A stretch of DNA of 42,500 nt from Phormidesmis priestleyi Ana (GTDB lineage Bacteria > Cyanobacteriota > Cyanobacteriia > Phormidesmidales > Phormidesmidaceae). Positions 1 to 42,500 of the stretch are shown here, in pieces (position 1 is the stretch's first letter; the number at the start of each line of letters is the position of its first letter). The stretch spans positions 1 through 42,500 of the forward strand of contig LJZR01000035.1 of assembly GCA_001314865.1 (NCBI GenBank), read 5' to 3'. The translations under genes were made by a program, and so were the position numbers. The notes below the pieces were generated by a model that did not search any database, was not told the DNA's origin, and saw only the letters and a list, made by a program, of their open reading frames with translations.

Positions 1-90
1 TCGATTGTGAAACATTGCAGCGGCGAAGATAGTGAGGACGACAGTCCTTGTCAAAATAGCTCGATGCCAGGTTCTATTACTACGCGAAAA

Positions 91-125
91 GCCCTTCTCT
101 ATCTATGTATGGAGAGGGGTTTTTT
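91..125. terminator. Bidirectional intrinsic terminator
   Basis: An 8-bp stem (CCCTTCTC with GAGAGGGG, one G-T pair) is followed by six T on the plus strand and preceded by four A, which become a short T run on the minus strand. It lies between an unseen plus-strand unit to the left and the end of recQ, so it can serve both. The 90 bases to its left contain no gene I can name. Confidence 0.75.
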
Positions 126-174
126 GTCGCTTTCAGTCGCTTTCAGTGATTTTGGTTAGCTATTTGGTTAGCTA
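126..174. repeat. Two short tandem duplications over the recQ stop codon
   Basis: A 10-bp unit (GTCGCTTTCA) occurs twice at 126-145, and a 12-bp unit (TTTGGTTAGCTA) occurs twice at 151-174. The recQ stop codon (complement of 172-174) lies in the second 12-bp copy, so the duplication supplies a second in-frame stop just downstream of the first. This is one of many such duplications at gene ends in the window. Confidence 0.85.
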
Positions 175-2418
175 GTTTTGTTGGCTTTCCCAAGCTGCTC
201 GTACTAGTTTGATTTCTTGATAGTCATAGGTTTCGCCTGTTATTTCGCGAATATCTCTGAGGGAATGAGGGCCGACTTCTGCGATCGCACTACGAATAAC
301 AGCCTGCCTTTCTATAGAGACGAGTTTATCAATATCGACAGGGTATTTTGCTTGGATGAGTTTTTCAATATGGCTATTAACGGTACTCAGTCGAATATCT
401 CTTTTGAGCGCTATCTCTGAGAGAGATATTCCACTTTGGTATAACTGGTAGGTTGTTAGGTGAGTTGTTGTGAGTTCTGTCTGTGAAGCTGGTTCGTAAA
501 CAATAGAAGGGTTTACAGAAGGATTCGGTTCGTTTAGATGCTTTTCTATTTTGTTTTCTTGGCAAAAGTTACGAATAGTTTGCGTAAAAACTTCTCCGTA
601 TTGAACGAGTTTACGATTGCCGACACCAGATATTTCAGAAAAAGTCTCTGTTTTTTGAGGTTTAATACGCGCCATCTGTCTGAGGCTAGCGTCAGAAAAA
701 ACAATGTAGGGAGGGACGGATTGTTCATCGGCAAGTTTTTTACGAAGTGTCCTTAACTGGCTCATCAGTAGGCTTTCTATTTCGCTTAGTTCTGCATCGG
801 CTGTCTTTTTGACAGAAGTAACTGACTTTTCTATTTTGCTAGAGACGGGTATTTCAACAGAGGTTAACTTTTTCAAGACCTGATTACTTTTGGCATTGAG
901 TTTTAGGACTGAATACCCATCTGTCGTTTCGTCCAAATAGCCTTGATAGATAAGTGAGCGACAAAGCGTTCGCCATTCATCAACTGTTCGATCTGCACCA
1001 ATACTGTAGGTAGAGAGTTGATCATGACTGAGCTCTAGAATCCGTTTTTTGCGAGAGCCCCTTAAAACATCAATAATGTGGTTCATGCCATACCGCTGCT
1101 CGCAGCGGTAAACGCAGGAAAGAAATTTTTGAGCTTCGATAGTCCAGTCTTCAGTGGGTGTTGGATTGATGCAGTTATCACAGTTGCCGCAGGGCGATTC
1201 AAAGGCTTCACCGAAATAGCTCAGCTGAATTTTTCGGCGACAAACTGAACTTTCAGCGTAGCCAATAATTTGGTTGAGTTGCTGCTGCGCGATGCGCTGT
1301 TCGTTAGGATCTGCTTTCTGTCCTATGAGGTATTTCACAGTGTGAACGTCACTCCAGCTGAACAGAATAGTACAGGTGGCTTCTTCTCCGTCGCGTCCGG
1401 CTCTGCCTGCTTCCTGGTAGTAGCTTTCTATATTGCGGGGAAGGTCGTAGTGGATGACAAAGCGAACGTCGGGTTTGTTGATGCCCATGCCAAAGGCAAT
1501 CGTCGCAACGATGATTTGAACGTTATCGCGAATAAATTGAGTTTGGTTGTTTTCTCGCTCTTGCGCGTTGAGTCCAGCATGATAGGGTAATGCAGATACT
1601 CCATCTTGCTGAAGCTTTAGCGTGACCTCGTTAACATGCTTGCGACTTAGGCAATATACAATGCCTGAGCCTTTTTCTTCTCCTTGATATTCGCTGATTG
1701 TTTTTAACAGCTGGAGATAGGCTTGCTTAGACTTTTGTTTGACTTCGTAATAGAGATTTTGACGATTAAAGCTGGAGACATAAACATTAGGGTCGCATAG
1801 ACGGAGCTGCTGCACGATGTCAGTTCGGACTCTTTGTGTGGCTGTGGCTGTAAGGGCAATGATCGGAATTTGAGGATAGCGCTCCTTTAACTGAAAGAGC
1901 TGGCGATACTCAGGGCGGAAGTCATGTCCCCATTCTGAAACACAGTGAGCTTCATCAATGGCAAAGGTGCTAATTCCAATTTCTTGTCCTAGCCTGCTTA
2001 GCAATTCTATAAACGCTTGAGTAAAAAGTCTTTCAGGTGCGATGTAGAGAAGTTTTATCTCGCCAGAGAAAAGCGCTTCTTCTCGCGATCGCACTTCATT
2101 TGGCGAAAGAGTACTGTTTAAGAATGTAGCGCCGATGCCATTGTCTTGTAGTGCTGTTACCTGATCTTGCATGAGTGCTATGAGTGGAGAGACCACCACC
2201 GTTACACCACCTTTTAATAGAGCAGGCAGTTGATAACAGAGTGATTTACCGCCTCCTGTCGGCATGATAACCAGCACATCCTGGTTCTTAAGAACTTGCT
2301 CAATAATGCGGCGCTGGTCAAATCGGAAGCGGTCGTGACCAAAGTAGTGCTTTAAGGAGGATTCTAACGATGAAGAGATGAGTGGAGACGATGGAGCTAG
2401 TTCGGCTGAAGTATCCAT
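172..2418 (-). CDS. recQ: ATP-dependent DNA helicase RecQ
   Basis: RecQ is a 3'-to-5' helicase that unwinds recombination and stalled-fork structures in the cytoplasm. All expected parts are visible in 748 residues. Walker A (PTGGGKS) is near 53-59 and the DEAH box with the RecQ-specific WGHDFRPEY loop near 155-170. The AGRAGRDG motif is near 338-344. A zinc site uses C393, C410, C413 and C416. An HRDC domain lies at about 545-625, and a C-terminal helix-turn-helix region of the type found on bacterial RecQ at about 660-748. The start is ATG; no close Shine-Dalgarno is seen. Its neighbour to the right is a tandem-repeat spacer, so it is probably transcribed alone. The family call is secure; the cellular role is by homology. 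Confidence 0.97.
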   Translation of the reverse strand: MDTSAELAPSSPLISSSLESSLKHYFGHDRFRFDQRRIIEQVLKNQDVLVIMPTGGGKSLCYQLPALLKGGVTVVVSPLIALMQDQVTALQDNGIGATFLNSTLSPNEVRSREEALFSGEIKLLYIAPERLFTQAFIELLSRLGQEIGISTFAIDEAHCVSEWGHDFRPEYRQLFQLKERYPQIPIIALTATATQRVRTDIVQQLRLCDPNVYVSSFNRQNLYYEVKQKSKQAYLQLLKTISEYQGEEKGSGIVYCLSRKHVNEVTLKLQQDGVSALPYHAGLNAQERENNQTQFIRDNVQIIVATIAFGMGINKPDVRFVIHYDLPRNIESYYQEAGRAGRDGEEATCTILFSWSDVHTVKYLIGQKADPNEQRIAQQQLNQIIGYAESSVCRRKIQLSYFGEAFESPCGNCDNCINPTPTEDWTIEAQKFLSCVYRCEQRYGMNHIIDVLRGSRKKRILELSHDQLSTYSIGADRTVDEWRTLCRSLIYQGYLDETTDGYSVLKLNAKSNQVLKKLTSVEIPVSSKIEKSVTSVKKTADAELSEIESLLMSQLRTLRKKLADEQSVPPYIVFSDASLRQMARIKPQKTETFSEISGVGNRKLVQYGEVFTQTIRNFCQENKIEKHLNEPNPSVNPSIVYEPASQTELTTTHLTTYQLYQSGISLSEIALKRDIRLSTVNSHIEKLIQAKYPVDIDKLVSIERQAVIRSAIAEVGPHSLRDIREITGETYDYQEIKLVRAAWESQQN

Positions 2419-2473
2419 ACGAGAAAAAGTTGATATTTATGGAGGTTACCCTCTGACTGTGCGGTCTATTACA

Positions 2474-2575
2474 GCGCTATCACACCATAGGCGCTATCAC
2501 ACCATAGGCTCTATTACACCATAGGCTTTATTACACCATAGGCTTTATTACACCATAGGCTTTATTACACCATAG
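2474..2575. repeat. Six-copy 17-bp tandem array
   Basis: Six adjacent units of exactly 17 bp with consensus GCTTTATTACACCATAG. The first two read GCGCTATCACACCATAG, the third GCTCTATTACACCATAG, and the last three are identical. The graded divergence from left to right indicates successive duplication. There are no spacers, so it is not a CRISPR array. Confidence 0.95.
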
Positions 2576-2641
2576 GGAAGAGGGTGAACAGAGTGCTACC
2601 TTTGCCAATAACTCTAAATACTTCCATCCCTACGATGATCG

Positions 2642-2681
2642 CTAGCTATATAACGCTATCACTAGCTATATAACGCTATCA
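2642..2681. repeat. Two-copy 20-bp tandem repeat
   Basis: The unit CTAGCTATATAACGCTATCA occurs twice with no mismatch, 66 bp beyond the 17-bp array. Its end (CGCTATCA) resembles the CGCTATCACACC start of the older 17-bp units. Confidence 0.9.
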
Positions 2682-2736
2682 ATAAATACTGACGCACCCT
2701 ATTTGGATCGCAATTTTGTGAAGTTGTGTAAACATT

Positions 2737-2746
2737 TTGACGTCAA
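2737..2746. promoter_or_regulatory. Palindrome TTGACGTCAA, possible operator
   Basis: A perfect 10-bp palindrome lies 15 bp upstream of the -35 element of the RHH gene. Ribbon-helix-helix regulators commonly bind short palindromes near their own promoters, so autoregulation is a reasonable guess. Nothing here proves binding. Confidence 0.4.
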
Positions 2747-2760
2747 GCTGGCATGATGCC

Positions 2761-2789
2761 TTGACAGCATCGCTCAAAGTCGTTAACTT
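2761..2789 (+). promoter_or_regulatory. Sigma-70-type promoter candidate for the RHH gene
   Basis: TTGACA at 2761-2766, a 17-bp spacer, then TAACTT at 2784-2789, about 40 bp before the ATG. The -35 is a perfect consensus and the spacing is ideal; the -10 is a moderate match. Confidence 0.55.
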
Positions 2790-2828
2790 GATACACATAT
2801 CTGGGGCCACACGTTACTCAAATCCGAA

Positions 2829-3191
2829 ATGTCAGCCAAGCAAAAAGTCACGCTATATATTCCAGATGAACTGCACCGGCAGTTCAAGATCCGCTCTGCG
2901 GTTGATGGTGAAACAATGTCGTCAATTGCTCAGCGTGCGATTGAGTTCTATCTTGAAAATGCTCACCTTGTAGAGAGTGCTAGCGAGCTATCTGATTGTG
3001 CGCAGGGCCAAGCACATCGCATTCATAGTTGTCCTAGCTGCTCTGCTTCTATTGCTATAAGAGCAGGTAAAGCTGCCCTTATAGCAGCACATTCTGAACA
3101 ACCGTTTGATGATCTAATAGAATTAGACAAAATTACGGAACTGAGTTCAGATACTCGCAGTCCTGATGAAGGAGAACTAGTTACCTGTTGA
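2829..3191 (+). CDS. Ribbon-helix-helix (CopG/Arc-type) DNA-binding protein
   Basis: The protein has 120 residues. Positions 4-48 have the ribbon-helix-helix pattern: a short beta strand (QKVTLYIPDEL), then a helix, turn and helix (GETMSSIAQRAIEFYLENA). The rest is acidic and probably flexible, with one CPSC pair near 69-72 that could bind metal only with partners. Such proteins act as dimeric repressors, or as the antitoxin half of toxin pairs. No toxin gene adjoins it, so a stand-alone regulator is more likely. The Ycf46-type ATPase gene starts 179 bp downstream on the same strand and may be a target or operon partner. No clear Shine-Dalgarno precedes the ATG. The fold call is good; the target is unknown. 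Confidence 0.75.
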   Translation: MSAKQKVTLYIPDELHRQFKIRSAVDGETMSSIAQRAIEFYLENAHLVESASELSDCAQGQAHRIHSCPSCSASIAIRAGKAALIAAHSEQPFDDLIELDKITELSSDTRSPDEGELVTC

Positions 3192-3340
3192 GAATTCGTT
3201 TGAATAATTTGTGAGATCTGTTACCGAATAGTTATTATTTCTACTTTAGTCTGTTTTCCTTAGAGTGCAATACGTTCAGCGCTAATAATAATCGTTATTT
3301 GGACAGCTGAAAGTGTAGATGTTTGAAGTTCAGGTAGATA

Positions 3341-3356
3341 GTTAAGTCGTCTTAAC
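3341..3356. promoter_or_regulatory. Inverted repeat before the ATPase start
   Basis: GTTAAG-TCGT-CTTAAC has perfect 6-bp arms and ends 14 bases before the ATG at 3371. It could be an operator for the neighbouring RHH regulator or a small RNA hairpin close to the ribosome site. No standard Shine-Dalgarno lies in the remaining 14 bases. Confidence 0.35.
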
Positions 3357-3370
3357 TGGGGGCGTTCGCC

Positions 3371-4882
3371 ATGAGAGAAGAGCTAAGCGTATTAATTCAA
3401 GCTCAATATCCGTTGATCTATCTGGTCACATTTGAGGAGGAGCGAGCAGAACGGGCAATTGCTGCATTGTGTCAGCAACGGCCTCAGCAGCGAATGTATA
3501 CCTGGACAATGACTCACGGCATGAGTGAGTACGGCAAGGAAAATGGTGCTGGCCAACAGAATAATACTGTTTCACCTCAAGCTGCTATTAACTGGACGAT
3601 TCGCCAGAAGGAACCGAGTCTCTTTGTATTCAAGGATCTGCATCCCTTTAAAGATAGCCCTGAAGTGACACGCAGTCTGCGTGACGCAATCGAGAGTTTT
3701 AGAGGCACTCAGAAAACAATTATCCTGATGTCTCCGGTGCAGGAGGTGCCTATTGAGCTAGAAAAGGAGGTAATCGTCTTAGACTTCACGTTACCTAATA
3801 TGTCAGAGCTAAATCAGGTTCTTTCGGCCGAGCTAGATAGGTCTAAGACAACAGGTATTACCACTGAAGGTCGCGAAAAGCTTTTGAAGGCCGCGTTAGG
3901 ACTTACGCGCGATGAAGCTGAAAAAGTTTTCCGTAAGTCGAGGGTGATGGCTGGTCAACTGACTGAAAATGAAGTCAATATCGTACTATCGGAAAAGAAA
4001 CAGCTTATTCGCCGCAACGGCATCTTAGACTATATAGAAGAGGATGAGACTATTGACTCGGTTGGGGGTTTAGAAGAGCTCAAGCATTGGCTAAAGCAGC
4101 GCTCAAACGCTTTTACCGAGAGAGCTCGCGAATACGGATTGCCTCAGCCTAAAGGAATGCTGATTTTAGGGGTTCCTGGGTGCGGTAAGTCTTTGATTGC
4201 GAAGACGACAGCCAGGCTTTGGGGACTACCGCTATTGCGCCTAGATATGGGCCGAGTTTATGACGGTTCTATGGTTGGTCGCTCAGAGGCAAACTTGAGA
4301 GGTGCCTTGAGAACAGCAGAATCGATTTCACCAGCGGTTCTTTTTATTGATGAAATCGATAAAGCGTTTGCTGGTAGTGCTGGTTCAGCCGATTCAGATG
4401 GTGGAACCTCTAGTCGTATTTTTGGTAGCTTTTTAACCTGGATGCAGGAGAAAACATCTCCAGTATTTGTGATTGCTACCGCGAACCGAGTAGAAAGGTT
4501 GCCGAGTGAGTTTTTACGAAAGGGGCGGTTTGACGAGATTTTCTTTGTGGATTTACCCAACGAAGAAGAGCGCAAAGAGATCTTTCAAATTCATTTGGGT
4601 AAGCGACGCTCGAACACGGAGCGGTTTGATTTTGACCAGTTAAGTAAAGTTTGTGAAGGTTTTTCGGGCGCCGAAATTGAGCAGGGATTGATCTCTGCAA
4701 TGTATGAGGCGTTTGCTCAGGGCCGGGAATTTACTCAACTCGATATTATTGCGGCAATTCGCGCCACGATGCCGCTGTCGAAGACGATGAGTGAACAGGT
4801 TACCGCCCTGCGTGATTGGGCTCGCCAGCGGGCTCGACCAGCGGCTTCTTCTGTTGCAGAATATCAACGGATGGAGTTTTGA
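3371..4882 (+). CDS. Ycf46-type AAA+ ATPase (copy 1)
   Basis: A 503-residue AAA+ protein of the family typified by algal-plastid Ycf46 and its cyanobacterial homologues. The N-terminal half (about 1-220) is the family-specific non-ATPase region with the typical start (IQAQYPLIYLVTFEEERA). The ATPase core has Walker A GVPGCGKS at 267-274 and Walker B LFIDEID at 324-330. The sensor region ATAN and the [11 protein letters not shown] segment with arginine-finger residues follow, then a C-terminal small lid. Length matches the family (about 490-510). In cyanobacteria this family has been linked to photosynthesis or CO2 uptake, but its biochemistry is unclear. It lies between an RHH regulator and ycf35 on the same strand. 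A second paralogue is at 16273-17814. Confidence 0.9.
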   Translation: MREELSVLIQAQYPLIYLVTFEEERAERAIAALCQQRPQQRMYTWTMTHGMSEYGKENGAGQQNNTVSPQAAINWTIRQKEPSLFVFKDLHPFKDSPEVTRSLRDAIESFRGTQKTIILMSPVQEVPIELEKEVIVLDFTLPNMSELNQVLSAELDRSKTTGITTEGREKLLKAALGLTRDEAEKVFRKSRVMAGQLTENEVNIVLSEKKQLIRRNGILDYIEEDETIDSVGGLEELKHWLKQRSNAFTERAREYGLPQPKGMLILGVPGCGKSLIAKTTARLWGLPLLRLDMGRVYDGSMVGRSEANLRGALRTAESISPAVLFIDEIDKAFAGSAGSADSDGGTSSRIFGSFLTWMQEKTSPVFVIATANRVERLPSEFLRKGRFDEIFFVDLPNEEERKEIFQIHLGKRRSNTERFDFDQLSKVCEGFSGAEIEQGLISAMYEAFAQGREFTQLDIIAAIRATMPLSKTMSEQVTALRDWARQRARPAASSVAEYQRMEF

Positions 4883-4890
4883 TCAGTCTT

Positions 4891-4910
4891 TTTCCTGCTC
4901 CTACAGGAAA
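4891..4910 (+). terminator. Weak hairpin after the ATPase gene
   Basis: A 7-bp perfect stem (TTTCCTG / CAGGAAA) with a 6-base loop lies 9 bases after the stop. The nearest T run is some 25 bases further, so it is not a textbook terminator; it may instead be an RNA-processing or stabilising hairpin between this gene and ycf35. Confidence 0.3.
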
Positions 4911-5050
4911 GGGTGCTAGCTAAAGTGGTTTTTTAGCCGTTGCAATGCTAGCAGTTCAATAAAATATCAGGTTCTATCTCATTTGATAGCTGATAGGTTT
5001 TCGATTTCTAACCTCGTTGTCTCTCAATTTCTCTCCAGGAGGAAACTCAC

Positions 5051-5401
5051 ATGTCTCACTTTAGTACTTTGCGCACTAAAATCACGAATGCTGAAATTCT
5101 GAAGTCTTCTCTCAGTGACCTGGGCGTTACTGTGAAAACTGAAGCTAACATCCGTGGATACAATGGCCAGAACGTTCGCGCTGACATTGTAGCTGTGCTT
5201 GAAGGCGATTATGATATCGGCTGGTCTCGCAATGCTGATGGCTCTTTTGACTTGATTGCTGATCTTTGGGGTGTTGCCAAGAAGCACAACCAAACTGAGC
5301 TGATCAACTCTATTAACCAGAAGTATGCTGTGAATAAGACCTTGTCTGAAGTCAAGCGTCCTGGCTTGCAGAATGCAAATGTTCGTCTTGTTATGAAGTA
5401 G
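5051..5401 (+). CDS. ycf35: Ycf35 family protein (DUF1257)
   Basis: This 116-residue protein matches the DUF1257/Ycf35 family, which occurs across cyanobacteria and red-algal plastids and has no established function. Recognisable parts are the start MSHFSTLRTKI, the segment VRADIVAVLEGDYDIGW, the DLIADLWGV segment and a C-terminal NVRLVMK. Length is typical. The start is strongly supported by AGGAGG eight bases before the ATG. The upstream neighbour is a Ycf46-type ATPase, so two plastid-conserved orphan families sit side by side. A strong terminator follows. Family identification is confident; no role is claimed. Confidence 0.93.
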   Translation: MSHFSTLRTKITNAEILKSSLSDLGVTVKTEANIRGYNGQNVRADIVAVLEGDYDIGWSRNADGSFDLIADLWGVAKKHNQTELINSINQKYAVNKTLSEVKRPGLQNANVRLVMK

Positions 5402-5456
5402 TTCTTGGACTGTTGCTGTAACGCTGTCCGTATAGCTACGACTTATAGCTACGATG

Positions 5457-5486
5457 GGGCTGACCTCCTAGGTCAGCCCTTTTTTT
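5457..5486 (+). terminator. Strong intrinsic terminator after ycf35
   Basis: A perfect 9-bp GC-rich stem (GGGCTGACC / GGTCAGCCC) with a 5-base loop is followed by seven T. Confidence 0.92.
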
Positions 5487-5652
5487 GTTTTTTTTGTTTA
5501 TTTTTTCGTCGTTAGTAGTACATAACGGTTCTCGCTATTGCTCATGTCTTTAGCCTATGGTCTGTGGCTATTGTCTTTAGCCTACTGTTTTCGGCTAAGT
5601 GGCAGCTAAGTGACCAAACCTGTACTGCCAAACCTGTACGGTAGGACTATGG

Positions 5653-6822
5653 CTATTTTGCGATGGTTTGATTGAGTAGCTCTGCGATCGCGCGATGTTC
5701 AATAGGCGGTTTTGTCACGACTGCTTGGCGAGTATCTGTAATTAGCCAGTCAAGTGCAGCTGCCTGAACATCAATAGAAGCGCCGGTTTTATCAACGCAG
5801 TATCGGCCGAAGACGAGTTTATCGACTAGTCGAACGCCTGCGCCAATTCGAGAGTATTCAAAAATGACGCTTTTATCGATGATGGTGCTACTAGATATTA
5901 GGCAGTTAGAGCCAATCATACTGGGGCCGACAATTTTGGCCCCGTCTTCTATCTCTGTCATACCGCCAATATAGACAGGGCCTTCAATGTCAATTTTGTC
6001 CCAGTTGGCCTTGACGTTGAGTCCTGCGAATACGCCGGGTCTCACTTCGTTTCCGGGGACACTGACCCCCTTGACTTGGCCGGTAAGAACATCTTGAATC
6101 GCCTGCCAATAGTCGGGCACTTTACCGATGTCGACCCATTCAAATTCCATGCGAATGCCATAGAACGCTTCATTGGCCGCAACGAGTTTTGGAAAGAGGT
6201 CGCCACCAATATCAAATTCTTGCCCGGAAGGAATATAGTTAAAGATTTCTGGCTCGAAAATATAAATACCCGTGTTGATATCAGTGCTGAGTGCTTCTTC
6301 AACGGAAGGTTTTTCTTGAAAAGACTTTACTTTACCCGTTTCATCTGTAACTACGACGCCGTAGCTAGGTACTTGCTTGAGTGGCACCTGCTTCATCACA
6401 ATGGTCGCAATGGACTTTTTCTCTCGGTGCTGACGAACGGCCTCTGTTAGGTCTAGATCGATGAGTGCATCGCCGCAGAGCACGATGAACGTGTCATCAA
6501 AGAAGGGGTAAAAATCTTGGATTTTGCGCATGCCGCCAGCCGAACCAATTGCTTCGCCGACCAGTTCACCATCTGTGATTCGGCCCTCAAAAGAATAGGC
6601 AAGTTCTACGCCAAAGCGCTGACCGTCTCGAAAGTAGCCTTCAATCTCATTTGCCAAGTGGCTTACATTTGCCATGATTTGGGTACAGCCATGCTGACGC
6701 AGAAGCTCCAACAAAAACTCCATAACGGGCTTTTGCATTATGGGAATCATCGGCTTGGGAATGGTGTAAGTGATAGGGCGAACCCGAGTCCCTTTCCCTG
6801 CGGCCAAAATCATGGCTTTCAT
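5653..6822 (-). CDS. Sugar-phosphate nucleotidyltransferase (NDP-sugar pyrophosphorylase)
   Basis: This 389-residue enzyme activates a sugar 1-phosphate with a nucleoside triphosphate, supplying sugar nucleotides for surface polysaccharide or glycan synthesis. The nucleotidyltransferase domain (about 1-235) opens with AAGKGTRVRP and PKPMIPI at residues 7-27. It then has the metal-binding LCGDALIDLDL, the EKP lysine and NTGIYIF. The C-terminal third (about 250-350) has the isoleucine-rich periodicity of a left-handed beta-helix (VYIGG, IVGPS, SVIFEYSRIG). Related proteins are annotated as mannose-1-phosphate guanylyltransferase, but I cannot fix sugar or nucleotide from sequence. An AGAGGAA motif lies about 8 bases before the ATG. 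It is separated from petF by a terminator. Confidence 0.88.
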   Translation of the reverse strand: MKAMILAAGKGTRVRPITYTIPKPMIPIMQKPVMEFLLELLRQHGCTQIMANVSHLANEIEGYFRDGQRFGVELAYSFEGRITDGELVGEAIGSAGGMRKIQDFYPFFDDTFIVLCGDALIDLDLTEAVRQHREKKSIATIVMKQVPLKQVPSYGVVVTDETGKVKSFQEKPSVEEALSTDINTGIYIFEPEIFNYIPSGQEFDIGGDLFPKLVAANEAFYGIRMEFEWVDIGKVPDYWQAIQDVLTGQVKGVSVPGNEVRPGVFAGLNVKANWDKIDIEGPVYIGGMTEIEDGAKIVGPSMIGSNCLISSSTIIDKSVIFEYSRIGAGVRLVDKLVFGRYCVDKTGASIDVQAAALDWLITDTRQAVVTKPPIEHRAIAELLNQTIAK

Positions 6823-7018
6823 TTCTTAAGATTCCTCTTTCTTGAGCTTGTAGATAGCGGTGTGACTGCTTTTAATCCGGGTGGTTACTGCCTATGCTAC
6901 CAAGGTTAATATCAATATGCCCTGATTCAAATTGAGACTTCATTACTTCCTTATAGGTTTTAATGGGTTCCTATAGGTTTCCCAAGGATTTTTGAGCGAC
7001 TAGGGCACTCCTAGTCAT

Positions 7019-7056
7019 AAAAAGAAGCCCTGGATCTGCGGGAGACACCAGGGCTT
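7019..7056 (-). terminator. Terminator of petF
   Basis: Read on the minus strand, a perfect 9-bp stem (AAGCCCTGG / CCAGGGCTT) with a 14-base loop is followed by a C and five T. It starts 25 bases after the ferredoxin stop. Confidence 0.88.
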
Positions 7057-7081
7057 TGGAAGCCTAAAACTCAGGTAGTTT

Positions 7082-7958
<877 letters not shown>

Positions 7959-8957
7959 ATGAGTATTCGAGTGGGATTGGTGGGAACGGGCTATGCGGCT
8001 AGGGTGAGGGCGCAGGCTTTAACGGCAGATGAGCGATCGCACTTGGTTGTAGTCTCAGGGCATCAAAACACGGCCTCTTTTGCAACTGCGCACAGTTTAG
8101 AGGTGGCTGAGACCTGGCAGCAGCTAATCGCCAATGAAGCGATTGATCTGGTGATTGTCGCGACAGTGAGTTCGCTGCATGGAGAGATCGTTGAGGCAGC
8201 GTTACAAGCCGATAAGCATGTTGTTGTAGAGTATCCCCTATCTTTGGATTTAGCTCAGGCAAGGCGACTGGTGGCGCTTGCTGCAGAGCGAAAGCGGCTG
8301 CTACATGTAGAGCATATTGAGCTATTGGGCGGGTTGCATCTGGCGATGAAGGCTCACTTACCCAAGGTAGGGTTGCCGAGCTACGTGAGCTATCGCACCT
8401 TGAATCCGCAGCATCCTGCCCCGAAAAAATGGACTTATTGCCCGGCGCTGTTTGGGCCTCCTTTTTATGGGGCACTGTCGCGGGTGCATCGGCTGACGAA
8501 TTTGTTTGGTCGGGTGGTGAGGGTGGAGTGCTGTACGCAAACGGTAGAAGATGCACAGCACCTGGGTTACTTCAAGAGTATTTTGAGTTCGGCGCGGCTA
8601 CAGTTTGAGCAGAATGGGCTGGTGGCAGAGCTGACTTATGGAAAAGGCGAGGCGATTTGGATTCGTCGTCGTGATATTGAGGTGCAGGGATCTTTGGGCG
8701 GGCTATCTTTTGTGGGTAATGAGGGTCTGCTGACAACAGCTGAGGGGACTTGGCCGATTGCGGTTGCGCCTCGTAAAGGACTTTTTGTGAAGGATACTGC
8801 CTGTGTCCTGGATTATTTGACGATGGGCAAACCGCTATATGTGAGTGCCGAAGAGAGTGTGTATGCGCTCAGTGTGGCAGATGCGCTATGGCGTTCTGCC
8901 CAGCAAGGGGAGGCGGTTTATTTACCTTCCCAGACGAGGACGCCAGGGCTTTTCTGA
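7959..8957 (+). CDS. bvdR: Biliverdin reductase, BvdR type (Gfo/Idh/MocA family)
   Basis: NAD(P)H-dependent oxidoreductase of 332 residues. The Rossmann motif is [13 protein letters not shown] at 6-18. The segments [28 protein letters not shown] and [12 protein letters not shown] closely follow cyanobacterial biliverdin reductase as I remember it, including [11 protein letters not shown] and [12 protein letters not shown] near the C-terminus. BvdR reduces biliverdin IX-alpha to bilirubin; in Synechocystis its loss disturbs phycobilisome assembly. A GAGGA motif lies about 7 bases before the ATG. The 3' end overlaps comB tail to tail by 40 bp. If not BvdR, it is at least a Gfo/Idh/MocA oxidoreductase. 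Confidence 0.85.
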
Positions 8958-9658
8958 ATGGGAACAACATCGAGAATGTCTAGCTGAGCGCAGTAGTCGA
9001 GGTCTACTGTGTTGCTTTGGTTGAGAAGCCTTTGGCCATGGCTGGCTAGGTAGAGTAGCTCTTTAAGCTGGGTTTGCCACTGCTGATACAGGCTCACTGA
9101 AGCCACGGCGGCGTCGTTCCCCATGAGGTCTGGGTAGGCGGTTTGATGTTGATGGAGGATGCTGTGAATGATGGCGCCTGCGCAAACGGTGTCTTCAAGT
9201 GAATAGTCGCCTTCCCATCCAGAGCCGACTAGCCAGACGCTATCGAGCTTATGAGTGAGTAGATAGTTGACCACTGACTGGCGAGTTGTGAGGGCTGCGG
9301 TGAGCACGATGGGTGCTGCTTCGATCCGCTGTAGGCAACGGGTGCCGTTGGTGGTGCTCATGAAGAGTCGTTTGCCCTGGGTTCGCTCGGGGGAGTGGTC
9401 CAGTGGGGAGTTGCCCAGATCGAAGCCTTGAACTCGCTGACCGCCGCGTTCACCGGCTCGGATACGATTTTTCTGGGGCCATTGTTCGCTGGTGCTGAGC
9501 AGCTTGTCAAGGTCACTGAATACTTGAATGGCCTCTGCGCCGGCGTTGAATGCAGCGGCCATGGTGGTGGTCGCCCTGAGCACATCTATGGCGATCGCAC
9601 AGTCTGGCAATTTACCTGTCGGGACTTCTTCAGGTGTGTGATAGACAGATATTTTCAC
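8918..9658 (-). CDS. comB: ComB-family 2-phosphosulfolactate phosphatase
   Basis: A 246-residue member of the ComB family, which in methanogens removes phosphate from 2-phosphosulfolactate during coenzyme M synthesis. Diagnostic segments are [22 protein letters not shown] near 23-44, [18 protein letters not shown] near 69-86, STTNGTRCL near 101-109 and [18 protein letters not shown] near 145-162. Cyanobacteria make no coenzyme M, so the physiological substrate here is uncertain; sulfolactate or another 2-phospho acid are possibilities. The gene converges on bvdR and their last 40 bp overlap. The metal-binding residues appear intact. Confidence 0.9.
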
Positions 9659-9756
9659 TAGATTCTTTGCTCAAGCTTGTTGAATTCCGCCTTTTAGTGT
9701 CACATTCGGAGGGGCCAAATTTTCAGGCGATCACGATATTTATTTATTTTTAAAGA

Positions 9757-9841
<85 letters not shown>

Positions 9842-10006
9842 AATGGTTGATATCCGGTATGTTTTTACGATACCCGATAGGCTTGGCTATAGTAGCTTGA
9901 TTTGTCCGGTATCGTCTACTCTTTCAGATGGCTGCTTATTCTGCGGCTGCTTTTGACCTTGCGATCGCATTTTACCTTTTGCATAGCCTTAACTTTTGCG
10001 CAGCTT

Positions 10007-10939
10007 TCACTTTATATGCAGTCGGGACTTGTACTGGCTTGCTAAGTAAATAATTTCTTCAGAGATGATTTGAAAGGCTTCGTTTAGCCAGATGAGTATG
10101 ATGGATTCGACGATGCCCTGAGTCAGGGTGACAAGGGAGAAGCTGCGCTGGTTGCCTTGGGCTGTTTGCTCAATGCGAGGAACGTTGGCGGCGTTGAAGT
10201 ACAGGGTGCCGGTTGGATCAATGGCGACTCGTTTTCGCAGCTGAGTCGTATTGTTTTTGAGCTTGTGGTGCATGTGCCCAAAGGCAACTAGGGGAATCTT
10301 TTTGCCGGATTGCTGGGTGAGGGCGATCGCCTCGGCAAAATCAGGATCTCCATAGTCGCCGCTATGACTGCCCCAATCTTTGCCGCAGGGATCGTCGGGC
10401 TGGGCGCCTAGCCCATAGGGGCCGACATGGCCGACAAAGATCAGCGTGTTCTGTTCGGCTTCATCAGCGGCAGCGAGAATCAAATCGACCGATTCGTCGA
10501 AATTTCTGACATCGAAGCGATCGCGGTAGAACTTGCGATAGCGCCATTTTGACCCACCCCAGCTAAAGGGCCGACCGCCGACCACTGTGATGCCAAACTG
10601 AGGGAACTCACGCTTACCAAAGCCAACATGAGCTTCGCCGAGCAAATCGAGCTGTAGCTGTACCCAATCTTCTCGCCTGCGGTCGTACGGACAGTCTTTA
10701 ATCCCTTTATTGCTCGCTGAGTAGTAGGCATCGTGGTTGCCCATCATGGCGGCTTTGGGGACATCGACTGCGGCGATGGTGCGAACGACATCGACTGCTT
10801 CGTTGCCGTAGTCGCCGACAAATAGGGCGAGATCGACGCCGAGGTGCTTTAGCGCAGCATTGTCTGCTAGCTCCCACAAATCGTGAATGTCTCCGATGAC
10901 GGCTATTGTGGTGGTTGGCTGCTGCACAGGTTTTGTCAT
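10007..10939 (-). CDS. Calcineurin-like metallophosphatase (cyanobacterial TIGR04168 type)
   Basis: A 310-residue metal-dependent phosphoesterase. The first metal-binding block is VIGDIHD near 14-20, then FVGDYGNE near 40-47, MMGNHD near 65-70, the FVGHVG block near 168-173, and the last histidine pair in FGHMHH near 220-225. All standard metal ligands are therefore present. The layout agrees with the cyanobacterial and plastid-lineage family annotated TIGR04168, for which no substrate is established. No convincing Shine-Dalgarno precedes the ATG. It is divergent from the HAD-fold gene, with only 78 bp between the starts. Confidence 0.88.
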   Translation of the reverse strand: MTKPVQQPTTTIAVIGDIHDLWELADNAALKHLGVDLALFVGDYGNEAVDVVRTIAAVDVPKAAMMGNHDAYYSASNKGIKDCPYDRRREDWVQLQLDLLGEAHVGFGKREFPQFGITVVGGRPFSWGGSKWRYRKFYRDRFDVRNFDESVDLILAAADEAEQNTLIFVGHVGPYGLGAQPDDPCGKDWGSHSGDYGDPDFAEAIALTQQSGKKIPLVAFGHMHHKLKNNTTQLRKRVAIDPTGTLYFNAANVPRIEQTAQGNQRSFSLVTLTQGIVESIILIWLNEAFQIISEEIIYLASQYKSRLHIK

Positions 10940-11017
10940 GTTTGGGGTTGCTTCTCTAGCATAGCCAACTAAGGTTTATCTATACATTGTTCGAGAATTT
11001 GGGTGGAGGTTGTTGAT

Positions 11018-11761
11018 ATGGCTAACCAGATCGTTTTGACTGTTTGGGATGAGGCTTTTTTGGCGGCAGCCAATGAGGTTGCACTGCTGCGATCGGCGAT
11101 CGCTACGCTCAAGGCGAAAGGGGTCCCGGTGATTGCGTTTACGGCGGGCGATCGCGCTGAGCTAGAGCCCATTCGTCAGCAGCTGGAATGGACCGACCCT
11201 TTTGTGACCGAAAGTGGTAGCGGCATTTTTACGCCGGTTGGTCACTCCCCTTTTGCTGAAGCCTTAGGCGAGCTAGATGGCCCCTACTATGTGCAGGAAC
11301 TGGGCTGTCCTTATGTACAGGCTCGCGCGGGCTTGCGAGTGCTAGCAAATACCATTGGTCATCCGTTGAAGGGCTTTGGCGACTTTACGGTGCCGCAGCT
11401 GCAAAAGTTTTTGGGTATTTCAGAAGATGCGGCGCATCGGGCGAAGGCGCGGGAATTTAGCGAGCCATTCATGACCCCAAAAGCCGTAGCGCCTGAGGTA
11501 TTAGTACAGGCCGCTGAGGAAATAGGTTTTGGCATTGTGCTGCAAAGTCCAGAGGAAAATCGGTTTTCACAGCTAACAGGGGCAGGCGCAAGCGTCACTG
11601 AGGCTGTAAAGCAGGTGATTACTGCCTATGAGAAGGTCACCGACGACAGTATGCGGATATTGATGTTGGGTGATTTCTCTACCCCGTATGGCGATGCCCA
11701 AACGGTTATGGTTTCGAGTCCGGGTGAATGGGCTGAGACGGTCGTTCGCTGGGCTGAGTAG
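11018..11761 (+). CDS. HAD-fold protein, mannosyl-3-phosphoglycerate phosphatase relative, probably catalytically dead
   Basis: 247 residues from the ATG preceded by GGAGG at 8 bases; an in-frame GTG five codons earlier is less likely. The body follows the mannosyl-3-phosphoglycerate phosphatase/YedP branch of HAD proteins (GVPVIAFTAGDRAELEPIRQQL, KGFGDFTVPQLQKFLGIS, AREFSEPF). The catalytic motifs do not. Motif I, normally DxDGT, reads VWDEA, so the nucleophilic aspartate is a valine. The motif III lysine region reads SVTEAV. Motif IV, normally GDxxND, reads GDFSTP. The fold is likely kept while phosphatase chemistry is lost. The role is unknown; binding of a sugar phosphate or a partner protein is possible. 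Confidence 0.75.
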   Translation: MANQIVLTVWDEAFLAAANEVALLRSAIATLKAKGVPVIAFTAGDRAELEPIRQQLEWTDPFVTESGSGIFTPVGHSPFAEALGELDGPYYVQELGCPYVQARAGLRVLANTIGHPLKGFGDFTVPQLQKFLGISEDAAHRAKAREFSEPFMTPKAVAPEVLVQAAEEIGFGIVLQSPEENRFSQLTGAGASVTEAVKQVITAYEKVTDDSMRILMLGDFSTPYGDAQTVMVSSPGEWAETVVRWAE

Positions 11762-11772
11762 CCGAATATCTT

Positions 11773-11810
11773 AAAAGCACTGGTCAAAAGCACTGGTCAA
11801 AAGAACTGGT
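11773..11810. repeat. Three-copy 13-bp tandem repeat
   Basis: The unit AAAAGCACTGGTC occurs twice exactly and a third time as AAAAGAACTGGT, starting 12 bp after the stop of the HAD-fold gene. Confidence 0.9.
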
Positions 11811-11889
11811 GTAAGGCAGTTGATTGGGCGCGGGTAGGGGCGACGGGTCTGAGGTGAGCTTTTGGCTATGCAATTTTGGTGAATTTGAC

Positions 11890-11895
11890 TATAAT
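11890..11895 (+). promoter_or_regulatory. Consensus -10 box for nadA
   Basis: TATAAT lies 46 bp before the nadA start in an AT-rich stretch. No good -35 is found at the usual spacing, so the promoter may rely on an activator or the match may be chance. Confidence 0.4.
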
Positions 11896-11941
11896 TAAAA
11901 AATAGCAAATGGTAATACGAAACATTTAGAGAGGACATTCT

Positions 11942-12907
11942 GTGTTTGCGACTGCTAGCGCCACCGCTCAACCAACAGCGTTGCCAAAGGATCTTTTTGC
12001 AGCGATTGAACAGCTTAAAAAAGACCTGAATGCCGTTGTTTTGGCCCATTACTATCAAGAGCCAGACATTCAAGATATTGCGGATTATATTGGCGATTCC
12101 TTGGGGCTGTCGCAGCAGGCTGCCACGACGAAAGCCGATGTAATTGTGTTTGCGGGGGTTCACTTTATGGCGGAAACTGCCAAAATTCTGAACCCAGATA
12201 AGCTGGTGCTTTTGCCTGACTTGGAGGCGGGCTGTTCTTTGGCTGACAGCTGCCCGCCTGATGATTTTGCGGCGTTTAAGTCTGCCCATCCTGACCACCT
12301 CGTCATTTCATACATCAACTGCACGGCTGAAATTAAGGCCATGAGCGATATCATTTGCACCAGCTCAAATGCTGTCCAGCTGGTCAACCAGCTGCCGTTG
12401 GATCAAAAGATTATTTTTGCGCCGGATCGTAATTTGGGTCGCTATGTGATGGCCCAAACGGGACGCGAAATGCTGCTATGGCAGGGTAGCTGCATTGTGC
12501 ATGAGACTTTTTCGGAAAAGAAAATGCTGCGGTTGAAGATGGAGCATCCCGATGCGGAGATTATCGCGCATCCGGAATGTGAGGCGGCTGTGCTGAGACA
12601 TGCGAGTTTTATTGGCTCAACGACAGCGCTGCTGAAGTATGTGGAGCGCAGTCAAAGCGATCGCTTTATTGTCGCTACAGAGCCCGGCATTATTCACCAA
12701 ATGGAAAAGCAGGTTCCTAAGAAGCATTTTATTCCGGCGCCACCTGAGGCGAACTGTGCCTGTAACGAATGCCCCTATATGCGGCTGAATACGTTAGAAA
12801 AGCTGTATTTGGCGATGAAAAACCAGACGCCGGAAATTACCATTCCAGCGGCCATTCAGGATGATGCGCTAGCGCCGATTGTGCGGATGCTAGAGATGAG
12901 TGCGTGA
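11942..12907 (+). CDS. nadA: Quinolinate synthase NadA
   Basis: A 321-residue cytoplasmic [4Fe-4S] enzyme that condenses iminoaspartate with dihydroxyacetone phosphate to quinolinate in de novo NAD synthesis. The start region has the typical [19 protein letters not shown]. The three cluster cysteines are most likely C98 (GCSLADSC), C184 (SCIVHE) and one in the NCACNEC group at 272-277. HPEC near 210-213 is another family signature. The start is GTG, supported by AGAGAGGA about 7 bases upstream. No other NAD synthesis gene adjoins it. Length and all motifs are normal. Confidence 0.96.
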
Positions 12908-12949
12908 TGGTATAGATGGCATAGAAGCTGACGCGGCAGTCTCACTTTG

Positions 12950-13005
12950 CAACTGCTACTTTGCAGCCGCTACTTTGAAAACATTCCTTTGCAACCGCTA
13001 CTTTG
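12950..13005. repeat. Four 14-bp units spanning the TerB-like stop codon
   Basis: CAACTGCTACTTTG, CAGCCGCTACTTTG, a diverged AAAACATTCCTTTG and CAACCGCTACTTTG follow each other in exact 14-bp register. The rightmost unit contains the stop codon of the TerB-like gene (complement of 12998-13000), so the units lie across its 3' end. Confidence 0.88.
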
Positions 13006-13477
13006 CCAGATGATCGCGTAGCTGAAAGGCCAGCATATCTATAATGTTGTTGCCGCCCTGACTGAGGGCGGCTGTGGCTTCCTGCTCGGCACGGCTGACC
13101 GTTGCTTCGGGTAGGGCGAGCAGGCTGACAAGTTTTTGATAGGCTTCTTGTTCGGCTGGATTGACGAGGGCTTCGTCGGGGGTGCGGGCGCTGGCGTTGA
13201 TGACTTCGTAGGAGAGTCGCAGGGCAACTTCTTTTTCGGCGTCGGTGGTGAGCTTGGCTGCGGCTTCTTCGAGCGGTACATTTTGCACGAAGTATTCTTG
13301 CAGCTGCTGCTGAAGATAACTTTGTTTGGCTGGGCTAGTGGCAAATAGCTGGCTGAAGCGGTTGACCATGGTTTCGACTTCTTTTTGCTCTAGGCTTTCG
13401 TCGGCCCAGGCCATGGACAAGACAACCCGTAGCAGATTCATCTGGCGCGGTGAAATTAAGGGCGGCTGAACGTTCAT
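12998..13477 (-). CDS. TerB-like helical domain protein
   Basis: 159 residues, mostly helical, with the pattern of TerB/tellurite-resistance-like domains: VVLSMAWADESLEQKEVETMVNRFSQLF near 18-45, and acidic residues at the usual possible metal site (ADE, E). Such proteins are widespread in cyanobacteria with no proven role; the tellurite name is historical. An AGAGG motif lies about 7 bases before the ATG. It converges on nadA, whose stop is 90 bp away. The stop codon lies in a 14-bp tandem repeat. Family call moderate, function unknown. Confidence 0.72.
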   Translation of the reverse strand: MNVQPPLISPRQMNLLRVVLSMAWADESLEQKEVETMVNRFSQLFATSPAKQSYLQQQLQEYFVQNVPLEEAAAKLTTDAEKEVALRLSYEVINASARTPDEALVNPAEQEAYQKLVSLLALPEATVSRAEQEATAALSQGGNNIIDMLAFQLRDHLAK

Positions 13478-13599
13478 TTTGGGCCTCTTCCGGAGTCTTT
13501 GTTTACTGTAGGAAGGGTGGCGACAAAATATGAAAACCGCGCTAAAAATTTAAGATGCTGATGCGAATTATGGTAAACGGCCGCTCTGATTGACTCTGC

Positions 13600-14310
13600 T
13601 CAACCGAGCTTGGATAGATGTCTGAGGCTTTTGATATCTAGCAGCTGAATGACGTTTCGGTGAGTGTCGATTTTGATCCAGTTGCGATCGCTCAGCTTGT
13701 CCAGAATTTTGGGGACTTCGGTGGGTTTGATGTCAGCGATCGCCGCCAAGTCACTCACCGGAATATTAAAAATTTCAACGATATTGTTGCGATTTTCGCC
13801 GTAGGCATCGGCCAAATCGACCAGTGTGTAGACCATTTTGACGCCGGGGGGCTTATTGCGCAGCTGAAAGCGCGTTTGAGTGTGCTTTAGCCGCTGCACC
13901 ATCAACTGGAGCATTCGGTGGTGTAGCTGAGGATCTTTGAACAGGGTTTGAATGAACAGCTGGGCTGGGATGCTCACAAGTTCTACCCGTGAGAGGGCCG
14001 CGACATCGGTTGATCGCGGCGACTCATTAAGGACAGCCATTTCACCGAAGTATTCGCCTTTTCCAAGGATAGCCAGGGTGACGTAACCATCGCCTGACTG
14101 GCAGCGAACTTTGGCCCATCCCGAGAGAATGAGGTAGACGGCGTTGCCCCAGGAGTCTTCCATGAGGACAGTACGGCCTGCAGGACATTCGTTAAAGGTG
14201 GCACTCTGATGAAGTGTGCTGAGCGTTTCAGGGCTGGCGGCTTTAAAAAGGGGAAACAGCTCGCTGAAGGCCTCGGGCGTTATCGGTAGCGGCAGAGCAG
14301 TCAGAGTCAT
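13600..14310 (-). CDS. Crp/Fnr-family transcription regulator
   Basis: 236 residues. A cyclic-nucleotide-binding jelly roll spans about 15-130 and includes GKGEYFGEMAVLNESPRSTDVAAL near 84-107. There a glutamate and an arginine-serine pair stand at the usual phosphate-binding positions. A long dimer helix follows, then a C-terminal winged helix (about 155-230) with the recognition region VSDLAAIADIKPTEVPKILDKL. The intact pocket makes cyclic-nucleotide binding possible but not certain. It lacks the cysteines of Fnr oxygen sensors. It stands alone, upstream of and on the same strand as the TerB-like gene, 122 bp apart. Targets cannot be inferred. Confidence 0.87.
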   Translation of the reverse strand: MTLTALPLPITPEAFSELFPLFKAASPETLSTLHQSATFNECPAGRTVLMEDSWGNAVYLILSGWAKVRCQSGDGYVTLAILGKGEYFGEMAVLNESPRSTDVAALSRVELVSIPAQLFIQTLFKDPQLHHRMLQLMVQRLKHTQTRFQLRNKPPGVKMVYTLVDLADAYGENRNNIVEIFNIPVSDLAAIADIKPTEVPKILDKLSDRNWIKIDTHRNVIQLLDIKSLRHLSKLG

Positions 14311-14405
14311 AGCACGAGCTTTACGAGGAGTAGCGCAGACGCGATTTGGCTTTAGCTTACCCAGGTGGGTATCACAAGTTTTCGTTGATGCTTAGAGTTT
14401 AGCGG

Positions 14406-15257
14406 TTAGGCGGGTTCGCTTTTGAATTTGGCGGCTCCAGCGGCAGCGATGGAAACGAGGAGGCAGGCGATGAGCGATCGCGCTGACAACTTTTCTCCTA
14501 AGATCAAAAATCCCGCCAGCACACCGACCATGGGCTCCATACTGAGCATGACCCCAAATACTTTTATCGGCATCGACCGCAGTGCAATCATCTCTAGCGA
14601 GTAAGGCACGGTTGTAGAGAGCAGGGCGACGCCTGCGCCCATGAGCATCAGTCTGGGATTCAAGAAGGCACTCCCCGCAGTGGTGATACCAATGGGCAAT
14701 AGCAAAAGGGAGCTGACCGCCAAAGCCCAAGCGAGCCCTTCTATGCCAGCAAACTTTTGGCCGACGTTGGCGGCGCATACGATGTAGAGCGCCCAGCAGA
14801 TGCCTGCGATCAGGGCGAAAACAATGCCCCAAAGGTCGAGGTCAGCGCCTGCTAGGGGTGTGAGTAGAATGATCCCAATGGCCGCGAGCATTGCCCAACA
14901 GCCGTCGAGCCAGCGTTGGGATTTAAGCATGGCAAGACCCAAGGGGCCTGTAAATTCTACTGCGATCGCAACCCCTAATGGAATCCGTTCAATAGCCAAA
15001 TAAAAACAAGAGTTCATCGCCGCGAACACCACACCAAAAACCACAATGAGCCGAAGATTTTGGCGGATTTGGCTGTTCCATTTGAATTGCCCCAAGCCAA
15101 AGAGAAGAAGGGCCGAAAAGCTAACCCGCAGCGCGACAACGCCCCAAGGCCCTAGATCATTGAATAGAGATTTAGCCAGTGCGGAGCCAAATTGTACAGA
15201 GAGAATAGCCACTAAAAGAAGGGCTGTCGCAGGCGGCTTGGCAGCAGTGAGCTTCAT
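14406..15257 (-). CDS. EamA/RhtA-type ten-helix exporter
   Basis: Inner-membrane protein of 283 residues with about ten hydrophobic segments in two EamA halves. The segment YLAIERIPLGVAIAVEFTGPLGLAM near 87-111 is typical of the RhtA group, whose E. coli member exports threonine and homoserine. The second half has the standard ALRSMPIKVFGVMLSMEPMVGVLAGFLILGE near 224-254. The probable role is export of amino acids or a related small metabolite; the substrate is not determinable here. It is divergent from the methyltransferase gene, and the 100-bp gap contains two 9-bp duplications (ATTGATTGC and GCTTATGCT). Confidence 0.87.
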   Translation of the reverse strand: MKLTAAKPPATALLLVAILSVQFGSALAKSLFNDLGPWGVVALRVSFSALLLFGLGQFKWNSQIRQNLRLIVVFGVVFAAMNSCFYLAIERIPLGVAIAVEFTGPLGLAMLKSQRWLDGCWAMLAAIGIILLTPLAGADLDLWGIVFALIAGICWALYIVCAANVGQKFAGIEGLAWALAVSSLLLLPIGITTAGSAFLNPRLMLMGAGVALLSTTVPYSLEMIALRSMPIKVFGVMLSMEPMVGVLAGFLILGEKLSARSLIACLLVSIAAAGAAKFKSEPA

Positions 15258-15360
15258 GTAGTCCTTATTGATTGCATTGATTGCTTTTCTCTCTCAGCTT
15301 ATGCTGCTTATGCTGCTCGCAAAAAAACTCTAATATCGAATCCCTCTAATACTATTGACT

Positions 15361-16185
15361 ATGAACGATGTAACTATGAGCCCAGAAGACATTAGCCAAG
15401 GACTGGCACAGCTAGAGCCCTCTATTCCTTGGGCGCATCATTTTGATCTGGGTTATGGAATAGAGGCTGTCTCACCCTCCGAAGAAAAGTTTTATAACAA
15501 AGCAGTTGGGCTCGGTAAGCTAGGCGAGTTGCTCAAAGAAGTTCTACCCTTACACTCTCGTAGAGGATCTTTAGAAGGCCTTAGTGTTCTGGATTTGGCC
15601 TCAGCCGAAGGCGTTCATTCCATTCGCTTGGCCCAAGCAGGCGCGCAGGTGCTAGGCATAGAAGGTCGCCAGATCTATGTAGATAGAGCAACTTTTGCTG
15701 CTAAAGTACTTGGCCTAGAAAACGTCAGCTTCTCTCAGGGCGATGTTCGGACGGTGAGCCCATCCCAAATCGGTACGTTCGAGTGCGTGATTTTCTCGGG
15801 TATTTTGCATCATTTAGGTCAGCCCTCTTTTGAAGGCATGCTAAAAACTTTGGCCTCATTGAGTACCGACACTGTTTTTCTCTATACACATGTCGCTACG
15901 CCTGCTTCGGTCGAGAGTTTTCGGCTAGAAGGCCCGGTGAAAACAGAAAGTGGCTACGAAGGCTACCTATACCGAGAACATAAAAACAATGCATCTGAGC
16001 AGGAGAAATACAGAAAGGTCAGAGCTTCCTTGGACAATACCTTTTCTTTTTGGGCAACCGAAGAGGCTTTAGTCAATGGACTGGTGCAATCTGGCTTTCG
16101 GTGTGTTTCAAAACTGTTGAAACCACACTTGTTTAGTTCGCCGGAGAAGGCCAGCTTTCGTCTGTTATTGGTTGCTAGAAAGTGA
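15361..16185 (+). CDS. Class I SAM-dependent methyltransferase
   Basis: 274 residues from this ATG; a TTG two codons earlier and an ATG five codons later are alternatives and no Shine-Dalgarno decides. The SAM fold begins with VLDLASAEGVHSIRLAQAGAQVLGIEG near 75-101, where the usual GCGxG is ASAEG. The acidic SAM-ribose residue follows (E in GIEGR), then QGDVR near 126, and the post-motif FSGILHHL near 144. The substrate cannot be read from sequence. The stop codon lies in a 14-bp tandem repeat that continues towards the convergent second Ycf46-type gene. Confidence 0.8.
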   Translation: MNDVTMSPEDISQGLAQLEPSIPWAHHFDLGYGIEAVSPSEEKFYNKAVGLGKLGELLKEVLPLHSRRGSLEGLSVLDLASAEGVHSIRLAQAGAQVLGIEGRQIYVDRATFAAKVLGLENVSFSQGDVRTVSPSQIGTFECVIFSGILHHLGQPSFEGMLKTLASLSTDTVFLYTHVATPASVESFRLEGPVKTESGYEGYLYREHKNNASEQEKYRKVRASLDNTFSFWATEEALVNGLVQSGFRCVSKLLKPHLFSSPEKASFRLLLVARK

Positions 16186-16226
16186 TTACCAGAAGGTGAT
16201 TGCCAGAAAGTGATTGCCAGAAGGTG
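16177..16226. repeat. 14-bp tandem repeat across the methyltransferase stop codon
   Basis: AGAAAGTGATTACC, AGAAGGTGATTGCC and AGAAAGTGATTGCC follow one another, then a partial fourth copy. The real stop TGA (16183-16185) is in the first unit; the period of 14 puts later TGA copies out of frame. Confidence 0.9.
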
Positions 16227-16239
16227 AATCTGGTTACTA

Positions 16240-16275
16240 GAGATAGCTTTAGGAATAGCTTTAGGGATAGCTTTA
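16240..16275. repeat. 12-bp tandem repeat across the second Ycf46-type stop codon
   Basis: Three units (GAGATAGCTTTA, GGAATAGCTTTA, GGGATAGCTTTA). Read on the minus strand each unit begins with TAA, and the first of them is the actual stop codon of the gene, so two spare in-frame stops follow. Confidence 0.9.
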
Positions 16276-17814
16276 CTTGACGCTGACAAAGCGAGATTGG
16301 GCGATCGCTCTTAGCCTTTGTAAATCTTCCCTTCGCGACACCGAAAGCGGCACTGTTGCCTTGATGGTGTTCTCCATCAAGGCGGTGTCTACTGGGCAGC
16401 GCTCGTACAGGGCATGGTACAGCGCTGTGATAATAGCCTGCTCAATTTCTGCGCCGCTGAAGCCGTCGCTAGCCATAACCAGTCGGGGGATGTCGAAGTG
16501 CTTAGGATTTTGCTTGTGCAGCGCCATATGAATTTGAAAAATGGTGGATCGCTCCTGCGCGTCAGGCAGATCGACAAAAAAGATTTCATCGAAGCGACCT
16601 TTTCGCAGAAGCTCAGGGGGGATCGCCGAGAGATCGTTCGCTGTAGCGACCACAAAAACTTCCTCTGACTTTTCTTGAAGCCAGGTTAAGAAAGATCCAA
16701 ACAGTCGCCGACTGAGGCCCCCATCAGTGTCGCTACTGCTTTGGCCCATGCTTTTCTCAATTTCATCGACCCACAGAATGGCAGGTGCTAGCTTTTCGGC
16801 TAGATCTACTGCCTGCCGGAAGTTTTTCTCAGAGCTGCCGATGTACTTGTCGTACAGCTTGCCGGTATCGAGTTTGAGTAGCGGCATTTGCCACTGACGG
16901 GCAATGGTTTTGGCCGCTAAAGACTTACCACAGCCTTGAATACCCACAATGAGGATGCCTTTGGGAGGGGTAAGACCAAAGGCTTTGGCCTCCGCGCTAA
17001 AGCCAGTCCGTGCGCGGTTTAGCCACTGACTGAGATTAGCAAAGCCGCCGAGCTGAGCCGTATTTTGCTCGGGTGGAAAGTAGTCGAGCAGGCCGGTTTC
17101 ACGGATGACTTGAACTTTTCTGGCCAGCACACGGTCAATATCGTCGCTGTTAAGTTTGCCATCAGAAATCGCGGCGTGGGCAATGACTTTTTTAGTTTGC
17201 TTGAGCGTCATCCCCTGAACGGCTTTGATGAGCTGCTGTGTATCTTGCGGGGTGAGATTTACCTGGACGCGACCTCGGCAAGACTGGATGGCGCTGTCAA
17301 TCGCTTTTTTGAGTTCGATGGGGCCCGGTAAGGGCAGATCAAAGTAGACGGCTTCATGCGCGACTTCCTTGGGTAAAGAGACTTGATCGCCTGTGAGGAT
17401 GAGCGCCGACTGATTGTAGCTGAGTGCATGGGCGACTTCTCTGAGCTGCCTGGTTACGACGGCGTCATCTAAATGCGCGGTGAAGTCTTTGAGCCAGTAG
17501 ACGCCTCGGGTAGAAAGGTTCTGAATATGGCGCAGTACCGCTAGCGGCTCAGCCGTTTCTTCAATGGTTTGACGGCTACTACCGGGCGGGCTGTATTCAT
17601 TTTGCCAGTGGTTGTTGCTGCCCTGTAGTCGGCCCATGCCACGGGCAACACTCCAGTCAAACGCCATTAGCTGAAGCTCACTGGTGGCTTTATCCAAAAG
17701 CGCTTGAACCCGCTCTTCTTCTACCGTTTCAATGACGATAACTGGATGAAAAGACATCAGCAGGGTTTGCAGGTGCTGAATACTTTGAGCGAATGTGCCT
17801 GAATTGGGAGCCAT
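16273..17814 (-). CDS. Ycf46-type AAA+ ATPase (copy 2)
   Basis: 513 residues with the same architecture as the copy at 3371-4882. A family-specific N-terminal half (starts near [16 protein letters not shown], 21-36) is followed by the AAA+ core. Walker A is GIQGCGKS at 291-298, Walker [10 protein letters not shown] at 346-354, and then come [21 protein letters not shown] and [11 protein letters not shown]. The two copies share the core but differ clearly in the first 250 residues, so they are old paralogues. It begins 58 bp after the AI-2E-type permease stop on the same strand, suggesting an operon. No ribosome site is evident before the ATG. ATPase activity is expected; the client is unknown. 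Confidence 0.9.
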
Positions 17815-17872
17815 TGCAGAAAGGCGCGTGAAGGCTAATAAAATACGCTTTTAGTGTTCCCAGGTGCGACTG

Positions 17873-19111
17873 TTAGCCCGGTGTTTGAGGGGGTGTTTGG
17901 GAGGGTGTCTGTTGGGATGGGGCCTGTTGGGGTAGGGTCTGAGAAAAGACTGGCGAAGATGCTGATGACGTTGCTGATGACGTTGCTGATGACGTTGCGG
18001 CTGTTGCAACTGGGACTGTTTCAGGGCTATCAGGGCTATCAGGGCTAAGGGGTAACCCTATTGGGAGCAAGCGGCTATCAGAGGGGAGCTTCCAGCTGTT
18101 GAGAACGTCTTTTATCAGTAGCTCTTGAAGCCAGGTTTTGGTGATGACCGTCAGCGGCAGCGCGAGTAGCAGCCCTAAGAAGCCAAAGGTTCCTGCAAAA
18201 AAGATTTGGGCAATTAGGGTGAAGGCGGGGAGCAGCGAGACTTGATGAGCCATGATGGCGGGTGTGAGCCAATAGGCCTCGACCTGCTGAATGATGATGT
18301 AGAGGATAACAACTGCGATCGCTTTCCAAGGCTCGTCCGAAATCAGGGCGACGATAACTGGGAATGCCATGCTCAAGGTCGGCCCTAAGTTGGGAATAAA
18401 GTTGAGAATGCCTGCTAGCAGTGCATGGGCAAAGGCGAGATCGACACCTAAGACAATGAGCCCGATAAAGCTAAGCGCAAATACAAAGATAGAGCTGATG
18501 ATGATGCCACCAAGCCAGTTTTGCAGGGCAATTTCGCACTTTGCAAAAATGCCTCGAGCGCGCTGCCGGTAAAAGGCTGGAAACAGTAACAAGATGCCTT
18601 CTATATAAGCACTTGGATTGGTGAGCATCATAATGGCCAAGATACTCACAAACAGCGTTTGCAGGACTACCTTTAAAGAGGAGTTAAAAAACGAAAAGAA
18701 GTTACCAAAAACATCTAAAACTGCTGAATCGGGAGAGGTTAACCAGGCAATAAATTCGTTAAGCTCAGGCAGTCGGATGCGCTCAGGTAGTCGGGTTTGT
18801 AGATCGATTAACCGACTGGGCAGCGTTTGCGAGAAGCTGACGAGCAGCTCTATAAGCAGCCTAAACTGGTCTACAAATGGAGGAACAATTCCTAATATGA
18901 ATAGGGTAGCCACAAGGGCGGCTATGAGAATAGAGACCGGAATAGCCAGCCGATGGGGTACCCCGAGCTTGCGTACTAGTCGGGTGAGACTATTGAGCGC
19001 AACGGCAATGACTACCGCTGCAAAGGTCAGTAACAGCAGCGGCCTGATTTGCCACAAAATATAGGCTGCTGCTACAAAACACAGCAAGCTGACCCAATCA
19101 CCTAGCTTCAT
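17873..19111 (-). CDS. AI-2E-family (PerM/DUF20) membrane permease
   Basis: 412 residues. The hydrophobic segments fit the AI-2E transporter fold: two helices near 10-50, one near 57-77, a soluble middle (about 80-150), then a cluster of five or more helices to 335. The family signature GILNFIPNLGPTLSMAFPVIVAL is near 235-257. Family members export autoinducer-2 or exchange Na+/H+; in cyanobacteria the substrate is untested. AAGGAG lies 12 bases before the ATG. The last 60 residues are low complexity, built from in-frame tandem repeats (ATSS, PDS, PSQQT units), and are probably a flexible cytoplasmic tail. Confidence 0.88.
   Translation of the reverse strand: MKLGDWVSLLCFVAAAYILWQIRPLLLLTFAAVVIAVALNSLTRLVRKLGVPHRLAIPVSILIAALVATLFILGIVPPFVDQFRLLIELLVSFSQTLPSRLIDLQTRLPERIRLPELNEFIAWLTSPDSAVLDVFGNFFSFFNSSLKVVLQTLFVSILAIMMLTNPSAYIEGILLLFPAFYRQRARGIFAKCEIALQNWLGGIIISSIFVFALSFIGLIVLGVDLAFAHALLAGILNFIPNLGPTLSMAFPVIVALISDEPWKAIAVVILYIIIQQVEAYWLTPAIMAHQVSLLPAFTLIAQIFFAGTFGFLGLLLALPLTVITKTWLQELLIKDVLNSWKLPSDSRLLPIGLPLSPDSPDSPETVPVATAATSSATSSATSSASSPVFSQTLPQQAPSQQTPSQTPPQTPG
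17961..18047. repeat. In-frame 12-bp and 9-bp repeats in the permease tail
   Basis: GCTGATGACGTT occurs three times at 17961-17996 and CAGGGCTAT nearly three times at 18022-18047. Both lie in the permease reading frame and both periods are multiples of three; they encode the ATSS and PDS repeats. Confidence 0.9.
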
Positions 19112-19340
19112 GGCTATTCAACTCCTTTTGGATTGCGCTTATTGTATCTGAGCAGTTCCTAACCTTGTGCTGATGAGAGCAAATGTTCAGACAATTCAGA
19201 TTGCCCACAGAAATCAGTAAGCAGATGCGGAGAATGGAAGTGCTAGCTTAGGATTAGCGATCGCTACAAGCTTCATATCGTTCACCCCTCATATCCTTAA
19301 AATTTCCTATCCTTATATCTCTCATACTTCGGCTCACATT

Positions 19341-21854
19341 TTGGATCACACTTCAGCTCAAATTTCGAATCAACCTTTAGCTCAACCTTTGGCTCAAACT
19401 GCACTTGCCTCCCATCAAAAAAACTGGCAAATGGCGGATTTTGATCCTGAACTCGTGGGCGATCGCCTTGCCGATTGGATAGCGACGGTGGAAAAAATTT
19501 CAGGACTGCCCCATCCCACCTGGGGCGCGCAGCTGCTGTGGAATCGTGGTTTGAGATCGGCAAAGGCGTTGACAGGTTTTTTATCTCCGACAGACTATGT
19601 CCCGGCTAGTCCGTTTGAGTTTGGAGAAGAAATGGAATGGGCTGTGGCCCGGCTAGAAAAGGCTTGTAGAGGCTCGAACCCGGCTGAAAAAGTTGCGATT
19701 TGGGGCGACTTTGACGCCGACGGCGTGACTTCTACCGCAGTGCTATGGGATGGACTCCGTGAGTTTTTCCCAGCGCCAGCACAGCTGACTTACTTTATTC
19801 CTAACCGCCTAAAAGAGTCTCATGGCCTCTCTATGATCGGTGTTGAGCAGCTGGCTGCCGAAGGCGTGACGCTGATTGTGACTTGCGATACGGGCAGTAC
19901 GAATCTCGCTGAAATTGAGCGTGCTAATGCGCTGGGAATAGATGTAATTGTGACGGATCATCACACATTACCAGTGCAAAGACCACCTGTGGTTGCGATT
20001 GTGAATCCTCGGGCTTTGCCCGCTGAGCATCCCATGGCTCATTTGTCTGGCGTTGCGGTGGCCTACAAGCTCATGGAAGCGCTATATGAAAGGCTGCCTG
20101 ATATACCGAGGCGCCCCCTCACTGAGCTGGTGGATTTGGTTGCGATTGGCCTGATTGCTGATTTGGTGGCGCTGCAGGGTGATTGCCGGTATCTGGCGCA
20201 GGTTGGGATTGCGCAGTTGCAGACTCATTTGCAGGCAGCGGAGCCGGTGCGACCGGGAGTGGCTAGGCTGCTACAGCTGTGCCGACGAGCAGGCGATCGC
20301 CCCACGGACATTTCCTTTGGCATTGGCCCTCGAATTAACGCAGTGAGCCGAATTTATGGGGACGCTAGCTTTTGTGTAGAGCTGTTGACGAGCCGAGATC
20401 CCCTGCATTGTCAGCTGCTAGCCGAGAAGGCTGAGCTGGCTAACGCTCGGCGTAAGGCCTTGCAAAATGATGTTTTTCAGCAAGTGACTCGCCAGTTGGA
20501 AGGGCGGGATCTTTCCACCATGGGGGTGATTGTGCTGTGCGATCGCCAGTGGCCAGTCGGCGTACTAGGATTGGTTGCAGGGCAAGTGGCTCAGCAGTAC
20601 GGTAAGCCCACAATACTGCTGACGATGGATTCCCCGGAAAATGAGGGCACTCAGGCTGAGGGCCAAACGTTAGTGCGCGGATCGGCCCGATCGGTCAACC
20701 AAATTGATTTATACGACCTAGTCAATTCTCAGGTGAATTTGCTCACTCGCTTTGGCGGTCATCCTTTTGCCGCTGGGCTGAGCCTACCCTTAAAAAATCT
20801 GCCAATGTTTACAGCGGCGATAAACCAGCAGTACCGTCAAAAAATGGGTGGGCAAGCGAGCGAGCCTACGGTGATTGCTGACCTAAAAGTGACGGTCGCA
20901 GACTTAGGCCGAGCGCTGTTTCAACAGCTTAAACTGCTAGAGCCTTGCGGTATGGGTAACCCCGTGCCAAAGCTGCTGATTGAGAACTGCTGGTTTGAAA
21001 ATGTGTGGCATACCAAGCTCAAAGATCGGGCGGGATCAAAAGTTAACTACATCAAAGCGAGCTTTAAACTGTGCGATGAGAGCCTGCAGGGCAATCAAGA
21101 TCTGCGGTTTCCAGGTTTGTGGTGGGGCCATTATAAGGACGATTTGCCGCCCGGACGATGGGATGTGATTGCCGAGCTAGACTACAACAGCCATCCTAAG
21201 GTCAGTCAGTATGAAATTAGGCTCATAGATATTCGTCCGAGCAGAGCGGCTAGTAACAGAGCCCATCCTGCGCCGACTGTTGCCGCGCTAGCGACCGAGA
21301 CTGCCGACTTATCAGCAGCGCCTAGCCAGATCGACTCTTCTTGGCTGTCTCCCTGGCTGTTGGATCGTAGGCTTGCGTCTAGTTCTCAGGCGACAGCTGA
21401 GACCTCACTGGTATTGAGCCGTTGTCCTACCCAGTGGAACGAGCTTTTGCTGTGGCGATATCAGGCTCACCAGACCCGACAATCTTTAGCGCTCGCTTAT
21501 CACTTGCCTGAAGAAGTTGATCCTATTCATCAATGGAAAACCTTGCTGGGGCTCGCTAAGTACATTAGCCGGGAGCAGCGAGCCGTAACGGTTGAGCAGC
21601 TGTGCGAAAAATTGGATCTGTGCGATCGCACGTTGCAAGCAGGCCTAGCCGCCCTATCACAAGCGGGTTTTGAGATAAAACAGTCCGCTATCGATATTCG
21701 GATTAAATATCACCCAGGAACAGCCTCAGATAACGCTAGCGAAGCGCTCAGTCGGTTTTTAGCAGCCATACAGGAAGAAAACTTTCGTCGCCAATATTTT
21801 GCCCAAGCGCCAATCGCTGCGCTTGAGGCGGCAATGCGCATTGAGGCGCATTGA
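19341..21854 (+). CDS. recJ: Single-strand DNA exonuclease RecJ
   Basis: 837 residues from the TTG at 19341, a 5'-to-3' exonuclease of recombination and mismatch repair. The DHH phosphoesterase motifs are complete: GDFDADGVTS near 122-131, CDTG at 182-185, TDHH at 205-208. The DHHA1 region contains RGSARS and RFGGHPFAAG near 450-480. The C-terminal part (about 560-837) is long, as in other cyanobacterial RecJ, and ends with a winged-helix-like segment (VTVEQLCEKLDLCDRTLQAGLAALSQAGF). The start is uncertain. The first ATG (19431) would cut into KNWQMADFDPE, which looks like family sequence, and upstream only TTG codons (19341, 19389) are available, without a ribosome site. Confidence 0.93.
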   Translation: MDHTSAQISNQPLAQPLAQTALASHQKNWQMADFDPELVGDRLADWIATVEKISGLPHPTWGAQLLWNRGLRSAKALTGFLSPTDYVPASPFEFGEEMEWAVARLEKACRGSNPAEKVAIWGDFDADGVTSTAVLWDGLREFFPAPAQLTYFIPNRLKESHGLSMIGVEQLAAEGVTLIVTCDTGSTNLAEIERANALGIDVIVTDHHTLPVQRPPVVAIVNPRALPAEHPMAHLSGVAVAYKLMEALYERLPDIPRRPLTELVDLVAIGLIADLVALQGDCRYLAQVGIAQLQTHLQAAEPVRPGVARLLQLCRRAGDRPTDISFGIGPRINAVSRIYGDASFCVELLTSRDPLHCQLLAEKAELANARRKALQNDVFQQVTRQLEGRDLSTMGVIVLCDRQWPVGVLGLVAGQVAQQYGKPTILLTMDSPENEGTQAEGQTLVRGSARSVNQIDLYDLVNSQVNLLTRFGGHPFAAGLSLPLKNLPMFTAAINQQYRQKMGGQASEPTVIADLKVTVADLGRALFQQLKLLEPCGMGNPVPKLLIENCWFENVWHTKLKDRAGSKVNYIKASFKLCDESLQGNQDLRFPGLWWGHYKDDLPPGRWDVIAELDYNSHPKVSQYEIRLIDIRPSRAASNRAHPAPTVAALATETADLSAAPSQIDSSWLSPWLLDRRLASSSQATAETSLVLSRCPTQWNELLLWRYQAHQTRQSLALAYHLPEEVDPIHQWKTLLGLAKYISREQRAVTVEQLCEKLDLCDRTLQAGLAALSQAGFEIKQSAIDIRIKYHPGTASDNASEALSRFLAAIQEENFRRQYFAQAPIAALEAAMRIEAH

Positions 21855-21925
21855 GGCGCATTGAGGGCATGACGGCTAGATAGAGGGCATGACGGCTAGA
21901 TAGAGGGCCTGACGGTTAGATAGGA
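21836..21925. repeat. 10-bp and 20-bp tandem repeats across the recJ stop codon
   Basis: GCGCATTGAG occurs three times at 21836-21865 and includes the recJ stop TGA at 21852-21854. It is directly followed by GGCATGACGGCTAGATAGAG twice and a third, slightly changed and shortened copy, to about 21925. Confidence 0.92.
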
Positions 21926-22000
21926 CAGCTAGATAGAGGGTCTGTGGCCGGTCAAATATTAAGAAAAGAGAAAAAACTCAAAATAAGGTCTTTATACCTA

Positions 22001-22028
22001 TTGTTAGCTAATTTAAAAACTGTATAAT
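22001..22028 (+). promoter_or_regulatory. Sigma-70-type promoter of the DUF4278 gene
   Basis: TTGTTA at 22001-22006, a 16-bp spacer and a perfect TATAAT at 22023-22028. It would start transcription around 22035, just before the riboswitch candidate, giving a leader of roughly 180 nt. Confidence 0.7.
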
Positions 22029-22040
22029 AGAACACAGAAA

Positions 22041-22180
22041 AGCAAACGTTCATCTTTTCTCAGCCCTCTGCATTAACGTTCAATTAATTGCTGTTGGCTC
22101 CTAAAAGACGGAAGTAAGAATCTACAAAGCCCAGCTGTAAAAAGCTGCTCCTTAAATAGACTCCGAAGGAACGCGCCTCT
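22041..22180 (+). promoter_or_regulatory. Candidate glutamine-I (glnA) riboswitch
   Basis: Three conserved blocks of the glnA RNA motif appear in the right order: CGTTCATC (22047-22054), GACGGAAGTAAG and CCGAAGGAACGCG. Helix P1 would pair CGTTC at 22047-22051 with GAACG at 22169-22173. The stretch between the first two blocks can form a longer than usual hairpin (AGCC with GGCT outside, GCATTAA with TTAATTGC inside). Known members bind glutamine and switch on downstream nitrogen-control genes in cyanobacteria. The match is by memory of the consensus; a covariance-model search would settle it. Confidence 0.75.
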
Positions 22181-22210
22181 TTTAACTCTACAAATTCTCT
22201 ATTTGAGGCG
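22174..22210 (+). promoter_or_regulatory. Ribosome-site-masking helix next to the aptamer
   Basis: CGCCTC at 22174-22179, directly after P1, is perfectly complementary to the Shine-Dalgarno segment GAGGCG at 22205-22210. Since CGCG at the end of the aptamer is conserved, ligand binding could prevent this pairing and free the ribosome site. The mechanism is inferred. Confidence 0.5.
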
Positions 22211-22216
22211 AATACC

Positions 22217-22393
22217 ATGCAACTCTCTTACCGTGGCGTTAAGTACAACACAACTAATCCAACCGTCGAAGTGACCGAAACTCAAGAAATCGGCCAATAT
22301 CGCGGTGCGACCTATCACGTTCGTCGTGCAGTTAATGCAACTGCGCAAAAGATGACTGATGTCTTGAAGTACCGTGGTGCAATTGTCCATTAG
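22217..22393 (+). CDS. DUF4278 small protein, PirA-like
   Basis: A 58-residue protein too short for usual ORF cut-offs. It starts MQLSYRGVKYN and has three YRG motifs (YRGVKY, YRGATY, YRGAIV), the mark of the cyanobacterial DUF4278 family. GAGGCG lies 6 bases before the ATG. To my knowledge the characterised Synechocystis protein PirA, a small PII-interacting protein that controls arginine synthesis, belongs to this family. A promoter and glutamine riboswitch candidate upstream and a strong terminator downstream make it a self-contained nitrogen-responsive unit. A role in PII signalling is inferred. Confidence 0.85.
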   Translation: MQLSYRGVKYNTTNPTVEVTETQEIGQYRGATYHVRRAVNATAQKMTDVLKYRGAIVH

Positions 22394-22466
22394 TTATTTC
22401 CAAACTAGTTCATTTTCAAATTAGTTCAGAGGACTAATTCGGCTCACGCCTAGTTCAGACCACCAT

Positions 22467-22502
22467 AAAGGCACTTTCTCATTAGGGAAGGTGCCTTTTT
22501 TT
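22467..22502 (+). terminator. Intrinsic terminator of the DUF4278 gene
   Basis: The stem AAGGCAC / GTGCCTT extends through TTC / GAA around a loop and is followed by seven T. It ends about 110 bp after the stop codon. Confidence 0.9.
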
Positions 22503-22968
22503 AAGGAGTATCGTGATCCCTGCCCCGATCACCTGCACCGATCAGTAGTATTGCTAATTTGGCAGGTGCTGTTTGGTTGGCTCGGCTAAAGTAATTTTCC
22601 TGTTGTGAAGGTATACAGGTCAGATTAACTTGGCTTAAAAAGCCTGCGTACCTTTTTATTGGCGACTTTTGTTTAAAGAGTGTGTGAAGCAACCCTACTT
22701 TTAGCGTTGGAGACAAGCCTTGAGCTAAATAGATAGCCAAAGACTGCTTAGCAAAGGATTCCGAAGCTAGGTGAGGTATCTTTGATATTTTTTGCAGAAC
22801 GCTCTATGTGAAACTGTGTGAAATCTTGTCTATTTAGTTGGATTACCCCCTTGTGAATACCCTGACATAGCTGCTTAAATTGTCATATCTTTTATAAAGT
22901 AATCTGCTGTCTATAGATTTTTACGTAGATGGCTACATGACTCACCCAAACCCTATGTCTGATTTTCT
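22503..22968. other. 466-bp spacer without a supported gene
   Basis: Between the DUF4278 terminator and the pseudouridine synthase. A 79-codon minus-strand frame at 22501-22740 has no family resemblance and its end runs into the terminator T run. No clear promoter, repeat or RNA fold stands out. Confidence 0.5.
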
Positions 22969-23784
22969 ATGACCGAAAGGCTGCAAAAGCTGCTGTCGCA
23001 GCGGGGCATTGCTTCGAGGCGTCAGGCTGAAAAGTTGATTTTAGGGGGTAGGGTTACGGTCAATGGAAAAGTTGCTGAGATTGGTCAGCAGGCAGATGGA
23101 AACTGCGATCGCATATGTGTTGATGGCAAAGAGATTGGTGAGGTGCCCCGCTGTACCTATCTTTTGCTTCATAAACCCACAGGTGTAGTTTCAACCTGTC
23201 AAGATCCTCAAGGTCGGAAAACTGTTTTAGACCTGCTAGACGATTCTTTGAAAAAGGGAGTAGGTATTCATCCGGTAGGCCGCTTGGATGCAGGTTCTAC
23301 GGGTGCTCTTCTGTTAACTAACGACGGCAATCTGACCTATAAGCTCACTCATCCGCGTCATCAGCTACCGAAAGTGTATCGGGTGTGGGTGCGCGGAATC
23401 CCGACAGATGATAACTTGCAGAAATGGCGGTCGGGCGTGTTGTTAGACGGTCGTAAAACCCTGCCTGCAAAGGTTTTTCGGATAGCGGGTAAAGCGGTTA
23501 TGGCCCAATCTAACGGTGCTCAATCTAACGGCAAGACTGATACGCCTAGTCGCGATGACGAAGCTCTTCTGGAGGTGACGCTGACGGAAGGTCGAAATCG
23601 CCAGATCCGTCGAGTCGCTGAATCGTTAGGCTATCCTGTGACAGCCCTTCACAGGATAAAAATTGGCTCATTGTCGCTAGGAAAATTACCCCGTGGTCGC
23701 TATCGTTTACTTAGGGATGTAGAGGTAGCCCAGCTGAAGCATGAGGCTGACTTAACGCTTCCCTCTATTCCTTCCAAAATATAA
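22969..23784 (+). CDS. rRNA pseudouridine synthase, RsuA/RluB family
   Basis: 271 residues. An N-terminal S4 RNA-binding domain ([30 protein letters not shown], 4-33) precedes the synthase domain with catalytic aspartate in [14 protein letters not shown] near 104-117 and the RsuA-type EGRNRQIRR near 208-216. It isomerises a specific uridine in 16S or 23S rRNA; sequence alone does not tell RsuA from RluB specificity. A 15-bp in-frame duplication at 23503-23532 gives [10 protein letters not shown] in a surface loop. The RodZ-like gene begins 29 bp downstream, so the two are probably co-transcribed. No Shine-Dalgarno is seen. Confidence 0.92.
23503..23532. repeat. In-frame 15-bp duplication
   Basis: GCCCAATCTAACGGT is followed by GCTCAATCTAACGGC, two silent differences, encoding AQSNG twice in the pseudouridine synthase. 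Confidence 0.9.
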
Positions 23785-23813
23785 TTACTGCCTTATCTCA
23801 CCTTGCCGAACTC

Positions 23814-24617
23814 ATGAAGCAGAAAGCTCGTATTAAAGAACCTACCGCCCAACAGCTACAGCAAGAGCAGCTTTACTCGCTTGGCAGCATGCTCAAACAA
23901 GCCCGTCTGCAGCGAGAATTGTCGTTGGGAGCGATTGAAAAGCGCACGCTTATTCGTCAAATGTTGTTAGTGGCCTTGGAAGAAGGAAAAATCTCTGAAT
24001 TGCCTGAACCCATTTATATTCGGGCTTTGCTGCGTCGGTATGGTAATGCCCTAGGCCTAGATGGTGAAACGATTTCGAGCCAGTTCTTCACTCGCCCCGT
24101 GGTTAATCCGCCGCGTTCTTCCTGGAAGGACTCTCCGGCGGCGCAGCTGCGTCCGCTGCATTTGTACGGCGCTTATGTGCTGCTAATTATGGGTGCGGTG
24201 AGTGCGCTTTCAGGCTTTTTGCAGCGAAGCGCGCCGGATATGACGGCTCAGCCCATTTTGGATCCGGTGGCGATTGAGCAACTGATGCCCAAGCAAACAG
24301 TCCAACCTCAGCCAGTTAAGCCTGCTGTTGAAGCCGTCAAGCCCAAGGCTCAGACAAAACCCGTGGAGGTGGATTTGCTGCTGACCGGGCAGTCTTGGGT
24401 GCGGGTGGTGACGGATGGTTCTACTGAATTTGAGGCAATCTTGGAGCAGGGGGAACAGCGTTCTTGGGCGGCGAATCAGTCGATTACGGTGCGTGTGGGT
24501 AATGCGGGCGGTGTGATGTATTCGTACAATCGGTCTGAGGCGGCGCCGATGGGTGAGTTAGGAATGCCTGAGGAGAGGACATTTGGCCCTAAGGTCAGTT
24601 TGTTGGCTGGTCAATAG
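23814..24617 (+). CDS. RodZ-like helix-turn-helix membrane protein
   Basis: 267 residues with the RodZ plan. A cytoplasmic helix-turn-helix domain (about 20-85; LKQARLQRELSLGAIEKRT and PIYIRALLRRYGNALGL) is followed by one membrane helix near 120-138 (LYGAYVLLIMGAVSALSGF). A proline-rich periplasmic linker (about 155-185) leads to a C-terminal DUF4115-type beta domain (VDLLLTGQSWVRVVTDG...). In other bacteria RodZ links MreB to the cell wall synthesis machinery and sets cell shape. No mre genes are in view. It is downstream of the pseudouridine synthase in a probable operon and converges on the histidine kinase gene. Confidence 0.85.
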   Translation: MKQKARIKEPTAQQLQQEQLYSLGSMLKQARLQRELSLGAIEKRTLIRQMLLVALEEGKISELPEPIYIRALLRRYGNALGLDGETISSQFFTRPVVNPPRSSWKDSPAAQLRPLHLYGAYVLLIMGAVSALSGFLQRSAPDMTAQPILDPVAIEQLMPKQTVQPQPVKPAVEAVKPKAQTKPVEVDLLLTGQSWVRVVTDGSTEFEAILEQGEQRSWAANQSITVRVGNAGGVMYSYNRSEAAPMGELGMPEERTFGPKVSLLAGQ

Positions 24618-24690
24618 GGATGAGTAGTTTTGCTGTATGGGCTTATTTTCTATAGCTTATTTATCACTTTTAGTTTGTTGTTATTTATTT

Positions 24691-26085
24691 TTACAGCTTA
24701 TTGTTTACAGGAAGCGCCTTGGCTGCACTGTTGTGGTCAGGCGTTTCTTTTTGGGGTGTTTCTTTGGCCTGAGATTTAGCGGGAGATTTGGCTGAGGATT
24801 TGGCAGGTAGGATGACCGTGGCGCAGGTTCCTTTGCCGAGATTGCTGGTGAGTGTGAGCTGGCCTTGGTGGTTGTCTGTGATGATTTTGGCGATCGCAAG
24901 CCCTAATCCCGATCCCCCGGCGCTACGCGAGCGAGCCGGATCAACGCGGTAAAATCGGTCGAAAATTCGGGTGAGATCGTGGGCAGGGATGCCTATGCCC
25001 GTGTCTTGAATGCTAGTAGTGATTTGGCTGGCTGAGGCTTCGCAGGTGATGGAGATTTCTCCTGTAGAGGTGTATTGGATGGCGTTGGCGATGAGATTGG
25101 TGAAGAGGCGGATGAGTTGGTCGTGATCGCCTTGGACGCAGAGATCGGTATTGGGGATTTGGGCGCTGAGGGTGAGGGATTTGTCTTGAGCGACTGCCTG
25201 CTGCTCTTCGATGATGTTTTTGAGAAGGGTGGTGAGATTGGTGCGATCGCGTCTTATCGGCACGAGTCCACTTTCTTGACGAGCGAGAAACAACAGATCA
25301 TCTACTAACCGGCCAAGCCGACGGGTGAGCCGTTCGATCACTTCGAGCTGGCTGCGCTGAAACTGCTCGTCAGGATCAGCGAGGGCGACTTGGACATTGG
25401 TTTGAATGACGGCGATGGGGTTGCGTAGTTCGTGAGAGGCATCAGCAGTAAACTGTTTGAGCTGTTGGTAGGATGCGGCGACGGGCTGCATGGCTAAGCC
25501 AGAGAGAAACCAGCCAATGCTAGCGACGGCGGTGAGCATAAAGCCAATGCCCAGCGCGAGATCGATAATCAGCTGGCGGCTGGGTTTGGAGACTTCAAAC
25601 CAGGGATGGCTGACGCGGATGTAGCCAAGGAGTTGGTTGCCGGACTGAACGCGGCGGGTGATTTGCCTCAAGACGATACCGTCGGGTGGGGTGACGGTTT
25701 CGCCATTAGGGTTCACATGGAGGCCGATATGGTGAGGTTTGGCGAAGGTCGTCCACAGGAGGTTCCCTTCAGGGCTAAACCATTCGAGATCGATGTGATC
25801 GTCTTCACTGGCGGCTTCTGAGTTACGGAAGCTGTCTTCGATGTTGACTTTTAGTGAAGTTTCTGGTGTGCCGCTGGCAGTGAAGATGCGAAGGCCATTG
25901 GTCGGGCTAGGCTGAATGACGAGCTGGCGCTGGACGATTTCGATGACATGGTTAAGGGTATCGTCTACGCGCTCGACGAGGGTGCTGCGCACATAGGTGT
26001 AGACGCCACTGGCAAAAAGCAGAAGAAGAACGGCGGTGACGGTGGTGTACCAGAGGGCGAGGCGGCGGCGGGTAGTTTGGAACAT
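24691..26085 (-). CDS. Orphan sensor histidine kinase, possibly ManS-like
   Basis: 464 residues: membrane helix near 11-33, extracytoplasmic sensor (about 35-170), second helix near 172-196, then the kinase core. The phosphoacceptor is H218 in ADASHELRNP, followed by the N box (NLIANAIQY near 338-346), DTGIGIP and GSGLGLAI. No HAMP domain separates the second helix from the H box. The N-terminal segment (RRRLALWYTTVTAVLLLLF) and H box resemble what I recall of cyanobacterial manganese sensor ManS, but this is not secure. No response regulator gene adjoins. The C-terminus is a Lys/Ala/Pro-rich tail with an in-frame 12-bp repeat (AKSP/AKSQ). Confidence 0.85.
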   Translation of the reverse strand: MFQTTRRRLALWYTTVTAVLLLLFASGVYTYVRSTLVERVDDTLNHVIEIVQRQLVIQPSPTNGLRIFTASGTPETSLKVNIEDSFRNSEAASEDDHIDLEWFSPEGNLLWTTFAKPHHIGLHVNPNGETVTPPDGIVLRQITRRVQSGNQLLGYIRVSHPWFEVSKPSRQLIIDLALGIGFMLTAVASIGWFLSGLAMQPVAASYQQLKQFTADASHELRNPIAVIQTNVQVALADPDEQFQRSQLEVIERLTRRLGRLVDDLLFLARQESGLVPIRRDRTNLTTLLKNIIEEQQAVAQDKSLTLSAQIPNTDLCVQGDHDQLIRLFTNLIANAIQYTSTGEISITCEASASQITTSIQDTGIGIPAHDLTRIFDRFYRVDPARSRSAGGSGLGLAIAKIITDNHQGQLTLTSNLGKGTCATVILPAKSSAKSPAKSQAKETPQKETPDHNSAAKALPVNNKL

Positions 26086-26198
26086 ATGAATTTTCTTATT
26101 TTAGCGATCGCCAGGAACTTCCAAAACTACAGTCGCAGTGAACGAGCGAATTTGCTATTTGCGGAGAAGTTAGTAAACAGAGTTGAATCACTAGCGGC

Positions 26199-27110
26199 TT
26201 ATGGCTGACGAAGCTGTTCGGCTGTTTGATGGGCTTTGACTCCAACCTGATCTAGCGTTTCACTCAAGGTTGTTTTGAAGTTCGTTTTTACTTGATCTGG
26301 AATTTCTTGGATGCGATCTCTTACAGACGCGAACTGCTGTTCTACATCTGGAATTTCTTGGATGTGCTCTCTTACAGACTCGAATTGTTTTTCTACGGCT
26401 GGTTTAATTTGCTGGGCGGCAGCTTTCATCCTGACGGGCTGTGCTTGCAATTCTGCGCGCAGCTGACCTAATTGTTCAGGCAGTCGCTTTGCAAATCTAG
26501 GGGTCGTAAACGAAACGCGAGCGGTTTTTGAGGGTTTAAGCGCTGCTTCAATCACATCGTAAGGATTGGCCCGATTTGGACGGGGCTGCTCTAATTTTAG
26601 GTTGTCTTGGCGGAGCGTTGTGACATCTGGCCAGTTCTCTGCTGATTGCTCCTGCTCTGCTGACTGCTCCTGCTCTGCTGACTGCTCCTGCTCTGCTGAC
26701 TGCTCTTGTGATGGCGCCTGCTCAATAACGGGCTCTATGGCAGTTTCCGTCGCAGCAGAGTTGCCTAAGATAGGTTCCTCGGGTTGATTGTCTAGCTCTT
26801 TAGCGGCTGAGGTAAGGGGCACAGCGGTGGGCTCGGCGACTTGATTTAATGGCTGAGGCGCTATGGTTGTCTGGGGTGCTGTTAGTTTTGATCTCAGTCG
26901 CGGTATATTTTCTCGATAGCTATCTGCGCCTGCTGTGTGGTGTGAGTAGCCCGCAGCCTGGGCAGGGTCTGTTGTGCTCGCTATCAAAATGGCTGTAATT
27001 GCGATCGCGAAAATAACAGACAAGGCACCTCTCAATAGCCTCGTGAATGTGCTGAGCGCGAAGGCCGAAAACATGATTTTTATAGCTTGGGTGAGCAACC
27101 TCGTCATCAT
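26199..27110 (-). CDS. Exported low-complexity hypothetical protein
   Basis: No family recognised. 303 residues from the first ATG, with other Met starts at 2 and 13. A hydrophobic segment (about 27-47) ends with TTDPAQAAG, a plausible signal-peptidase site, so export is likely. Then follow a proline/glutamate-rich region, four EQSAEQ-type repeats near 135-158 encoded by an 18-bp tandem repeat, and a helical C-terminal part. That part contains two copies of a 17-residue motif (VEKQFESVREHIQEIPD and VEQQFASVRDRIQEIPD) near 243-275, suggesting a coiled coil or apolipophorin-like helix. It lies downstream of the HerA-like gene on the same strand, after a repeat-rich gap. Confidence 0.6.
   Translation of the reverse strand: MMTRLLTQAIKIMFSAFALSTFTRLLRGALSVIFAIAITAILIASTTDPAQAAGYSHHTAGADSYRENIPRLRSKLTAPQTTIAPQPLNQVAEPTAVPLTSAAKELDNQPEEPILGNSAATETAIEPVIEQAPSQEQSAEQEQSAEQEQSAEQEQSAENWPDVTTLRQDNLKLEQPRPNRANPYDVIEAALKPSKTARVSFTTPRFAKRLPEQLGQLRAELQAQPVRMKAAAQQIKPAVEKQFESVREHIQEIPDVEQQFASVRDRIQEIPDQVKTNFKTTLSETLDQVGVKAHQTAEQLRQP
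26637..26708. repeat. In-frame 18-bp tandem repeat, four copies
   Basis: Unit CTCTGCTGACTGCTCCTG; the outer two copies each differ by one base. On the minus strand it encodes EQSAEQ repeats in the exported hypothetical protein. The period is a multiple of three, so the frame is kept. Confidence 0.95.
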
Positions 27111-27232
27111 AGCGTCTGCGCTGTCTCTCTAAGATAAATCGATCCGGCAAATCCATCCGATAAGGCTAGCTCTGTACGAGATTATCTAACGACCGACCTT
27201 CCCAGTATAAAAGCCGAACAAAAATTAGAAGA

Positions 27233-27310
27233 GATGAGTTGAAAAGATGAATTGAAAAGATGAATTGAAGAGATGAGTTGAAGAGATGAGTTGAAGAGAT
27301 GAATTGAAAA
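27233..27310. repeat. Six-copy 13-bp tandem array
   Basis: Six units of the form GATGARTTGAARA (GATGAGTTGAAAA, GATGAATTGAAAA, GATGAATTGAAGA, GATGAGTTGAAGA twice, GATGAATTGAAAA) fill the gap before the exported hypothetical gene. Confidence 0.95.
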
Positions 27311-27341
27311 TGTTGTGCGATCGCCCTCACCTGGCAACAAA

Positions 27342-27367
27342 GTCTTTCTATGACGTCTTTCTATGAC
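27342..27367. repeat. Two-copy 13-bp tandem repeat
   Basis: GTCTTTCTATGAC twice without mismatch, 13 bp beyond the stop of the HerA-like gene. Confidence 0.9.
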
Positions 27368-27379
27368 GTAGACCGTTCT

Positions 27380-29131
27380 TTAAAATCCTAAGTCTGCCAC
27401 CGCTGCTTCCGCCGCCTTAAACACCGCCGCATCCGACATTGTTTCCCAAGCTGTATCGCCAACTTCTTTGTAAAACTGCGCATCGTAGGCCCGAGTCCTC
27501 ACCACTACCGGCATTGGTACCGCATGGCCCAACAACAGCGCCTGCTGCTTAGAATCTAGCTTCGCCAACACCGAACGCAAGCTCTGCCCGCCAGACACGC
27601 CTGTAAAAATTGCATCAATATCTTTTTCGTCGTTGAGTAAGGCCGTAATTCGGGTGCCCACCTGAGACATCACCTCGTTATCTATCCCTGAAGGGCGTTG
27701 ATCGACTACAAGCAGTGTGACGAAGTACTTACGCATTTCGCGGGCAATAACACCAAAAATAGTTTGCCTGGCAGTGGCTGGGTCTAAAAAACGGTGAGCT
27801 TCCTCAATGGTAATGACTAAGGGATGGGGGCGATCAGTTGGATTTTTACTCTGTAAAAAGCGATCGGCCTTACGCACATAGCTCGCATGAATTCGCCGGG
27901 CAATTACATTGGTGGCCAGCATGTAAGAGAGCATGTTGCTTTGCGATCCAAACTCAATCACCACATGCTTGCCAGCATCAATGGTTTCTAAAATTTGGTT
28001 CACATAGTTGTGCGGGCAGCTGCTGCGAATGTACTTTAGCTCTGCCAGGCGAGTAAGCTTACGTTGCAAAGCCATAATGGACGACTTGCTGCCCATCTTG
28101 ACCTCGCAGAACTCCTGAATCTCTTCATTGCTGAGCTGAAGCAGGCGGTTAATCCAACTGCTGCCAAACTCATTGCGCAAAATAATTGCGTTTTCTAAGC
28201 TCGCCTCCGACAAATTCAGCTCCCGGCTAATCAGCATCAAATCTTCTACATCGATTTGATCAAAGCTGATATATAGCTCCTGTGCGTCCATGACGCCGCG
28301 ACGCTTTGTAGACTCAGGATCTAGCGTAAATATTTGCACCTGGCCGGGAAATAGCTGACGCAGGCCCTTTACGGTGCTAAATTCTTTGCCCTCGCTCACC
28401 GCTTCCCAGCCATACTCCGAGTGCATGTCAAAAATGAGGTTTACCGCCGCCTGCTTGCGAATAATTCCCGACAAAATCAGCCGTGTCAAAAACGACTTGC
28501 CCGTGCCCGACTTACCAAAAATGCCATTGCTGCGTTCTACAAACCGATCCAAATCAATGCAAATTGGCACATCCATATCAATGGGCTGCCCAATCGCAAA
28601 ATTCCGCCGCTGCACATCGTCTTCCCAGCCAAACACTGCCCGAAAATCCCGCTCTGAAGCATCATATACCTGGCTAAAATGACCCGGAATGGTCTTTACC
28701 GGCAGTAGCTGAAGCGGCGCACTAGAATTCGTCTCATACGAGGCTAAGCCATTCGATTTGGAGACTTGACGCTTCTCACCTGAAGTCTTCTTACCTAAAG
28801 TTTGAGCAAAATTGAAGCCTGGTTGCCCCTCTTCTGTAGGGGTAAACATCAGCATCGGCGTTAAATCAATGGTGCCGTAGGTTCCTGATCCAGCCAGGAC
28901 CTCTTGTAAAAAAATGTTCCCCGGCTCGGGTGGGCTCGCCACAATACGCTGACTCGCCATCCCTAGGGCAACATCCGTGAGCATACAAAAAAAGCGCGAT
29001 CGCACGCCCTGCACGACCAAAAATTTGCCCACTCGCATTTCTTCGACCAGCACATCTGGGTGCAGCCGAACTTCGAGCCCTTTGCTTAAAGAGCCTTGAA
29101 TCACAGATCCTAATGGACGCAGCTCGCGCAT
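27380..29131 (-). CDS. HerA-like / DUF87 P-loop ATPase
   Basis: 583 residues from the ATG at 29131; a TTG eight codons upstream is an alternative. An N-terminal HAS-type beta-barrel (about 1-110; LGSVIQGSLSKGLEVRLHPDV, VGKFLVVQG) precedes a RecA-like hexameric ATPase domain. Walker A is GIFGKSGTGKS near 205-215, Walker B VITIEEAHRFL near 440-450, followed by MSQVGTRITALLND. HerA relatives pump or resect DNA with NurA, or act in defence and conjugation. No nurA or defence partner is adjacent. Homologues of this form seem common in cyanobacteria, so a housekeeping role is likely but undefined. Confidence 0.85.
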   Translation of the reverse strand: MRELRPLGSVIQGSLSKGLEVRLHPDVLVEEMRVGKFLVVQGVRSRFFCMLTDVALGMASQRIVASPPEPGNIFLQEVLAGSGTYGTIDLTPMLMFTPTEEGQPGFNFAQTLGKKTSGEKRQVSKSNGLASYETNSSAPLQLLPVKTIPGHFSQVYDASERDFRAVFGWEDDVQRRNFAIGQPIDMDVPICIDLDRFVERSNGIFGKSGTGKSFLTRLILSGIIRKQAAVNLIFDMHSEYGWEAVSEGKEFSTVKGLRQLFPGQVQIFTLDPESTKRRGVMDAQELYISFDQIDVEDLMLISRELNLSEASLENAIILRNEFGSSWINRLLQLSNEEIQEFCEVKMGSKSSIMALQRKLTRLAELKYIRSSCPHNYVNQILETIDAGKHVVIEFGSQSNMLSYMLATNVIARRIHASYVRKADRFLQSKNPTDRPHPLVITIEEAHRFLDPATARQTIFGVIAREMRKYFVTLLVVDQRPSGIDNEVMSQVGTRITALLNDEKDIDAIFTGVSGGQSLRSVLAKLDSKQQALLLGHAVPMPVVVRTRAYDAQFYKEVGDTAWETMSDAAVFKAAEAAVADLGF

Positions 29132-29252
29132 GGCTTTACAAGTCAGCGTTGACAATGGGCCTATGGTAGCCGAAGCTGCCCATTTAGTACATAGGTTCTG
29201 AATAGTTGTGAATGCTTAATGCCTCAGCATTCGGCTAACTGGCCAGATCAAC

Positions 29253-29278
29253 CGGGCTATTAAAACGGGCTGTTAAAA
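29253..29278. repeat. 13-bp duplication across the outer-membrane protein stop codon
   Basis: CGGGCTATTAAAA is followed by CGGGCTGTTAAAA. The complement of 29273-29275 in the second copy is the real stop TAA; the other copy places a further TAA out of frame. Confidence 0.88.
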
Positions 29279-29764
29279 CTGATAGCCAACCCCGCCTTGA
29301 ATCGCTGTATTGGTATCACCCCCAATCGGGACGATGGCATTGCCGTAAAACACAATTCTGTTTCTGCTTTGGGTGTAGTCAATGCCGGGTTGAATCACAA
29401 ACGCGGTACCATCGCCCATGACCGACCCTTCGCTCGCAAAGGCGACGCCTGCACCGACATATATTTCGGTATTAAAATTCAGCGGATAGTCGTAGGAAAT
29501 TGTGGGTACAAAAGCAGATCCCTCACCCAAGAAAGCCGCCCCGCGAATGGAGATAGGCGCTTCCAAAATGTTGTAGCGGCCATTGATAGCAACGCCGATT
29601 TCACCATCGCCCAGAGCAGGGCCGATGCCGATATAGCTGCCGTAAGCTGCTTGGGCTTGAGCGGGTGACTGAAGTGAAAAAGCGATCGCACAACCGCCTA
29701 GTGCTAATCCAGCCCAGCTTAAAAGCCGACTTTTAAAATGAGTGATCATTAAAGTAGTGATCAT
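29273..29764 (-). CDS. Small outer-membrane beta-barrel protein
   Basis: 163 residues from the ATG at 29764, chosen because AGGAG lies 7 bases before it; a GTG five codons upstream would overlap that site. Residues 12-38 form a signal peptide (LSWAGLALGGCAIAFSLQSPAQAQA). The mature part is a run of alternating, glycine-rich amphipathic strands (YGSYIGIGPAL, GEIGVAINGRYNI, TEIYVGAGVAFASE, AIQGGVGYQF) and ends in phenylalanine, the usual outer-membrane insertion signal. It is probably an eight-stranded barrel. No named family. The first nine bases after the start recur 15 bases on (ATGATCACT twice), giving two possible Met starts. Confidence 0.72.
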   Translation of the reverse strand: MITTLMITHFKSRLLSWAGLALGGCAIAFSLQSPAQAQAAYGSYIGIGPALGDGEIGVAINGRYNILEAPISIRGAAFLGEGSAFVPTISYDYPLNFNTEIYVGAGVAFASEGSVMGDGTAFVIQPGIDYTQSRNRIVFYGNAIVPIGGDTNTAIQGGVGYQF

Positions 29765-29780
29765 TTGCAAACTCCTCACA
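29765..29780 (-). promoter_or_regulatory. Shine-Dalgarno matching the Yfr1 sRNA motif
   Basis: The mRNA reads TGTGAGGAGT ending 6 bases before the ATG. This is the exact complement of ten bases of the conserved unpaired Yfr1 sequence ACUCCUCACAC. Yfr1 is known to repress outer-membrane porin mRNAs in marine cyanobacteria by masking this kind of site. Confidence 0.5.
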
Positions 29781-29838
29781 GAACTACTAATCAGAACTAC
29801 CAGTCAGTACGAATGAAAGGCGTAATATCGCCTAAATA

Positions 29839-29873
29839 TCAGCCGATACAGTACTTAGTACTGTATCGGCTGA
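29839..29873. promoter_or_regulatory. Perfect 16-bp inverted repeat with 3-base loop
   Basis: Arms TCAGCCGATACAGTAC and GTACTGTATCGGCTGA surround TTA. It has no T run on either side, so it is not a standard terminator. It lies 75 bp upstream of the outer-membrane protein start and could be a leader hairpin or a dimer-binding site. Confidence 0.7.
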
Positions 29874-30281
29874 ATACAGTGGCAGCTGAATATTGTGTAG
29901 ATAATAACTCACCACGGACATAATAATCGGGCGCATAATAGCACATGCCGCGCAGATCGCGAGGTCAAGCCTATGTTAACGAGCATTCACGATTTCGGAA
30001 GAAAAATCTTGGAAGGACACCCTCAGAAGGAAAACGCATCAAGATTGTTTGAAATCGCAGGCACTTTTAAGTATATTTCCGGGCTTATTGAAGAATCCGC
30101 ATAATTTTCTTTCAAAATATGTCAGCGATTTTAGTGAGTTAACACGTTCCTTACATTTGGCTTTGGGCATTCTTCATATAGTTCTTTATCGTCTCTGCTG
30201 TACAGCACTTCTGTTGTATTGCTTGTTGTATCGCTTTTATTTTGTTTTAGCTTATTTCCTTTGGGTGAATCCATTTCTCAT

Positions 30282-30335
30282 TCATGGTTCTCATGGTTCT
30301 CATGGTTCTCATGGTTCTCATGGTTCTCATGGTTC
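30282..30335. repeat. Six-copy 9-bp tandem array
   Basis: TCATGGTTC repeated six times without mismatch in the spacer before the VCBS/peptidase gene. Perfect identity suggests a recent and probably unstable expansion. Confidence 0.95.
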
Positions 30336-30546
30336 TCTTTGGTATAGGCAGATAACAGCTGAATAGTCGATAGATCGTGGCTTAACCAAATCAGCGAAAG
30401 CTTCATCTATCAACAACAACAAATCGTTTGAAAGCGCTCTTAGCAGAAGCTCTTACAGCTTGCTGAGTCGATATTTGGTGTGGTCATCTATCTTCTCTCT
30501 CTTTATAAATTTGTTGTTTTTGAAAACCTAGATCGAGATTTCTTTT

Positions 30547-32865
30547 ATGTTTGATGAAAAGTCAGTTTTGAGCGCTCGTGATGCGGCGCTCACAGTTAGT
30601 AGCGACATGGCTAGGCCCGATCCGTATGGATTGGATATCAACGGCGATCGCCATCCTGACATTCTCTGGCACAATCCAACCTCTGGAGAAAATGTCCTAT
30701 GGTATATGGACGGCAAAAAGGGTTCAGAGTACAGCGCGTCAGTCACTATCGACCCTATGAGCGGCGAGTGGCAAATCAAAAGTGCGCTCGATTTTGACCT
30801 AGATGGTCATCAGGATTTGCTATGGCGCAACGAAGTAACTGGTCAAAATGAAGTTTGGTTTATGGGGGGCGACAGAGGGCGCGATCGCCTGAGTAAACAA
30901 GAGATTGCAGGCATCGGTAGCGACTGGGAGATTTCAGGCGGTGCAGACTTTAACCGCGATGGTAGAGTTGACTTGCTGTGGCGAAACCAGGCAACCGGCG
31001 AAAATGAAGTTTGGTTTATGGGCGGCACGCGCGGCACAGACATCGCATCTAAAGGCGCGATCAGAACGCTGCATGCAGGCTGGGAAGTGGGCGGTATCGC
31101 TGACTTTGACCGAGATGGCCACGCCGATATTGTGTGGCGTCATCAGCAGGGTAGAAATGCAATTTGGCTGCTAAATGGTGAACAGGGTACGAATGTAAAA
31201 GATGGAAAAGAGTTGAACAATGTCGGTGGCGCATGGGAAATGCGGGGCGCAGCCGATTTTAACCAGGATGGTACGCCTGATATTTTTTGGCACAATGGCT
31301 CAACGGGTAAAAGCGCTATTTGGTACATGACGGGTGCAACCGGCAATCAGATCAAAGATGGCGATGTCATGCCTTGGACCGACACAACTCGAACGCCGTT
31401 GGTGAGCGGTTGGGGTTCACAAGCGACTGCTGTTAGGCCCGTTGTCTCTCCACCTAATTCGCCAGTGGCTGAAATTCCAACCATTGACAGCCCGACCAAT
31501 GAAACTCCAACAACAGAACCTGAAAGTCCCCTCCCTTTAGTCGGCGGAAACTCTGACGAGCCTGGATTCGATATCCAGTTTGACTATCGCTTTGATAACT
31601 TAAATTGGTTTGACAGCCAGAAAAGAGCCGCGCTAGAAGCTGCCGCTGAGGTTTGGGAAGCCATTATTCTAGATGACTTTCAGGCGATCAAAGCAGGCAC
31701 GACCGTTCATGCCTCTCATCCAACTTCGGGGAGTGTTGAAGCATTTCAGCTAGATTACGATATTGATGACATTGTGGTGTTTCTCTATGCTAACGACATG
31801 GGCGGGCCAGGTGGCAAGCTCGCTGAAGCAGGGGCTACGACTTATAAGGGCGATCGCAATACAACTACTGTTTTCCAACCCTGGCTGGGGGAAATGGAGT
31901 TTGATATCAGCGAACTCTGGTATGTCAACGCCAGCCTAAGCGAGACGGTGGTTGTTCCAGCTACGCAGCCCGATTTTCTCTCAGTTGCGGTTCACGAACT
32001 CGGTCATATTCTTGGAATCTCTTCTTCTTTGCCTGCTTTTAGGTCTTTAATTAATAGCCAGGGTCAGTTTATCGGTCCCGCTGCAAGCGCTCTCAACAAC
32101 GGTAATCCCATTCCGTTAGACACTGTCGGATCTCATATCAGAGATAATTTTGAGATACCTGGTCTGGGCGAAAATTCTTTAGATCCTACGATCAGAAAAG
32201 GCGATAGAAAGCTACTGACCCGTTTAGATGCGGCTTTGCTTGACGATATTGGCTATACCATTGACTATTCTTCTTTAAAGCCTGTTCCTAAAGTAGATTC
32301 TCTGGCAGTTGTAAAAGACGGTCAAACGGTGACGAAACTACAAGTTGGTGAACGCTACGAGCTGAAATGGGACGACAATTTTTCTGGTGCTGTGAAGATT
32401 GACCTGTATGAAGGCAGCAGGTTTATCCGAACGATTGAGAGTTCAACGGCTAGCGATGGCTCTTTTGACTGGCTGGCCCCGGCTGATTTAGCGGCGAGCG
32501 ATCGCTTCTACCGCTTTAAGGTGAGCAGTGTAGATGACAGCAGATTTCATAGCTTTAGTGATTTTCCCTTCACTATTCAGGCCCAGTCTTTTATCTCCAA
32601 CAGCACCTTTAACGACACCACGCTCAAAATTGGTAATCTGTACACCCTCGTTTGGAATGACAACCTGAGCGAAACGATCAAAATTGATCTCTATAAAGGT
32701 GATCAATACATGCGCACACTCACGGCCTCAACCATGAGCGACGGCAGCTACGAGTGGCGCGTTCCCAGCTTTACCCCACCTGGCAGCGACTACCGCCTCA
32801 AGCTCACTAGCCGTAATGATGCCAGCATCTACGACTTTAGCCCCATCTTTACCGTTCACGCCTAA
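30547..32865 (+). CDS. Large VCBS-repeat / zinc metallopeptidase / Ig-like protein
   Basis: 772 residues, mosaic. (1) About 25-295: five FG-GAP/VCBS-type repeats, each with a calcium-loop pattern (DINGDRHPD, DFDLDGHQD, DFNRDGRVD, DFDRDGHAD, DFNQDGTPD). (2) 300-340: Pro/Thr linker. (3) About 345-580: metzincin-like peptidase with HELGHILGIS starting at H483; the usual third histidine is absent at the metzincin spacing, but H530 (GSHIRD) could be a distant ligand. (4) About 590-680 and 690-772: two repeats of a Kre9/KNH-like Ig fold (YELKWDDNFSGAVKIDLYEG, YTLVWNDNLSETIKIDLYKG). There is no signal peptide, so if exported it would need a non-Sec route such as type I secretion. It converges on ppc. 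Confidence 0.8.
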   Translation: MFDEKSVLSARDAALTVSSDMARPDPYGLDINGDRHPDILWHNPTSGENVLWYMDGKKGSEYSASVTIDPMSGEWQIKSALDFDLDGHQDLLWRNEVTGQNEVWFMGGDRGRDRLSKQEIAGIGSDWEISGGADFNRDGRVDLLWRNQATGENEVWFMGGTRGTDIASKGAIRTLHAGWEVGGIADFDRDGHADIVWRHQQGRNAIWLLNGEQGTNVKDGKELNNVGGAWEMRGAADFNQDGTPDIFWHNGSTGKSAIWYMTGATGNQIKDGDVMPWTDTTRTPLVSGWGSQATAVRPVVSPPNSPVAEIPTIDSPTNETPTTEPESPLPLVGGNSDEPGFDIQFDYRFDNLNWFDSQKRAALEAAAEVWEAIILDDFQAIKAGTTVHASHPTSGSVEAFQLDYDIDDIVVFLYANDMGGPGGKLAEAGATTYKGDRNTTTVFQPWLGEMEFDISELWYVNASLSETVVVPATQPDFLSVAVHELGHILGISSSLPAFRSLINSQGQFIGPAASALNNGNPIPLDTVGSHIRDNFEIPGLGENSLDPTIRKGDRKLLTRLDAALLDDIGYTIDYSSLKPVPKVDSLAVVKDGQTVTKLQVGERYELKWDDNFSGAVKIDLYEGSRFIRTIESSTASDGSFDWLAPADLAASDRFYRFKVSSVDDSRFHSFSDFPFTIQAQSFISNSTFNDTTLKIGNLYTLVWNDNLSETIKIDLYKGDQYMRTLTASTMSDGSYEWRVPSFTPPGSDYRLKLTSRNDASIYDFSPIFTVHA

Positions 32866-32895
32866 AAGCGATAAGGCTATTCGCGGCTAAAACAC

Positions 32896-35800
32896 TTAGC
32901 CAGTGTTGCGCATGCCCGCCGCAACGCCGTTGATGGTGAGCAGTGCGCCTCGCAACAGTTCTCCTTTGCTGTAGCGCGATCGCACTCTCCCCGTCACCGC
33001 ATCATTACCATATTCTCTTAGTCGCTTCAGTAGCGCCACCTGCAAAAAGCTCAGCGGCACAATGCTGCCGTTTCGTAACTGTACAGACCGCTGCAAACTC
33101 GGATCACCATCTAACAGCTTGCTGTGGTTAGTAATAGAGAGCACTACCTGTCGCGTGAGATAAAACTCAGCGGCAATCTGGTCAAACATCACCTGAAAGT
33201 CTTCTCTTTTTTCTTCACTACTGAGTTGATTCACATAGTGCTGCGCAATCTGTAAGTCCACCTTTGCCAAGGTCATTTCTACTTTAGAAATCACCATTTT
33301 AAAGAAAGGCCACTTAGCATAAAAATAGCGCAGCATCTCTAAATGCTCTTCCTCGTTCTCATCAATAAACTCTCCGAGCGCGGTGCCAACCCCGTACCAA
33401 GAGGGCAGCAAAAAGCGTGTCTGTGTCCAGCTAAAGACCCAGGGAATGGCCCGTAGGCCGTCTAAGGTACGCTTGCCTTTACGGCGGGCAGGCCGAGAGC
33501 TAATTTGCAGCTGCGAGATTTCTTGAATGGGTGTGACCTGATGGAAAAACTCTACTAAATCAGGTTGCTCATAAATCAGAGCACGATAGTGCTGGCGCGA
33601 CCGAACGCTCAGTCGTTCGATAATCTCGTTCCAGGGTTCAATACGATCAAAGCTGCTGCCCAAGACGCTACCTTGGATGACTGCAGTTGTCACCGTTTCC
33701 AGGTTGTACAACGCTAAGTCTGGCAAATTGTATTTAGAAGCGAGGACTTCGCCTTGTTCAGTAATTTTAATTCGGCCATCTACACTGCGCCCAGGCTGTG
33801 CCAAAATCGCCTCGTAAGCAGGGCCACCGCCTCGCCCTACTGAGCCGCCTCGCCCGTGGAAAATGCGCAGCGCAATCCCGTAGTTGTCGGCAATTTCTTG
33901 CAGGGCTTGCTGTGCCTTATGAATTTCCCAGTTGCTGCTCAAAAAGCCCGAGTCTTTATTACTGTCCGAGTAGCCCAGCATGACTTCTTGAAGCGATGCA
34001 CCGGCTTTTTCAGGTTGGTGCTTCGCTGTTTCTAGGGCTTCGTAGCCGCCCTGTAGCATGGCGCGATACAGCGGTAGTTCCCACAGCTGCTTCATCACCT
34101 TGGGGGCGCGTCGTAAATCTTCTACAGTTTCAAATAAGGGCACAATTTTAAGTGCCCCAATACCCGTGGCCGGATCATACAGGCCCGCTTCTTTCGCGAG
34201 CAGCGCTACTTCTAGCAGGTCGCTGGCAGTATGGCTCATGCTAATGATGTAGCTTTGGCACATGTCAAGGCCAAACTCCTGATGAATTCTGCGCACCATG
34301 CGGAAGGTTTGAATAATTTCAACCGACTTTTCCGAGAAGGGCAGCTCGCCCGGAATGAGCGGTCTGCGGGTGCTCAGCTCGCTCGTGAGCCATTTATTTT
34401 TTTCGTCTTCTGTAAGATCGTTATAGGGTTTGTCGAGTACGCGCAGATACTCGGTGATTTCGTTGATGGTGTCGGAGTGATTGGTGCTCTCCTGTCGAAT
34501 ATCTAGCTGTGCCAGGTTAAATCCATAGATTTCAACTTGGCAGATCAGTTCTTCTAAATCCTGACAGACGAGACCAGTTTCTTTAAGATTGGTTTGAATC
34601 AGTTGCAGCTCGGCTAAAAATTCATCGCCTGTACGATAAATTCGGCCGCTGACATTGCTCAGATCTAAATTGGTTTCTTGCGCTTGCAAATACTCGCCGT
34701 TGTATAGCTTTTGGGATCTGTCCAGTGTGGCTTCTAAGCGCTGTTCAATATAGGCCAGTTTGAGCCGATAGGGCTCTTGACGGTAGCGAATGGCGAGTTC
34801 GTCATACAGTTCTGGCATTTGAGTTTGGTCTTGCTCTAGCGATTCGAGCAGGTCGGGTAGGACTTCGCTCCAATGTAAGGACAGGCTCAGCAGGTGGGTG
34901 AGCTTTTTGATGCTAGCGATATATTTGCCAATGACCATGTTGCGCTGGTAGTTAGCGGTTTTCCAAGTAATTTGGGGGGTGACAGAGGGGTTGCCATCGC
35001 GATCGCTACCCACCCAAGATCCAAACCGGCAAAAATTCTGCTTAGGCGGTTTCAAATTGGGAAAAGTGCCCTCTAATGCCCGACAAATTCGCTGGTAAAG
35101 CTGCGGAATAGTACTAAAGAGCACCACATCAAAATAATGCAGCGTAAAATCGACCTCGTCGAGCACTGACGGCTTAAATTGGTGCAGCTCATCGGTGCGC
35201 CACCACAGCCGAATTTCTTCTACAAGCTGTACCTGAAGCGCTTTGATTTCCCAGGAAGACACCAGCCCCAAGGCCCGAGCACTCTCTTCTTCACGGTCTA
35301 ACTGGCGCAAAATAGCTGAAATGCGGCGCTGCTTGTCACGAATAGTATGCCGTACGATTTCGGTGGGATGAGCCGTAAATACCAACCGCACATCTAGCTG
35401 ATCGAGCAGCCGTTGAATCATCTGTGGCGGTACATTTAACCGCTTTAGCGTGGGAAATAGCCAGTAAAAAGTACCCACATCACGCCCGGTGTCTAAATCA
35501 TTTTTATGAGACGGACTGTGAGAGGATTCAGCGCCGTCAGAGGGTGAAGTATTGGCGTGTTTTGGCCTTGTTTGGCCGGTCGATGCGTTTTGGGCTGCTG
35601 ATGCAATGGCGGCATCTTCATAGGCGGCACGATACTGTTGCTGCTGGCCACGCTGTTCGTAGTGCTGTTCAACAATGTTAATCAGCTGAAAGTACAGCGC
35701 AAAGGCTCTGGCCATTTTAATCGCATCGCTCAGCTCTAACTCTTCTATGAGCTTGAGCACCGGAGAAGCATCGGCGGCTTTGGCTTGACCGTCGGGGGCG

Positions 35801-35988
35801 CATAGCTCTCTTAGTCGCGTGAGTAGGGCAACGAGCGCCGAACCACACTCATCTTCTAGAACCGCTGCCCAGGTTTCTTCTACCCGCTTGAGCCGGTTGC
35901 GCAGCAACCAGTCATGCGTAGCAATAGCCGGAATCACTTCAACTTTCGCGGGATTGGTTACGGACTCGTCTGTTAGCGTCGTAGGCAT
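32896..35988 (-). CDS. ppc: Phosphoenolpyruvate carboxylase
   Basis: 1030 residues from the ATG at 35988 (a TTG four codons earlier is possible). It fixes bicarbonate onto PEP to give oxaloacetate, feeding the incomplete TCA cycle and C4 amino acids; it is a homotetramer in the cytoplasm. The first catalytic block is [15 protein letters not shown] with His near 207. The second is [16 protein letters not shown] and the third [14 protein letters not shown]. The C-terminal MRNTG is the conserved end that folds into the active site. A low-complexity Gln/Ala/Ser insertion (about 113-165) is longer than in most relatives. The stop is 30 bp from the convergent VCBS/peptidase gene. A small membrane-protein gene lies 102 bp upstream on the same strand. 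Confidence 0.97.
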
Positions 35989-36090
35989 GTGACTTTGCAA
36001 AGTTTTAGGGCGTAGGCACGGTTAATGGTGATGATTGTAGAAGTTTTAGGGACGTCTCAGGCGTTTTGGCTCTGAAGGTATTGTGAAGGT

Positions 36091-36312
36091 CTAGTTATCG
36101 TTAATCAGCGGTTGAATGGGTAGGCGATCGCCTCGAAAAAGTTCTTCACTGGCTTTACCGAGCTCAACGCTGGCATGGCTAGCGACTTGGCTAGTGATGA
36201 GCAGCATTAGAAATGGCAGTGTCGTTAGGCTCAGACTAAGGTTCATCGCTAACGGCAAGGTGATAGATAGCTCGGGCAAAGCGTTAGAGGGAGGCTCGCG
36301 AAAGGACTGCAT
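36091..36312 (-). CDS. Small cyanobacterial membrane protein with FRGDRLP motif
   Basis: 73 residues. One membrane helix (about 23-45, MNLSLSLTTLPFLMLLITSQVAS) is followed by a short tail with ELGKASEELFRGDRLPIQPL. I recall this A-S-E-E-x-F-R-G-D-R-L-P tail from small unnamed cyanobacterial proteins. AGGAG is 7 bases before the ATG, a better ribosome site than most genes here have. It is transcribed towards ppc with a 102-bp gap. Function unknown. Confidence 0.7.
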   Translation of the reverse strand: MQSFREPPSNALPELSITLPLAMNLSLSLTTLPFLMLLITSQVASHASVELGKASEELFRGDRLPIQPLINDN

Positions 36313-37027
36313 GGTTTTCTCCTGTTTTCTACGGGGGCAGTTTGGGAGTCGGTACTGATTAAAAATATGTCCTTAAATTGAATATGTCATTAAATGAATA
36401 AACGATTTGTGGGGGTAAATAAATGACTGGCAATATGTACGTATTTGAGGCAGGCTAACTGGCTGAAATGTGACATTGTAATCACGTAAGATCTACTCGT
36501 GCAAAATGCTCAGCAGTAACCTAAAATGCAGCGAACCCTAGGCCGTTGTAACGATAGTAATGTCGTAAATTGTGAGGTTACAAACGACGGCGTTATCAAG
36601 GAACATAGTCTCTCTTTAACACGCTACTTTAGATACGCTACTTTAGAGCTTGAGACTCAACTGTGTATTTGGTGACTGTGTCCTTAACCACTCTGTGCTC
36701 GAATACCGCGTACCCACATTATTACCTACTATTACATTGTCCCGATTTGGCGCTATTCTAATTTGCTGTATGGTTCAGTACCGCATACTCGAATTGCGCA
36801 CGAGGTTTTCGCGTGATCATCTCAGGTGATCATGCCATAGCCATAAATGTCATCTTACATAGGTGCTATGTAGGTGACATCTTATCTGAAGGTCTGATCT
36901 GAAGGAAGGTGACATCTTAAGATCTGAAGGGTTGATTTAGGAATCTGAAGGATTTAGAAATCTGAAGGGTTTAGGATCTAAAGGGTTCGCTTTGGCCTCG
37001 TAATCTCTGCTTTTTATCGCCATATAA
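36313..37027. other. 715-bp divergent regulatory spacer
   Basis: No gene seen. It contains a 14-bp direct duplication ACGCTACTTTAGA(T/G) at 36621-36648 and an NtcA-type GTA-N8-TAC at 36768-36781. GTGATCAT occurs twice, 13 bp apart, at 36813-36833. An inverted repeat TACATAG-GTG-CTATGTA is at 36856-36872. From about 36887 to 36985 there is a degenerate series of TCTGAAGG units leading to the DUF1574 gene. Confidence 0.6.
36768..36781. promoter_or_regulatory. NtcA-type box GTA-N8-TAC
   Basis: GTATGGTTCAGTAC matches the nitrogen regulator NtcA consensus exactly. About ten such matches are expected by chance in 42 kb, and no TAN3T -10 is seen at the usual 22-bp distance, so support is weak. Confidence 0.2.
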
Positions 37028-40000
37028 ATGCTAGGTCACTCTCCCCGACAAAAAGCTGCTGCCGATCCGGCTATCCTGGTCCCTTGGCTTAAGGAAACTG
37101 TACTGCGCCCTGAAGATGCCACCTTAGCTGAGGTTCGAGTCAGGCTACGCGGTAATATTTTGCATGTTTTATGGGAGTCTGCTGCGAGGGGCGCACTGCC
37201 TCGTGAGTTGGTTTTGATGCGGCTGGTGCGATCGCTGCAAGCACCGGAAGTCAAAGCGCGCCTTGAAGATGAGTTTCCGCAGATTTATCAGATTTATGTC
37301 TACAGCCGTGGACCGCTTGATTCTAAGCCGGCCTGGAGTGCCCCGATCTACCTCAATCGTTTAGACAAGCACCTAGCGCTTTTGGTTCACGGTGCTAGCG
37401 ATGCTGAAACCGTTGCTAAAATCGCCGCAGCCGCGAGTTTGGCCTCAGAGGATTCTGTTTTAGCGAATAACGTTCAGGGCCTATCCGCACGTGCTGATGA
37501 GTCGGCTACTGATGAATCGGTTACGGATGAATCGGTTACGGATGAATCGGGTTTTGGCGCACCTCTTCTTAAAGAGCCTGAAGAGTCTAAAAATGAAGAG
37601 ATTCGCTCAAATGTGGAATCTTTAGCGGCTTCTCCCCCGCTTGAACAACTGCTAGATATCAGTTTGGCACGCAGAGGCGACTCAAGTGCGATCGCTCGCT
37701 ATCTCAGCGAAGCCCTGAGTGCTTTGAATGTAGGGGTTAAAGTCAGCGCCCGCGTGGTTCCTGGCAAAGCGCGTCGAGCCAAAGCTGTCGTCGCGGTTCC
37801 TCTTATTAATGCGGCCAATCAGAATGCAAGCAGTCAGAATGCGTCACATCCATCCGCTAGTGCGACAAATAGTGCAATCAATCAATCAGTCGCTGAGCCA
37901 GCAATCAGTCATTCAGCTGCCCTTGATCAGAACGCAGCCGCTGTCGTAGCGGAATCAGACGATTCTGCAAGCAGCGATCTGGTCTCTCGGCTTTGGGTAT
38001 TTTGCGAAGCGAGCTACAGCCCCGACCCACTTTTGATTGCTGAACCCATCGCCGAACGGCTGCGTCAGCTTCATTTGGGCCAGTTTCAAGATGCGGTCAT
38101 CACCATTCAGGTAACTGGCGAAGCCGCCTCCGACTGGCGACTGCGAGTCGATCTAACGCCGCCCGAAAAAATGCTTAGAGAATGGGGCCGGTGGGGTGAC
38201 GTTCCGGCGCTTTCGCGGCTAGTGAACCAAATTTCGCGGCGGTACGGCTTAAAGCTAGTTACGGAATTCAAAAAATCATCATTACACCTGATTAGCTATG
38301 CAGTTAAAGATGTTTTGAGTCCTACGCCTATTGCTGAAAATGCTCCACTGCCCTCACCCACTGTAGATATTGACGGCTTAGTTGGGGATGTGTCCTCGCT
38401 ACTGCGAGCGATCGCACCTCAGGGCGTTCAGCGGGCAATGCTCTATGGCCCCTCAACCGATGACATCAGTCCCGAGTGGCTCCGTGGCATTGAGCTGCCA
38501 GCGGCTGAAGATCCGGAACTCGCGAAGAGTGCAATGTCTTTGGCCAGTGAAGGCAATATGCCTGCGCTAGCTTACTGCCTGACCAGAGCGCTCAACCCGG
38601 ATATTAAAGACCAGCTAGCCACAGGCGGTATTCGGGTGCAGCTATTGCAAAAAGACCGACTACTGCATGTAATGGCCGATGGGCCCATTTGCCCGCCTAA
38701 AAATGCGATTGTTCCGCTCATTACTCAAACGCTAGAGCAGGCGAATGTTTCAAGCTTGGTAGAGGGCGTTCGTCTCTATGGTCGTCGGGCTGGCCAAAAG
38801 CAGCCGATTTGGACACAAGGGCAGGACTATCAGCGGCGAGAGCGGATGGTGCCCGAGGCAAAGCCTGAATTTGCCGCGTCTGAAGCCTATATTGGCGAGC
38901 TGATTACCGCTGTCACAGACGCTAGCCTGTCGGCTGAGGTCGCTGCTGGTGAAGCCGAGTCTGACCTGGGCCTGATGAAGGGACTGGCCAGAGCTTTTCA
39001 ATATGCGCTCATTAAAAGCCAGGTGTTTGTTCCTGCGGATGAAACCAGCGGCCTACGGTCTAAATTGCCCCGATCTTTTCAGACTAACGGCGGCAAGATG
39101 GCTTTAATTTGGGGGGCTGTCGGTTTGCTTTTGGCCGTTCAGGTCGATTTTATCGCGGGTCAGGCGCTACGCCAAACTGCGACCTCAGCGGTCTCAACTA
39201 CTGCGGAGGGTTTGGACGCCGAGATGCCTAAGACTGGGCAAGGAGATTCTGAAGGGGTTGAGCAGCTGAAGCCCAATGGCTTTAACGACGAGCTAGCGGG
39301 CTTAGATTGGAACGAAGGCCAAACCAATGGGGATCAATCGCAGTCGGCATTGGCCGATGATGGCTTTTTGGCTGATGGCTCTACCGATGTTTTGGCCTCG
39401 GCTTCGGGCGATCGCCGATTTGACAATCGCGACTTTACCGCTTCTGCGATTAATGACAGCGAGTTGATTTACAGCCCTCAACAGGATTTTATTTCCACTT
39501 CTTCACTACTAGCAGGCTCTACACTGCCGACTTTTCGATCTCAACAGCTGGATGAAAAGCTGGCATTATACCGTCGCCGCATAGCCCAGTCAGGCCCGCC
39601 CGATGTCTTGGTAATTGGCAGCTCGCGGGCGCTGCGAGGGGTTGACCCAGCCGCTTTACGACAGTCTTTGGGCGCCGCTGGCTACGAGGGGCTGAGCATT
39701 TTTAACTTTGGTGTAAATGGCGCAACGGCTCAGGTTGTCGATTTAATCGTCAGGCGGCTGATTCCACCCGATCAGCTGCCGCAAATTATTGTGTGGGCGG
39801 ATGGGGCGCGGGCCTTTAACAGCGGCCGAACGGATGTGACGTTTGATGCGATCGCCACCTCCGAGGGTTACCAGCAGCTAGAATCGGGCGTCGCCAGCGA
39901 TGGCATGAATGACTTGGCTCTAGGCAGCTTGTCTGAACAGCTAACCGCTCGGGCTCGATCAGCGGATCAAAGACTCAGCGAGCTATTGGGTAAGGTCTCT

Positions 40001-40618
40001 TCGGGCTATACCCACCGGAGCCGAGTTCGCACGGCGTTGGGGCAGGGATTTGGGGCGATATCGAAGCCCTTCCAAGGGAGAATCGCGCCAGGATTTCTCG
40101 CTGAAGAAGGCATTACTGAAACCAAAGACACGCCCACTGGCGCACCGACCGAAACTAGCCTGATCGACTCTGACGGCTTTTTGGCGCTGTCCAATCGGTT
40201 CAATCCTGCAACCTACTACAATGACCACGCCCGTGTTGCGGGCGCTTACGATGGCGACTATCAAGCATTTAGGCTAGAGGGCATACAAGAGCAAGCGCTG
40301 ACTAACCTGCTGACCTACACCACAGAAAAAAATGTGCCGGTTATTTTTGTCAACACACCGCTAACTGACGAATACCTAGATGCCCATCGGATGAAAGCAG
40401 AAGACTTTTTTGTGCAGTACATGGCAGAAGTTGCACAGTCCTCTCCAACTATGACCTTTCGTGATATGGGTCAGCTTTGGCCGCAGCGCTACGACTATTT
40501 TTCAGATCCTAGCCACCTCAATCGGTATGGTGCCTATCAGGTTGCCACTCGGCTGGCTCAAGATCCTCTGATTTCTTGGCCGCAGTCCTTACCTGCCCAG
40601 AGTGATGAACCCCAGTGA
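37028..40618 (+). CDS. DUF1574 / SGNH-hydrolase-like membrane protein
   Basis: 1196 residues. The N-terminal two thirds hold about four divergent copies of an alpha/beta module. Examples are VRVRLRGNILHVLWES near 37-52, the SLARRGDSSAIARYLSEAL copy near 216-234 and the LAYCLTRAL...GGIRVQLLQKDRLLHVMADG copy near 512-550. Two low-complexity inserts interrupt them, one with a DESVT repeat. One membrane helix lies near 690-710. The C-terminal DUF1574 domain has SGNH-esterase features: GSSR with Ser865, NFGVNGATAQ (block II), and D1160-P-S-H1163 near the end. With the MBOAT gene 94 bp downstream it probably forms a polysaccharide O-acylation pair, as in the AlgI/AlgJ/AlgX systems. Confidence 0.82.
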   Translation: MLGHSPRQKAAADPAILVPWLKETVLRPEDATLAEVRVRLRGNILHVLWESAARGALPRELVLMRLVRSLQAPEVKARLEDEFPQIYQIYVYSRGPLDSKPAWSAPIYLNRLDKHLALLVHGASDAETVAKIAAAASLASEDSVLANNVQGLSARADESATDESVTDESVTDESGFGAPLLKEPEESKNEEIRSNVESLAASPPLEQLLDISLARRGDSSAIARYLSEALSALNVGVKVSARVVPGKARRAKAVVAVPLINAANQNASSQNASHPSASATNSAINQSVAEPAISHSAALDQNAAAVVAESDDSASSDLVSRLWVFCEASYSPDPLLIAEPIAERLRQLHLGQFQDAVITIQVTGEAASDWRLRVDLTPPEKMLREWGRWGDVPALSRLVNQISRRYGLKLVTEFKKSSLHLISYAVKDVLSPTPIAENAPLPSPTVDIDGLVGDVSSLLRAIAPQGVQRAMLYGPSTDDISPEWLRGIELPAAEDPELAKSAMSLASEGNMPALAYCLTRALNPDIKDQLATGGIRVQLLQKDRLLHVMADGPICPPKNAIVPLITQTLEQANVSSLVEGVRLYGRRAGQKQPIWTQGQDYQRRERMVPEAKPEFAASEAYIGELITAVTDASLSAEVAAGEAESDLGLMKGLARAFQYALIKSQVFVPADETSGLRSKLPRSFQTNGGKMALIWGAVGLLLAVQVDFIAGQALRQTATSAVSTTAEGLDAEMPKTGQGDSEGVEQLKPNGFNDELAGLDWNEGQTNGDQSQSALADDGFLADGSTDVLASASGDRRFDNRDFTASAINDSELIYSPQQDFISTSSLLAGSTLPTFRSQQLDEKLALYRRRIAQSGPPDVLVIGSSRALRGVDPAALRQSLGAAGYEGLSIFNFGVNGATAQVVDLIVRRLIPPDQLPQIIVWADGARAFNSGRTDVTFDAIATSEGYQQLESGVASDGMNDLALGSLSEQLTARARSADQRLSELLGKVSSGYTHRSRVRTALGQGFGAISKPFQGRIAPGFLAEEGITETKDTPTGAPTETSLIDSDGFLALSNRFNPATYYNDHARVAGAYDGDYQAFRLEGIQEQALTNLLTYTTEKNVPVIFVNTPLTDEYLDAHRMKAEDFFVQYMAEVAQSSPTMTFRDMGQLWPQRYDYFSDPSHLNRYGAYQVATRLAQDPLISWPQSLPAQSDEPQ
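37496..37550. repeat. In-frame 15-bp tandem repeat
   Basis: GATGAATCGGTTACG twice, preceded by a diverged copy and followed by a partial copy; encodes DESVT repeats in the DUF1574 protein. Confidence 0.92.
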
Positions 40619-40643
40619 TCTCTCCAGATATGAACCCCAGTGA
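40605..40643. repeat. Duplication across the DUF1574 stop codon, period 25
   Basis: ATGAACCCCAGTGA occurs at 40605-40618 and 40630-40643. The first TGA is the real stop; the copy repeats it 25 bases later, out of frame. Confidence 0.88.
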
Positions 40644-40712
40644 CGACTAAAGTAACGCCCAAAGTGAGTTCTAAAAAATCAAGCAGCTCCCTATTTCTAT
40701 CGCGGTAACCTT

Positions 40713-42188
40713 ATGATTCTGCCGTCTATCCTCTACGGCTTTTTTCTCGCTGGTGTTGTTTTACTTTACTGGCTTGCACCTAATAAAGTCGCTCGATTGC
40801 TGGTACTGCTGGTCACTAGCCTGTACTTTTATGCATCATTGCAGCTTCACTATGTGCCCTTAATGCTGGTGCTTGTCGGACTCAACTTTTTTGTAGGTAA
40901 GGCACTCGGTACGCCGTTAGACTGGCGTATCCCCAATGAGGCTTGGCCTTACGCCCAGGCAGATTGGAACAAAAAACGAGGTCAGCTGCTAACGGGCGGT
41001 ATTGTTTTAAATGTTCTACTGTTGCTGGCGTTTAAGTATTTCTCTCCGCTTCTAGAGACGTTGCTGCCGAATTCACCCACTAGCGTCCTGGTCGATAGCT
41101 GGCTAATGCCGCTGGGCCTCAGCTTTTTTGCTTTTGAGTGCATTGCTTATCTAGTTGATGTCTATCGGGGATCGCCTGCCAGCGATCAGCTGTTAGAGTT
41201 CGCGGCTTACAAGCTATTTTTCCCTAAGCTAATTTCTGGTCCGATCACTCGCTTTCATAGCTTCGCAGGGCAAATGAAAGAGCAGCCGGTGCCACCGCTG
41301 AGTCAGAGCGCAGAGGGCCTGTGGTTAATTGCTTCTGGTACGGTCAAAAAGCTGCTGATTGCTGACCATATTGGCCTACTGGTGAATGCCAGTGCAGGTA
41401 GTCTGCCGAGGGCAGGCAGCGGTGATATTTGGCTACTGGCCTTTGCCTATGGTCTACAGCTGTATTTAGACTTTAGCGGCTATGTCGATATTGCCCGAGG
41501 GAGTGCGATACTACTCGGCTTTAACCTGCCGCAAAACTTTGATTTTCCATACTTTGCCACCAGCATTGCAGATTTTTGGCGACGCTGGCATATCACCTTG
41601 GGTGACTGGCTACGCAACTATCTGTATTTTCCGCTGGGTGGCTCCCGAAGAGGTCTCACGCGTACCTGTATCAATTTAGTGGTGGTGATGCTGGTAGCTG
41701 GGGTTTGGCATGGCGATCGCTGGGGTTTTATTGTTTGGGGTGCTATTCATGGTTTGGCGCTGGTTATCCATCGCCTCAGCGGCGCACTCTCAGAACGTTC
41801 AAAGGCGATCGCCTCTTTTTGGCAAAGCATTCCCGGCCTGTTAACGGCCTGGGCCTTGACTCAGCTCACCGTTTTCTTCAGTTGGATTTTCTTTCGCCTA
41901 CCTAACCTTAACGACGCCGGACTGGCCATGCGCCATCTGTTTGGCCACTCGGCAGATATTCAGTTCGCTCAAAAGGTGTATCAGGAATCCTTTGGGCTCA
42001 ACCGTCCGCAAATTTCGTTGCTGCTGCTCGGTATTGTGAGCCTTATGGGTGTTGCCTATGGTGTGCAGCGAGGACTCAAATTGCAAATTAGTTGGCCAGT
42101 AAAAGTACTATTACTGCCTATCTGCTTCTATCTGGCCTGGGTGCTAGCCCCTTCAGAAGCTTCACCCTATATTTACTTTGACTTCTAA
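40713..42188 (+). CDS. MBOAT-family O-acyltransferase (AlgI-like)
   Basis: 491 residues, about ten membrane segments. It has the AlgI-type hallmarks ELAAYKLFFPKLISGPI-like segment near 168-183 (here EFAAYKLFFPKLISGPITRF), DFSGYVDIARGSAILLGF near 252-269, and NFDFPYFATSIADFWRRWHITLGDWLRNYLYFPLGG. The catalytic histidines are H333 (VWHG) and H346 (IHG). Such proteins pass acetyl or another acyl group across the membrane for transfer to an exported polysaccharide. The DUF1574/SGNH protein upstream on the same strand is the likely periplasmic partner. The stop codon is in a 13-bp tandem repeat. Confidence 0.93.
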   Translation: MILPSILYGFFLAGVVLLYWLAPNKVARLLVLLVTSLYFYASLQLHYVPLMLVLVGLNFFVGKALGTPLDWRIPNEAWPYAQADWNKKRGQLLTGGIVLNVLLLLAFKYFSPLLETLLPNSPTSVLVDSWLMPLGLSFFAFECIAYLVDVYRGSPASDQLLEFAAYKLFFPKLISGPITRFHSFAGQMKEQPVPPLSQSAEGLWLIASGTVKKLLIADHIGLLVNASAGSLPRAGSGDIWLLAFAYGLQLYLDFSGYVDIARGSAILLGFNLPQNFDFPYFATSIADFWRRWHITLGDWLRNYLYFPLGGSRRGLTRTCINLVVVMLVAGVWHGDRWGFIVWGAIHGLALVIHRLSGALSERSKAIASFWQSIPGLLTAWALTQLTVFFSWIFFRLPNLNDAGLAMRHLFGHSADIQFAQKVYQESFGLNRPQISLLLLGIVSLMGVAYGVQRGLKLQISWPVKVLLLPICFYLAWVLAPSEASPYIYFDF

Positions 42189-42217
42189 TACTGGCTTCTA
42201 ATACTGGCTTCTAATAC
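42183..42217. repeat. 13-bp tandem repeat across the MBOAT stop codon
   Basis: TTCTAATACTGGC twice and a partial third copy. The stop TAA (42186-42188) is inside the first unit; the later TAA copies are out of frame. Confidence 0.93.
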
Positions 42218-42432
42218 GGAGTAGTGTTTTGATAACTCACGCTGAAAAGGCGCAGGGAGCGAGTTTGAAGTCTACTCAGCTGCAAATTATCAATAGCGAA
42301 TTAATTGTTAAGAGAATCGTATCTCTTCGCGTAACCCTCTAAATTGTTAACAGAACGAAACAGAAGTTAACTCTTTTAGGTTTTCAGCTGCTTCGTTTCT
42401 AATACGTACCTAATTACTCGGAATAATAAACA

Positions 42433-42500
42433 ATGACTACTACACTACAGCAGCGCCAAAGCGCTTCGTTGTGGGAGCAGTTTTGTCAGTGGGTTACCAG
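42433..42500 (+). CDS. psbA: Photosystem II D1 protein, 5' end only
   Basis: The first 22 codons read MTTTLQQRQSASLWEQFCQW and continue VT, matching the N-terminus of cyanobacterial D1 almost residue for residue. D1 is the reaction-centre subunit carrying P680, QB and most Mn-cluster ligands; the gene continues beyond the window. The leader ends GGAATAATAAACA before the ATG, AT-rich as usual for psbA. The 244-bp gap to the MBOAT gene contains a 5-bp dyad (AGAGA-ATCGTA-TCTCT at 42311-42326) but no promoter I can assign firmly. Confidence 0.93.
   Translation, partial: MTTTLQQRQSASLWEQFCQWVT

Follow-up and report, generated by a model that had tools for sequence, protein, structure and literature searches.

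Few cyanobacterial sRNAs are as conserved as Yfr1, whose targets have been studied mainly in Prochlorococcus and Nostoc in the work that we found. The porin mRNAs PMM1119 and PMM1121 of Prochlorococcus MED4 pair with the same Yfr1 core through their 5' UTRs, and a PMM1121 reporter is reported to be repressed 4.7-fold by Yfr1 in E. coli (PMC6778093). Yfr1 of Nostoc PCC 7120 governs an envelope regulon with validated targets including Omp85 (alr2269), an OprB-like protein (alr4550), and a porin (alr0834); in E. coli, Yfr1 represses ten mRNAs, alr2269 and alr4550 among them (PMC6974561). Most Yfr1 sites in Nostoc lie in the translation initiation region, and repression through hindered ribosome access is argued there, the cases of mraY and murC being explained by a covered ribosome-binding site (PMC6974561). 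A caution should be noted, in that blocking of the Shine-Dalgarno (SD) by cyanobacterial sRNAs may be less established than thought, and SDs are not over-represented in Prochlorococcus (PMC6778093).

The MED4 targets are porins, whereas the predicted target described here is a small eight-stranded barrel of a Phormidesmis/Leptolyngbya-like organism. Small barrels are targets of sRNAs in enterobacteria, in the pairs MicA-OmpA, CyaR-OmpX, and RybB-OmpW, where the sRNA likewise covers the initiation region of the mRNA for an eight-stranded outer-membrane protein. The enterobacterial sRNAs are unrelated to Yfr1, and the parallel is one of function, not of homology. Hfq dependence and sigma-E control are not claimed for the barrel gene.

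The barrel gene, its ribosome-binding site and Yfr1

The window, i.e. the whole stretch of 42,500 nucleotides that was analysed, carries the barrel gene and its leader on the minus strand (Table 1). The ATG (29764-29762) lies 6 nt downstream of TGTGAGGAGT, and the minus strand around the start contains TTCTGTGAGGAGTTTGCAAATG. The ten-base Yfr1 complement over the SD of the barrel gene is confirmed, just as the earlier note had read it from the letters. The leader complements ten of the 11 bases of the Yfr1 core; the 11th needs G, and the leader has C. TGTGAGGAGT occurs once in the window, against 0.06 copies expected from shuffles, and is present in 6 of 100 shuffled sequences.

Table 1. Features around the start of the barrel gene in the window
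Feature	Positions	Strand	Remarks
Gene for the 163-aa small outer-membrane beta-barrel	29273..29764	-	Signal-like N-terminus, eight strands, C-terminal Phe
Shine-Dalgarno AGGAG inside TGTGAGGAGT	29772..29776	-	7 nt between AGGAG and ATG
TGTGAGGAGT, predicted Yfr1 pairing site	29771..29780	-	Ten-base exact complement of the Yfr1 core ACUCCUCACA
Perfect 17-bp inverted repeat, predicted 5' leader	29839..29873	-	Apparently specific to this genome
GTTATTAT, putative -10	29901..29908	-	Inferred from alignment and a pattern check

A GTG at 29779, listed as an in-frame start, is probably not the real start, because the equivalent GTG meets a stop after three to five codons in the relatives L010, L012, and L014 (leaders inspected by eye).

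The protein had been taken for a small outer-membrane barrel from its sequence, and the structural model agrees. An AlphaFold model from 17 sequences consists of an N-terminal helix and eight strands. Its mean pLDDT is 84.5, and averages over ten residues lie at 88-97 from residue 41 onward. OmpA and OmpX are matched in Foldseek (best E 2.6e-5), and VIA-align gives Z scores of 16.1 to OmpW (8qxp) and 15.2 to OmpA (1qjp) at 17-18% identity. The N-terminal helix followed by PAQAQA looks signal-like by eye, and 80 of the 89 family proteins listed, this one included, end in Phe. The modelled fold supports an outer-membrane barrel. This fold is common to eight-stranded barrels of the OmpW/OmpA/OmpX type, but at the sequence level the protein stays below the gathering cut-off of Pfam OMP_b-brl (PF13505; 12.1 versus 28.7 bits) and has no match in NCBIfam. 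A PDB sequence search with the family profile returned two acetyltransferases (E 0.22 and 0.24), which are not believed.

Yfr1, which the earlier note proposed to locate elsewhere in the genome, is present. The genome of the window (5.93 Mb, 136 contigs, 98.8% complete) contains one strong Yfr1 gene (RF01116; 52.2 bits, cut-off 38) with an intact ACUCCUCACAC core, and the core is unpaired in an open stretch between two hairpins. Since the core is exact, the barrel leader can form ten perfect base pairs with Yfr1. The neighbours of this yfr1 are an obgE-type GTPase gene on one side and an IMP dehydrogenase gene on the other; yfr1 homologues are described as lying mostly between guaB and trxA (PMC6778093). 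Yfr1 is found in 109 of 115 genomes of relatives, including all seven genomes of the genus.

The genome has a second copy of ACTCCTCACACC (ACUCCUCACACC) at G000:C128:54039-54049 (locus L008, minus strand, about 1520-1440), followed by a terminator-like hairpin (GGCATTGC...GCAATGCC) and T8, possibly a Yfr10-like sRNA that has the core of Yfr1. The genus has further copies of the 11-mer (four copies in three of six relatives). This raises the question of whether the site is read mainly by such an RNA with the same core instead of by Yfr1. The second ACUCCUCACACC with its hairpin and T8 favours that reading, as does MED4, where Yfr1 and Yfr10 have the motif in common and partly distinct targets (PMC6778093). 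However, the C128 element does not appear to be conserved in the genus, no look-alike being seen by eye among the other 11-mer loci, whereas Yfr1 occurs in all seven genus genomes. We regard this alternative as highly improbable.

A search with RF01701 gave one sub-threshold match (37.2 versus 41 bits), a Cyano-1 element with GAGTGTGAGGAGCGAAC at L179 (G000:C21:48380-48447), which we take to be of the Yfr2 type. Its duplex with the Yfr1 core is calculated at about -25.8 kcal/mol, and the element is a possible Yfr1 sponge. The search with RF01702 gave no match, and its controls were also silent. Yfr2 is described as antagonising Yfr1 on PMM1121 (PMC6778093).

Conservation of the site and the leader

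Among named organisms, Phormidesmis and Leptolyngbya are the nearest relatives. In the leaders of the genus, GTGAGGA is kept in seven of seven genomes and TGTGAGGA in six of seven. G001, G002, and G005 have AGGAA in place of AGGAGT and retain TGTG, which leaves only eight paired bases. The TGTG extension is thus better kept in the genus than the GT of AGGAGT. Among near leaders, G009 has GGTGTGAGGA, G011 has GGTGTGAGGAGT, and both G016 and G024 have TGTGAGGAGT. We counted columns over 11 leaders, namely the genus with G009, G016, G024, and G011, which were picked after GTGAGGA had been seen there; the TGTGAGGA columns are kept in 10-11 of the 11 and the following GT in 7 and 8, and the majorities in columns -24 to -5 are 4-6 of 10-11. 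G017 and G014, which are of similar identity and have TGAGGAGT, are outside this column count and inside the set of 78 orthologues described below. The leaders of the neighbour gene herA, anchored on the BLAST start and not on a chosen start codon, have no such conserved block by eye, though the HerA proteins are 83-93% identical.

Relatives of the barrel protein are found in 85 of the 115 genomes. For the leader counts, which leave out L026 (start not found), we used 78 orthologues; 11 more distant loci (L086, L089-L098) were set aside by eye as likely paralogues, and further, mostly weaker, family matches are likewise outside the set. Two of the set-aside loci, L090 and L091 (in G001 and G002), are a second, more distant barrel-like gene with TTGTGAGGA before the start, a possible Yfr1 target. 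Against the complement of the longer open Yfr1 region (UUC-core-CACAC), 53 of the 78 orthologues have a run of at least 8 and 25 have shorter runs. By genus, the median run is at least 8 in 19 of 33 genera, and the site is weaker or absent in the other 14. Among control genes bearing AGGA, only one of 89 reaches a run of 8, and this is a false ORF antisense to yfr1; the comparison of genera with controls (Fisher p 1.7e-12) is only a guide, as related genera are not independent. The median duplex energy is -17.8 kcal/mol for the orthologue leaders versus -7.9 kcal/mol for 57 AGGA-bearing controls of the window's own genome. In some genera the leader retains TGAGGAGTGA(A), whose pairing partner is the UUC that flanks the core. 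Little or nothing of the site is kept in other genera, e.g. g16, g33, g36, and g47. Judged from these alignments, conservation of the predicted site is strong among close relatives and becomes patchy with distance. The expectation in the earlier note, that homologous leaders would retain the complement beyond AGGAG, stands for the genus and is less well borne out outside the near clade, where many leaders have only TGAGGAGT or less.

These counts bear on the simplest alternative, a plain strong SD whose match with Yfr1 is fortuitous since the core resembles an anti-SD. AGGAG is a normal SD, raw genomic motif counts lie near those of the control (see below), and many distant orthologues retain only TGAGGAGT or AAGGAGT, all of which would fit such an SD. 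However, the TGTG that is kept so well in the genus lies outside the SD, and a run of 8 is nearly confined to the orthologues, as the 89 AGGA-bearing controls indicate. Furthermore, when the 4-mers before AGGA are compared by genus, TGTG, the Yfr1 complement, is the commonest (seven genera), and in 15 genera the three bases before AGGA are GTG. A plain SD is in our judgement unlikely. Whether site loss tracks Yfr1 loss was also considered and dropped, because the orthologues in Yfr1-less genomes are too few and the assemblies are drafts; three of the 78 orthologues are in genomes with no Yfr1 match (runs of 8, 5, and 4), and elsewhere 52 of 75 have a run of at least 8.

Six of the 12 leaders examined, those of G009 and of five relatives within the genus, have the pattern TTGAC-N17/18-TATTAC upstream of the site, and in those six relatives the site would therefore lie in the transcript. 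The window's own genome and the five other leaders tested have no match to the pattern. The GTTATTAT block is kept in the window leader, but no TTGA -35 was found; if this block is the -10, the leader would be about 130 nt long and would contain a large hairpin that only this genome has. The leader region has a folding z-score of -5.2. Outside this leader the genome has no copy of the 15-mer arm of the inverted repeat, and the repeat is absent by eye from the leaders of relatives.

In the fetched flanks of 15 near loci (some genomes counted twice), herA is a neighbour in 14 and ppc in 12. The gap between ppc and the barrel gene is about 0.1-0.3 kb in L011, L015, L016, and L017 and about 1.3 kb in L014, and no ppc is found within 1.5 kb in L012 and L013. 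In the window the two genes are about 3 kb apart, with an FG-GAP/matrixin gene (30547-32865) between them; a 9-nt tandem repeat (GGTTCTCAT) lies upstream of the latter gene at 30282-30335. Since the -35 is unrecognisable in the window, an insertion may have changed the barrel promoter.

Chance, pairing energy and matching sites in the same genome

We scored 245 genes from the window and about 295 kb more of the genome, using a simple ORF caller that chooses starts by SD, so that some control genes are false ORFs. Within 25 nt of the start, the longest run in the barrel leader is 10, and none of the other 244 genes has a run of at least 8 there (one reaches 7 and nine reach 6). The best accessible duplex of the barrel site, in region -20 to -7, is about -12.4 kcal/mol and ranks 4th of 245; the Omp85 gene is first (-16.0), and G/U-rich sites are second and third. 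A simpler ranking that uses only hybridisation energy places the barrel gene 6th. In its predicted fold, the leader pairs part of the site with itself, at a cost of about 5 kcal/mol.

TGTGAGGAGT is not over-represented genome-wide (7 copies in 5.93 Mb versus 5 for the backward control). One of the seven copies is yfr1 itself, one lies in the Omp85 leader, and only the window copy is followed by a long ORF at the spacing usual for an SD. TGTGAGGA-N3..11-ATG occurs 17 times in the genome versus 15 for the permuted GTTGAGGA, a weak excess. These counts, the energy ranks of 4th and 6th, and the partial pairing in the leader count against the barrel gene as a Yfr1 target, as do the short runs in 25 of the 78 orthologues and the eight-base pairing in G001, G002, and G005.

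On inspection, five of the 17 occurrences were judged to be at plausible gene starts, leaving out L181, which is an ORF of 113 aa, and L187, where the start falls within a longer ORF. The five are two OprB genes, the window barrel, a universal stress protein gene, and a polyketide synthase gene, in which the motif falls in the end of the upstream ORF; three of the five thus encode outer-membrane barrels. Among the 15 rows of the permuted control (GTTG), of which L203 and L206 are unresolved, two of the 13 resolved occurrences are plausible, and neither is barrel-like by eye. The universal stress protein gene (PF00582; L183, G000:C33:70674) has TGTGAGGA at its SD and is a candidate for a further Yfr1 target.

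The positions of the sites on the envelope genes should be noted. The Omp85 gene (PF01103) has UGUGAGGAGUGA at -39 to -28, and the two OprB genes (PF04966) have GGUGUGAGGA (-13.3 kcal/mol) and AGUGUGUGUGAGGA (-16.7 kcal/mol) at their SDs; for the second of these, the anchor in the duplex calculation is one base off the ATG and positions are shifted by one. The Yfr1 site of Nostoc alr2269 is likewise reported to lie farther upstream than most (PMC6974561). By motif and position, the genes of this genome that belong to the families of validated Yfr1 targets have similar predicted sites, and the barrel gene can be grouped with them on this ground.

The same positions bear on another possibility, that GTGAGGA works without an sRNA, either as a leader element that binds a protein or enhances translation or as an alternative GTG start. 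A short conserved block adjoining the start, with a GTG in frame in the window, would be in keeping with it, but in the three relatives mentioned above a stop soon follows the GTG by eye. A matching element is also present in the two OprB leaders and, for Omp85, at a distance upstream of the start where an SD enhancer is not expected to act. We give this possibility hardly any probability.

Predicted control by Yfr1 and its meaning

Both partners occur in one genome and are complementary, the complement is conserved beyond the SD, and counterparts of known targets carry sites. From these observations on sequence, we consider it very probable that the barrel gene is a post-transcriptional target of Yfr1 repressed through SD pairing, and the original proposal of a Yfr1 target at this gene is strengthened by the presence of Yfr1 and by the conservation beyond the SD. 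The unpaired Yfr1 core (ACUCCUCACA) would pair with UGUGAGGAGU, spanning the SD, and this pairing would block 30S binding and repress synthesis of the small barrel. Covering of the ribosome-binding site is most likely the step by which Yfr1 would repress barrel translation. Control of the barrel would run alongside that of the cell's own Omp85 and OprB porins, and repression may be relieved when an RNA of the Yfr2 type sequesters Yfr1. We infer pairing in the cell, repression as its sign, and relief by Yfr2 from the sequences.

The small-barrel family is not named as a Nostoc Yfr1 target in the sections of PMC6974561 consulted, and no Yfr1 target from this family was found in the Yfr1 literature searched. 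The family is a well-supported predicted addition to the known Yfr1 envelope regulon. The sites on the small-barrel family, Omp85, and two OprB genes support outer-membrane composition as a common theme of Yfr1, for which the barrel leader offers a compact reporter target. A wider reading, held tentatively and with slightly more doubt than belief, is that in many cyanobacterial genera Yfr1 commands an envelope regulon of ancient origin, through which the Omp85 insertion machine is kept in step with its barrel clients, both the porins and a hitherto unassigned family of small OmpW/OmpA-like barrels. Such a regulon, if real, would parallel by convergence the sRNA network on small barrels in enterobacteria. 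Yfr1 control of the barrel gene would add a new protein family to the known regulatory network.
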